Shown: in pieces, positions 1 through 48,603 of the stretch
Layout: each line of letters opens with the position of its first letter
Position numbering within the stretch: position 1 is the first letter of the stretch
Source of the DNA: Chitinophagales bacterium
GTDB lineage: Bacteria > Bacteroidota > Bacteroidia > Chitinophagales > CAIOSU01
Reading direction: 5' to 3'
DNA length: 48,603 nt
NCBI GenBank assembly: GCA_040877935.1
Contig: JBBDNB010000058.1
Coordinates: 1 to 48,603, forward strand
The notes under the pieces: generated by a model
The model's input: only the letters and a program-made list of their open reading frames with translations
Told to the model about the DNA's origin: nothing
Database searches by the model: none
Program-made: the position numbers and the translations under genes

Positions 1-11
1 TTCACAGAATT

Positions 12-36
12 ATATCAACATCTTTTTTGTTGATAT
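12..36. other. 9-bp perfect inverted repeat upstream of small membrane protein gene
   Basis: The arms at 12-20 (atatcaaca) and 28-36 (tgttgatat) are perfect complements around a 7-nt T-rich loop. They lie 28 nt upstream of the first start codon. This could be the terminator hairpin of a gene left of the window, although no T-run follows the second arm, or an operator. The sequence alone does not decide. Confidence 0.4.
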
Positions 37-63
37 CCAACCCTTGATTCGCATTTGTAATCT

Positions 64-261
64 ATGGACAAGGATTTGCGGAAAGAAATTGGTAAATTTT
101 TCGTTGACGTGGCTAAGTTATTAATTGGCGGAGCGGTACTATCATCAGTTTTGAAAATTCAAGGGATATCCAGCACTGTTGTCATGATTGTCGGAACGGC
201 AGTTGCAATTATTTTCGCAATTCTAGGGTTTTCCATTATGAGTATGAAGGACAAAAAATAA
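64..261 (+). CDS. Small two-helix membrane protein (hypothetical)
   Basis: A 65-residue protein with a short charged N-terminus (MDKDLRKEIGKFF), a first hydrophobic segment at about residues 13-30, a second at about 38-59 with a GTAVAII core, and a lysine-rich C-terminal tail (KDKK). This predicts two transmembrane helices with both ends in the cytoplasm. It resembles the small DUF6722-type membrane proteins common in Bacteroidota, but I recognise the layout rather than a diagnostic motif. The ATG at 64 is the only reasonable start. A 31-residue single-helix ORF begins 11 nt after the stop, so the two are probably co-transcribed. No function is proposed. Confidence 0.65.
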   Translation: MDKDLRKEIGKFFVDVAKLLIGGAVLSSVLKIQGISSTVVMIVGTAVAIIFAILGFSIMSMKDKK

Positions 262-272
262 AAATTAAGCAT

Positions 273-368
273 ATGGATTTCGTAATTCTTTCTATTATTC
301 TTCTTGTAGCGGGCTTGATTGCGTATGCCTTGATCAGATATGATGCTTCAAGACAGACAAAGCATTGA
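273..368 (+). CDS. Tiny single-helix membrane protein (31 aa)
   Basis: ATG at 273 and TGA at 366-368 give a 31-residue product with a continuous hydrophobic helix at about residues 3-21 (FVILSIILLVAGLIAYALI) and a basic C-terminal tail (RYDASRQTKH). It starts 11 nt after the stop of the preceding two-helix protein in the same orientation. The positive tail predicts N-out/C-in insertion. The clean helix-then-basic-tail pattern and the position directly behind another small membrane protein support a real gene, but at this length a chance ORF cannot be excluded. Confidence 0.45.
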   Translation: MDFVILSIILLVAGLIAYALIRYDASRQTKH

Positions 369-488
369 TAGAATGTCGTTAATCAGCCAATACGAATAGA
401 CCTGTTCAGACCAGCCGGGCACGCATTCGCCCTGCTTCAGTCAGGCTATGCTGCAAAATGCGCGCCAGTGGGTTTTTCATGCTCTATA

Positions 489-517
489 TGAGCCGATTAG
501 GGATTTTAATCGGCTCA
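489..517 (+). terminator. 11-bp hairpin, possible terminator
   Basis: The arms tgagccgatta (489-499) and taatcggctca (507-517) are perfectly complementary around a 7-nt loop. Only a weak T-rich stretch (ctttatttt) follows, so this is either an imperfect intrinsic terminator for the two small membrane genes or another structured element. The rest of 369-590 shows no coding sequence. Confidence 0.45.
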
Positions 518-590
518 ATATCCGCTTTATTTTGAGTTGATTAAAATTGAATTCCGTCAGTTGAAGAGTTGTTTTTAGACAATTTTTTAA

Positions 591-629
591 ATCAAAATAT
601 GCCTTTCTTTGAACCAGGAATATTTTGAT
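591..629. promoter_or_regulatory. Perfect 10+10 bp inverted repeat directly upstream of the Nramp-type gene
   Basis: The arms atcaaaatat (591-600) and atattttgat (620-629) are exact reverse complements separated by 19 nt. The second arm ends 5 nt before the ATG at 635, so a protein bound here, or an RNA hairpin formed here, would sit in the translation-initiation region of the transporter. It could be the operator of a metal-responsive repressor or an RNA switch. It does not match a Fur or MntR box that I know. Regulation by metal is inference from the neighbouring gene. Confidence 0.5.
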
Positions 630-634
630 CGATC

Positions 635-1906
635 ATGCCAAAATCCAATATCTTAAAAACCATAGGGCCGGGGATTTTATTTGCCTCTACGGCCATTGGC
701 GTATCGCATTTGGTGCAATCGACCCGGGCAGGTGCGGATTACGGATTTGCGCTTTGGTGGGCCATTGTACTGGCCAATTTGATGAAATATCCCTTTTTTG
801 AATACGGGTCGCGCTATGCCTCTGCCAGTGGCGAAAGTATTATTGATGGCTATCAGCGCATTGGCAAATGGATGCTCTTGCTTTATTTTTTGATTACGGT
901 GTGTTCCATGTTTTTCGTGGCAGCAGCAGTTGGGGCAGTTACGGCCGGTTTTTTGGACAATCTCTTTGGCATTTCCCAACTCATCCCCTGGCTGAAAATC
1001 CCGGCAGCTACAGTTTTGTTTTTGGTCTGTGTGTTGATTTTATTATTGGGAAAATACAAAGCCCTGGATGGATTGATCAAAATTATTGCTACAGTAATGC
1101 TTTTGGCCACCCTTGCAGCATTTGTATTGACATTGAAAAATGGCCCAGTTGCAGAGATCAGCACCATTTCCAGTCCTGAAACATGGACTCCGGGCGGCAT
1201 TGCCTTTATCATCGCATTGATGGGCTGGATGCCCACGGCAGTGGATCTGTCGGCATGGAACAGCCTCTGGACTTTGGAGCGAATCAAGGAAACAGGCTAT
1301 AAACCAAAACTGAAAGAAACCCTGTTCGATTTCAATATTGCCTACCTGATTTCCGCATTGCTTTCCCTGTGTTTTTTGACCCTGGGCGCCTTTTTGATTT
1401 ACGGAACCAATATCGAGTTGCCCGATTCCAGCGCGGCATTTGCCAGTTTTGTGATCGATCTTTATACCCAATCCATTGGCAATTGGAGCTATTTCATTAT
1501 TGCCGTTGCAGCCTTTGCCATTATGTTTGGGACCAGCATTGGTGTTTTTGACGGCTATGCTCGAAGCCTGGAAAAATCCACATCACTGCTTTTTAAAGGC
1601 GGTTTTTTTGAAAAAGCCATTGAAACACGGCAGGTGTATATGGCTTCGGTTTTAGTGGTTGCCGGTGGAGCCTATTTGCTCATTTATTCCTTTAGCGGAC
1701 AACTAAAAGCCCTGGTAGATTTGGCCACCACCATTTCATTTTTGATTGCCCCGCTCATTGCCATTGTCAATTTCAGATTGGTGCATGCGCCCTATGTTGC
1801 CAAAGAAGCAGTACCGCCTTTATGGCTGAAAATATTGAGTTATACGGGCATCATTTTCCTCAGCGGATTTGCCTTGTGGTTTCTTTATATCCGGCTTTTA
1901 CAATGA
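635..1906 (+). CDS. Nramp-fold divalent metal transporter, atypical metal-site motifs
   Basis: A 423-residue polytopic membrane protein with about eleven hydrophobic helices and the Nramp layout: an N-terminal GPGILFA segment opening helix 1, an unwound helix 6, and LeuT-like inverted halves. In canonical Nramp Mn/Fe transporters helix 1 carries DPGN and helix 6 carries MPH. Here the helix 1 region reads ASTAIGVSH (residues 17-25) and helix 6 reads MPTAVDLSAW (199-208), so the metal-coordinating Asp-Asn and His are absent. The substrate is therefore uncertain: Nramp-related Mg transporters and other distant clades also depart from these motifs. It is monocistronic, with an inverted repeat just upstream of the start. 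Family assignment is confident; substrate is not. Confidence 0.8.
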   Translation: MPKSNILKTIGPGILFASTAIGVSHLVQSTRAGADYGFALWWAIVLANLMKYPFFEYGSRYASASGESIIDGYQRIGKWMLLLYFLITVCSMFFVAAAVGAVTAGFLDNLFGISQLIPWLKIPAATVLFLVCVLILLLGKYKALDGLIKIIATVMLLATLAAFVLTLKNGPVAEISTISSPETWTPGGIAFIIALMGWMPTAVDLSAWNSLWTLERIKETGYKPKLKETLFDFNIAYLISALLSLCFLTLGAFLIYGTNIELPDSSAAFASFVIDLYTQSIGNWSYFIIAVAAFAIMFGTSIGVFDGYARSLEKSTSLLFKGGFFEKAIETRQVYMASVLVVAGGAYLLIYSFSGQLKALVDLATTISFLIAPLIAIVNFRLVHAPYVAKEAVPPLWLKILSYTGIIFLSGFALWFLYIRLLQ

Positions 1907-1935
1907 TTGGGTGAAAACCTATAAATTTGAGACAT

Positions 1936-2020
1936 AGCGTTCTGACGATCTTTCTAAACGCTTTACAACTATATTAACTTGTGTTCAAAAATTCAGATTT
2001 CAAATCGTCTGACTTCTTTT
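1936..2020. repeat. Palindromic intergenic element, copy A (degenerate)
   Basis: The left arm (1936-1949, agcgttctgacgat) and right arm (2004-2020, atcgtctgacttctttt) match the ends of copies B and C with several substitutions. The interior shares a gttcaaaa-ttca block with copy B. It lies between the Nramp-type and OmpA-like genes and is the most diverged of the three copies. Confidence 0.6.
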
Positions 2021-2060
2021 CTGAATAGATAAGGTATATTTCAGCTAATACACATCAATT

Positions 2061-3293
2061 ATGACAAGGCATAATAATTCCCATATTTACTCCAAGAGAA
2101 TACTGATATCAGTACTATTCTTATTTTATATGGGGATTTCATCCGTTAAATCACAAGTTAATTTACTTTTAAATGGAGATTTTGAGCAAACAAGAGAAGC
2201 CAAAATAAAAATGCTTGTAGATCAATTTGGAAATAAGCAAGAATTTGAACTAAATGACTCAAGTCTATTAGAGGCATTTCACCCTCATACGGATGATGTT
2301 CGTGTAATGTCGATGTATTGGAATTATGTGGAGGATTCAACTGGGCCAGGAAATGTACTAATGTACAATGCTTTAAGCTCAAAAGACAGTAATGCCTATA
2401 GCGGGAAAGTATATTCTAAAATTATTATAATGAACATGAATTACCTGCCCAATGAATATAGAGTTGATAATCTTGCTGGTAAATTAAGAAGACCTTTAGT
2501 CAAAGGACAAAAATACAAGGTGCGTTTTTATTTGAAATTTTTCAGTGGGAATCATTACAGTAAAAGTATTTGTGTAGGTTTTTTAAATAAGATGACACCA
2601 TATAGTATAGGCATCAATAAATCGAACAAAGAGCCAATATACCGCCATAATATAGAACCAGTGTGGTGTTTAGGTTCAGTTTTGAGAGATTCAGTTGTTT
2701 ATAATGAAATAGAATTCAATTACACGGGCACTGGCGATGAACAATACATCTACATCGGGAATTTACTTTATGAAAAAACTTCATATTGGAAAGAACAAAA
2801 CCTGAAGGAGAATTTTCATCCAATAAAAAATTCTAAGAAAAACAAAAGAACTTCCCAAAACATCAACTCCATATATGCTATAGACAGAATAAGTATTAGG
2901 GCAATTGACACAAGTTCGAATATTGCTTTAAAAATGAAACAACAGCCTGATTTTGAAGAACCCAATAGTCCTCATAAATTAGACACAGTTCACGCCTATA
3001 CCTATTATTTTGATTTTAACGAGGATAAGTCAAATGCAGATATAAGTAAAATACTATCATATTTGAAAAATGATAATGAAATTTCCAGTGTATTGATCAT
3101 TGGGCATACTGATAGTATTGGAACAAATGAATACAATCAGATACTTTCCAAAAATAGAGCATTATTTATTTCTGAATTGATAAAACAGCAAATTGAAATT
3201 CCAATTTCCATTAAAGGAATGGCTTATTCAAAAATGTTATCGAGAGAAAATAACTCTTTAAACAGGAGGGTTGAAATTTATTACACATATTGA
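2061..3293 (+). CDS. Secreted OmpA-family protein with unique N-terminal region
   Basis: A 410-residue protein with an N-terminal signal peptide (hydrophobic core at about residues 13-28, ending near VKSQ), a central region of about 280 residues that I do not recognise, and a C-terminal OmpA/MotB-like peptidoglycan-binding domain from about residue 308. The diagnostic segments are YYFDFNEDKS, IIGHTDSIGTNEYNQ, LSKNRA and NRRVEIYY. Such domains tether envelope proteins to the cell wall. The gene is visibly richer in A/T than its left neighbour and lies between palindromic elements A and B, which suggests accessory or transferred DNA. The NGDFE start of the mature protein recalls carbohydrate-binding jelly-roll domains of surface proteins, but that is a weak hint. 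Confidence 0.8.
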   Translation: MTRHNNSHIYSKRILISVLFLFYMGISSVKSQVNLLLNGDFEQTREAKIKMLVDQFGNKQEFELNDSSLLEAFHPHTDDVRVMSMYWNYVEDSTGPGNVLMYNALSSKDSNAYSGKVYSKIIIMNMNYLPNEYRVDNLAGKLRRPLVKGQKYKVRFYLKFFSGNHYSKSICVGFLNKMTPYSIGINKSNKEPIYRHNIEPVWCLGSVLRDSVVYNEIEFNYTGTGDEQYIYIGNLLYEKTSYWKEQNLKENFHPIKNSKKNKRTSQNINSIYAIDRISIRAIDTSSNIALKMKQQPDFEEPNSPHKLDTVHAYTYYFDFNEDKSNADISKILSYLKNDNEISSVLIIGHTDSIGTNEYNQILSKNRALFISELIKQQIEIPISIKGMAYSKMLSRENNSLNRRVEIYYTY

Positions 3294-3393
3294 TGTGTCC
3301 CTTTAATTTTGTCCCCTTAACTGCTTTTTTTGCTGTATGGTCAAGGTTTTCTATTGAATCAAAAAAATGATAAAAAATCTGAGTTTGAAACAT

Positions 3394-3476
3394 AGCGGTC
3401 GGACGAATTCCTGAAAAGTATTCGAACGAGTTGAGTGCGTTCAAAAGTTCAACAAATTATTCGTCTGACCGCTTTT
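3394..3476. repeat. Palindromic intergenic element, copy B
   Basis: The terminal arms agcggtcggacgaat (3394-3408) and attcgtctgaccgct (3459-3473) are complementary over 15 bp with one G-T wobble, and a tttt tail follows. Total length is about 83 bp, the same as copies A and C. It lies between the OmpA-like gene and the nucleotidyltransferase gene. Confidence 0.75.
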
Positions 3477-3523
3477 CGGAGCAGAACAAGAAATGTTTAT
3501 TAATTTCATCCCAAAGCGATTAA

Positions 3524-4048
3524 ATGAACAATCACTTAGAAGAAATAATAATTGAGCTGGCAAATGAAAATGTAAGCTTTATAATCTCAGGCGGAGTGGC
3601 AGGAGTATTGCACGGTTTAGAAAGAATGACCCTGGATCTTGATATTTCCGTAGATCGCAAGCCTGAAAATTTAAAGCGCTTTATAGCTGTAATGAAAAAA
3701 TTGAATATGGTTCCTCGCGCCCCTGTTCAGCCAGAAATCTTTCTTGATGATGAATTGCTTAATAAAATAGCAAAAGAGAAAAATGCGCTTGTTTTTACTT
3801 TTATTGACATTGACAATCCATATAAGCAAGTAGATATTTTTATTACAAAGCGTATGGGCTACAATGTTTTATTGGAGGATACGGAAGAAAAAGAGATGTA
3901 TGGAGTTAAAATTAGGTATTTGACAATTGAGAAGTTAATAGAACTAAAACAGAAAATTGAACCTATGCGTTCTAAAGACAAATGGGATATAGATGAGCTG
4001 AAAAAAATACTGGCAATTAAAAAAGGCAATGGATCAAAAGAAAAATAA
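3524..4048 (+). CDS. Nucleotidyltransferase, AbiEii/MNT-like (possible toxin)
   Basis: A 174-residue DNA polymerase beta-like nucleotidyltransferase. The N-terminal motif has a glycine pair at 23-24, His30, Arg34, Thr36, and acidic residues Asp38 and Asp40 in the sequence TLDLDIS. A third acidic residue, Asp104 (KQVDIFI), completes the expected metal-binding triad. Proteins of this type occur as the nucleotidyltransferase part of AbiEii-like and MNT-type toxin-antitoxin or abortive-infection modules, where they modify RNA or a partner protein. The gene is followed by a 59-residue protein, with palindromic element C between them. The AT-rich composition and flanking repeats suit a mobile defence-type module. 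A role as toxin rather than antitoxin is inferred. Confidence 0.75.
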   Translation: MNNHLEEIIIELANENVSFIISGGVAGVLHGLERMTLDLDISVDRKPENLKRFIAVMKKLNMVPRAPVQPEIFLDDELLNKIAKEKNALVFTFIDIDNPYKQVDIFITKRMGYNVLLEDTEEKEMYGVKIRYLTIEKLIELKQKIEPMRSKDKWDIDELKKILAIKKGNGSKEK

Positions 4049-4068
4049 AAAGCCCCGAATAGAATTAT

Positions 4069-4154
4069 AGCGGTCAGACGGATATGTTGATTGATTGGGA
4101 AACTAATTGAGCCATATCGGAGATTCGGATAAGTTAGCCGTCCGACCGCTTTTC
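4069..4154. repeat. Palindromic intergenic element, copy C
   Basis: The arms agcggtcagacg (4069-4080) and cgtccgaccgct (4139-4150) are complementary with one wobble pair, followed by tttt. Length is about 86 bp. Its interior differs from copies A and B, while the ends are conserved. It sits between the nucleotidyltransferase and the 59-residue gene, so a joint transcript would contain its hairpin. Confidence 0.75.
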
Positions 4155-4182
4155 GAACCTGGCGAAATAATGATTGAACACC

Positions 4183-4362
4183 ATGAACCATAAAAAAAAC
4201 AAAAAGCCCCAACTCGATCTATCAAAATTGCGCAAGGAAGATTTTGATGGGCATACCGATTTTCTAAAGCTTACTCCTGAACAAAGGTTGGATTGGTTGG
4301 CAGCAGCCGTTCAGTTTTATTACAAGCACGGCAATAAGCCGTTCGACAAAAAGAAAGCCTGA
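4183..4362 (+). CDS. Small protein next to nucleotidyltransferase (candidate antitoxin)
   Basis: A 59-residue soluble protein with a lysine-rich start, a short motif LDLSKL, then LTPEQRLDWLAAAVQFYYKHG, which is probably one amphipathic helix. Small proteins with an 'xRLxWLxxAxxF' helix are often encoded beside AbiEii/DUF6036-type nucleotidyltransferases, which is why I consider it a partner. The ATG at 4183 is chosen over an in-frame TTG at 4174. It begins about 30 nt after palindromic element C. The order toxin-then-partner, with a structured repeat between, is unusual. The antitoxin role is inference only. Confidence 0.55.
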   Translation: MNHKKNKKPQLDLSKLRKEDFDGHTDFLKLTPEQRLDWLAAAVQFYYKHGNKPFDKKKA

Positions 4363-4525
4363 GTTTTACATAAGTTATCATTTAGCCAAATTTCACTAAT
4401 TCAATTTTAACCCGGAATATGCATTAGGAAATCTATTGCAGCATGAAATCACTATCGTTATAATGCCCTATTCCCGTTTATTTTTCTTAATTTTAAGCAA
4501 AACACAATTAAACAAAAAATAATTT

Positions 4526-5506
4526 ATGAGTCAGGAAAGACCAAAAATCAACATTAACCTATATTGGATAAAACAACACTTGAACAAGATTCTTATTGCG
4601 GTATTCATAATCATTGCAGGGGCTACTTCCATACGAACAGTTGGTCCAGAGGAAGAGGGCGTAGTTTTGCAATTGGGCAAATATTCCAGAACTACATTGC
4701 CCGGACTTAATTTCATTATGCCATTTGGTATAGAAAAAATGTATAAAATCCCAGTGCAGCGACAGCTCAAACAAGAATTTGGTTTTAGAACAACTTCATC
4801 AGGTACTCGCTCTACCTATGATAAAAGACCTTATGTAAATGAATCTACTATGCTGACCGGTGATTTGAATATGGCCGATGTGGAATGGGTAGTACAATAC
4901 AGAATTCAGGATTCTTATCAATACCTCTTTAGGGTTAGAAATGCAGAAAAAACACTGCACGACATGTCGGAAGCTGCCATGCGCAAAGTGGTTGGGGACA
5001 GGACGGTAAATGAAGTATTAACCGTTAAAAGGCAAGAAGTAGCCACTGAAGTAAAAAAAATCCTTCAAGAGCTTTGTGATGATTATGAAAATGGCATCCG
5101 TATCGATCAAGTGGTATTGCAAGATGTAAACCCTCCTGAGCCGGTAAAAGCTTCATTCAATGCCGTAAACCAAGCACAGCAGGAAAAAGAAACCTTGATC
5201 AACCAAGCGGAATCGGATTACAACAAAGTAATTCCCCGTGCCAAAGGTGAGGCAGAGGAAACCATAGAATTAGCAGAAGCCTATGCCCTCAACAGGGTCA
5301 ATCGTGCACAGGGTGAGGCCAATCGTTTTGAAGATATTTACAAATCCTACATAAAAGCACCAGAGGTAACAAAAAAAAGATTGTACCATGAAACGATGGA
5401 GACTGTTTTGCCAAAATTGGGAAATAAAATTATTGTAGATGAAAATGGGAGCAATGTACTGCCCCTTTTGAATTTAGAAGGATATAAAAAAGGAATGACG
5501 AAATGA
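4526..5506 (+). CDS. hflK: FtsH protease modulator HflK
   Basis: A 326-residue SPFH/prohibitin-family membrane protein. It has a short cytoplasmic N-terminus, one transmembrane helix at about residues 20-37, then the SPFH domain beginning VGPEEEGVVLQLGKY and the typical PGLNFIMPFGIEKM segment, followed by a long charged helix rich in Glu/Ala/Gln (about 210-275) that drives oligomerisation. HflK and HflC form a periplasmic cage around the inner-membrane protease FtsH and limit its access to substrates. The hflC start codon overlaps this stop (ATGA, 5503-5506), giving translational coupling. The AT-rich leader has no Shine-Dalgarno sequence, as is normal in Bacteroidota. Intergenic 4363-4525 shows no further gene. 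Confidence 0.95.
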   Translation: MSQERPKININLYWIKQHLNKILIAVFIIIAGATSIRTVGPEEEGVVLQLGKYSRTTLPGLNFIMPFGIEKMYKIPVQRQLKQEFGFRTTSSGTRSTYDKRPYVNESTMLTGDLNMADVEWVVQYRIQDSYQYLFRVRNAEKTLHDMSEAAMRKVVGDRTVNEVLTVKRQEVATEVKKILQELCDDYENGIRIDQVVLQDVNPPEPVKASFNAVNQAQQEKETLINQAESDYNKVIPRAKGEAEETIELAEAYALNRVNRAQGEANRFEDIYKSYIKAPEVTKKRLYHETMETVLPKLGNKIIVDENGSNVLPLLNLEGYKKGMTK

Positions 5507-6441
5507 AGTTAAGAGATAGATTAATAATTATAGGAATCGCAATAGTGGCCATTGTAGTATTCAATAGCTACTTTATTTTAGATGAAAAGGAACAGGCTAT
5601 TGTGACCCAATTTGGAAAACCCATTGGCGAACCAAGGACAGAACCCGGAGTAAATTTCAAAATCCCATTTATCCAAAGAGTACAGTTTTTTGACAAACGA
5701 TACCTGGAATGGGATGGCGATGCCAATCAAATTCCCACCAAGGACAAGAAATTCATCTTTGTAGATACTTATGCAAGGTGGGAAATCACAAACCCTTTAC
5801 AGTTTTTCAAAAGATTAAGGAACGAGCGTTCCGGACAATCTAGGCTGGATGATATTTTAGATGGCGAAACCCGAAATGCAGTGGCTGGAAATGAATTGTT
5901 GGATATTGTGCGTTCAGAAAACCGAGAGCCTGAAGTAATTGAAGATTATATGGAAGACATGGAGGTACTCGAAGACATTTCTGTAGGACGTGAAAAAATA
6001 GAAGCAGAAGTTTTGAAAAAGGCCAATGAGCGTTGTACAGACTTGGGAATCAGAATATTGGATTTCAGGTTTAAGCGCATCAATTATGTAGATGATGTTA
6101 GAGATCGAGTGTATGAAAGAATGATAAGTGAGCGCAAGAGAATTGCAGACCAGTTCAGGTCGCAGGGTGAAGGAGAAGCCAGATCAATTCAGGGAGATAA
6201 AGAACGTGATCTGGCCAAAATACAATCAGAAGCATACAAAACAGCCGAGGAAATAAGAGGTCGTGCAGATGCTAAAGCCACTAATATTTATGCAAATGCA
6301 TACAACAAAAACAGGGCTTCCCGTGAATTGTATTCTTTTTTAAGAGCCATGGAAAGCTTTGAAAAATCAATGGATGAAAAAACCAACCTGATCCTAAGCA
6401 CGGATAGTGAATACTTTAAGTATATGAAGTCTATTGATTAA
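5503..6441 (+). CDS. hflC: FtsH protease modulator HflC
   Basis: A 312-residue SPFH-family partner of HflK. It has a membrane helix at about residues 6-25, then FILDEKEQAIVTQFGKP and PGVNFKIPFIQRVQFFDKR, the standard HflC opening, and a C-terminal charged helix with repeated Arg-Ala-Glu-Ala patterns. The family forms a heterodimer-based complex with HflK that regulates FtsH. Its start overlaps hflK by 4 nt. Its stop codon overlaps by 4 nt the stop of the convergent reductase gene (shared region 6438-6441), so no terminator separates the two transcripts. Confidence 0.95.
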   Translation: MKLRDRLIIIGIAIVAIVVFNSYFILDEKEQAIVTQFGKPIGEPRTEPGVNFKIPFIQRVQFFDKRYLEWDGDANQIPTKDKKFIFVDTYARWEITNPLQFFKRLRNERSGQSRLDDILDGETRNAVAGNELLDIVRSENREPEVIEDYMEDMEVLEDISVGREKIEAEVLKKANERCTDLGIRILDFRFKRINYVDDVRDRVYERMISERKRIADQFRSQGEGEARSIQGDKERDLAKIQSEAYKTAEEIRGRADAKATNIYANAYNKNRASRELYSFLRAMESFEKSMDEKTNLILSTDSEYFKYMKSID

Positions 6442-7787
6442 GCGCCCATAAAATTACCGCCACAAACCCTTACGCATTGTCCATTTATAGCCCTGGCTGC
6501 GGGTAGTGAAAGATACAATGCCAATTCGGCAACATCATCGGGTGTACCGCCTTGCTGAAATGCGGAAAGTCTTCTTGCGCCCTCACGTGTGAAAAAGGGC
6601 ATTTTAGCCGTCATATCTGTTTCTATAAAGCCTGGCGCAATAGCATTGAACACCATGTCCAAATGCTTTTTATTCCGTGCCATAGCTGCACAATATTCAA
6701 TCAATGCGGCTTTACAAACCACATAATTACTTTGTCCATAATTGCCTGACAAGCCGGAGATAGAAGACAAATGCGTTATGCGCGCATTCGCATTGAAAGT
6801 CCCTTGCTCCATCAGTTCTTTGTTAATATTTACGATAGCGCGAAAATTAATGTCAAGAACACGTTTCCACCAATCTTCAGGCATATTTGCCAGTGTTTTA
6901 TCTTTTGTGATACCAGCATTGTGCACCAATATATCCAATCCCTTTTCCCCAAATTTTTCATGCAGAATATTAGGCAATTCAGGATCTGTGACATCGGCAA
7001 GTATTAATTTGCCTTTGATTTTTCTCATAACACGCTTTGCCTCAATCTCCTGAGGGGGAATATCCAATATATAAACCAATGCTCCTTCGCCAGCCAGCTT
7101 TTCTGCTATAGCTGCTCCTATACCTTTTGATCCACCGGTAACCAATGCGTTTTTTCCTTCAAGTGCTTTTTCTACTGTTAAATCACTTTCTGTTTTTTGC
7201 AAATTTAAGCGCACAGATTGACCACTGACATAAGCAGAATGCTCACTCAACCAAAATGCAAAATGTTGCGTAATTCCATTCAGCAATACTTCATCAGATA
7301 CTTGTCTTACATCATTTATAAAAAGTACATTGGCACTTATACCTTTTTTCCCCGACTCTTTAGCCAAAGTTTTTATCAGACCCAGCATAGCCCTGCTCAT
7401 GGTTTGTTGAGCTACAGTTTCTGCTTTTCCTTCAGCCAGTATCAATATTCTTCCATTAGTCGAAAGCTTCTTTAATAGTGGTTTAAAGAAAAAATAAGCT
7501 TCATCAAGGTCTTGATACCCTGTAAATGATAATGAATTGAATATTAATATATTAGGCCTTCCTTCCTCATCTGCTGATTTATAGGTATTTGCACCTAATT
7601 TTTCAAGAGCCTGCAAAAATACTTCATTTTTGAAACCAAATTCACTCAATATTACTTTCTTTGCTTCCAATGGAGTATCAGTGTATGGCTTACTGGCTCT
7701 GTTTAAATATGGTGGTAATGGCAGAGGAAGTTTTAAAGATTTAACCAATGACCTCAACCATTTTTTTTCCAATAAATAATCGCTCAT
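6438..7787 (-). CDS. fabG: Two-domain 3-oxoacyl-ACP reductase, FabG4 type (SDR)
   Basis: A 449-residue protein, about 200 residues longer than ordinary FabG. The C-terminal half is a complete short-chain dehydrogenase: cofactor loop TGGSKGIG at residues 217-224, HNAG, a LSSISG serine segment, catalytic Tyr355 and Lys359 (YVVCK), and an APGFIETDM tail. The N-terminal half looks like a degenerate Rossmann domain without a usable glycine loop. This arrangement matches the high-molecular-weight FabG (FabG4) family, NADH-preferring beta-ketoacyl reductases known from mycobacteria and other bacteria. It is transcribed divergently from the 100-residue gene at 7946 and converges on hflC. The physiological substrate cannot be read from the sequence. 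Confidence 0.88.
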   Translation of the reverse strand: MSDYLLEKKWLRSLVKSLKLPLPLPPYLNRASKPYTDTPLEAKKVILSEFGFKNEVFLQALEKLGANTYKSADEEGRPNILIFNSLSFTGYQDLDEAYFFFKPLLKKLSTNGRILILAEGKAETVAQQTMSRAMLGLIKTLAKESGKKGISANVLFINDVRQVSDEVLLNGITQHFAFWLSEHSAYVSGQSVRLNLQKTESDLTVEKALEGKNALVTGGSKGIGAAIAEKLAGEGALVYILDIPPQEIEAKRVMRKIKGKLILADVTDPELPNILHEKFGEKGLDILVHNAGITKDKTLANMPEDWWKRVLDINFRAIVNINKELMEQGTFNANARITHLSSISGLSGNYGQSNYVVCKAALIEYCAAMARNKKHLDMVFNAIAPGFIETDMTAKMPFFTREGARRLSAFQQGGTPDDVAELALYLSLPAARAINGQCVRVCGGNFMGA

Positions 7788-7945
7788 TGTTTGAGTTTTT
7801 TGTTAATTTTTAAATAAATATTTGTACTGGGATTTGCGCTAAAATAAGGTATTCAAATTGGCAAAATAAATGGAATTGAAAATTTTGCGACTGCTTATGT
7901 CACATTTTTTTTAAAAACCGTATAACAGGATTAAAAATCAGCGTC

Positions 7946-8248
7946 ATGGAAAAAAAGAGACGACTCATCAGCATGGACAAACTTCCCATTGAGATTCACA
8001 CTGAATTTCAAAAGCGTTACCCAAACGGGTATAGACGCTATATTCAGAAAATCACAAATCATAAAAGAGAGGTGCTCTACTGCGTACCGGTAGAAACCGA
8101 TGACAGTTTATGGATGATCAAGGTGAAATTTAATAATAATGGAGGTCTGGAAAAACCCGTCATACCTGAGTTAGATGAGGATGACGATGAAAATGAAGTA
8201 ATGGATACTGATGATGGTGACATTCCTATACCTGATTCCGAGGAATAA
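7946..8248 (+). CDS. Hypothetical acidic-tailed protein
   Basis: A 100-residue soluble protein. Residues 1-70 are basic to neutral and rich in beta-type sequence (EVLYCVPVETDDSLWMIKVKF). Residues 75-100 form a strongly acidic low-complexity tail dominated by Asp and Glu. The charge split suggests an interaction domain plus a disordered acidic tail. I do not recognise the family. The ATG at 7946 is used; an internal ATG at 7973 would remove nine residues. No signal peptide or membrane segment is present. Confidence 0.65.
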   Translation: MEKKRRLISMDKLPIEIHTEFQKRYPNGYRRYIQKITNHKREVLYCVPVETDDSLWMIKVKFNNNGGLEKPVIPELDEDDDENEVMDTDDGDIPIPDSEE

Positions 8249-8382
8249 ACTTCAGAACCACTCAGAATAAAGCTATTCTATAAGAAAGCCTGCATTTGGC
8301 TGCCTTTTTCTATTTGCGTATTTTTAGTTCCTTAAAGCCATTCTGGTGCACTAAATTTCACCTTGAATAAAAATCACTTATA

Positions 8383-8679
8383 ATGAAACAATTCCTGATT
8401 GATATTCAGCTTCCAATAAATATTTCAGAAAATTTCATCAAACAAATTCCTGATCAACACGAACAAATTGAGCAGATGATGGAATCAGGAGTTATCCGCT
8501 CCTATTCTCTGAGTGCAGATCGCAGCAGACTTTCTATGGTCTTCAATGCAGATCATTCAGATAAAGTACAGGAAATATTACAAGAATTTAAGCTCTACGA
8601 ATATTTCGATACCACTGTCACAGAGTTGTTTTTCTACAAAGAAGCTCCTGAACAACTCCCCGCCATTTCACTAAACTGA
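8383..8679 (+). CDS. Muconolactone-isomerase-like small protein
   Basis: A 98-residue protein with the ferredoxin-like (alpha/beta-plait) pattern of muconolactone delta-isomerase proteins: an opening strand QFLIDIQLP, helix with IEQMMESGVIRSYSLSADRSRLSMVF, and the closing FKLYEYFDTTVTELFF, which parallels the LFPYMDIEVTPL end of the enzyme family. Whether it is an isomerase or only shares the fold is unknown. It stands 1 nt upstream of the glucuronokinase-like gene and opens the 8383-11378 operon, so it may serve the same sugar pathway or act as a binding or assembly protein. Confidence 0.65.
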   Translation: MKQFLIDIQLPINISENFIKQIPDQHEQIEQMMESGVIRSYSLSADRSRLSMVFNADHSDKVQEILQEFKLYEYFDTTVTELFFYKEAPEQLPAISLN

Positions 8680-8680
8680 T

Positions 8681-9685
8681 ATGTTTGAAGCAAAGTCTTA
8701 TCCAAGAGCAGCACTGATCGGCAATCCTTCCGATGGCTATTTTGGAAAGTGCATTGCTTTTGTGTTTTCTGATTTTTCGGCCAATGTAAAAGCTGAAGTA
8801 GGGGAAAGCTGGCAAATCATATCGCCCGCTGAAGAAGAACAATTTCCTACAATTGAAATACTGAATCAAAGCATCAGGGAGTATGGCTATTTTGGAGGAA
8901 AGCCATTGATGTTGGCGAGCTTAAAAGTCTTTACTGATTTTGCAAAAAAACAGAATTGGAAACTGCCCGATACTGCACTCAGTATAAAATACAGTTCTGA
9001 TATTCCCTTGAGAGTGGGACTTGCAGGTTCCAGTGCATTGATCACAGCCTTGTTTCGCGTTTTGCTTCAATGGGCCGATAAAGAAATTGCACCGACAGTA
9101 CTTGCCAATTTGGTACTATCAGTAGAAAAAGAGGAGCTGGGAATTGGTGCAGGACTTCAAGATCGAGTAGCTCAGGCCTACGAACATCCTGTTTTTATGG
9201 ATTTTGATAAATCCATTATGGAAAAACAGGGCTTTGGCCAATACCACAAAATCAAGCTGGATACTATACAAGACTGTCTTTTCATTGTTTATTCACAAGA
9301 ACTTTCAGAAGGTTCAGAAGTAGTTCACAATACTTTCCAAAAGGATTTCAGCAACAATAAACCCGAAGCACTCCGGGCGATTGAAAGTTGGAAATCCATT
9401 GCCGATGCGTTTTATTCTGCGCTGCAAACGGGAAACAATGCAAGACTTGCTGAGCTAATGAATGAAAATTTCAAGCTTAGGGAAAAGGTAATGCCGCTGC
9501 AAAAAGCACAGGTAAAGCTGGTGAAAAAAGTAAGCGCTACCGGAGTGGCAGCAAAATTCTGTGGTTCAGGCGGGGCTGTACTCGCCCTTGCAGATTCGCC
9601 AGAAGCAAGAGACTATTGCTGCGATCAATTAAGGGCTGAAGGGCTTGCGGTGATAAAACCACAAATTGTATATTCGCAGGCATGA
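8681..9685 (+). CDS. GHMP kinase, glucuronokinase-like
   Basis: A 334-residue GHMP-superfamily small-molecule kinase. It opens with ALIGNPSDGYFGKCIAF (residues 11-27), has the ATP-binding motif GLAGSSAL (113-120), then VEKEELGIGAGLQDRVAQAYE, and ends with the motif-3 region CGSGGAVLAL. These segments, including GNPSD-Y-GK and the GLQDRVAQ stretch, match my memory of plant glucuronokinases, which phosphorylate free D-glucuronate at C1. The next gene, overlapping by 4 nt, encodes a GalU-like uridylyltransferase, the enzyme class needed to convert the product to UDP-glucuronate. The combination makes a glucuronate salvage route likely. A related sugar or a heptose/mevalonate-type substrate remains possible. 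Confidence 0.75.
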   Translation: MFEAKSYPRAALIGNPSDGYFGKCIAFVFSDFSANVKAEVGESWQIISPAEEEQFPTIEILNQSIREYGYFGGKPLMLASLKVFTDFAKKQNWKLPDTALSIKYSSDIPLRVGLAGSSALITALFRVLLQWADKEIAPTVLANLVLSVEKEELGIGAGLQDRVAQAYEHPVFMDFDKSIMEKQGFGQYHKIKLDTIQDCLFIVYSQELSEGSEVVHNTFQKDFSNNKPEALRAIESWKSIADAFYSALQTGNNARLAELMNENFKLREKVMPLQKAQVKLVKKVSATGVAAKFCGSGGAVLALADSPEARDYCCDQLRAEGLAVIKPQIVYSQA

Positions 9686-10527
9686 GCGATCTACTTCGAA
9701 AAGCAGTTATCCCCATTGCCGGTTTTGGCATAAGAATGCTCCCATTAAGCAAAGCAGTTCCTAAGGAATTGCTCCCCATAAACGGACTTCCTGTTGTGCA
9801 TCATGTAGTTGCAGAAGCCGTAGCTTCGGGTTGTGAGCAAATCCTTTTCATCAGCAGGCCGGGCAAAAGGGCCGTTGAAAATTACTTCAGGGAAGATCCC
9901 GCATTGGAAAAGATACTTGCTGAAAAAGGACAGCTCCATTTACTTGAATCATTGATTGAGCTCCGCAGTAGGTTTGAGCTTAAAGTGATTGACCAGGAAA
10001 AACAAAACGGGTTGGGCGATGCCATTGCCTGTGCAAAGGATTTTGTGGGAAACGATCATTTTGCCGTATTGCTGGGCGATGCCATTTTGTACAGCGATGA
10101 ACATTCTGTTTTAAGCCAAATGCTCGATGTTCACAAGCAACACCATGCATCGGTAATTGCAGTGGAAGAGGTGCCAATGGAAAAAGTCAGTAAGTATGGA
10201 ATAGTGGGCGGACTCCACATGGACAGCAAACTTGTAGATGTAAACAAGCTGGTAGAAAAACCTTCACCTGAAGACAGCCCCTCAAACCTTGCTGTAGCTG
10301 CGAGGTATATTTTATCCCCTGCCATTTTTGACTATTTAGAAAAAACAGGAAAAGGGAAAGGCGGAGAATTACAAATCAGTGATGCATTGCACAAAATGGC
10401 GCAATCCCATAAAATAATGGCCTTGAAATTCGCTGGAAAAAGACTGGATATTGGCAATCCCAAAGATTTTCTCGAGGCCAATAATTATTTGCACGCTACA
10501 AGAAACAGAAAAAATGCTGAGCTATGA
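9682..10527 (+). CDS. GalU-like UTP:sugar-1-phosphate uridylyltransferase
   Basis: A 281-residue nucleotidyltransferase of the GalU group. The N-terminal signature is AVIPIAGFGIRMLPLSKAVPKE (segments at residues 8-29), followed by LLPINGLPVVHHVV and later LLGDAIL, VEKPSPEDSPSNLA, AARYILSP and an LDIGNPKDFLEAN end. In GalU the loop normally reads GxGTRxLP; here Ile17 replaces the Thr. It is somewhat shorter than typical GalU. Coupled by 4-nt overlaps to the upstream kinase and the downstream SDR, it probably makes a UDP-sugar from the sugar-1-phosphate formed by the kinase. Plain UTP-glucose-1-phosphate activity is the alternative. Confidence 0.85.
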   Translation: MSDLLRKAVIPIAGFGIRMLPLSKAVPKELLPINGLPVVHHVVAEAVASGCEQILFISRPGKRAVENYFREDPALEKILAEKGQLHLLESLIELRSRFELKVIDQEKQNGLGDAIACAKDFVGNDHFAVLLGDAILYSDEHSVLSQMLDVHKQHHASVIAVEEVPMEKVSKYGIVGGLHMDSKLVDVNKLVEKPSPEDSPSNLAVAARYILSPAIFDYLEKTGKGKGGELQISDALHKMAQSHKIMALKFAGKRLDIGNPKDFLEANNYLHATRNRKNAEL

Positions 10528-11378
10528 AAGGCAAAGTTGTGGCCATCACTGGTGCCAATGCCGGAATCGGCTTTTATACGGCCAAAGCACTTTTGGAAAA
10601 AGGTGCAGAAGTAGTAATGTTTTGCAGAAACCTTGAAAAAGCAGAAAATGCCAAACAGAAACTGATTGCCGACACCGGAAATGATAAAGTGAAAACAATT
10701 CAGGCCAATATGGCTTCTTTTGCTTCTATTGAAAAAGCCTGTAAAACTTTTTTATCGAAATACGACAAACTCGATGTACTGGTCAATAATGCCGGAGTGA
10801 TGCGCACCCAATTTGCATTGAGTGAGGACGGGATTGAACAAACCATGGCCATCAATCATTATGCTTATTTCCTGATGTGCTATTATTTGATGCCTGCACT
10901 AAAAAAAGCAGAAAATGCCAGGATTGTAAATGTAGCCTCCAGGGCGCATGAAGGTGTGAAAATGGATGTGGACTCGCTCAATGAAAAATCACATTTCAAT
11001 TTTAGAAAGCAATACAAACTTTCGAAGTTGGCCAATGTGCTGTTTACCTATAAACTGGCCGACCTTTTGAAAGACAGCAGTATAACAGTCAATTGCCTTG
11101 ATCCCGGACTGGTAAAAACCGATCTGGGCAAAAAAGCCGGAAGCAAATTAATAGCCTGGGCCTGGTCGCTTTTCACCTTAACCGGAATTAGTCCTGAAAA
11201 AGGCGCAAAAACTTCAGTCTATCTTGCTTCAAGTGAAGAAGTAGAAAATACCTCTGGCAAATACTTTGAGGAATGCCAGGCCTGTGAAAGTTCGGAATTG
11301 ACTTATGATAAGCAATTACAGGATGCTCTTTGGGAAAAAACAGCAAGGTATACCGGAAAGGGCAATTGGGATGTTTGA
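10524..11378 (+). CDS. Short-chain dehydrogenase/reductase, retinol-dehydrogenase-like
   Basis: A 284-residue classical SDR. The cofactor loop TGANAGIG spans residues 9-16, NNAG 88-91, the catalytic serine is in NVASRAH (Ser139), and Tyr164/Lys168 form the YxxxK pair (YKLSK). The cofactor loop and the FCRNLEKAE segment after the second strand, with its Arg, suggest NADP(H). The sequence style is that of the RDH/WWOX/protochlorophyllide-reductase-like branch rather than sugar epimerases. Its ATG overlaps the preceding stop by 4 nt, so it is translated with the kinase and uridylyltransferase; what it would do in that pathway is not clear. Intergenic 11379-11640 holds no gene; a perfect 12-bp palindrome (gttttgcaaaac) lies at 11572-11583 upstream of the MerR gene. 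Confidence 0.85.
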   Translation: MKGKVVAITGANAGIGFYTAKALLEKGAEVVMFCRNLEKAENAKQKLIADTGNDKVKTIQANMASFASIEKACKTFLSKYDKLDVLVNNAGVMRTQFALSEDGIEQTMAINHYAYFLMCYYLMPALKKAENARIVNVASRAHEGVKMDVDSLNEKSHFNFRKQYKLSKLANVLFTYKLADLLKDSSITVNCLDPGLVKTDLGKKAGSKLIAWAWSLFTLTGISPEKGAKTSVYLASSEEVENTSGKYFEECQACESSELTYDKQLQDALWEKTARYTGKGNWDV

Positions 11379-11640
11379 TTTTTAATTGTTATACTTTTCA
11401 TTTCTCCCCAGCTTACAAAAGACTGCTTGTGCCTGTTTTTCAAAGAACCTTTACCAAACTCCATTCTAATGACGATAGACTTCCAAAGTCTTATTCCGAT
11501 AACTATGACGACTTAATTTTTGCTGTGGTGCTTTTTCAAATTTTTGTTTGAATTCAATGATTAATAACGCAGTTTTGCAAAACAATTCCCTTAGTTTTTG
11601 TTTAGCTTATTAGATGGATTGCTCCACAAGTATTTTTTGA

Positions 11641-12522
11641 ATGAGTCAATATTCGATAAAAGATTTAGAATTGCTTACCGGCATTAAATCCCATACCTTG
11701 CGAATATGGGAAAGCCGCTATAATGTCATTACTCCAAAACGCACCAAAACAAACATTCGCTACTACCTGGATGAAGACCTCAGAAAAATCCTCAATGTAG
11801 CCCACTTAAATAAACTTGGTTATAAGATTTCTAAAATTGCCAAACTTTCTGAGGAGGAACGAAATGAACTGGTTCTTGAAAACAGTGTAGATTGCGAACA
11901 GATTGAAGGTCAGATTCAATGTCTTACAAAAGCAATGCTCAACTATGACGAGCAAGAATTCAATCATTTGCTGGCGAATGCTACATTGAAAATGGGTTTT
12001 GAAAGATGTATGCTTGAAATTGCGTATCCCTTTCTGGAAAAAATCGGAAAATTATGGCAGGCATCTTCTATTTGCGTGGCTCAGGAGCATTTTGTAAGTA
12101 ATTTATTGCGGCAAAAAATCATTGTTGCCACTGACGGACAAATGCTAAAAGATCCGGAAAACTCAAAGCGTGCAATACTCTTTTGTCCACCCGGAGAAAT
12201 ACACGAGCTCAATTTACTTTTTGTCAATTATATACTGCGCATACGCAATATTCACACTTTATACCTGGGTACAGATATGCCCCTTTGCGATCTCTCTAAT
12301 GTTAAGGCACATTACAAGCCACATTGTTTTGTTATGGCAATGACCGCAGGTTATGCTCAAAAAAATCAAAGTGCACTTAACGAACAATTAAAAATTCAAC
12401 TAGGAGATACTCCGGGTTTTTTAATTGGCAGCCTTTGCAATAAAAAATCAGAATGGCATAAAAACATTCACCTCGTTAAAAACATCAAAGAGCTCGAAAA
12501 GCAGCTAAAATCATTAGTTTAA
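11641..12522 (+). CDS. MerR-family regulator with B12-binding-type domain (CarH/LitR-like)
   Basis: A 293-residue protein. Residues 1-70 form a MerR winged-helix DNA-binding domain (YSIKDLELLTGIKSHTLRIW, then ESRYNVITPKR). Residues 85-155 form a helical bundle with Trp139 and, eleven residues later, the Glu149-His150 pair, matching the W-x9-EH motif of the CarH cobalamin cap domain. Residues 177-293 form a Rossmann domain with PPGEIHEL, where His188 is at the place of the lower axial cobalt ligand. In CarH/LitR, adenosylcobalamin-dependent tetramers repress carotenoid and light-stress genes in the dark and fall apart in light. Position 140, next to the Trp, is Gln where Thermus CarH has a His that binds cobalt after illumination. 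It is followed by an ECF sigma factor. Light sensing is inferred. Confidence 0.85.
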   Translation: MSQYSIKDLELLTGIKSHTLRIWESRYNVITPKRTKTNIRYYLDEDLRKILNVAHLNKLGYKISKIAKLSEEERNELVLENSVDCEQIEGQIQCLTKAMLNYDEQEFNHLLANATLKMGFERCMLEIAYPFLEKIGKLWQASSICVAQEHFVSNLLRQKIIVATDGQMLKDPENSKRAILFCPPGEIHELNLLFVNYILRIRNIHTLYLGTDMPLCDLSNVKAHYKPHCFVMAMTAGYAQKNQSALNEQLKIQLGDTPGFLIGSLCNKKSEWHKNIHLVKNIKELEKQLKSLV

Positions 12523-12555
12523 CTTTGTTTAACTATTTTAAATAAAAAGTTAAAC
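12517..12555. promoter_or_regulatory. Candidate operator: GTTTAAC repeats upstream of ECF sigma gene
   Basis: GTTTAAC occurs at 12517-12523 and again at 12527-12533, exactly one 10-bp period apart. The reverse complement GTTAAAC lies at 12549-12555, forming an inverted repeat with the second copy over a 15-nt spacer. The block ends 6 nt before the -33 element of the sigma-gene promoter. Thermus CarH is known to bind roughly 11-bp direct repeats, so helical phasing of these sites fits the neighbouring regulator. Binding itself is inferred. Confidence 0.5.
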
Positions 12556-12561
12556 ATTTTA

Positions 12562-12592
12562 TTGTTTTTTGTCCCTGTAATTCCTATATTTG
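12562..12592 (+). promoter_or_regulatory. Bacteroidota-type promoter for ECF sigma gene
   Basis: TTG at 12562-12564, a 20-nt spacer, and TATATTTG at 12585-12592 match the Bacteroidota housekeeping consensus (TTTG or TTG, about 19-21 nt, TAnnTTTG). The ATG follows 23 nt after the -7 box. Confidence 0.6.
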
Positions 12593-12615
12593 AATCAAAC
12601 AAAAAATAATTGATC

Positions 12616-13137
12616 ATGGCTGTTATGAATTTCACCGATAAAGTTGTCGATTACACAAATAACCTTTTGCCATTTGCGGTAAATCTCACAAAAGACAAAG
12701 AATCTGCACATGACTTATTGCAGGAAACTGTTTACAGAGCAATTACAAATGAAGATAAATACCAGAGTGGCACCAACCTCAAAGCGTGGTTGTTTACCAT
12801 TATGAGAAATATTTTCATCAATAACTACCGCAAAAACCAAAAGCGCAATACGCTGATTGACACGACTGAAAACCTCTATTTTATTAACAATGCAGGCACG
12901 GTAATCGAAAATGAATCTTCTACCAATTTTGTAATGGAAGATTTAATGCGCGCTGTAAATAATCTAAGTGATGATTTCAAAATTCCTTTCGTAATGCATT
13001 ATGAAGGGTTTAAATATCACGAAATTGCAGACAAATTAAACTTGCCACTGGGAACAGTTAAAAGTCGCATTTTCTTTGCCCGTAAAGAATTGAAGTCAAA
13101 ACTAAAACCATACGACAGAAATAAATACAACCGCTAA
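12616..13137 (+). CDS. ECF-type RNA polymerase sigma factor
   Basis: A 173-residue sigma-70-family factor with only regions 2 and 4. Region 2 includes DLLQETVYRAITNEDKY and LKAWLFTIMRNIFINNYRK; region 4 includes LSDDFKIPFVMHYEGFKYHEIADKLNLPLGTVKSRIFFARKEL (segments), a standard helix-turn-helix. The ATG at 12616 is preferred to an in-frame TTG at 12610, given its position after the promoter. Located directly downstream of the CarH-like MerR gene, with repeated sites before its promoter, it is probably the direct target of that regulator, as LitR/LitS-type pairs are in other bacteria. No carotenoid genes are present in the window, so its regulon would be elsewhere. No anti-sigma factor gene is adjacent. 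Confidence 0.92.
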   Translation: MAVMNFTDKVVDYTNNLLPFAVNLTKDKESAHDLLQETVYRAITNEDKYQSGTNLKAWLFTIMRNIFINNYRKNQKRNTLIDTTENLYFINNAGTVIENESSTNFVMEDLMRAVNNLSDDFKIPFVMHYEGFKYHEIADKLNLPLGTVKSRIFFARKELKSKLKPYDRNKYNR

Positions 13138-13153
13138 GTTTTAGACTAGCCAA

Positions 13154-13197
13154 CAACAAAAAAGCAGGACTTAAATTTAAGCCCTGCTTTTTTGTTG
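13154..13197. terminator. Bidirectional terminator with 22-bp arms
   Basis: The arms 13154-13175 and 13176-13197 are complementary with one mismatch. The core gcagg/cctgc is flanked by an A-run on the left and a T-run on the right, so it works in both directions. It separates the convergent ECF gene (plus) from the 82-residue gene (minus). Confidence 0.85.
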
Positions 13198-13222
13198 CAT
13201 CAATCCTAAATATGTAGATTGC

Positions 13223-13471
13223 TTAATTTTTATGGTTAAGTATTGCGGTAAGCTTACTGAAATTAAGTATGCGATCAATACTTTTCTGAGTCACATCCTG
13301 CCCAGTATTAGCAAAATTATCAAGCACATTTTTTGATTCTTCCATTTGAACATATTTTTCCTTCAAAAAGGGATTTCTCAAAAAAGCTTCTTCAATAGCT
13401 TGATTTTCAGTGGGCTCTGTCTCATTATACAGCTTTTTGACCAAATAATCATATGTAGATAATTCTTGCAT
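13223..13471 (-). CDS. Conserved small protein downstream of RpoE-like sigma factor
   Basis: An 82-residue soluble, helix-rich protein beginning MQELSTYDYLVKKLYNE, with an acidic TEPTENQAIEEA segment and a basic C-terminus. An upstream ATG at 13519 would add 16 residues with no sign of conservation, so the ATG at 13471 is chosen. Small proteins with this opening are, to my knowledge, often found beside RpoE-like sigma factors in Bacteroidota. It has no membrane helix and no recognisable anti-sigma zinc motif, so a regulatory role is open. A minus-strand terminator lies between it and the sigma gene. Confidence 0.65.
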   Translation of the reverse strand: MQELSTYDYLVKKLYNETEPTENQAIEEAFLRNPFLKEKYVQMEESKNVLDNFANTGQDVTQKSIDRILNFSKLTAILNHKN

Positions 13472-13540
13472 TTTGGCTCTTTTTTTAATGAATGAAAGAC
13501 AAGCTACTAACGCAAGCATTTCTTAATTATTTTACAAACA

Positions 13541-13575
13541 AAAAAAGAGCACCCCAAATTAATGGGATACTCTTT
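13541..13575 (-). terminator. Intrinsic terminator of the RpoE-like sigma gene
   Basis: Read on the minus strand, aaagag and ctcttt arms, with an inner ccca/tggg pairing, are followed by a run of T. It ends the sigma-factor transcript before the 82-residue gene, which therefore needs read-through or its own promoter. Confidence 0.65.
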
Positions 13576-13606
13576 GCTTCAAACCCTAAAAATGAAACTA
13601 TCTTTA

Positions 13607-14188
13607 TTACAATTGAATGTGATTTTCTTCAATGAATTTGCGCATATTAATAAGCGCATAGCGCATACGTCCAAGTGCTGTATTGATACTTACACCAGTG
13701 TTTTCTGATATTTCTTTAAAGCTCAAACCTGCATAATGCCGCATAATCACCACTTCTTTTTGCTCTTCAGGCAATTCCTGCAGAATTTTCCTGACTTTAT
13801 CATGCGTCTCACCGGTAGTGATAATTTCTTCAGCATTGGCGTCATCCAATTTGAGCACATCGAAAATATCAAACTCATCAGAGCCGCTGAACTTTGGCGC
13901 TCTTTTGGATTTTCTGAAATGATCAACACATAAATTATGTGCTATTCTCAAAACCCAGGGCAGAAATTTTCCTTCTTCCTTATAATTTCCTGAACGCAAG
14001 GTCTTGATAACTTTTATAAAAGTGTCCTGGAAAATATCATTGGCCAGATTAGTATCTTTCACAAAAATTACGATGGCACCGAAAATTCGGTTTCTATGTC
14101 GATTGATCAATGTTTCTAATGCCGATTCGTTTCCGTTGAGGTAATCTTTTACCAAAACCTGATCTGTTAATTCTTTCTTCATTCTCAT
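13607..14188 (-). CDS. RpoE-like ECF sigma factor
   Basis: A 193-residue ECF sigma factor. Region 2 contains DTNLANDIFQDTFIKVIKTL and FLPWVLRIAHNLCVDHFRK; region 4 contains LPEEQKEVVIMRHYAGLSFKEIS and TGVSINTALGRMRYAL. It differs clearly from the other sigma factor in the window and resembles the widely conserved RpoE-type sigma factor of Bacteroidota. It is divergent from uvrA across a 171-bp intergenic region. No anti-sigma membrane protein follows; instead there is a terminator and then a small soluble protein. The start could be two residues further in (second Met). Confidence 0.92.
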   Translation of the reverse strand: MRMKKELTDQVLVKDYLNGNESALETLINRHRNRIFGAIVIFVKDTNLANDIFQDTFIKVIKTLRSGNYKEEGKFLPWVLRIAHNLCVDHFRKSKRAPKFSGSDEFDIFDVLKLDDANAEEIITTGETHDKVRKILQELPEEQKEVVIMRHYAGLSFKEISENTGVSINTALGRMRYALINMRKFIEENHIQL

Positions 14189-14292
14189 AATCGCTGGCTT
14201 TTAGTGATATTTGCAAAAACAATTTGATTCACTACTACCAATAACTGTGCCTATTTTTTTAAGTGTTTGATATTCAGTCAATTAATTGACGT

Positions 14293-14331
14293 ATTAAACT
14301 TCATTAAACAACAGTGTACAAAATTTTAAAC
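14293..14331. promoter_or_regulatory. TTAAAC direct repeats upstream of uvrA
   Basis: ATTAAAC occurs at 14293-14299 and 14303-14309, one 10-bp period apart. TTTAAAC follows at 14325-14331, and a gtgtaca at 14314-14320 lies between. The first pair has the same core and the same period as the (reverse-complemented) pair upstream of the ECF sigma gene. The block is 29-67 nt before the uvrA start. In an AT-rich intergenic region this may be chance. Confidence 0.3.
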
Positions 14332-14359
14332 AGCAAGTGTAGTAATTTGTATTTACCTT

Positions 14360-17182
14360 ATGGAAGTAACAAGCGCAATTAAATCTCCTTTGGAACTGGA
14401 CCCAAAAAAACACATCATTATAAAAGATGCCCGGGTGCACAATCTTAAATCTATAGATGTAGCAATCCCGAGAAACAAATTGGTGGTAATCACAGGAGTG
14501 TCCGGTTCGGGAAAATCTTCATTGGCCATTGACACACTTTATGCCGAGGGCCAAAGGCGCTATGTAGAAAGCCTTTCATCATATGCCCGTCAATTCCTGA
14601 TGCGCATGGACAAACCCGAGGTGGAATACATCAAAGGGATAAGCCCCGCAATAGCAATTGAGCAAAAAGTAAGTACCCGCAGCTCCCGCTCTACTGTGGG
14701 ATCGCTCACTGAAATTTATGATTATATGCGCTTGCTCTATGCAAGGGTTGGACAAACCATTTCGCCAATTTCTGGCAAACCGGTAAGGAAACATGAGGTA
14801 CGCGATGTTGTAGATTTTGTAAAGACATTGCCCGAAGGCGCAAAAATACAGGTGCTTTTTCCGTATCGATTTAGAAAGAAAAATACACTTGAAAAGGAAT
14901 TGGAATTGCTAAAGCAAAAAGGATTTATCAGAATTGCATTAGGCGACAAAGTTTTACGACTAAAACAGTTGGATGAAGATCCGGCATTGTTTAAAGCATT
15001 AAAAAAAGAAGACAAAATAAATATCGTCCTTGACAGACTGGTGCTGAAAAATGAGGCCGAAGAATGGTCGCGGCTTTCCGATTCAGTAGAAACTGCATTT
15101 TTTGAAAGCGGTGGCGATTGCTTTATAGAAGTAGTGGGCGAAAAAGTACAGCATTTCTCCAATCGTTTTGAATTGGACGGAATGAGCTTTGAAGAGCCCA
15201 ATCCGCACTTTTTCAATTTCAACTCTCCCTATGGTGCCTGTCCTGAATGCGAAGGTTTTGGCCTGGTAATAGGCCTGGATGAAGACCTGATTGTCCCTGA
15301 CAAGAATAAGTCTGTTTATGAAGGAGCCATAGCGCCCTGGCGTGGTGAAAAAATGAAAGTGTGGTTGGACAAGCTTGTGCGCAGTGCTATGGAATTTGAT
15401 TTTCCCATTCATCGCTCCTACAAGCATTTGAATGAAGCAGAAAAAAAAGTATTGTGGACAGGGAATAAATATTTCCAGGGCTTAAATGATTTTTTCAAAG
15501 AGCTGGAACAACAGAGTTATAAAATCCAGTACAGGGTAATGCTTTCCCGATACAGAGGGCGCACAGTTTGTTCTGAATGTGCAGGAAGCCGTTTGAGAAA
15601 AGAAGCGGCTTATGTAAAATTTAAAGGCAAATCCATACAGGAATTGCTTTCTATGCCTATTGAGTTATTGAATGAATTTTTCGAAGGCATTACACTCAAT
15701 AAGCATGAAGAACAAATTGCCGGGCGCTTGATTTTTGAAATAAAATCCCGACTGGTATTTATGTTGGATGTTGGGTTGCCTTATCTTACATTAAACCGCT
15801 TGTCTTCCACACTTTCAGGGGGTGAAACACAGCGCATCAATCTAACGCGCTCACTGGGCAGCAATCTAACCGATTCACTTTATATCCTGGATGAACCAAG
15901 TATCGGGTTGCACCCGCGCGATACCAATCGCTTGATCAATGTTCTGAAAACATTAAGAGATTTGGGCAATACTGTAATAGTTGTTGAGCACGAAGAGGAA
16001 ATGATGCGTGCAGCTGACCATATAATTGACATGGGGCCACGAGCAGGACATTTGGGAGGCGAAGTAATGGCTTCAGGAAATTACGGGGAAATTATTGCCC
16101 AGGCAAAAAGTCTCACTGGCGCATATTTATCCGGAGCTACAGAAGTACCATTGCCCAAGCATAGAAGAAAATCAGGCAATCACATCAAACTGAGTGGGGT
16201 TACCCACCACAATCTCAAGAGTATAGATGTGGAATTTCCGCTGAACAATCTAACAGTTGTAAGTGGTGTGAGCGGCAGCGGGAAAACAACACTAGTCCGC
16301 CAGGTATTGGTGCCTGCACTAACTCGCGAACTTGGCGGTACTGCTGATAAACCGGGAACCTTTGAAGATATTAGCGGAGATATTCAGTCAATTGGAAAAG
16401 TTGAAATGGTAGATCAGAATCCAATCGGTAAATCTTCCCGCTCAAACCCAGTGACATATATAAAGGCTTATGATGCCATTCGCGAATTGTATGCCAGTCA
16501 GCAATTGGCAAAAATGAGAGGGTTTAAGCCCAAACATTTCTCATTTAATGTGGAAGGCGGAAGATGCGAGCATTGTAAAGGAGAAGGAGAAACACTGGTG
16601 GAAATGCAGTTTCTGGCAGATATTCACCTTACTTGTGAGGAATGCAAGGGAAAGCGATTCAAGGAAGAAGTGCTGGATGTGACTTATCGCGATGTGAATA
16701 TTTTCGAATTGCTCGACATGAATATTACGCAGGCCATTGAATTTTTCCAAAAAGACAAAAAAGATATTGCCGCTAAGCTACAGCCGCTGGAAGACGTTGG
16801 GCTCGGTTATGTAAAACTTGGGCAATCATCAAATACACTAAGTGGCGGAGAAGCCCAGCGGGTAAAATTGGCTTCCTTTATTGGTAAAGGCACCTCCGAT
16901 GGTAAAATATTTTTTGTGTTTGATGAACCTACTACCGGACTTCATTTTCACGATATCAATAAATTACTGGCCTCTTTCAATGCTTTGATAGAACAAGGAC
17001 ACACTGTTTTGGTGATTGAACACAATACCGAAGTCATAAAATGTGCCGATTATGTTATTGACCTTGGCCCTGAAGGAGGTGACAAAGGTGGAAGCTTGAT
17101 TTTTTCAGGCACTCCCGAAGCGCTGGCCGAATGTAAGGAATCCTATACCGGGCAATTTCTTAAAGAAAAAGTTTTCTCATGA
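14360..17182 (+). CDS. uvrA: Excinuclease ABC subunit A
   Basis: A 940-residue DNA damage-recognition ATPase of nucleotide excision repair. Two ABC modules are present: Walker A GVSGSGKS near 46-53 and again near 636-644, two signature LSGGE motifs ([21 protein letters not shown]) and two Walker B-type DEPSIGLHP / DEPTTGLHF motifs. Zinc-binding pairs are seen at Cys294/297 with Cys404/407, and Cys736/739 with Cys759/762. Length is that of canonical UvrA rather than the shorter UvrA2 proteins. It works with UvrB and UvrC, which are not in the window. The SRPBCC gene overlaps its stop by 4 nt. TTAAAC repeats upstream hint at shared control with the light-type regulator. Confidence 0.95.
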
Positions 17183-17715
17183 AGCGGCTACATTGGTTTA
17201 TATTGATTTTTAGCAGTGTAGTCTTATTGCTGTTTGTGATAGGTTTTGCTTTGCCCGAAAGAATTTTAGTAGAAACAGAAACCCAAATTAAACGCAATCC
17301 CGATGCTGTTCTAGATTACCTGGCCGACTTGCGAAATTGGACAGAATGGAGTCAAATCAATACAGATTATGATGCCTCCCTTGAAATAGAATATTCCGGT
17401 GCCCCTGTGGGTGTAGGTTCGGTTAAAACCTGGGAGGGAGAAAATATAGGTGGTGGTGAAATAAAAATTACACGGATTACGCAAATGCCCGTTTTGCATT
17501 ATATGCTAAAACCCAAAGGTACCGGCTTGCTTTTTGACTGCAAATTTGAAATCAGGGCTGCTGAAGGAAATCAGGCCTCTGATGTGCGCTGGGTAGTAGT
17601 AACAGATTTGGGTATGAACCCTGTTATGCGCTATGCAGGGTTTATATTAAAAGGCAGTTTGAAAAGTGAAATTGAAAAGGATATCGAAAAGTTGAGAACA
17701 GTTTTAGAGAAATAA
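17179..17715 (+). CDS. Membrane-anchored SRPBCC (START-like) domain protein
   Basis: A 178-residue protein with an N-terminal membrane anchor (about residues 5-25, FILIFSSVVLLLFVIGFALP) and an SRPBCC/polyketide-cyclase-like ligand-binding domain: ETQIKRNPDAVLDYLADLRNWTEWS at the start, a GVGSVKTWEG strand pair, and a C-terminal long helix (GSLKSEIEKDIEKLRTVLEK). The hydrophobic cavity of such domains binds lipids or other nonpolar molecules, but no catalytic residue can be assigned. The ATG overlaps the uvrA stop (ATGA). It converges on the amidase gene after 18 nt. Confidence 0.8.
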   Translation: MKRLHWFILIFSSVVLLLFVIGFALPERILVETETQIKRNPDAVLDYLADLRNWTEWSQINTDYDASLEIEYSGAPVGVGSVKTWEGENIGGGEIKITRITQMPVLHYMLKPKGTGLLFDCKFEIRAAEGNQASDVRWVVVTDLGMNPVMRYAGFILKGSLKSEIEKDIEKLRTVLEK

Positions 17716-17733
17716 TTGGTTAAAATTCACTCC

Positions 17734-20223
17734 TCAATATTTCAAAACTTTTCTGCTCAATACCACACTGCCTTCTGCTTTTATTAGATGCACAAAATAA
17801 ACCCCTGCCGGCCAGTGTACAGTTGAAATTTCTAATTGGTTTATATCATTTTCCCTCTGATAAACAACCTGACCCAATGTATTGTGAATAGCAATACTCA
17901 GCCCCTTTGAATTATTGACCTGAATATTTAATTGCTGTTGAAAAGGAATGGGGAATATTTTTAAATCGGCAGCATGGAAATCGGCAATAGAAGTTGGGAA
18001 ATCTACTATTTTAAAAGCATTCAGTTGACAGCCATTGGCATCTGTGATTTGCAGTGAATAATAACCGGATTCATTTACTACAATGGTATTGCTTTGTTCT
18101 CCTGTACTCCAGAGATAGCTGTAAGGAGGTGTGCCGCCTGAAAGACCCTCCGGACTCAACTGATAATAAGAAACACCAAAATCGCTTTCAATACTGTCTA
18201 TTTTAAGCGGGGCTTCAGGCTCCTGAATATTGAAAGTGTCAATTTGAACACAATTTCTTGCATCGCTTATAGTAACAACATAATCCCCTGGTTCCAAATC
18301 TTTTTGCCAAAAACCATTGGCGCCATTGCTCCATGAATAAGTATAAGGCGCTTTCCCTTCTGTAATATCATAGGCCACTTCACCTTCATTTGCTCCATAA
18401 CAATCGGAATCTTGTAAATATCTGTCAAAACTTAACACAGAATCTGAAGCAAGAATATATGAAACCATACTGAAACAGCCCAGACTATCCTGCACAGTTA
18501 AATGATAAAGCCCGGCCTCTAAACCGCTTATTACTGAATCCTGTGAACCGTTTGACCATTCATAGCTATATGGTGCTTCTCCTCCATGTACTGAAACACT
18601 CAGCATCCCTCCGGATGTTGGGTTTGCGCAATTGGCCTTCTTAAGCGAATCCATTTGTATTACAATATTTCCGGAGCATCCAGTGCATGCCCAACTTGCT
18701 TCCCACCCGCGTCCATTATAAAGGCAATCTGATTCAAAGAGCAAAGCCATCTTTCCCGAATTTGCAGTAATATCTGCGGGAATCTGATCTCCGGTAAGGC
18801 TCGCCAAAAGTGGTGCATTGATATTATCCCCATCATAGACAAAAAGAAAATCATAACCGTCTTCTAGATCAAAATCGCTAAAGCTAAGTGTAAGTGGTCC
18901 ATTACTGCCCGGATCAATAATCTTCAGATAACGCTCCAAATCTCCATAATTACTTCCCGTACCAGTTGAGTCACTCAACATTCCATTACAATCGGAATAC
19001 ACCACACTCGGAGCCAATGGATTATTGATCAGGTAATGATAAAAATTCCAGTCCCAGTAAACACCCGGGTCGGTATGCGTTTGATTGGGAAAATGAATAT
19101 GCCCCTTTATGCGATAGCAGGAATTGATCACTGTTTGAGCAGTTCCCCTGTAGGTACTGTGCGGATTGATGCCATATCCGCCCCGGTCAATGATGTCCTT
19201 GACCAAATTGGCACTGCTATTGTACATAGCCGCAGTGTACCAGGAAGAATCATTTACAAAGCCTTCGTGCTCCAGGCCAATTGTATAAGAATTTTCTGTA
19301 CCCACATGCCAGGCTCTGTCTGCTTCAGCAACTACTTGTGTAACCTGCCCATCAACAGAGCGGATCACATAATGTGCGCTTACCTGTGCATTGCAATTGT
19401 GAAACCAGGAAATAGCTCCAGCATACGAACCCTGAACTGTATGTACTGTTACTGCAGAAATGGCTACTCCTGCTCTTGAATTATAATTACAGCTAGTTGG
19501 GTTCCAAATTGCAGGGGGATAATCTGAAGACATGCGCTTTCTACTATATTGTTGGCCTGAATTAGATTGAATACTGTGGTTGTTGATTTGAACCCCTTTT
19601 GCAGACAATACCTTGTAGTTTTCTGCTCCAAAAATATTTTTGAGGTCAAAATTATAATTGGGAAAATCAAACTCGGCCTGTCTTTTGGTATCATTCAGAA
19701 AAAGAAAATAAACATAGAGTTGACTGTTCAATGCAAAGTCATTTCCCAAGTTTGTATCTATAGGTATTTCACTGAAAAACTCAAACAAATGAACTATACG
19801 CTGTGTGTTTGTCCATTCTACGGGCAATTGTTTCTGCATTTCATCCCAGGCAGCAGCATAGGCCTGAATTTGCATAGCAGGGTTTTGTTTCAAATCGCTT
19901 ATGTCCAAATTGTTTATTCCTGCTATCAATTTCAGGTTTTCTCTGAAATAGCCTTTCCCGCCAGCAACAAGTCCCATAACACCATAATAGCCCGGTAACC
20001 CCATACAAGATTCAGTTTCCGAATCGGGCTGTATATTTCTAAACCTGGTATTGTTGAATGCCACCGCTTCCAGAACTCCTTTTGGCACATTCGGATATTG
20101 GTTGTATGCACTTTGAAAAGCAGCTCTGAAATTTTCTTCATTAGCAGCTTCGGCACGTACCGAAAACACTGAAAAAATTAAAATGAATAGCAGCAGTATT
20201 TTATTGAAGTTATTATGCGACAT
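17734..20223 (-). CDS. T9SS-secreted N-acetylmuramoyl-L-alanine amidase with CUB and SprB-like repeats
   Basis: An 829-residue protein from the ATG at 20223, chosen because it starts a good signal peptide (about 1-26, ending RAEA); an ATG 15 codons upstream does not. An N-terminal region of about 200 residues may be lysozyme-like (GVLEAVAFNNTRF). Then comes an Amidase_2 domain at about 245-395, with zinc-site His in TVHTVQGS, the GLEHEG segment and the closing HTDPGVYWDW. A CUB-like domain lies at about 420-530 (DFLFVYDG), SprB-like repeats (PYSYEWSNG, PYTYSWSNG, PYSYLWSTG) at about 540-735, and a type A sorting domain at the end (IFPIPFQQQLNIQV to KVLKY). It should be exported by the T9SS and degrade peptidoglycan outside the cell. 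Confidence 0.88.
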   Translation of the reverse strand: MSHNNFNKILLLFILIFSVFSVRAEAANEENFRAAFQSAYNQYPNVPKGVLEAVAFNNTRFRNIQPDSETESCMGLPGYYGVMGLVAGGKGYFRENLKLIAGINNLDISDLKQNPAMQIQAYAAAWDEMQKQLPVEWTNTQRIVHLFEFFSEIPIDTNLGNDFALNSQLYVYFLFLNDTKRQAEFDFPNYNFDLKNIFGAENYKVLSAKGVQINNHSIQSNSGQQYSRKRMSSDYPPAIWNPTSCNYNSRAGVAISAVTVHTVQGSYAGAISWFHNCNAQVSAHYVIRSVDGQVTQVVAEADRAWHVGTENSYTIGLEHEGFVNDSSWYTAAMYNSSANLVKDIIDRGGYGINPHSTYRGTAQTVINSCYRIKGHIHFPNQTHTDPGVYWDWNFYHYLINNPLAPSVVYSDCNGMLSDSTGTGSNYGDLERYLKIIDPGSNGPLTLSFSDFDLEDGYDFLFVYDGDNINAPLLASLTGDQIPADITANSGKMALLFESDCLYNGRGWEASWACTGCSGNIVIQMDSLKKANCANPTSGGMLSVSVHGGEAPYSYEWSNGSQDSVISGLEAGLYHLTVQDSLGCFSMVSYILASDSVLSFDRYLQDSDCYGANEGEVAYDITEGKAPYTYSWSNGANGFWQKDLEPGDYVVTISDARNCVQIDTFNIQEPEAPLKIDSIESDFGVSYYQLSPEGLSGGTPPYSYLWSTGEQSNTIVVNESGYYSLQITDANGCQLNAFKIVDFPTSIADFHAADLKIFPIPFQQQLNIQVNNSKGLSIAIHNTLGQVVYQRENDINQLEISTVHWPAGVYFVHLIKAEGSVVLSRKVLKY

Positions 20224-20444
20224 GACAATTGTAAAGTTACGAAGTTTGATTAAACCCAGAATACACATTAGCCAATTAACTAAAAGTCATTCATTTTCTA
20301 TGCATATACGCATGTTATTTTCAATTATTTGTTAATAGTGCTTAATAAATTCAATCAAAAAAGTCTAACTGTGTTTATTTTGCGTAAATTAGGTAAACAT
20401 AAAACCATCAAAGTGTTTTGTGAAAACTTTAAAAACTAAATGTA

Positions 20445-21206
20445 ATGAGAACTTTAAAAATATTTACCGCAATATTCTTTATTGGTATTCTTTTGACTTC
20501 TTGCTCGAAGAATGATAAAAATACTGAGGACGCTAAATTAAATATCAGATTAACAGATGCTCCGGGAAATTATGATTCAGTATTGATTGACATACAGCAA
20601 GTAGAAATCATTACAGATCAGGGCAAACAAACTTTTCCATTAATAAATCCCGGTATTTACAATCTTTTGGATTACTCGAATGGACTGGACACACTATTGG
20701 TTACCGGGAGTTTTCCCGCTTCACGTTTAAATCAAATCAGGTTGATATTAGGCTTTGATAACCGTGTTGTTCTTAATGGTCAGAGTTATACGCTTAATAC
20801 TCCATCTGCCCAGCAATCTGGTCTGAAATTAAATGTGCAAAAAGATCTTATTGCAGGAGGTGAATATACTTACACCTTAGATTTTGACGCAGCCAGATCA
20901 GTTGTGAGTATGGGCAATGGCAGTTTTAACTTAAAACCAGTAATCAGAGTGATTACCGAAGCAATTTCCGGGGCAATTGAAGGTCAGGTTGATCCTGCTA
21001 ATGCCGCATACTATTCATTTATAGTTAACGGAACTGATACAATGGGTACTTCCATTGATTCAACAGGTTATTTTAAAATAATTGCAGTACCAGCTGGTTC
21101 CTATGATTTAAATATATTGGCCAATCCCGGTTTTTCCAATCAAATTGAAAATGGGGTACAAGTTGTAAATGGTCAGGTGACAGATGTGGGCACTTTGAAT
21201 TTCTAA
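20445..21206 (+). CDS. DUF4382-domain lipoprotein
   Basis: A 253-residue lipoprotein with signal peptide and lipobox LLTSC (Cys20), then a DUF4382 domain: LNIRLTDAPGNYDSVLIDIQQVE, LLDYSNGLDTLLVTGSFPASRLNQIRLIL, and DFDAARSVV. A C-terminal carboxypeptidase-regulatory-like beta-sandwich follows (SGAIEGQVDPANAAYY, STGYFKIIAVPAGSYDLNI). DUF4382 proteins are cell-surface or periplasmic and lack known function. The gene has its own strong terminator and seems monocistronic. The 221-bp region before it shows no clear promoter match. Confidence 0.88.
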   Translation: MRTLKIFTAIFFIGILLTSCSKNDKNTEDAKLNIRLTDAPGNYDSVLIDIQQVEIITDQGKQTFPLINPGIYNLLDYSNGLDTLLVTGSFPASRLNQIRLILGFDNRVVLNGQSYTLNTPSAQQSGLKLNVQKDLIAGGEYTYTLDFDAARSVVSMGNGSFNLKPVIRVITEAISGAIEGQVDPANAAYYSFIVNGTDTMGTSIDSTGYFKIIAVPAGSYDLNILANPGFSNQIENGVQVVNGQVTDVGTLNF

Positions 21207-21225
21207 ACACATAAAATATTTGAGC

Positions 21226-21257
21226 AAAAAACGGCTTCATAATGAGGCCGTTTTTTT
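21226..21257 (+). terminator. Intrinsic terminator after DUF4382 gene
   Basis: An A-run, then arms cggcttca and tgaggccg (one G-T wobble) around a short loop, then seven T at 21251-21257. It lies 20 nt after the stop codon. Confidence 0.88.
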
Positions 21258-21407
21258 ATTTTTAGAATGCATTTACTGATTGTGCTTTAATCTGGAATTA
21301 TGCAATAGTTTCCTATTACGCTTTAGGTCAGTACAAGTCAGCCTGAACTTTCAAGCTTCATCAAGAAATTTATAAACTTAATCCCAATCTAAAAAAACAA
21401 TGCTCCT

Positions 21408-22742
21408 TTGGTCAATAAAATTTTAAAAAAACAGGGATTATTGCTTTTCTGGATTTCCATTATTGGAAGCAGCTTACTATTCTATCATCAGGCGCATTTT
21501 GTTGATCGTTCAGACTCTGCCCATTTATTGCTGAGTATTTACGCTTTGTTTGTACTTTTCTCAATTCAATTTTTATGTGCTAAGCATTTGAAGCTTTGGA
21601 ACTGGGCACTTGCGGCTATCCTTTTGCGGCTATCAGTAATTGATAGCACACCCTGGCTTTCTGACGATTATTTTCGCTTTTTGTGGGATGGTATTTTGCA
21701 ATTGGAGGGTTACAATCCATTTTCTCTTACACCTGTTGAGTTGGTTGAAATTGCACATTTTCAACATCAAAGTATTTTGCTGGAAAAAATGAATTCTGAG
21801 GCTTTTTATTCTGTATATCCTCCGGCTTGTCAATGGATATTTTATGCTGCTGCTAAAATTGCATCTGGTAATTTACCAACACAAATCTTGATATTAAAGA
21901 TTTTCATCTTTTTGTTTGAAGTTGGGAGTATAATTTTTCTTCTGAAACTACTGGAATTTTTAAAAGCACCGCTGTTTCTGTCTGTGTTATATTTATTGAA
22001 CCCCATAGTCATTATTGAGTTGACGGGTAATATTCATTTTGAAGCGGGAATGATTTTATCATGCCTGGGGGCATTCTATTTTATGCTTAGGAAAAATTAT
22101 GTGCTCAGCAGTATTTTTTTAGCCCTGGGTATTGTCTTCAAACTTTGGCCACTGCTTTTTATCTTGCCTTTATTTATTGTTCTGGAAAAGAAAAAGGCTT
22201 TATTGATTTCAAGTCTTACAATAATTCTAACACTCCTCTTCTTTTCCCCTTTTTACTTTCAGGGTATGTTAGAGAATTTCAGCAGTAGCTTAAAGCTTTA
22301 TTTCAATCATTTTGAATTCAATGCCGGGATATATCATTGGGTAAAAACCGCCTTAGATCAATCAGTAGGATTTGATAAGCGCATAGAACTCATCCACCTT
22401 TACAGGGGCTTTACAATCCTGTTAATGCTTTTATTCTTATGGAAATTCAGACAGTTTAATAAAGCTGAAAACTGGTTGTTTCATTCACTGGGTTTGCTGG
22501 GTATTTACCTGCTCAGCAGCAGCGTGATTCACCCCTGGTATATAATGCCACTTATTGCTTTTGCTGTTCCTTTTAGGATTTATTTTCCTTTATTCTGGAC
22601 TTTGCTAATTCCACTGAGTTACCTGGCCTACAGAGTACATCCACCGGAAGAATTATTTTGGTTAAATACAATAATTCACCTGAGCCTGATTTTATTTTTA
22701 GCAATAGAGCTAACAATAAAACGAAAAATGCTAGTAACCTGA
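21408..22742 (+). CDS. GT-C-type polyprenol-dependent glycosyltransferase (mannosyltransferase-like)
   Basis: A 444-residue protein with about twelve hydrophobic helices. The first large loop carries WLSDDYFRFLWDGILQLEGYNPF, containing the paired acidic residues (SDDY and WDG) expected of GT-C enzymes that use polyprenyl-phosphate sugars. Later features include NPIVIIELTGNIHFE and FKLWPLLFILPL. It resembles the DUF2029/mannosyltransferase group. The only usable start is TTG at 21408, because a stop codon lies 18 nt upstream in frame and the ATG at 21400 is out of frame. Product and acceptor are unknown, but surface polysaccharide or glycoprotein synthesis is likely. It converges on the rhodanese gene. 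Confidence 0.78.
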   Translation: MVNKILKKQGLLLFWISIIGSSLLFYHQAHFVDRSDSAHLLLSIYALFVLFSIQFLCAKHLKLWNWALAAILLRLSVIDSTPWLSDDYFRFLWDGILQLEGYNPFSLTPVELVEIAHFQHQSILLEKMNSEAFYSVYPPACQWIFYAAAKIASGNLPTQILILKIFIFLFEVGSIIFLLKLLEFLKAPLFLSVLYLLNPIVIIELTGNIHFEAGMILSCLGAFYFMLRKNYVLSSIFLALGIVFKLWPLLFILPLFIVLEKKKALLISSLTIILTLLFFSPFYFQGMLENFSSSLKLYFNHFEFNAGIYHWVKTALDQSVGFDKRIELIHLYRGFTILLMLLFLWKFRQFNKAENWLFHSLGLLGIYLLSSSVIHPWYIMPLIAFAVPFRIYFPLFWTLLIPLSYLAYRVHPPEELFWLNTIIHLSLILFLAIELTIKRKMLVT

Positions 22743-22794
22743 ATTCGGAAATTATTTATTGCTCAGCTCTTAAATAATTATCGAACTCAGGTTA
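22735..22794. terminator. Long inverted repeat between convergent genes
   Basis: The 24-nt arms 22735-22758 and 22771-22794 are complementary except for three positions, around a 12-nt loop. The left arm covers the stop codon of the glycosyltransferase gene (22740-22742), the right arm the stop codon of the rhodanese gene (22792-22794). It can fold in either transcript and probably serves as a bidirectional terminator or 3'-end stabiliser, although no strong T-run follows. Confidence 0.6.
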
Positions 22795-23310
22795 GTAAAC
22801 TTTCTGATAATTGTCATTGAGCCAAAATCCCCACTTTTTATCATAAGCATGAATTTTATTGCTCAGGCTGTCACCTTTGTATAGCGGATAGGCATTATTT
22901 GCCCATTCAAAAATTCCTCCATAGAGATTGTAAACTTCCTCAAATCCTGATGCTTTCAGTTTTTCAGCTATCTTTTCGCTTCTGTAGCCAACAGCGCAAT
23001 ATACAACTACGGGTTTTGTGCGATCTATTTCCTGAAGGCGCTTTTCATCAAAAGTCTTATACCCAACCCATCTGGCATTTTTAATGTGGCTGACATTGTA
23101 TTCCGCTTTTTCACGGGCATCCAATAGCTGGAAACTGTCTTTCTGTAATTGAAATTCTTCAACTGAAATTTCAGGAACAGAATGCTCCAGCAATGTATAA
23201 AGCATAGCACTGTATGCCTTGTCTTTTACCTGCGAAAAACTTTGACAGCTATAGCATAATAAAAGTAAAGCAAGAAAAGATAATCTAACGCAAGAGTGTA
23301 ATGTTACCAC
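22792..23310 (-). CDS. Exported rhodanese-like sulfurtransferase
   Basis: A 172-residue protein with an N-terminal signal sequence (hydrophobic core about 10-22), then a single rhodanese domain: LLDAREKAEYNVSHIKNARWVGY and the active-site loop YCAVGYRS with catalytic Cys105, followed by GFEEVYNLYGGIFEW. Rhodaneses transfer sulfane sulfur; periplasmic members may act in sulfur or cyanide metabolism or redox repair. The start at 23310 overlaps the 3' end of the upstream surface-protein gene by 26 nt, implying coupling. Confidence 0.88.
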   Translation of the reverse strand: MVTLHSCVRLSFLALLLLCYSCQSFSQVKDKAYSAMLYTLLEHSVPEISVEEFQLQKDSFQLLDAREKAEYNVSHIKNARWVGYKTFDEKRLQEIDRTKPVVVYCAVGYRSEKIAEKLKASGFEEVYNLYGGIFEWANNAYPLYKGDSLSNKIHAYDKKWGFWLNDNYQKVY

Positions 23311-25405
23311 TTTGTCTTATTGTTCTGCCGTCCATTCCGGTTGCTTTAATAAAATAGGTATAAACCCCTACATCCTGTGGTTGACCATTATAGGCTCCAT
23401 CCCAACCCTGGTTGAAATTGCCCTCATTTACATAAAGCAATTCCCCCCAGCGATTGTAAATTCTCAACTCAAAATCAAGAATTCTTGTGGGGAGTACTTT
23501 CAAAAGATCATTCAATCCATCATCATTGGGCGTGAATGCAGATGGAATATTCACAATATAGCAGCCATCTCTTTTGGCAGCAACAAATACCTGATCGGTA
23601 GTTGTACAGCCATTTTTCAAAACCTCTACTGATATCTGGGCAGGAAACTCTCTAAGCAGTAAAGTATTTCGTGTAGAACCATCTGACCAGCGGATACCAT
23701 CAATATCTTCATCATCAACACGCAGCAGGTATTCATCAGAAACACAAATAGCAGTGTCATTTCCAAGGCTAAACTGTGGGCTCCGCTTAACAAATATACT
23801 GCTGCTTGCGGTATCGCTACCACAATATTGATCTATCACAATCAACTCAATAATAAAGCTCCCCGGTTCTGGATAAAAGAATTCAGGATTGGGACTGGTG
23901 GAAGTTGAGTTGTTGCCAAAATCCCAGCTATATTCTTCAATAGAAGATGCATTTGGAATACTGTCAAAATATATAAACTCAGATTGACAGGCAGTATCTT
24001 CTACCGCAAAATTTGCATTTATATTAGGATGAACAACCACATCTATAATAGCAGTATCAGGAGCACAGCTGAGTGTAGTAGTGTCCCTGGCTACCAGCAT
24101 AACACCATATGTACCAGGAGCAGTGTAAGTATAAGTAGGGTTTTGCAAATCGGAAGTAGATCCTGCATCGTCAAAATCCCAAAACCAGGAATTTGCTCCG
24201 CCCCGGGTTTTATCTGTAAATTGTACCAGTTGACCCTCGCATATTGCTTCGCCATTGTTAACGGTAAAATTGGCCTGGAAAGAATTGATCACGGTAACGG
24301 TACGGCTTGTTTGGGAAATACAACTATCAACTGATATTGCAGTCAATGTAACTGTATAATCACCAAGTGAGTCATAAATATGAATGGGGTTGTTATCGGT
24401 TGAGGTGGTATTGTCTCCAAAATCCCAGTGTACAGCACTAATATCTCCTTCAGATAAGTCAAAAAAGAAAAAAGTATCAGCCAAACAACTGGGGACTACT
24501 TCAAAAGAATCAATGGCAACAGGAATTTCAGAAACAACTATATCAAAAGATCCAGCAACGGGATCAATCACATTGCCGCAATTGTCTTGCAAATTTTGCG
24601 GAACTATTGTATAGGAACCTCCATCAATAATCGTTTGATCTAAAATAAGTACAACGCTTGAAACATACTCAGTTGAGGCATCACAATCTGTCACAACATT
24701 AATCACATTTACAGGCTGGGGTCCATTTATAGTGAAATTTGAAGATATAATCTGGTCGCATACGACCGGTTCACTAAAAATCAACTCTATATTCTCAACC
24801 GGCTCGCACTCATCTACTCCAACAACATCTATAATTTCAGGTGGTGTTACATCAACAATTGATGCGGTACTCGGTGAAAAATCAATATCATACCCTGCCT
24901 GTCCTGAGGAAAACTTATCTACCAATAATACATATACTTCACCTGTGAATACATTCAAAGGGGCAGAAAAAGGAGGTCCTGAAGGACCGGAAGTATGATT
25001 GGTGAATGGATCTCTTAAGCCAGTGGTATCCTGTGAAGTCCCTGAAAAATTACACCTTACTTCAGAAAGTGCCCCAGAGGCAATATCTGCACAGTTATAT
25101 GAATTCCCACTTGTATCAATCAACCTAAAAAGTGCAAAATCGTAATCAGCAGGTACGGGAGGTACTATATCAAATAGCAACCTGCCATCATCTTGAATCG
25201 TGAAGAAGTACCATTCGGAATTGTTTTCTTTATTGTCAAGGCATCCTGTATAATTGGCCAGGTCATTTACCAGTCCAACTCCCGGTGTTGGAGAAGAGCG
25301 GGTGAAAAAACCGGAGCATATTGGCTCGGCAGAACCACAATCCTGTGTTTGCCCAAATAATAAAGTGGGAATGCTTAAAATCAATAAAAGTATATATTTA
25401 GGCAT
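23285..25405 (-). CDS. T9SS type B surface protein with PKD domains (paralogue 1)
   Basis: A 706-residue secreted protein. It has a signal peptide (about 1-18), an N-terminal beta domain beginning DCGSAEPICSG with a DFALFRLIDTSG segment, a beta-sandwich (PPEIIDVVGVDECEPVENI), three PKD domains with WDFGDN, WDFDDAG and WDFGNN motifs between about 290 and 540, and a C-terminal gliding-motility-associated (CHU_C) domain: IPSAFTPNDDGLNDLLKV, ELRIYNRWGELLY and GVYTYFIKA. CHU_C is the type B signal for T9SS export and surface attachment. Its upstream neighbour on the same strand is a paralogue with the same domain order. Likely an adhesin or matrix component; the ligand is unknown. Confidence 0.9.
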   Translation of the reverse strand: MPKYILLLILSIPTLLFGQTQDCGSAEPICSGFFTRSSPTPGVGLVNDLANYTGCLDNKENNSEWYFFTIQDDGRLLFDIVPPVPADYDFALFRLIDTSGNSYNCADIASGALSEVRCNFSGTSQDTTGLRDPFTNHTSGPSGPPFSAPLNVFTGEVYVLLVDKFSSGQAGYDIDFSPSTASIVDVTPPEIIDVVGVDECEPVENIELIFSEPVVCDQIISSNFTINGPQPVNVINVVTDCDASTEYVSSVVLILDQTIIDGGSYTIVPQNLQDNCGNVIDPVAGSFDIVVSEIPVAIDSFEVVPSCLADTFFFFDLSEGDISAVHWDFGDNTTSTDNNPIHIYDSLGDYTVTLTAISVDSCISQTSRTVTVINSFQANFTVNNGEAICEGQLVQFTDKTRGGANSWFWDFDDAGSTSDLQNPTYTYTAPGTYGVMLVARDTTTLSCAPDTAIIDVVVHPNINANFAVEDTACQSEFIYFDSIPNASSIEEYSWDFGNNSTSTSPNPEFFYPEPGSFIIELIVIDQYCGSDTASSSIFVKRSPQFSLGNDTAICVSDEYLLRVDDEDIDGIRWSDGSTRNTLLLREFPAQISVEVLKNGCTTTDQVFVAAKRDGCYIVNIPSAFTPNDDGLNDLLKVLPTRILDFELRIYNRWGELLYVNEGNFNQGWDGAYNGQPQDVGVYTYFIKATGMDGRTIRQSGNITLLR

Positions 25406-25467
25406 AAACCAAAAATAACAAATTAGTTCTGCAATATCATTTTCTATTGGCTATTGCTATTGCCAAA

Positions 25468-27591
25468 TCAGCGAATTAATGTCAATATTCCCGTTTGATC
25501 TATTTTATCCCCCAATAGTGTTTTTCCTTTTACATAATAAGTATAGACACCAACATCTACACCCTGGCCTTTATAAGTACCGTCCCATCCGCCAAAACGG
25601 TTGTTTTCTTCTTCAAAGATCAATTCTCCCCAGCGATTGTAGATTCTCAATGTAAATGATTCCAACTTTTTTGAAAGCACTTTGTAAAAATCGTTCAGCC
25701 CATCGCCATTTGGAGAAAAAGCTGAAGGCATAATGATTTTAAAACAATCTTCTTCCTTAGTACCTATGTAAATGGTATCTCTGTAGCTACAAGTTCCAAG
25801 CTGTGCACGGGCGCTTACAAATAAATTAAAAGTATCCACTACAATTTCTTCAGAGGTCTCCCCGGTTGACCATCGGATCCGGTCAGCTCTGGAAAATGCA
25901 TTTAGACGTATATTGTCCAATGGGCAAATCAAAGTGTCATTTCCAAGATCAAAATAAGGCACTTCATTAATGCTAATATTTTTTTCAAGAGTAAATACAC
26001 CACAAATACTATCAGTAAAAATCAACTGAATATTTGTTTCACCTATTTCAGCAATATTAAGTGTGGGCGCTTCTTCCTGGATTGTATCCCCTCCTATTAT
26101 CCATTCAATATTTTGCTGAATACCTGTACCAGTATATTCTATGTCAAAGGATTCATTCTGGCAAATTTCATCGGGGGTATCAAAATCAAGAACTGGTTCA
26201 TCCACTATTTCAATGGTTTGAAAAAAAGTATCCCTGCAATTTGTTGTATTATCAATTGCTATTAATCTCACATTAAAGTTGCCACTTTGATTAAAGGTAT
26301 AATCCGGATTTTGCAAATTAGATGTGCCCCCGGGTTCAAAGCGCCATTCCCATGCATCAGGGTTGCCTCGGGTTTCATCTGTAAACATCACCTCAGTTCC
26401 TACACATGCCCTTTCTGTAGCTGAAAAACCAGCCCTGTGAATATTTGCCGGACTGACTGTTTCAAAATCCTGGGCAGAACAGTTTTGGGAAAATGTAGTC
26501 AACTCAACATCAAAATTTCCTATATCGGGAAATACATACGTAAAATCGGGCTGGGTAATGGTGTCTCCATTCAACACCCACTGATAAGAGAGCGGTGAAC
26601 TCAGTCCATCGAAGCTGAAATAAAAGGTGTCTGCATTGCAACTGCTTGAAATGGTGTAGTCAATTATTGCATCCAGTACATCTATCTGAAAGCTGAGCGT
26701 TTGCGGCAATGATTCATTGCCGCAGCCATCAAGCAGCGTATTGCCATCACTGCCCTGTTGAAGTGACAAGTCATAAGCCCCGGGACTTATAGAACCGCTT
26801 GCAGGAATCAATATGATTTCTGTCGTCTCTCCTCTTTCATTACAGTTTACAGGTATTGCTGATTGTAAATTAAGATTTGCAGGACCGCTGATATCAAAAT
26901 CAGAAGCATCAGCCGCTACAGAACTGCACAAAACACGAGAGTCCAAAACAACCCGAATAGAATCCGGAGTATTACAAGCTTCAATAAATTCAACCTGATC
27001 AAATTGAGCAGGAGTTACATCAATAATATCTGCAGTGCTTTGGGTAAAATCAAGGGAATAGCCACCTGAAGGAAATTGCTGCACATCAAAATTGAAATAA
27101 CCTATCAATATCAAGTATGATTCACCGGCCAAGACATCCAAAGGCTTTAAATAGGGATTCCCAAGAGCATCGCTTGTAGTGTCAATATAGCCAGGTCTCA
27201 AACCTGTAGTGTCTGAAGTCGAATTCAAAGAAAAATTACAACGCACTAAACCTGTTCCATCATAAATATCTTCGCAACTTAAACCGGTCACATTATACAC
27301 AGCAAAATCATAATCATCTCCCGCTAATGCTGCAAGGTCAAATGACAGCTCTCCATTACTTTGAATTTCAACCCTGTACCAAACAGAAAATTCCTCAGCA
27401 AAAGCAGTAAAACAAACGGAGTTTCTCGCAATATCCACATCATTACCATTGCCCTGGTAATATTGGTTTTGCACATAAGTTTCCTGACAGACTAAAATTG
27501 CATTTGCACAATCCTGTTCAGGACCGGTGATTTGAGCACTAAGCAGACTCCAACAAAAAAACGAAAAAGTAAATAAAAGGCTTCTAATCAT
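25468..27591 (-). CDS. T9SS type B surface protein with PKD-like domains (paralogue 2)
   Basis: A 707-residue secreted protein, almost identical in length and domain order to the gene directly downstream: signal peptide, N-terminal domain (QDCANAILVCQETYVQ, DFAVYNVTGL), a beta-sandwich (IIDVTPAQFDQVEFIEACNTPDS), PKD-like domains (WEWRFEPGGTSNLQNPDY and others) and a CHU_C end (MPSAFSPNGDGLNDFYKV, LRIYNRWGELIFEE). Sequence identity to the paralogue is moderate, highest in the C-terminal domain, which indicates an old tandem duplication. The two are 62 nt apart on the same strand, so co-transcription is likely. The region upstream (27592-27885) contains the promoter of the divergent reductase. 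Confidence 0.9.
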   Translation of the reverse strand: MIRSLLFTFSFFCWSLLSAQITGPEQDCANAILVCQETYVQNQYYQGNGNDVDIARNSVCFTAFAEEFSVWYRVEIQSNGELSFDLAALAGDDYDFAVYNVTGLSCEDIYDGTGLVRCNFSLNSTSDTTGLRPGYIDTTSDALGNPYLKPLDVLAGESYLILIGYFNFDVQQFPSGGYSLDFTQSTADIIDVTPAQFDQVEFIEACNTPDSIRVVLDSRVLCSSVAADASDFDISGPANLNLQSAIPVNCNERGETTEIILIPASGSISPGAYDLSLQQGSDGNTLLDGCGNESLPQTLSFQIDVLDAIIDYTISSSCNADTFYFSFDGLSSPLSYQWVLNGDTITQPDFTYVFPDIGNFDVELTTFSQNCSAQDFETVSPANIHRAGFSATERACVGTEVMFTDETRGNPDAWEWRFEPGGTSNLQNPDYTFNQSGNFNVRLIAIDNTTNCRDTFFQTIEIVDEPVLDFDTPDEICQNESFDIEYTGTGIQQNIEWIIGGDTIQEEAPTLNIAEIGETNIQLIFTDSICGVFTLEKNISINEVPYFDLGNDTLICPLDNIRLNAFSRADRIRWSTGETSEEIVVDTFNLFVSARAQLGTCSYRDTIYIGTKEEDCFKIIMPSAFSPNGDGLNDFYKVLSKKLESFTLRIYNRWGELIFEEENNRFGGWDGTYKGQGVDVGVYTYYVKGKTLLGDKIDQTGILTLIR

Positions 27592-27828
27592 GAATTGTTC
27601 TAATCGACAAGTGTAAAGTTAAGTGTCTGATAAAGTAAAACTGCTTTTAAACCGTAAAATTATTCAACAGCAAATTTCTTAGTATTTGTTCATCAATGAA
27701 AACTCATTCAAAGTCAATATTTGAGCTGATGATTCAATTTATTTTATGAGAAAATGAATTGTGAAAATAGCAATCTTGTGCATTTAGTTCTTCAAATACA
27801 AAACAAATTACAAAGTATTGACTTTCTA

Positions 27829-27862
27829 TTGACAGTCCGAAGTATTTTCTTTACTATTTTTG
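27829..27862 (+). promoter_or_regulatory. Bacteroidota-type promoter for ferredoxin reductase operon
   Basis: TTG at 27829-27831 (within attgac) and TATTTTTG at 27855-27862 are 23 nt apart. The -7 box matches TAnnTTTG exactly; the spacing is at the long end of the range. The start codon follows 24 nt later. Confidence 0.45.
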
Positions 27863-27885
27863 CGCGATAAAAATTTTACAAGACA

Positions 27886-28890
27886 ATGGTTAAAACAGAT
27901 GTATGCATTATAGGAGCCGGGCCGGTAGGTTTGTTTGCGATTTTTGAATTGGGCTTGCTGAAATTGCGTTGTCATCTGGTAGATTACCTTCCACAGGTTG
28001 GTGGGCAATTGTCTGAGATTTATCCCAAAAAACCCATTTACGATATTCCCGGTTTTCCCGATATCCTCGCAGGCGAATTGGTTGACAACCTAATGAAACA
28101 GGCTGAACCTTTCAAACCCAGCTTTACCCTGGGAGAGCGCTTAGAATCAATTGAACGTTTAGAAGACGGTACTTTTGAACTGGAAACTAACGAAGGCAGT
28201 AAAATATTTTCAAAAGTAGTAGTGATTGCCGGTGGATTGGGGTGTTTTGCTCCGCGCAAGCCGGAATTAGAAAACCTCAGTCATTTTGAAGGCAAGGGCG
28301 TAGCCTATATGATATTGGATCCTGAAAAATACAGGGATAAAAAAGTGGTGATTGCCGGAGGAGGCGATTCTGCCCTGGACTGGACAATATTTTTGGCAAA
28401 TGTAGCCAGTGAATTAACGCTTGTGCACAGAAGAACATCCTTCCGTGGAGCATTGGATTCTGTAGAAAAGGTGAAAGACCTAGTGGCACAGGGAAAAGTC
28501 AACTTGCACCTGAACAGCAATATCAATGAATTGCATGGTGATCAGAAGCTTGAAGGCATTTCAATAATTGATAAAGACAAAAACATAAACAAAATTGATA
28601 CAGATTATTTTATCCCGCTTTTTGGTTTAAGTCCAAAATTAGGGCCTATTGCCAATTGGGGATTGAATATCGATAAAAATGCCATAGAAGTAGATGTAAA
28701 GGATTATTCAACCAATGTAGAAGGTATTTACGCTATTGGGGATATCAATACTTATCCGGGAAAATTGAAACTAATACTCTGCGGGTTTCATGAAGCAGCA
28801 CTTATGGCCCAGGGCGCATACAAATATATTTACCCCGATGCCAAGTTAAATTTAAAATATACTACCGTAAATGGCGTGCAAGCCTTTTGA
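27886..28890 (+). CDS. Ferredoxin-NADP reductase, thioredoxin-reductase-like type
   Basis: A 334-residue flavoprotein of the TrxR-like fold. FAD site IIGAGPVG (about 8-15), QVGGQLSEIYPKK, the NADP site VIAGGGDSALDW, HRRTSFRG for the NADP phosphate, and a C-terminal YAIGDINTYPGK FAD motif. The redox-active CxxC of thioredoxin reductases is missing, which is typical of the YumC/type 2 ferredoxin-NADP reductases. The next gene, overlapping by one nucleotide (TGATG), encodes a [2Fe-2S] ferredoxin, so the pair should exchange electrons between NADPH and that ferredoxin. Confidence 0.92.
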   Translation: MVKTDVCIIGAGPVGLFAIFELGLLKLRCHLVDYLPQVGGQLSEIYPKKPIYDIPGFPDILAGELVDNLMKQAEPFKPSFTLGERLESIERLEDGTFELETNEGSKIFSKVVVIAGGLGCFAPRKPELENLSHFEGKGVAYMILDPEKYRDKKVVIAGGGDSALDWTIFLANVASELTLVHRRTSFRGALDSVEKVKDLVAQGKVNLHLNSNINELHGDQKLEGISIIDKDKNINKIDTDYFIPLFGLSPKLGPIANWGLNIDKNAIEVDVKDYSTNVEGIYAIGDINTYPGKLKLILCGFHEAALMAQGAYKYIYPDAKLNLKYTTVNGVQAF

Positions 28891-29228
28891 TGCAGATGGA
28901 AGATTCAATCAAGGTTTATATAGAAAATGCTGATGATGCTTTTACCGAGTTAGAAATTCCATTAGGCATTGAGTTGAGTTTGATGGAAGTCCTGAAAGGT
29001 GAGGGGTATCCGATTGAAGCTACCTGTGATGGAATGGCACTATGCGCTACATGTCATATTGAAGTATTAGAAGGCTTTGACAAACTGCATGAAGAATCTG
29101 ATGAAGAACTGGATATGCTTGATAGTTTACCCAATCTTTGTGATACAAGCAGGCTTTCCTGTCAGTTGAAAATTCAACCCGAATTGGATGGTTTAAAAAT
29201 CAGGATAAAAGGCGATGCGGATGCCTGA
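28890..29228 (+). CDS. [2Fe-2S] ferredoxin, adrenodoxin-like
   Basis: A 112-residue ferredoxin with cluster ligands Cys46, Cys52, Cys55 and Cys91 (C-x5-C-x2-C-x35-C) in ATCDGMALCATCH and RLSCQL. This spacing is that of adrenodoxin/ISC-type ferredoxins rather than plant-type. An acidic helix (EESDEELDMLDSL) at 68-80 probably forms the docking surface for the reductase. The ATG at 28890 overlaps the reductase stop and is preferred to a TTG at 28887. Electron acceptors could be iron-sulfur assembly or monooxygenases. A terminator palindrome covers its stop codon. Confidence 0.92.
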   Translation: MQMEDSIKVYIENADDAFTELEIPLGIELSLMEVLKGEGYPIEATCDGMALCATCHIEVLEGFDKLHEESDEELDMLDSLPNLCDTSRLSCQLKIQPELDGLKIRIKGDADA

Positions 29229-29239
29229 TCAGGCTTTTT
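29223..29239 (+). terminator. Palindromic terminator overlapping ferredoxin stop codon
   Basis: The perfect 12-bp palindrome gcctgatcaggc (29223-29234) is followed directly by five T. The stop codon tga lies inside it. Confidence 0.6.
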
Positions 29240-29248
29240 AAAGAAGGT

Positions 29249-29758
29249 TCAAAAAGCAGCCACTCTAAACGAACCCTTGATAAATTGCTGTTCCCCACTT
29301 TGGTAATTAATTGCAGTAAAAGTGAAATTTGCTCCTATAATGCTCTGCTGACCCGGAGAATATTCTAAAATATCAATATTGCCCGTTATATCATTGTAGC
29401 TTTGAAAAACATTTCCGAAGCGATTGATGATGATTTGATTGCGCTCCCCGTCAAGCGGATAGTTTCCATTGACATAATCCGTCAGGAAAACCTCTACAAA
29501 AAGACCGTTTTGCGATTCTGCCCGAATATATAAACGATTGCGCATATCGCTGATAATCTCAAAATCAGCACACCAAGTCGTATTCTGATGAATGAACCCC
29601 AAGTGATAATCGTTATTCGCTTCGCATTCTTCTTCGGTAAGCAATTCTATATCCTGATTATTTCCGGGGTTTGGATTTTTATCGCAGGAAAATAAGATGA
29701 ATGAAAGCAAGACCAGAACAAGAAAAATGCCTTGGCTATTTAAAAAATTATGCAACAT
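29249..29758 (-). CDS. Hypothetical lipoprotein
   Basis: A 169-residue lipoprotein with signal peptide and lipobox ILFSC at about residue 25. The mature part begins with a disordered Asn/Pro-rich linker (DKNPNPGNNQD), then a predominantly beta domain (LYIRAESQNGLFVEVFLTDYVNGNYPL, IIGANFTFTAINYQSGEQQFIKGSFRV). The pattern resembles small DUF6252-like Bacteroidota lipoproteins, but I am not sure of the family. It follows aspS by 7 nt on the same strand and is likely co-transcribed with it. Confidence 0.7.
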   Translation of the reverse strand: MLHNFLNSQGIFLVLVLLSFILFSCDKNPNPGNNQDIELLTEEECEANNDYHLGFIHQNTTWCADFEIISDMRNRLYIRAESQNGLFVEVFLTDYVNGNYPLDGERNQIIINRFGNVFQSYNDITGNIDILEYSPGQQSIIGANFTFTAINYQSGEQQFIKGSFRVAAF

Positions 29759-29765
29759 ATTTGGG

Positions 29766-31517
29766 CTAACTCTTTAGATTTAATTTAAGTTGCAATTCGT
29801 CCAATTGATCTGTGTCAATCTTTGAAGGAGCATTCAGCATCACATCGCGACCTGCATTGTTTTTTGGAAAGGCAATAAAATCTCTAATAGACTCTGAGCC
29901 CCCGAGCAAGGCCACCATGCGGTCAAACCCAAAAGCAATGCCCCCATGTGGTGGAGCACCATATTCAAAAGCTCCCAGCAAAAAACCGAATTTTTCTTCG
30001 GCCTCTTCTTTTGAAAAGCCCAAAGCACTAAACATTTGTTCCTGAAGTCTGCGCTCATGAATCCTGATAGACCCCCCCGCAATTTCATTGCCATTCAAAA
30101 CCAAATCATAGGCATCTGCAAGCACAGCTCCCGGATTGTCTTCAAGATGCTCAAGACTGTCTTTTTTGGGGCGTGTAAAAGGATGGTGCATGGCTACCCA
30201 TCGCTCTGCTTCTTCATCCCAATCCAATAAAGGGAAATCCACTACCCAAAGCAATTTATAATCTTCGGCTTTTCTTAGCCCTAACTCTTTGCCCATTTCT
30301 AAACGAAGCACACTCAATTGTTTGCGTGTGACATCAGCATCACCGGCCAGTATCAACATCAAATCTCCGGGTTTCGCATCAAATGCTTCTGCCCATTTTT
30401 TGAAATCTTCTTCACTGAAAAATTTATCAACTGAGGATTTGAAGCTGCCATCTTCATTGTATTTAAGATAAACCAAGCCTTTGGCACCTACCTGGGGTTT
30501 TTTCACAAAATCAGTGAGTTTGTCCAATTGCTTTCTGCTGTATGAAGCACATCCTTCTACATTAATGCCCACAAGCAATTCCGCCTGATCAAAAACATTA
30601 AAGGATTTTCCTTTTGCGATATCATTCAGTTCAACAAATCGCATTTCAAAGCGAATATCCGGTTTATCGCTGCCGTAGTATTTCATGGCATCAGTGTATG
30701 TCATTATAGGAATTTCAGGGATATCAATATTTTTTACAGCTTTAAAAATATGCCTGACAAGTCCATTGAATGTATTGATAATGTCTTCCCTATCTACAAA
30801 TGACATTTCACAATCTATCTGACTGAATTCAGGCTGTCGATCGGCACGAAGATCTTCATCCCTGAAACATTTCACCATTTGATAATAACGGTCATAGCCC
30901 GAAACCATCAGCAATTGTTTGAAAGTTTGTGGCGATTGCGGCAATGCATAAAACTGACCGGGATTCATTCTTGAAGGAACCACAAAATCCCTGGCACCCT
31001 CGGGTGTGCTTTTTATTAAAAAAGGAGTTTCCACTTCAATAAATGCTGCTTCATTTAAATATTTTCGCGCTTCCTGGTTGACCTTATGACGCAGTTCCAA
31101 ATTTCTTTTTAATGGACTTCTTCGTAAATCGAGATAGCGGTACTTCATACGCAAATCATCTCCGCCATCGCTTTCGTCCTCAATGGTAAAAGGTGGCGTT
31201 TTGGATTTGTTAAGAATTTCAAGCTCAATCAACTCTACTTCAATATCCCCGGTAGGCAAATTTTTGTTTTTGCTACTGCGTTCTATCACCTTTCCAGCTA
31301 CACGCAATACATATTCCCTGCCCAGTTGGTCAATTTTATTTTTCAGCGCATCAGGTGCTTCTGAACCACATACAAGCTGGGTTACACCATATCTGTCCCT
31401 TAGGTCTATAAAGGTCATCCCTCCTAAATTTCTGATTTTCTGAACCCAACCGCAGAGTGTGACGTTTTCATTAACGCATTGAAGATTTAATTCATTACAA
31501 TTATGAGTTCTGTACAT
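29766..31517 (-). CDS. aspS: Aspartyl-tRNA synthetase
   Basis: A 583-residue class II aminoacyl-tRNA synthetase of the bacterial type. N-terminal OB-fold anticodon-binding domain ([26 protein letters not shown]), motif 2 region ([19 protein letters not shown]), an insertion domain in the middle typical of bacterial AspRS, and motif 3 [30 protein letters not shown] is also diagnostic. Length is standard. A candidate -7 box (TACCTTTG on the minus strand) lies at 31553-31560, 36 nt before the start, without a good -33 element. Confidence 0.97.
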
Positions 31518-31628
31518 ATTTTCTTAACTTAAATGAAAGATTTTGTTTGCCACAAAGGTATTTGAATAATTGCTATGAGACAGATTTTATGCATTATTTT
31601 TTAACAAACAATTCACAATAAAGTACTA

Positions 31629-31653
31629 ACCGGGTTCAGCTCGGTGGTTTTTT
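31629..31653 (+). terminator. Terminator-like hairpin upstream of adhesin gene
   Basis: The arms accggg (31629-31634) and ctcggt (31640-31645) around ttcag, followed by gg and six T (31648-31653), form a plus-strand intrinsic terminator. No plus-strand gene precedes it: the aspS start is 111 nt to the left, on the other strand. It could be a leader attenuator or the end of a short untranslated RNA. Confidence 0.5.
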
Positions 31654-31710
31654 AATTGAAAACCTTTATCTTTATGGGTTTCAATCTTTCTAAACAAAGG
31701 GTTATCAGAA

Positions 31711-34700
31711 ATGAAAATTTTAAGACTATTATTACCGGCTATACTCTTCTCCCTACTATTATTTAACAGCAATGATGTTGCAGCATCTCACGCACAGGGG
31801 GCAGAGATTACCTATACATGCATAGGGCCAAATCAATACGATGTAACAGTAGCTTTCTTCCGCGATTGCGATGGTATTTCTGCACCAACATCTATTACTA
31901 TCGATGCCTTTTCACCTTCAGGTTGCAGTGCCAATACTCCAAGTTGGACGCTCAACCAAAGCAATTCATGTGCAACAAACTCTGGAATTACTGGTCCTGA
32001 TGGAAATCCATTTTCCAATGGTGAAACGGTCACTTATTGCCCAGGCAGTTCTGGGTCTGGCACTACTTGCGATCCAGGTGGTGGCACTTTGCCTGGTACG
32101 CAAATTTTTTATTATTGTGGAACAATCACTTTGCCCAGCCAATGTCCGGACTGGACTATAGGGTATGGCGTATGCTGCCGAAACAGTGGCATTACCAATT
32201 TGGCCAATCCTGGATCAGAAGATCAATATGTATATACGACCATAAACAATACCACCGATCCCAATACAGGACAACCTTATTGTAATAATTCGCCAATATT
32301 CACAACACCTCCAACAGCACTGGTTTGTCCAGGCGAGCCATTTAACTACAATCATGGAGTTATCGATATAGACGGAGATTCTCTGGTTTTTAGTTCAATT
32401 GACCCATTAGATGACTATGGGGTTCCGGTAACCTATGCCCCAGGACTTGGCCCAAATGACCCTTTTAACGATTCGGATTATTTTAACCTAAATTCTTCTA
32501 CCGGACAGATTTCAGTTTTGCCCAATGGACAGCAAACCATTGCCATAACCGTACTCGTACAGGAGTTCAGGGACGGGATATTAATTGGTGAAACCATGCG
32601 GGATGTACAGATTATAGTGTTGGATCCATCTTCATGTAATGGTGTAAATGGAGGTAATCAGACCGTAGTTGACCCGCCACAAGGTGCCGGTATATTAGGT
32701 CCCGGGCTTAGTGGTGCTGATAGCCTACAGATGTGTCCCAACAACACTGTTTCATTTACAATCTCTAGTTTTGCAAGTAATGCTGACAGCATATACATGA
32801 CAATTGACACCTCTTCATTGTCGGGTTCAATTTTTTCAGTTAACACAATAAACGATAGCATATTTGGTGATTTTTCATGGACACCTACTTTAAGTGACAC
32901 TGGTTTTAATACTTTTAGAATTACAGTTCGCGCCTGTTTTCCAGGATCCAGTGTTCCTGCAACATCGAACGTTACTTATTCCATCTATGTCTTTGACGAA
33001 GTAATTGTACGTCCACCCACAGCAACCTATTGCGGTGACCCGATTCAACTTAATGCCATTGGTGGTTCTTCTTTTACCTGGACACCTGCTGCAGGATTGA
33101 GCGACCCCAATATTCCAAACCCAATAGCCACTCCTTCAGTACCTACCACTTATACTGCCACCTCTGATTGTGGAGCAGATTCAGTATTTGTAAATGTAAG
33201 CCAGCCCTATGCACCTGATGCAGGAGAAGATACTTCCATATGTCTGAATAGCGCTGTTCGTTTAAACGCAACTGCACCTGCTCAGTTCGGCCCTTATACT
33301 TATCAATGGACTCCAACTGACGGATTGAGCCCTACTAATACTGCAAATCCATTAGCCAGCCCTGAAGAAACCACACAATATTTTGTAACAACCACTTCAG
33401 CAGCAGGTTGTGAAAAAACCGATTCCGTTACTGTTACAATTTCGGGAGTTGCTCCACGTGTTACTGCATTTGCAGACCCTGACACTGTGTGTCCTGGACA
33501 AACCGTTCAACTGGATTTAAGCGTTGCACCTTCTCAATGCGGTGCCTCACTTTCCACTTGCAGTGGCAGTACCCAATACGAAATTGGAACAGGTACTACT
33601 TCCTCAAGTACTATGACACCATATAGAGGCTTTTGGCATGACGGACGAATACTTTATTTGTTTAGGGCCAATGAATTGAATGCAATGGGATTGAATGGAG
33701 GTGCACTTCAGGAAATTGCATTTTTTGTTGCTAACAAAGCCTCTACACAAGCCTATCAAAATTTCAACATCAGGATGGGCTGTACAACTGCAGATGTTAT
33801 TCCTTCTACTTTTCCTTCGGGACTTACAAATGTATATTCTTCTGCATCTGTAACGACAACTACCGGTTGGAACAATTATGTTTTTACAACAGATTATGAC
33901 TGGGACGGGGCATCTAACCTTTTGGTAGAAGTATGCTTTGACAACAATAGCTGGACAAGTAGTGATGCAGTAAGATATGAAGCCACCCCATTTCAATCAG
34001 TACTTTATACAGCTGCTGATAATACCATTGGTTGTGCAATGAGTGGCGGCACATTGTCCTCAAACCGTGCCAATACCCGTTTTAATATTTGCGTGCCATC
34101 TGTTCAAAATGCCACAATTGAATGGTCTCCTTCAGCAAATATTTTCGATCCTACAATTTCCAATCCACAAGCACAGGTCTTTAATTCTACCACTTTTATA
34201 GCAGATGTTGCTGAAGGTGGCTGTGCCGGAACCGGATTCGTAGATGTATATGTTGAGCCTACCATTGCTGTAGATGCAATTCCTGACACAGCCCTGTGCT
34301 CAAGCACACCTGTGCAATTAGAAGCTATAACTACCGGTACTCCATCTCCTATATTATTAAGTTGTGGAGCTAATGGTACAGCATGCGGCCCGGGAAATAC
34401 AGTCAGAACTTTGGGTGTCGCTACTGCCACTACTTCCAATACCTCTCCATTTAATAGTAGTCTGGAAGATTTGCGTGTTCAATACCTGATCAGAGCATCA
34501 GAACTTATAGATGCCGGTTTTGAAAGAGGCATTATTCAAAGTATTGGCTTTGAAGTTAGCAGCAAAAATACCACAGAACCATTTGCAAATTTCCAGGTAA
34601 GCATGGGGTGCACACAGCAGGATGAATTGACCAATAATTTTATTGGTGGGCTTGATGTGGTATATACCCCTAAAAATTACAGTACTGTTGCAGGACAAAA

Positions 34701-37266
34701 CACCATTGTTTTTGACAATCCTTTTGACTGGGACGGCAGCACTAATATTGTTATAAATGTATGCTTTGACAATCCATTTGGAGGAATTCAGGATGATATT
34801 ATTCGTTTTACTCCTACTGGTTATACTTCTGTATTGTATGCGCAAAAAGATTTCGAACCTGCTCCTGGTGGCTGTGGATTGAGCTCTACAAATAATATGG
34901 TTTTTCAAAGTTCTGAATTCAGACCGGATATTACTATTGATATGTGTGATCCTCCCCCCGGAAGATTTACTTATCAATGGACTCCTGGTGCTACATTAGA
35001 TGATGATACTTTACAAAATCCCATTGCTACTCCTATTAATTCAGAAGTATATCATGTAACAGTAACTGATGGAATATGTATAGCACTTGACAGTCTTGAG
35101 GTAAATTTCATTACCGGCTATGATCTAAATATGGCCGGATTAAATGTGGGATGCAATGGTGCTTCTGACGGAAACATCAGCTCCACTCCTATTGGTGCCA
35201 ATGCACCCTATGATTTTGAATGGGGACCACCGATCAACCAAACAACGCTTGATGCAGATGCAGATACTGTATTTAATTTAAGTGTCGGAACATATTATCT
35301 TACCGTTACTGACAACAGCGGCTGTGTACAGATTGACTCATTTGAATTGACAGTTCCACCGCCACTTGAAGATTCAGCTTTAATAACCGATGTAAGCTGT
35401 TTTGACTATGCAGACGGTTCCATACAAGTATATCCTTATGGCGGGACACCTCCATATGACTTTTTCTGGAATGATTTTCCATTTGAAGATTCATCCTTTA
35501 TAGCAGGATTGGATACCGGCCGCTATGAATTAGAAATTATGGATGCCAGTGGCTGTGTAATATACGACACATTTGATATCAACCAACCTGCGGGTATTAC
35601 TTTTACAACAGATTCAACCAGTGTAAGTTGTTACCAGGGAAATGATGGTTCAGCAGAAATTTTTGTGACTGGAGGTGGTAATCCCCCTTATGAATATTTG
35701 TGGTCTGACCCTGACAGTCAAACAACTGCTGAGGCAACGGGTCTTGAAGGGGGCATATATTTCTTTAGTGTATCTGATTCCAATAACTGTAGTGTAGATG
35801 GTTCTGTAATGGTACCAGAACAGGACTCATTCCAGATCAACATGCTTACCCAGGATGTCTCTTGCTTCAATTCTGAAGATGGAGTTGGACTTGCAGGTGT
35901 GGGACTTGACACCATCAATTACACTTTTGTATGGTTAACGACTCCTCCCATAAGCGGTGCATATACCAGCCAACTGCCTGCCGGCCCTGTAACAGTGGAG
36001 GTCACAGATACCAATAACTGTGTCCAAACCAAAGATACCGTAATTGGTGCACCTGCCCCTATAGTTTTAGACATCAGTGCGGATTCTGTATCCTGTAATG
36101 GTGGTGCAGACGCAAGCGTAGAAGTTAGTGTTGACTCTGGCGGTACTGCTCCATTCTCCTATTTGTGGGATGATGGAGAGACGGATTCTGTAAATACAGA
36201 CCTGAATGCAGGAACTTATTTTGTGACTGTAACAGACGATCAGGGCTGTGAAGCTTATGATACTGTTGATGTGTATGAACCAAGCCCAATGGATATCGAA
36301 GTTGTAATACAAGATGTGAGCTGTAGTGGTAATGAAGATGGACAGATTGAACTTTATGTGAGCAATGGCACTCCACCCTACACATATCTGTGGAGTGATA
36401 GTTCCACTAATTCATTTCTTCATGCGCAAAGTGCAGGAGATTACAGTGTAACCATTACCGACAATAATGGCTGTGTTGACTCATTGAATAATATTGAAAT
36501 TGAAGAAGCAGAACCAATGGTAATTGACGATATATATCCTACACCCACCAATTGCCCCTGGTCCTCTGATGGAGCAATTTTTGTTTCAGCAAGTGGCGGT
36601 ACCGGAAGTTATTCGTATAATATTGGTATTACACAAAACGATCTGGGTAGTTTTAACAGCTTGGCATCAGGAGATTACACTGTTGAAATAACAGATGCCA
36701 GGGATTGCAGTGTTGATACGATAATAACAGTTGAAGCCCCCGATTCAGTTTTTCTATCTTTTGATCCTGATGAAGTAGATATTACGCTCTCAGAGGATAC
36801 TATACTTCAACCAATTGTTGACCCCAATGGCAGGACTATTAGATATTCTTGGTCACCTGCTGCTACCTTGAGTTGCGACACTTGCCAAAATCCAGCAGCA
36901 AGCCCAACAGTAACTACAGTTTATGAACTTACTGTTTTTGATGAAAACGATTGTCCATATACTGATCAAATTACCGTAAATGTTGAAAATAACTTAATTT
37001 TGTACGTTCCAAATGCTTTCAGCCCTAATGGTGATGAAATAAATGACGAACTAAGGGTTTACGGTGTTTCATTGCAAAGCATTGATTTCCGCATTTATGA
37101 TCGCTGGGGAGAAAAGATTTTCCAGACAAAGGATGTAGATGAAAGCTGGGATGGTAGATTTAAAGGTGAAATTATGCCGCCAGATGTGTATATTTACTAC
37201 TTGGATGTTTTTTACCTTGATGGACAGAAAAAATCCATCAAAGGAAGTGTTACTTTGATAAAATAA
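31711..37266 (+). CDS. Giant T9SS type B adhesin with seven SprB-like repeats
   Basis: An 1851-residue surface protein. Signal peptide (1-25) followed by the SHAQGAEITYTCIGPNQYDVTVAFFRDC-type start (two segments) seen in Bacteroidota adhesins. Ig-like beta domains with TPTDGLSP and ATPSVPTTYTAT segments follow. Two copies of a cysteine-containing domain of about 180-200 residues lie at about 617-795 and 880-1080. Seven SprB-like repeats of about 75-80 residues occupy about 1137-1677, each with a VSCFN/VSCNG-like opening and a TDNNGCV-like end. A CHU_C type B sorting domain (about 1765-1851, PNAFSPNGDEINDELRV) ends it. SprB-type repeats belong to moving surface adhesins of gliding bacteria. 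The PorP/SprF gene follows 31 nt later. Confidence 0.92.
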   Translation: MKILRLLLPAILFSLLLFNSNDVAASHAQGAEITYTCIGPNQYDVTVAFFRDCDGISAPTSITIDAFSPSGCSANTPSWTLNQSNSCATNSGITGPDGNPFSNGETVTYCPGSSGSGTTCDPGGGTLPGTQIFYYCGTITLPSQCPDWTIGYGVCCRNSGITNLANPGSEDQYVYTTINNTTDPNTGQPYCNNSPIFTTPPTALVCPGEPFNYNHGVIDIDGDSLVFSSIDPLDDYGVPVTYAPGLGPNDPFNDSDYFNLNSSTGQISVLPNGQQTIAITVLVQEFRDGILIGETMRDVQIIVLDPSSCNGVNGGNQTVVDPPQGAGILGPGLSGADSLQMCPNNTVSFTISSFASNADSIYMTIDTSSLSGSIFSVNTINDSIFGDFSWTPTLSDTGFNTFRITVRACFPGSSVPATSNVTYSIYVFDEVIVRPPTATYCGDPIQLNAIGGSSFTWTPAAGLSDPNIPNPIATPSVPTTYTATSDCGADSVFVNVSQPYAPDAGEDTSICLNSAVRLNATAPAQFGPYTYQWTPTDGLSPTNTANPLASPEETTQYFVTTTSAAGCEKTDSVTVTISGVAPRVTAFADPDTVCPGQTVQLDLSVAPSQCGASLSTCSGSTQYEIGTGTTSSSTMTPYRGFWHDGRILYLFRANELNAMGLNGGALQEIAFFVANKASTQAYQNFNIRMGCTTADVIPSTFPSGLTNVYSSASVTTTTGWNNYVFTTDYDWDGASNLLVEVCFDNNSWTSSDAVRYEATPFQSVLYTAADNTIGCAMSGGTLSSNRANTRFNICVPSVQNATIEWSPSANIFDPTISNPQAQVFNSTTFIADVAEGGCAGTGFVDVYVEPTIAVDAIPDTALCSSTPVQLEAITTGTPSPILLSCGANGTACGPGNTVRTLGVATATTSNTSPFNSSLEDLRVQYLIRASELIDAGFERGIIQSIGFEVSSKNTTEPFANFQVSMGCTQQDELTNNFIGGLDVVYTPKNYSTVAGQNTIVFDNPFDWDGSTNIVINVCFDNPFGGIQDDIIRFTPTGYTSVLYAQKDFEPAPGGCGLSSTNNMVFQSSEFRPDITIDMCDPPPGRFTYQWTPGATLDDDTLQNPIATPINSEVYHVTVTDGICIALDSLEVNFITGYDLNMAGLNVGCNGASDGNISSTPIGANAPYDFEWGPPINQTTLDADADTVFNLSVGTYYLTVTDNSGCVQIDSFELTVPPPLEDSALITDVSCFDYADGSIQVYPYGGTPPYDFFWNDFPFEDSSFIAGLDTGRYELEIMDASGCVIYDTFDINQPAGITFTTDSTSVSCYQGNDGSAEIFVTGGGNPPYEYLWSDPDSQTTAEATGLEGGIYFFSVSDSNNCSVDGSVMVPEQDSFQINMLTQDVSCFNSEDGVGLAGVGLDTINYTFVWLTTPPISGAYTSQLPAGPVTVEVTDTNNCVQTKDTVIGAPAPIVLDISADSVSCNGGADASVEVSVDSGGTAPFSYLWDDGETDSVNTDLNAGTYFVTVTDDQGCEAYDTVDVYEPSPMDIEVVIQDVSCSGNEDGQIELYVSNGTPPYTYLWSDSSTNSFLHAQSAGDYSVTITDNNGCVDSLNNIEIEEAEPMVIDDIYPTPTNCPWSSDGAIFVSASGGTGSYSYNIGITQNDLGSFNSLASGDYTVEITDARDCSVDTIITVEAPDSVFLSFDPDEVDITLSEDTILQPIVDPNGRTIRYSWSPAATLSCDTCQNPAASPTVTTVYELTVFDENDCPYTDQITVNVENNLILYVPNAFSPNGDEINDELRVYGVSLQSIDFRIYDRWGEKIFQTKDVDESWDGRFKGEIMPPDVYIYYLDVFYLDGQKKSIKGSVTLIK

Positions 37267-37297
37267 TTTCTTAACTTTTGTCTCTCAAAATAAAATC

Positions 37298-38344
37298 ATG
37301 AGGAATAAAAAATTTGTTGTTCTATTTTTTGCTGTTTTAACTGTGCTTGGATTAAAAGCTCAAGATCCGCATTTTTCGCAGTATTCGATGATGCCAATTT
37401 ACCTGAACCCTGCAATGACAGGAGTTTATAGCGGTAATTACAGGGTGAATGCACTGTACAGAAGCCAATGGCAAAGTGTACTGAAAGATGAAAGTACACC
37501 AATGTTCCGCACATTTGGCGCATCGGCTGATTTTCGCTTTCAAGTAGGTAAAAATGATGCTGTAGGTGCAGGACTAATGTTTATTAATGACCGTGCAGGT
37601 GCAGGAGATTTTGGCACCAATCAGGGAAATATTTCGGTGTCATATATCAAGTCACTGAATTACCAGGCCAATAACTTTCTTACAGCTGGATTTATAGGTG
37701 GTGTAGGACAGCGAAGTGTAAATTACCAAAGTCTTAGATTTGGCAATCAGTTTGATGGTGAGGGATATAATCCCCTGCTCAACAGTGGTGAAGTTTTAGG
37801 TGAAAATTTCACATTCTTCGATCTGGGAGTTGGTGTATTTTGGTATTATATCAAAGACAAGCGAAGAAACTACTACGCAGGAGTTTCAGTAAATCATTTG
37901 AATCGTCCTAATATGTCTTTTTATGATGGAGAGGATTCCAGGCTTTATATGAAAATCAACTTCAATGCCGGAGTTCAATTGCCATTGGGTAATCAATTGG
38001 ATTTATTGCCGAGTGTATTATTTATGAATCAAGGTCCGGCAATAGAAACCATGCTCGGTACCTATTTCAAAATATTCTTTAATAGTGCTGAGCCTGGTGG
38101 CAATGCATTTTATGTAGGCCCTTACTACAGAATGGTAGGTGGTGAAGAAAAAGCCATTGCCAGTGAAGCTTTGGTTTTAGCAACTAGAGTTGATTATTCA
38201 AGTTTTACAATAGGATTCAGTTACGATCTGAATTTCTCTGAACTTACCGCAGCATCAAATTCAAGAGGTGGGTTTGAAGTTTCTTTAATGCATATCGGCA
38301 GCTGGAGTAAAAAGAATAAAACTTTATTCTGCCCCAGATTTTAA
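37298..38344 (+). CDS. PorP/SprF family T9SS outer-membrane protein
   Basis: A 348-residue protein with a signal peptide (MRNKKFVVLFFAVLTVLGLKA) followed by QDPHFSQYSMMPIYLNPAMTGVYSGNYRVNALYRSQW (segments), the hallmark of the PorP/SprF family. The rest is amphipathic beta-strands with Gly/aromatic patterns, consistent with a beta-barrel. SprF is needed for export of SprB and other type B cargo in Flavobacterium, and the gene lies directly downstream of a large type B adhesin, so it is probably its dedicated partner. A strong terminator follows. Confidence 0.95.
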   Translation: MRNKKFVVLFFAVLTVLGLKAQDPHFSQYSMMPIYLNPAMTGVYSGNYRVNALYRSQWQSVLKDESTPMFRTFGASADFRFQVGKNDAVGAGLMFINDRAGAGDFGTNQGNISVSYIKSLNYQANNFLTAGFIGGVGQRSVNYQSLRFGNQFDGEGYNPLLNSGEVLGENFTFFDLGVGVFWYYIKDKRRNYYAGVSVNHLNRPNMSFYDGEDSRLYMKINFNAGVQLPLGNQLDLLPSVLFMNQGPAIETMLGTYFKIFFNSAEPGGNAFYVGPYYRMVGGEEKAIASEALVLATRVDYSSFTIGFSYDLNFSELTAASNSRGGFEVSLMHIGSWSKKNKTLFCPRF

Positions 38345-38367
38345 TCAATATTTGATTTGAAAAATAT

Positions 38368-38402
38368 TAAGCCCTGACAGGATCAAATTCAGTCAGGGCT
38401 TA
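38368..38402. terminator. Bidirectional terminator between PorP/SprF and nosY
   Basis: The arms taagccctgac (38368-38378) and gtcagggctta (38392-38402) are perfectly complementary around a 13-nt loop, with A-rich sequence on the left and T-rich on the right. It closes both convergent transcripts. Confidence 0.88.
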
Positions 38403-38419
38403 TTTTATTGGAGATACTT

Positions 38420-39187
38420 CTATAAATCTTTCTTTTGAAACAATCTGAAAGCAAATAAAACAGGCAAAACACCCCAAAGCAACAATACAACAAAAGCCAA
38501 AACAATGCCCCAGGTCTGTGTAAAAAATTGATTGAAAACAGCACCGCTGTATCCCATTAAGGCTGCCGCATGTGTTTGCATAAGCACAAGTATCCGCCCC
38601 AGGTCAACAGGATTGAGCAGCGTGATGTACAATACAATTTTTTCTATCGGATAATCGCTGAAATTATACATCATCATTAAAACCAGGCCATCAAAAATCA
38701 GTGCGAAATAGACCCAGAACAATAACGAAAGCCCCATTCCTTTTGCCTTGTCGCGAGTCACAATACCTGCCATTAAAGCAAGAGCGATAAAAATAAAAGT
38801 CAATAACAGGTTAACCAACAACAACATAAGTGCTGCCGTTGATCCATTCATAATCAGCAAGGGCAGTCCCAAACCTACAATTACTGCTGTACCGAAAGCA
38901 ATACAAAGACCGAAATATATGCTCGCTAAAATGGTTTTGCGTTTAAGCGGCTGAGCCAAAATCAGCACAATAAACTCATACATATTGTAGTAGTAAATGG
39001 TAGAGAAAACTATTGTAATCATTGGCACTACCAATAAACTTAAACTGAGCAAACCCAAAAGCGCTTTATCGGCCTGGCCTTCCAACATAAAAAAACCGAA
39101 AGACAAGATTAACAGAAACAACATGTACAAAAAGACAATCCAATTTCGCAAAAGATCCTGAACAATAAACCTTGTAATTTTAAACAT
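38420..39187 (-). CDS. nosY: NosY-type ABC transporter permease
   Basis: A 255-residue membrane protein with six hydrophobic helices, in the ABC-2 family (IVLILAQPLKRKTILASIYFG, DKAKGMGLSLLFWVYFALIFDG, LLNPVDLGRILVLMQ). The LLNPVDLGRI segment is characteristic of NosY. The ATG at 39187 is chosen; the extension to 39217 adds ten residues within nosF coding sequence. NosY pairs with NosF and NosD to supply sulfur or a copper-handling function for maturation of the CuZ site of nitrous oxide reductase. The gene overlaps nosF by 8 nt and is the last of the cluster. Confidence 0.9.
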   Translation of the reverse strand: MFKITRFIVQDLLRNWIVFLYMLFLLILSFGFFMLEGQADKALLGLLSLSLLVVPMITIVFSTIYYYNMYEFIVLILAQPLKRKTILASIYFGLCIAFGTAVIVGLGLPLLIMNGSTAALMLLLVNLLLTFIFIALALMAGIVTRDKAKGMGLSLLFWVYFALIFDGLVLMMMYNFSDYPIEKIVLYITLLNPVDLGRILVLMQTHAAALMGYSGAVFNQFFTQTWGIVLAFVVLLLWGVLPVLFAFRLFQKKDL

Positions 39188-39902
39188 GGGTACTTTCCTT
39201 ATTGAGTATTTGAGCAATAATTCGGTTTAGGCGATTTTCGGAAGTTTCAATTTTTAGCTGTTCCAAGCTTTTATAAAAATGGGTTTTTCCTTCCATCAAA
39301 TAGGTTACATGAGTAGTGATTTCGTCCAGATCATTTAAAATATGCGAAGTAATCAAAACCAGTTTTTCCTGTTCAATAGATTGTCTGAGCTTTTTCTTGA
39401 GCAATTCATTAGAAACGGGATCCAATCCAGCAGTAGGCTCATCTAAAACAAGCACTTTTGGGTTGAACAAAAAAGCCAGTGCAGCACTTACTTTTTGGCG
39501 CATACCTCCGGACAAAATATTCAGTCTTTTAGATTTCATTTTATCAATTTCAAAAGCATCAAAAAGCTCTGAATCATAATTTTGAGGAGCAAGATCAGCC
39601 CTTATATTTTTCATCATTTTGAAAAGCTGACCAACTTTCATGTTGTCGGGGAAGCGACTGATCTGGGGCATGTAACCAATTTGCTGCCGATAGGTAGATT
39701 GATTCATTATGGATTTACCATCAAAAATGACATCTCCTGAATCTGGCACAACAAGTCCCAGTAAAATTTTAATCAATGTAGTTTTACCGGAACCATTCGG
39801 GCCTATTAAAGCTAGTCCCTGCCCTAATTCAAATTGCAGATCAATATCTTGCAATACATGCTGCTTCCCGAATTTTTTATTTATTCCCCTGAAATCAATC
39901 AT
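39180..39902 (-). CDS. nosF: NosF-type ABC transporter ATPase
   Basis: A 240-residue ABC ATPase. Walker A GPNGSGKT at residues 34-41, Q-loop region YMPQISRFPDNM, signature LSGGMRQK, Walker B VLVLDEPTAGLDP, and the H-loop ITSHIL. It powers the NosDFY complex. It overlaps nosD and nosY by 8 nt on each side, indicating tight translational coupling. Taken alone it could be any ABC ATPase; the context identifies it. Confidence 0.93.
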   Translation of the reverse strand: MIDFRGINKKFGKQHVLQDIDLQFELGQGLALIGPNGSGKTTLIKILLGLVVPDSGDVIFDGKSIMNQSTYRQQIGYMPQISRFPDNMKVGQLFKMMKNIRADLAPQNYDSELFDAFEIDKMKSKRLNILSGGMRQKVSAALAFLFNPKVLVLDEPTAGLDPVSNELLKKKLRQSIEQEKLVLITSHILNDLDEITTHVTYLMEGKTHFYKSLEQLKIETSENRLNRIIAQILNKESTHV

Positions 39903-41139
39903 GCGCTAATGGCTTTATTTGTGGCTTTTCATCTATTAAATGTTCGGGAATCATCTGCGGAAATAATCGCTCTGCCATTTCCATACTTGTAACCAGAAAG
40001 CTGTGTAATAATATACTGGCAGCAGGAATTTTATCTGTGATCAGGGCAAATAAATTAACAGGACGGTGCGGCACATCCCCAACTCCATCTTTATCCAGAT
40101 CATAACCTTTGTATTGCCCCCAGTAATTTCCTTCGAAATGATTCAGATTGGATTTTGAATTGGTTAGAACTTCAAAAGTATTGCCTATAAAATTATTAGA
40201 TAAGATTTCATTGTCCAGGCAATTCCCTTTAATATCCAGAGCTTTGCCGTTATTTAAAAATTCATTTTCAATAATCTTAATACGGTTGGCTCCTTCTGCA
40301 TAAACACCCACAGTATTGCGCTCAAAAGTATTCCCTTTCATCAGGCCATCACTTATTTCTTTTAGCAGAATACCATAAGAAGCTCCGCCCCAGTTGTCAA
40401 TAAAATGATTGCCCAGCATTTTAATGTGTTTGCTGAACATCACCGCGACTCCTGAACCATTATGTCTAAATATATTGTCTTCATAAATGTCATAATTGGA
40501 GAACATAAAATGTAGTCCGTAGCGCATATTATTCAGGCTGGTATTTCCCTTGATAAGGCTTTGATCTACAAATTCAAAATAAATGCCGTCCCTGTGCTGG
40601 CTCACATGATTGTCCAGCACTTCAATATTATTGCCTTTCCAAATATGGATGGCATTTCCAGCATTGATCTCTTCTTTTGCATTTCCGATTATAGTATTGG
40701 AAATCACCTTACAATGACTTGAGTTTTGCAGGTAAATCCCAAAAAAGGTATTTTGCAAGAAGTTGTTTTTGATTACAACATCCCGAACTTCTAATAATCG
40801 AATAGCTGCCCTGTCTTTTATAAAACTGGGGCCAATATTTTTAAGTGTCAAGCCGCTGATACTTACATTATCAGAAGCGACAATCAAAATTTCATCACCT
40901 CCCTGACTGTCTATCACAGGGGTTTCATGTCCAATAATCACCAGCGGTTTTTTGACCTCTATTAAATTTTCGTAGTAAATTCCTTTATGGATAAACAAAG
41001 TATCATAGGCATTGGTAAGTTTTAATGCTTTTTTAATTTCCGATAACTCAGAATTGGGTTTCACATGCCAGGTTTTGGCATTTAATGAGCTTACAGAAAC
41101 TATAAGCAATATTAAACTAAAAAAAAACTTGTGCTGCAT
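39895..41139 (-). CDS. nosD: NosD-type periplasmic copper-maturation protein
   Basis: A 414-residue protein with a signal peptide (1-21, ending LNAK) and a parallel beta-helix made of repeated NxI-x-x-NxF/GI-type turns (GIYLQNSSHCKVISNTI, GIYFEFVDQSLIKGNTS, GVAVMFSKHIKMLGNHF, GVYAEGANRIKIIENEF), the CASH/NosD fold. The C-terminal end (LDKDGVGDVPHRPV) is typical of NosD. NosD interacts with NosF/NosY and takes part in CuZ assembly in apo-NosZ. The nosL gene is 7 nt upstream. Confidence 0.95.
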   Translation of the reverse strand: MQHKFFFSLILLIVSVSSLNAKTWHVKPNSELSEIKKALKLTNAYDTLFIHKGIYYENLIEVKKPLVIIGHETPVIDSQGGDEILIVASDNVSISGLTLKNIGPSFIKDRAAIRLLEVRDVVIKNNFLQNTFFGIYLQNSSHCKVISNTIIGNAKEEINAGNAIHIWKGNNIEVLDNHVSQHRDGIYFEFVDQSLIKGNTSLNNMRYGLHFMFSNYDIYEDNIFRHNGSGVAVMFSKHIKMLGNHFIDNWGGASYGILLKEISDGLMKGNTFERNTVGVYAEGANRIKIIENEFLNNGKALDIKGNCLDNEILSNNFIGNTFEVLTNSKSNLNHFEGNYWGQYKGYDLDKDGVGDVPHRPVNLFALITDKIPAASILLHSFLVTSMEMAERLFPQMIPEHLIDEKPQIKPLAHD

Positions 41140-41146
41140 TCTTGTA

Positions 41147-41581
41147 TTATGGTTGAGGGTTTAATTCATCTTTTAACTGTTCCCAATTCATAATTTTAAG
41201 TGGTTCTTTCACAGCATTTTTTTTTGAAACAAATGCAGCAATATTGGCACCCATTGGGCTTTTGTATTTTTCAGATTTCACAAAATACAAGCTGTCAACC
41301 GGAAACAATTGTGTTGGTTGATCATAGCTCACTGCCAGAAACAATGTATAGCTTTCATTGGTGTTCTCATGCATAAAAGGCAGCATGCATTCTATTGCAT
41401 CAAACTTATAGACCTTTCCCTTTTCTGAAACCAACTCAGCACCATATTTGGGATCTACAATGCCCATTTTACAATAAACACAATTATCTTTTCCAAAATT
41501 TATGGGTTCTGGTTTTGGTGTACAAGAAACCAGTGCAAATAAGAGTGAAAATCCAAGAAAAACATTAATGGAATGTATCAT
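41147..41581 (-). CDS. nosL: NosL-type copper chaperone lipoprotein
   Basis: A 144-residue lipoprotein, lipobox FALVSC with Cys20. The mature part has the NosL copper motif DNCVYCKMGI (Cys34, Cys37, Met39), then KFDAIECMLPFM and a C-terminal SPMGANIAAF segment. NosL binds Cu(I) and delivers it to NosZ. It follows the 199-residue membrane protein by 9 nt. Confidence 0.93.
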   Translation of the reverse strand: MIHSINVFLGFSLLFALVSCTPKPEPINFGKDNCVYCKMGIVDPKYGAELVSEKGKVYKFDAIECMLPFMHENTNESYTLFLAVSYDQPTQLFPVDSLYFVKSEKYKSPMGANIAAFVSKKNAVKEPLKIMNWEQLKDELNPQP

Positions 41582-41590
41582 TCTGTCAAA

Positions 41591-42190
41591 TTAAGCATTG
41601 AATTTTCTTTTGCTTTTACTAGCCCTTTGTTTTAAAAATGCAAGCCCGGAAATAATAATAGATACTCCAAGCATTACTCCTCCCCAATGCGGATAAGATT
41701 TTACATAAAAATTGAGCAAATCTTTTTCGCCAAAAAGCGGTGGCATGTATGTCATTCCTTCAATTTTGATTGGTGCTGTTGGATCAAGATTATGTCCATA
41801 ATCATAAAGCCAAAGGTAAAAATCATAGATGCCCAAAATACCCAATATAGACATAACAATAAACCATGTTAGATAAGCCCAGGCTTTATTTAGCCAAATA
41901 GCTATAGCTCCCAAAGCCAACATAATATAGGTGACAATAGGAAAGTACTTCAGCTCGGGAATAGAATCGGGATGTATGGCCTGCATTCCAATATAATGGT
42001 TCAGGATATTGACATTTTGCACAATGTTTTTCTCATTGCCTGAAATTTTATTGATCCATATGTGCAGTTGCAAACCACCAGGAAACTGGGCTGCCTCTAA
42101 AGTTATTTGCCATAGCGGAAAAAGGAATACTGTACCGAGGCATAATAGAGATAAGAGCATAATGATTCGGGCACTCGTAAAAATCTTCAT
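41591..42190 (-). CDS. Nos-cluster membrane protein of unknown function
   Basis: A 199-residue membrane protein with four hydrophobic helices: about 8-30, 86-101, 105-128 and 168-187. Between helices 1 and 2 lies a soluble loop with GGLQLHIWINKISG and NILNHYIGMQAI, including histidines that could bind metal or heme. A basic C-terminal tail (KQRASKSKRKFNA) lies in the cytoplasm. Proteins of this kind commonly occur between nosZ and nosL in Bacteroidota clusters; their role is not established. Its position suggests electron supply to or maturation of NosZ. Confidence 0.75.
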   Translation of the reverse strand: MKIFTSARIIMLLSLLCLGTVFLFPLWQITLEAAQFPGGLQLHIWINKISGNEKNIVQNVNILNHYIGMQAIHPDSIPELKYFPIVTYIMLALGAIAIWLNKAWAYLTWFIVMSILGILGIYDFYLWLYDYGHNLDPTAPIKIEGMTYMPPLFGEKDLLNFYVKSYPHWGGVMLGVSIIISGLAFLKQRASKSKRKFNA

Positions 42191-42252
42191 AATAAGATTG
42201 AGAAATATGGAGTGCTGCCATTAAATAGTAGAATGGCAGCACCCTGGTTTAA

Positions 42253-44289
42253 TTAATTATTAGAAGCTGTTGCATTAGCATTAGCCCTGGCCTGATCGTA
42301 AAATTCATTGGCAGCCTGTTGGCCACTTCTGAGTTCTTCATTCAAACCCCACTTTAATTTCACATCAGAACCTTTTGGAGAAACCCTTGCATAACCTGAC
42401 ATTTCCTGGTGCAAAGCAGAGCAGAAATCTGTACAGTAGAATGCAAAAACACCAACTTTTTTAGGCTCCCATAGGAGTGTTTTTGTTTGGCCCGGCATTA
42501 CCAAAAGTTCAGCATTTGTAGCGCCCTGCATGGCAAAACCGTGAGGCACATCCCAGTCTTGCTCCAGGTTGGTCAAGTGGAAATATACTTTATCGCCCAC
42601 TTTAAAACCTTCAATATTGTCTGGTGCAAGGTGGCTTCTCATGGCCGTCATATACACATGTACATCATTGCCATCTCGTTCAACCCTGGTTTTGCCTTCG
42701 CCCAAAGTGGCATGTGGGTGTGTATTGTCCTCAATATTGTAGAATTTCTTGGAATTGGGCATTATTTTATCTGCCTTTATTGCCTGTGCATAATGTGGCT
42801 CCCCTTTGGTCGGAAAATCAAGAATTAACTTCATTTTGTCGCCACTTATATCAAACAATTGTGCAGAGTGTGCCAATTCAGGGCCAGTCGGAAGGTAGCG
42901 GTCTTTGGTAATTTTGTTCATTGCTACGAGGTATTTGCCATCCGGCTTGCGTGTTTCACCACCGGGAATTACCAGGTGACCAGGTGAATAATAAGTTGCA
43001 TGTCTGTCTAAAATCTCTTTGGTTTCAACATCCCATTTCACCACTTCAGATGAGATAAAGAAAGTAGTGTAAGCATTTCCTTTGTCATCAAATTCTGTAT
43101 GCAATGGCCCTAAACCCGGTTTTTTAAGAATACCGTGCAGTCCGGCTTCATAATTGATAATTGGAATACCATCAATTTCACCATCAAAATTTTCTTCTTC
43201 AATGGCTTTCTGAATCTTGCTGAAAGAATACACGGACATGTCTGCAGATAATTTTCCATTGCCCACTATGTACTCACCTGATGGATCTACATCACAGCCG
43301 TGAGGTGATTTTGGCACAGGAATAAAATACACCATATCGGGACAATCCTTTGGATTAAGAATTTTTGTGAGTGTTTTTTCCTCAGATTCAACAATGCCAG
43401 AACTTTCATCCATCAAGTTGTGGAAATAAGAAGTTTGGCGCTCTGTAAATCTACCTTCTTCCATATACTGCTCGGCTTTTTTCCAGTTGATAATGGCCAT
43501 CAGGTCTTTGTCTTTCTGAGAAGCATTCACTTCTAAAAGCGAGTGTGCCTGTTCTGAATTGTAAGTCGTTAAAAAGCTCCAGCCATGAGAAACAGCTTTA
43601 CCATTTCTGGCAAGATCATAATTAAAGCCCGGCATTTCAATTTGAAAGGCCAATTCCATATGTCCGTGTTCAGGATCAACTGAAACATAGTTGATTAAGC
43701 CTTTGAAATTCTCTTTGTATGTTTCAATTGGAACATCCTTTTGCGGAATTGGAACACTAAAACGTGTGCCTGAAACCAAGTATTCGGAATTTTCAGTGAT
43801 AAATGGCGCGCAGTGCAGTCCAGCAACATCAGGGATTTCGAGAATTTCTACTGTTTCAAAAGTAGTTAAATCAATTCTTGCAATCCGTGGCGTATTGTTT
43901 CCATTAACAAAAAGCCACCTTCCATCAAACTCACCTTTTGTTTGCGACAGCTCAATATGGTGTGAATCATCCCAGGGCACAAAACCATAAGAGGTATTGA
44001 ACATAGGTTTGGTTTCCTCGCTATAGCCATATCCATTTTCGGGATATTGCGAGAATACTGGAATCTCTCTTAACAAACGGCCAGAAGGAAGGCCATAAGC
44101 AGTAATTTGCCCACTAAATCCACCGGACATAAAGGCGTAAAATTCATCGTATTCTCCAGGCTCAACATATACTTGCTGTGCTGCATTTCCTTCAATCACC
44201 TTTTTGGTGTCTTTCTGTTCGCAGGAGCTCATGAACACTGGCAATAGCAGCATCCATAGTCCATAATTAATCATTTTTTTAGTGTCCAT
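42253..44289 (-). CDS. nosZ: Nitrous oxide reductase, clade II (Sec-type), lipoprotein form
   Basis: A 678-residue enzyme reducing N2O to N2. The signal sequence lacks the twin-arginine motif of clade I NosZ and ends in a lipobox-like FMSSC (Cys23), so the protein is probably lipid-anchored. The propeller domain carries typical segments (SHHIELSQTKGEFDGRWLFVN, VPKSPHGCDVDPSGEYIVGNG, LGPLHTEFDDKGNAYTTFF) with CuZ histidines. The C-terminal CuA domain shows His583 (VPHGFAMQG) and Cys619, Cys623, His627, Met630 in CTDFCSALHQEM. A cytochrome c lipoprotein gene lies directly upstream and accessory genes downstream. No nitrite or NO reductase gene is in the window. Confidence 0.97.
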   Translation of the reverse strand: MDTKKMINYGLWMLLLPVFMSSCEQKDTKKVIEGNAAQQVYVEPGEYDEFYAFMSGGFSGQITAYGLPSGRLLREIPVFSQYPENGYGYSEETKPMFNTSYGFVPWDDSHHIELSQTKGEFDGRWLFVNGNNTPRIARIDLTTFETVEILEIPDVAGLHCAPFITENSEYLVSGTRFSVPIPQKDVPIETYKENFKGLINYVSVDPEHGHMELAFQIEMPGFNYDLARNGKAVSHGWSFLTTYNSEQAHSLLEVNASQKDKDLMAIINWKKAEQYMEEGRFTERQTSYFHNLMDESSGIVESEEKTLTKILNPKDCPDMVYFIPVPKSPHGCDVDPSGEYIVGNGKLSADMSVYSFSKIQKAIEEENFDGEIDGIPIINYEAGLHGILKKPGLGPLHTEFDDKGNAYTTFFISSEVVKWDVETKEILDRHATYYSPGHLVIPGGETRKPDGKYLVAMNKITKDRYLPTGPELAHSAQLFDISGDKMKLILDFPTKGEPHYAQAIKADKIMPNSKKFYNIEDNTHPHATLGEGKTRVERDGNDVHVYMTAMRSHLAPDNIEGFKVGDKVYFHLTNLEQDWDVPHGFAMQGATNAELLVMPGQTKTLLWEPKKVGVFAFYCTDFCSALHQEMSGYARVSPKGSDVKLKWGLNEELRSGQQAANEFYDQARANANATASNN

Positions 44290-44340
44290 AATATTTTAGT
44301 TTTGGTTTTAGTGTTTATGTGATTTTTACAACATTATTAT

Positions 44341-44847
44341 TTAAATAGCCTTGTCTTTTTCACCGGCCATTTCTAAATCATTTTTTCTAAAAAACTCCAG
44401 AATTTGCCGTGCATCACCTACAGATACATTCTGATTGGGCATACGTGTCAAACATTCCTCCAATAGAGCTTGTGCTGTGGGGTCTTTCTCAAGCATTACA
44501 TCCACATTGGTAATCATATTCATGATCCACTCCGGTTTCCTCCTGTTGGTAATACCCTGAAAACCCGGACCTACAACTCTCTGATCTGTCAATTTATGAC
44601 AAGAAGCACATTTCATATCATAAATAGACTTTCCAACTTTTATCATAGCTTCATCCAATTCATCAGTGAGCTCAACTTGTTTTATCTCACCTATGCCTTT
44701 TCCTTCTTTAATAGATTCCGGGACTTCCTTTTTTTCTACTTCACGCTGAAAGTCTTTGGCTGTTTTGCGCTCCGATTCGCCTTCAGAACCACAGGAGCAT
44801 AAAGCAATTGTAGCGATTAAGAATACTGATAATTTTAAATTTTTCAT
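44341..44847 (-). CDS. Lipoprotein c-type cytochrome of the nos cluster
   Basis: A 168-residue protein with a lipoprotein-type signal (ALCSC, Cys17 or Cys19), a charged linker of about 50 residues, then a class I cytochrome c domain: heme-binding CASCH at residues 80-84, GPGFQGITNRRKPEWI, and axial Met136 in CLTRMPNQN. It precedes nosZ by 51 nt and is the obvious electron donor to the CuA site. Both proteins appear lipid-anchored, so transfer would take place at the membrane surface. Confidence 0.93.
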   Translation of the reverse strand: MKNLKLSVFLIATIALCSCGSEGESERKTAKDFQREVEKKEVPESIKEGKGIGEIKQVELTDELDEAMIKVGKSIYDMKCASCHKLTDQRVVGPGFQGITNRRKPEWIMNMITNVDVMLEKDPTAQALLEECLTRMPNQNVSVGDARQILEFFRKNDLEMAGEKDKAI

Positions 44848-44885
44848 GGCTTTTGATTTTGTTTGGATTATAAAATAAGATTTTA

Positions 44886-46112
44886 TTATGTACTTACATA
44901 AATTTTATCTGAGCTAATTTGATATGATATGCTATTTTTCATAAACAAAACAATACCAAGCGGTAGCAGTACTGATGCTAAAGCTATTGCCTCATGGTAA
45001 AAAGGCAGCATCCCCCAGGTTTGCCAATAAAATATACCTTGGGTAAATAATATAGCTTCTGTGCTGATAAAACCTATAATAAAGAACAGTATTCCCAGCT
45101 GACTCACCTGTTTTCTGTAATGTTTGTAAAGCATTAAAAACAAGCAACCTGTAATAAAGCCCAGCATGGTTAAATGAATATAGCCGATCATAAAATTTCT
45201 GATTACAGTAGAAATTATTGAAACTTCAGGAAAAATCAAAATTGCTTGAAATATAACTTTAGCGGCTAATGACATCAGACCAAAACCAATTAAAAGTTGC
45301 TCCCATCCTGATTGTTTGCCCAATACATTCATCAGTTGTTTTCTATTGGGCATTACTAATTGTAAAAAAGCACCCAACTGGAGTATTACTCCTGCGGTAT
45401 TGAGAGCATACATATAAGTTTCACCATAAGCCCAATCCAATACATGAAAGAAAGTGAGGAAAAGTGCTAAAACATAAAGCACAAAAAACCGAAGCAAGTG
45501 CTTTTGCTCGAAATGAAAGCCCCAAAGATTTAGCTGATAAATGATCAATGCTACTGCAGCCAATGCAAACCAACCATTGAACTGAAAATGCAGGTAAAAC
45601 TGTACTGCTAAAAGATACAGTTCGGAACTTTGCAAGTTGTTTGCCACTATAGACCCCATTGCCCATATTCCAAGTGTAGAAACAAGCATAAAGATCAGGC
45701 TGCTCTTTATCAAAAGCCGGAGTTGACTACTTTGTGCATTCAGGTCTTTCCAAATCTTAAAGGCAAACAAATAACTTGCTAAAATATGCAGGGCGGAAAA
45801 TGAGATAGATACAGCTCCATAGCCCTGAATTGGAAAGCTGATCATCATCCCCAGCACTGTGAATTGAGTAAACCAAAACAGGTAGGAATAAAAAGCTTTG
45901 GCACTTTTTTTAGCCGGGATAAAAAAGTGTGTGAATAGCGCAAATAGAGCCAAATAAACCCAACCGAGCATAGCGATATGCGAATGGCCATGCATCATAT
46001 TTCTGTAATCCAACCAGGAAATTTCCCACACAAATGCAAAACGAAGCAAAAGCCCCATTAAAGCAGCCATCAGGAAGTTAAAAAGTGCCACTAAAAGCCA
46101 TTTGTTGTGCAT
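44886..46112 (-). CDS. Polytopic membrane protein, heme-copper-oxidase-subunit-I-like
   Basis: A 408-residue protein with about twelve hydrophobic helices. Conserved-looking histidines sit inside helices: MMHGHSHIAMLGWVY (His41, 43, 45), a His in FSALHILASYLF, FYLHFQFNGWF, TFFHVLDWAYG and GYIHLTMLGF. The H-x-H-x-H...GW element and paired helix histidines recall heme-copper oxidase subunit I or NnrS-like heme proteins, but I cannot match a complete set of ligands. It is the first gene of the nos cluster, 38 nt upstream of the cytochrome c gene. A quinol-oxidising or heme-bearing link to the cytochrome is plausible, since the NosR usual in clade I clusters is absent. Confidence 0.65.
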   Translation of the reverse strand: MHNKWLLVALFNFLMAALMGLLLRFAFVWEISWLDYRNMMHGHSHIAMLGWVYLALFALFTHFFIPAKKSAKAFYSYLFWFTQFTVLGMMISFPIQGYGAVSISFSALHILASYLFAFKIWKDLNAQSSQLRLLIKSSLIFMLVSTLGIWAMGSIVANNLQSSELYLLAVQFYLHFQFNGWFALAAVALIIYQLNLWGFHFEQKHLLRFFVLYVLALFLTFFHVLDWAYGETYMYALNTAGVILQLGAFLQLVMPNRKQLMNVLGKQSGWEQLLIGFGLMSLAAKVIFQAILIFPEVSIISTVIRNFMIGYIHLTMLGFITGCLFLMLYKHYRKQVSQLGILFFIIGFISTEAILFTQGIFYWQTWGMLPFYHEAIALASVLLPLGIVLFMKNSISYQISSDKIYVST

Positions 46113-46149
46113 GAATTTAAATTCAACTCGTTAATTATAAATTTAAAAT

Positions 46150-46168
46150 ATTAGTAATAAATACTAAT
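46150..46168. promoter_or_regulatory. Perfect 7+7 bp palindrome in nos leader
   Basis: The arms attagta (46150-46156) and tactaat (46162-46168) flank ataaa, 38-56 nt upstream of the first nos gene. A dimeric regulator such as a Crp/Fnr- or Rrf2-family protein could bind here, but the sequence does not match a consensus that I know. Since the predicted promoter lies further upstream, it would be within the leader. Confidence 0.35.
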
Positions 46169-46285
46169 TTCATAACAATTATATTTACCTTTAATGTAAA
46201 TCTCATTGTAGAAATACTTTTTCTCAAAATCATATTCTGTCTCAATTGTATCTTGAAATAGAATGTTGTTCATATACAAGCCTGT

Positions 46286-46316
46286 CAAAGATACACATTT
46301 TTCTATTTCGGACAAA
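46286..46316 (-). promoter_or_regulatory. Bacteroidota-type promoter, probable nos cluster promoter
   Basis: On the minus strand TTTG (46313-46316), a 19-nt spacer and TATCTTTG (46286-46293) fit the TTTG-N19-TAnnTTTG consensus exactly. The predicted leader to the first nos start is about 165 nt. Confidence 0.55.
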
Positions 46317-46427
46317 TTTATCCTTTTTTATTTTTCGCAATGATTTATACACTGTTATTAACCCATTGCGTTTTAAAATACCTTCAACAATATTGGGAAA
46401 AGCTGTATTTGGCTTAACTTCGGAACT

Positions 46428-48521
46428 ATGTTAAAATCAATCCTGTGTTTACATTTTATTCTACTGAGTTGTTGTTTTAATATTATCGCTCAGGACAGCA
46501 CCAATGATACACTGAGTGAACCTGAAGAAGCACCGTTTAATATTAGAAGAGAAATCAGGGATGCCAATCGCAATTTAAAAACAGGGGATATTTATACGGC
46601 TGCTGATATTTTTAAAAAAATATTGAAATACGCTCCTGAAAGAGTTGATCTCGTTTTTGAAATGGCCAATACCTATAGATTTGCCAGAGATTATGAAAAT
46701 GCTGCCATTTGGTACTTAAAAGCCGATAGCCTCAATGCAAAAGATTACCCACTGAGCACATACTATGCAGGCCTGATGCTTAAAATGAACGACAATTGCG
46801 AGGCTGCAATAAAATACTTCGAACAATTTTATAAAAAGCCAAGCGGTGACTTCTCAGCAAAATACAGAAAGTGGGCAAAAACCGAAATTGAAGGTTGTGC
46901 CCTTGCTGAAGAACTCAAGAAAAAACCATTAAGTATTGAAATCACACATTTGGATTCTACTATCAATTCTCCCTATACTGAAATATCTCCATTTTTATGG
47001 GATGACAGCACATTGGTATTTGCAAGTTTGCCCTCAGACTCGGTTATAGTGATTGAAGATCAAGCTGAAGAGATTGATTATTACATTAAATTTTATGAGG
47101 CGCAAAAAAAAGATGGTAAATATCTAAAACCGGAAATTTTTCCACTGTTTCAAGAAGAAGAGGTACATACATCCAATGGCAACCTTTCTCCGGACCGCAA
47201 AAGATTTTATTTCACAAAATGCTATGAAAGTTTTACCGGGAAAACCATTTGCAGCATTTTTGAATCCAAATTATTCAGAGGGGAATGGACAACTGCAAGG
47301 GCACTGCCTGATCAAATTAACCCGGGAAACAGCAATAGCACACAACCATATATCGCTAAACACAAAAGCGGAAAAGAAATCCTTTACTTTATTTCCGATC
47401 GGCTTGGTGGTGAAGGCGGAAAAGATATTTGGTTCAGCGAAATCAAAAGCAATGGGGAGTACGGTGAAGTGCAAAATGCAGGCGGAAGAATAAATACAGA
47501 CAGAGATGAGGCTACGCCTTTCTTTGATGAGCAAACAGAGACTTTATATTTTAGTTCTAATGGTCATGCGGGTATGGGAGGTTATGATGTGTTTCTATCG
47601 AAGGGCGAGGGCTTTCGTTGGAATGATCCCAAAAATATTGGCTATCCGGTAAATTCCACCACCGATGAAATGTATTATCGGTTAAATGAACACGACAGAA
47701 GCACAGGATATCTGGTCTCAAACAGGCCTGGAGTTATTTCTATAATGAATGCTACTTGTTGTGATGACATCTTCGAGTTTGAATACTTTGATGATAAAGT
47801 ACGGTATGTAAAAGGTTTTGTCTTTGAAGAAGGTGCAACTAAAAAGAAAATAATCAATCAAGCGCGCATTGAACTCCTTGTTAAGGATACCATTCCGGAA
47901 AGTAATACTGAAACAGTATTGGCTGCTGACACTATTGAAAATGGTTTCCCCTATTTTTTTGAAATCACCGCAGACAGTAAATACACCATAGTTGCATCCA
48001 GAGAAGGTTTTCTAAGTACCTCTTTAGATTTCAACACAATTAATGCTGAAAGTTCAGATACATTTCAGGTAGATATTTATCTGAAACGATTTGAGAAAGA
48101 CAAAGCCTATGCACTCAAAAACATATATTACGACTATGACAAATGGCAAATGAGAGAAAGCTCCAAAAAAACGCTGGATACACTCTATCATGTAATGATT
48201 GACAATCCGGGGATTATTGTAGAAATAGGCTCACATACTGATATCCGTGGTACAGAATCATACAATTATCGCCTTTCTCAAAAAAGGGCTGAAAACTGTG
48301 TGCAATACCTCATTGATAAAGGAATAAGTATTGGTCGTGTACTGGCACGCGGATATGGTGAAAGCCAACTTTTACGAGAAGATTGTGCAGAACTAGAGGA
48401 ATGCCCCGAAGAAGGAGAAGGCGATTGTCCCTGCCATCAGAAAAACAGGAGAACCGAATTTAAAATTGTAGGGGAACTTGATGTTGAGTTACAGAATATG
48501 GACAAGCGCAATAAAAAATAA
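46428..48521 (+). CDS. PorE-like TPR/PD40/OmpA envelope protein
   Basis: A 697-residue exported protein. Signal sequence (1-21, CLHFILLSCCFNIIAQ; cleavage after the Ala, or a lipobox at LLSC). TPR helices at about 30-150 (ADIFKKILKYAPERVDLVFEMANTY, AAIWYLKADSLN). PD40/WD40-like beta-propeller repeats at about 185-425 (GNLSPDRKRFYFTK, LYFISDRLGGEGGKDIWFSE, LYFSSNGHAGMGGYDVFLS). A carboxypeptidase-regulatory-like domain at about 455-545. OmpA-like peptidoglycan-binding domain from about 560 (IYYDYDKWQMRESS, IGSHTDIRGTESYNYRLSQKRA, NRRTEFKIVG). This order is that of PorE, which links the T9SS PorK/N/P complex to peptidoglycan. Many gliding bacteria carry several paralogues, so it may be one of these. 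Confidence 0.85.
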   Translation: MLKSILCLHFILLSCCFNIIAQDSTNDTLSEPEEAPFNIRREIRDANRNLKTGDIYTAADIFKKILKYAPERVDLVFEMANTYRFARDYENAAIWYLKADSLNAKDYPLSTYYAGLMLKMNDNCEAAIKYFEQFYKKPSGDFSAKYRKWAKTEIEGCALAEELKKKPLSIEITHLDSTINSPYTEISPFLWDDSTLVFASLPSDSVIVIEDQAEEIDYYIKFYEAQKKDGKYLKPEIFPLFQEEEVHTSNGNLSPDRKRFYFTKCYESFTGKTICSIFESKLFRGEWTTARALPDQINPGNSNSTQPYIAKHKSGKEILYFISDRLGGEGGKDIWFSEIKSNGEYGEVQNAGGRINTDRDEATPFFDEQTETLYFSSNGHAGMGGYDVFLSKGEGFRWNDPKNIGYPVNSTTDEMYYRLNEHDRSTGYLVSNRPGVISIMNATCCDDIFEFEYFDDKVRYVKGFVFEEGATKKKIINQARIELLVKDTIPESNTETVLAADTIENGFPYFFEITADSKYTIVASREGFLSTSLDFNTINAESSDTFQVDIYLKRFEKDKAYALKNIYYDYDKWQMRESSKKTLDTLYHVMIDNPGIIVEIGSHTDIRGTESYNYRLSQKRAENCVQYLIDKGISIGRVLARGYGESQLLREDCAELEECPEEGEGDCPCHQKNRRTEFKIVGELDVELQNMDKRNKK

Positions 48522-48526
48522 ACCCA

Positions 48527-48603
48527 TCACCTCAATACTGCCAATCGGTCGCTGTCTAATTTCAAAAGAATAAAAAGCAATATTGTAAAGGCCAAAATAG
48601 AAG
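48527..48603 (-). CDS. Possible 3' end of a membrane protein gene, cut by window edge
   Basis: A minus-strand frame open to the window edge ends with TGA at 48527-48529. The 24 residues seen (SILAFTILLFILL then KLDSDRLAVLR) form a hydrophobic helix followed by a charged tail, a normal end for a membrane protein. It converges on the PorE-like gene with a 5-nt gap. With so little sequence it may be chance. Confidence 0.35.
   Translation of the reverse strand, partial: SILAFTILLFILLKLDSDRLAVLR

Follow-up and report, generated by a model that had tools for sequence, protein, structure and literature searches.

A CarH-like MerR regulator, an ECF sigma factor and a conserved palindrome: a candidate light-responsive pair in Bacteroidota

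In the genome of a Chitinophagales bacterium, a gene for a MerR-family regulator with a cobalamin domain is followed on the same strand by a gene for an ECF sigma factor. The pair lies in a stretch of 48,603 nucleotides, analyzed at its full length and called the window here (GCA_040877935.1, contig JBBDNB010000058.1). Two questions arise at this locus: do the two genes form a cobalamin-dependent light switch, and through which DNA element would the regulator act on its neighbor? The features on which the answer depends are:

11641..12522, plus strand: MerR-family regulator with a CarH-like cobalamin domain, 293 aa (Pfam, nearest solved sequences, fold, residues)
12517..12523, plus strand: extra GTTTAAC that includes the merR stop codon TAA (12520-12522); at this offset in 1/64 loci
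12526..12556, no strand: putative palindromic operator TGTTTAAC-N15-GTTAAACA; unique exact arrangement in the genome, similar pair in 64/64 ECF upstream regions
12562..12592, plus strand: likely ECF promoter (TTG at 12562-12564, 20 bp, TATATTTG at 12585-12592)
12616..13137, plus strand: ECF sigma factor, 173 aa (Pfam sigma-70 regions 2 and 4)

The regulator and its predicted cobalamin site

The regulator matches the Pfam families MerR_1 (57.2 bits) and B12-binding_2 (39.1 bits), both above cut-off, and combines the DNA-binding MerR-type domain with the four-helix B12-binding domain that characterize CarH; PF02310, present in 8/13 aligned relatives, was not found in it. Its best NCBIfam match is the CarH model, at 98.8 bits against an equivalog cut-off of 400, and its nearest solved sequence is T. 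thermophilus CarH. An AlphaFold2 model built on a 13-sequence alignment (mean pLDDT 83.4, pTM 0.66) was compared with solved structures using Foldseek: T. thermophilus CarH accounts for all 50 of the matches listed (best E 2.5e-15), with a target-length TM of up to 0.84 to cobalamin-domain structures. Full-length superposition of the model on these matches is poor (rmsd about 9-15), which may stem from a free domain orientation in the prediction.

A reading of the window from sequence alone had taken the gene product for a CarH/LitR-like MerR protein with Trp139, Glu149-His150 and His188, and the ORF at 11641-12522 indeed carries all four residues. They are identical in 110/110 homologues, which complete the Wx9EH motif (W139, E149, H150) throughout. 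Two sources supplied these homologues: 60 genomes (the own genome and others of its family and order) yielded 30 loci, and a further 80 named loci are the best 80 of at least 590 relatives. Clustered at 90% identity, the 110 form 98 groups. EH is contained in one of the two search patterns behind the 80 named loci, so part of its conservation there is selection; the 30 other loci were chosen otherwise. The published light-response signature of cobalamin photoreceptors, derived with SignatureFinder (GxxW, EH, GxxH, GxxxP; available text of PMC11796333), is complete in the regulator at G136-W139, E149-H150, G185-H188 and G210-P214.

Across the 110 homologues, there are two departures from CarH: the bis-His residue is missing and the nucleotide-tail motif is altered. 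At the bis-His position, the regulator has Gln140, and His occurs in 0/110 homologues. In T. thermophilus CarH, exposure to light turns the His after the Trp into a second His ligand, a residue not required of all CarH proteins. The H132A variant of that protein is reported as unable to monomerise; the same excerpted source describes Arg and Gln at this position in other light-responsive proteins (PMC11796333), so a light response without that His is possible. The second CarH signature, D/ExHx2G/P-x41-SxT/V-x22-27-GG in the accessible portion of PMC9304148, is incomplete when the regulator is aligned with the 110 homologues: E186, H188, T235 and G263 are kept, and N191, A233 and S264 depart. 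Position 191, Asn in the regulator, is G in 35/110 homologues and P in 4/110, while the Ser of SxT (position 233) is kept in 10/110 and the second Gly of GG (position 264) in 4/110. Because the signature is incomplete by that definition, the regulator is named here CarH-like and not CarH. In our best reading, the protein belongs with the LitR/CarH cobalamin photoreceptors as their Bacteroidota variant.

Elsewhere in the genome, a 350-aa protein (L171:6382-7434, G000:C51) weakly matches the regulator's cobalamin part (E 5e-9, 22% identity), and the ORFs near it look sensor- and response-regulator-like by eye.

The ECF gene and the palindrome before it

The ECF reading frame starts with an ATG at 12616, 93 bp past merR. 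Pfam domains in both ORFs (11641-12522 and 12616-13137) bear out the pairing of a MerR gene with an ECF sigma gene proposed from the sequence. The arrangement recurs: an ECF homologue adjoins merR in 20/30 order-level loci and lies within 2.5 kb of it in 44/80 named loci (best 80 of at least 590 relatives). The TTG at 12562-12564 and TATATTTG would be the -33 and -7 elements of what we take to be the Bacteroidota consensus, and the proposal of a sigma-gene promoter at 12562-12592 is plausible on this spacing of TTG, 20 bp and TATATTTG. A second, different ECF sigma gene lies at 13607-14188 on the minus strand, followed by a 98-aa ORF (13223-13519, minus strand) for which Pfam and NCBIfam gave no match at 0.001; the 98-aa protein could be a partner of the second sigma factor.

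The sequence-only reading had placed a phased operator directly upstream of the promoter, made of two GTTTAAC copies 10 bp apart and one inverted copy. All three copies exist (12517-12523 and 12527-12533; inverted, 12549-12555), and the CarH operators described so far are built from 11-bp direct repeats (excerpt of PMC9304148). Yet the phasing is peculiar to this locus: of 64 loci, one alone, that of the window, has a further GTTTAAC in the same orientation 10 bp ahead of the left arm, and there the merR stop codon lies inside the first copy, which is probably incidental. GTTTAAC shows no excess in the window (3 found against 7.3 expected), and a search for GTTTAAC-N3-GTTTAAC with up to 3 mismatches returned 8 places against 6.8 expected, the window copy being the only exact one. 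An operator of two direct copies is therefore very improbable. The conserved unit is instead the inverted repeat, found in 64/64 loci.

As an exact match, this inverted pair stands alone: TGTTTAA-N12..19-TTAAACA occurs nowhere else in the 4.03 Mb genome, and the reversed pattern, searched as a control, gave 0; with independent bases at the composition of the window, 0.012 perfect copies with a spacer of 13-15 are expected in a genome of such size. For the 44 named loci whose ECF match lies within 2.5 kb of merR (from the best 80 of at least 590), the 300 bp before that match were searched. The best inverted pair had at most 2 mismatches of 16 in 40/44 loci, against 17/1,320 shuffles, and its spacer was 14 or 15 in 38/44 loci, with 8-22 allowed. 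Together with 20 order-level loci, the window included, these make up the 64 loci (58 clusters at 90% protein identity), and in all of them an inverted pair precedes the ECF gene, its 8-mers separated by 13-15 bp and with at most 3 mismatches. The TnnACA core of CarH repeats is present in both arms, which are inverted and 22-23 bp apart; this suggests that CarH-type base recognition is probably kept and the arrangement of half-sites inverted. A second palindrome 43-46 bp away (up to 4 mismatches) is present in 15/64 loci, against 0-4/64 at eleven control distances; the window locus has none at this distance (best, 8 mismatches).

In the window, TATATTTG starts 28 bp after the palindrome end; a -7-like box was found in the searched stretch after the palindrome in 30 of 64 loci, at 27-29 bp in 29/30, and the palindrome overlaps a -7-like box in 32/64 loci, both box patterns being loose in AT-rich DNA and without a shuffle control of their own.

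We considered whether the palindrome merely follows the ECF gene. No ECF match lies nearby in 46/110 merR loci, and 6 of these 46 have a palindrome upstream of merR (up to 2 mismatches; 4/920 shuffles), two of the six, L007 and L201, being the same locus; 2 have it downstream (0/920 shuffles), and 39/46 have it on neither side at up to 2 mismatches. The palindrome is therefore not tied to the ECF gene alone. Whole-genome pattern counts gave 76 matches against 37 for the control in 39 genomes with merR, and 10 against 9 in 20 genomes without it.

In the own genome, allowing up to 2 mismatches gives 65 forward matches with 16 bases between the 7-mers and 55 with 17, where the reversed-pattern control gives 74 and 99; with matches not above the control, these counts support no operator other than the window site. 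Of the matches listed, five with one mismatch were viewed: one lies before sufB, one before an EtfB-like gene and three inside reading frames. The site directly before the profile-confirmed sufB (L268:1501-1530, G000:C7:34045-34074) contains a -7-like box, but sites of this kind do not exceed the control genome-wide. In another genome (G012, 75% complete), which has no regulator homologue at E 1e-20, five palindromes were seen (L074:2730-2759, L072, L073), one of them preceding a folE-like/SDR pair; its regulator may lie in the missing part of the genome or be more distant. Three palindrome-like matches at G057:C87:876-1096, nearly identical and spaced by about 95 bp, are probably a tandem repeat rather than operators.

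Carotenoid genes in relatives and in the same genome

A frequent layout in relatives is crtZ-merR-[palindrome]-ECF-crtI-crtB-lycopene cyclase. Near merR in the 80 named loci (best 80 of at least 590), some of which end early at contig ends, we counted ECF in 46, crtZ in 40, crtI in 34, crtB in 33 and a lycopene cyclase domain in 22. Gene calls at these loci are tblastn matches to proteins of the own genome and relatives; example queries were profile-confirmed for CrtI, SQS_PSY, lycopene cyclase and FolE, while the CrtZ-like query matched nothing in Pfam (1e-5) or NCBIfam (1e-20), and its name is our reading. PF00494 genes occur in 37/40 genomes with merR and in 9/20 without it (p 1e-4), a family that also covers squalene synthases and with one match that is a fragment.

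Palindromes also occur away from the pair. Profiles confirm the gene that follows as a crtI-type gene at L067, a folE/desaturase pair at L071 and a second ECF gene at L084. Identified by likeness are crtI-type genes after the palindromes at L068, L179 and L181, a folE/desaturase pair at L069, folE-SDR at L074 and second ECF genes at L082 and L085. Of 20 stretches fetched away from the pair, 8 show the crtI, folE or second-ECF theme and 12 do not; the palindromes in these 12 may be there by chance. At two loci, L101 (G034) and L106 (G058), DUF1365, cyclopropane-fatty-acid-synthase-type and amine-oxidase-like genes are found no more than about 7 kb from the pair, DUF1365 and the synthase type being profile-matched in L101 only. 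Such a gene set is known from light and singlet-oxygen responses elsewhere.

On contig C22, the own genome carries crtI along with a member of the phytoene/squalene synthase family and a CrtZ-like gene; a photolyase-family gene is found on C18, and C9 encodes a PduO-type adenosyltransferase. From the lack of carotenoid genes near the pair, a regulon other than the classical one had been suggested. The data lend this no support: in relatives the pair is linked to crtI-crtB, and a crtI/phytoene synthase cluster is present here on another contig. No palindrome with up to 3 mismatches was found in the 20 kb around the own crt genes; if the pair still governs carotenoids in this organism, it would do so via the sigma factor. 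No ECF promoter motif was seen by eye upstream of the crt, phr and folE genes of the own genome and relatives.

A proposed relay, its rivals and known systems

We propose, with a probability of roughly 0.6, that the locus encodes a Bacteroidota variant of the LitR/CarH-to-ECF relay. In the dark, the regulator loaded with adenosylcobalamin (AdoCbl) would bind the palindrome at 12526-12556, which lies shortly before the predicted -33 element of the ECF gene, and keep this gene from being transcribed. Light would break the Co-C bond, and the ensuing change in shape or oligomeric state would take the regulator off the DNA. The ECF sigma factor would then be made and would turn on photoprotection genes, expected to include the unlinked crtI/phytoene synthase cluster. 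This reading builds on the domains, residues and predicted fold of the regulator, the conserved gene pair, the palindrome at the promoter of the adjoining ECF gene, the carotenoid linkage in relatives, and the adenosyltransferase and crt genes of the own genome. From these we infer that the regulator binds cobalamin and the palindrome, that it responds to light and represses instead of activating, and what the sigma factor targets. Of the earlier proposal of a light- or B12-controlled switch on the ECF gene, a cobalamin-type regulator working on that gene through a site at its promoter is supported by homology, the recurring gene pair and the phylogenetic footprint, and the light input would follow from the family signature and the carotenoid linkage. 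The MerR and ECF genes are well supported as a regulatory pair; as a light switch, the pair is a candidate. Several findings weigh against the relay: the CarH score below cut-off, the incomplete second CarH signature, the missing PF02310 match, Gln at the bis-His position, the non-11-bp geometry, the merR loci without an ECF match nearby, the own crt region free of palindromes, the failure to find an ECF promoter motif by eye, and the palindrome's place upstream of -33, which would also suit an activator.

The same parts could work with the opposite sign, the regulator activating the ECF promoter in light from its site just upstream of -33. The position of the palindrome in the window and the constant distance to the -7-like box in 29/30 such loci fit this, as does the description of light-activated Streptomyces LitR as promoting litS transcription (available text of PMC12705666). 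The same text, however, notes that added B12 lowers dark expression in Streptomyces and mentions repressor action; CarH proteins are described as repressors in the excerpts of PMC9304148 and PMC6739363, and the overlap of palindrome and -7-like box in 32/64 loci, found with a loose pattern lacking its own control, suits repression. We regard activation as unlikely. Somewhat less likely still is that the regulator responds not to light but to how much adenosylcobalamin is available, or to some other ligand or partner, in the manner of CarA or class II LitR and maybe without light-sensitive B12. The altered nucleotide-tail motif and missing bis-His residue would agree with such a role, and class II LitR, described as presumably not binding B12, acts together with a LOV protein as separate photoreceptor (PMC9758184, as excerpted). 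Against it stand the Wx9EH motif and axial His in 110/110 homologues (EH being in one search pattern for 80 of them), the Trp of that motif that CarA lacks according to the accessible part of PMC9304148, and the carotenoid linkage in relatives.

A broader form of the relay, which we advance tentatively and with the odds leaning somewhat against it, is a Bacteroidota-wide module: a cobalamin photoreceptor without the bis-His residue and with a rebuilt nucleotide-tail pocket would bind palindromes (half-sites 22-23 bp apart, sometimes doubled at about 44 bp) and gate an ECF sigma factor, with photochemistry, cobamide choice and head-to-head DNA binding unlike those of characterized CarH.

The LitR-to-litS relay and B12-domain MerR genes beside carotenoid genes are known; the ECF partner in Bacteroidota and the palindrome are recognized in none of the literature searched, which covered few subscription journals and in which we recognized no description of a Bacteroidota MerR/ECF light pair. 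In the Bacteroidota member Chryseobacterium lacus, carotenoid production is reported to be light-induced, and its authors state in the available text that they found no known car or lit regulator (PMC7064467). For the many Bacteroidota that carry it, the MerR/ECF pair offers a candidate light regulator that can be tested, together with an exact putative operator sequence, and could explain how they turn on sun protection. Natural homologues lacking the bis-His residue bear on how cobalamin photoreceptors work, and the inverted operator geometry might serve optogenetics.

Among known systems, MliR of Bizionia, a MerR-like iron regulator, seems unrelated from the accessible part of PMC9478572. 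Counterparts are found in Bacteroidota carotenoid loci: flavobacterium GF1 has a B12-domain MerR gene beside zeaxanthin genes, as here in relatives, with neither an ECF partner nor an operator mentioned (excerpt of PMC6974559), and Nonlabens has a MerR gene beside myxol genes (excerpt of PMC11855829). CtMerR and the other SignatureFinder cobalamin photoreceptors share the GxxW, EH, GxxH, GxxxP signature, and CtMerR (Arg) and SasPcob (Gln) likewise have no His at the bis-His position (PMC11796333, in part). With the class I LitR/CarH proteins, namely CarH of T. thermophilus, Bacillus megaterium and myxobacteria, which act as dark repressors (PMC6739363, in part), the regulator shares the MerR DNA-binding domain, the cobalamin-domain fold, Wx9EH, the lower axial His and a TnnACA core per half-site. 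It differs from them in its target, an ECF gene, in lacking the His after the Trp, in the loss of the Ser of SxT and the second Gly of GG, and in Asn for G/P after ExHx2; CarH operators are tandem 11-bp direct repeats with TnnACA, whereas the putative half-sites here are inverted. A close parallel for the circuit is LitR-LitS of Streptomyces, where LitR, a cobalamin MerR regulator, is established as acting on litS and the sigma factor LitS in turn serves the crtE promoter (PMC12705666, in part); in the present case, the proteins and promoter are of the Bacteroidota type, the site is palindromic, and the crt genes lie on another contig.
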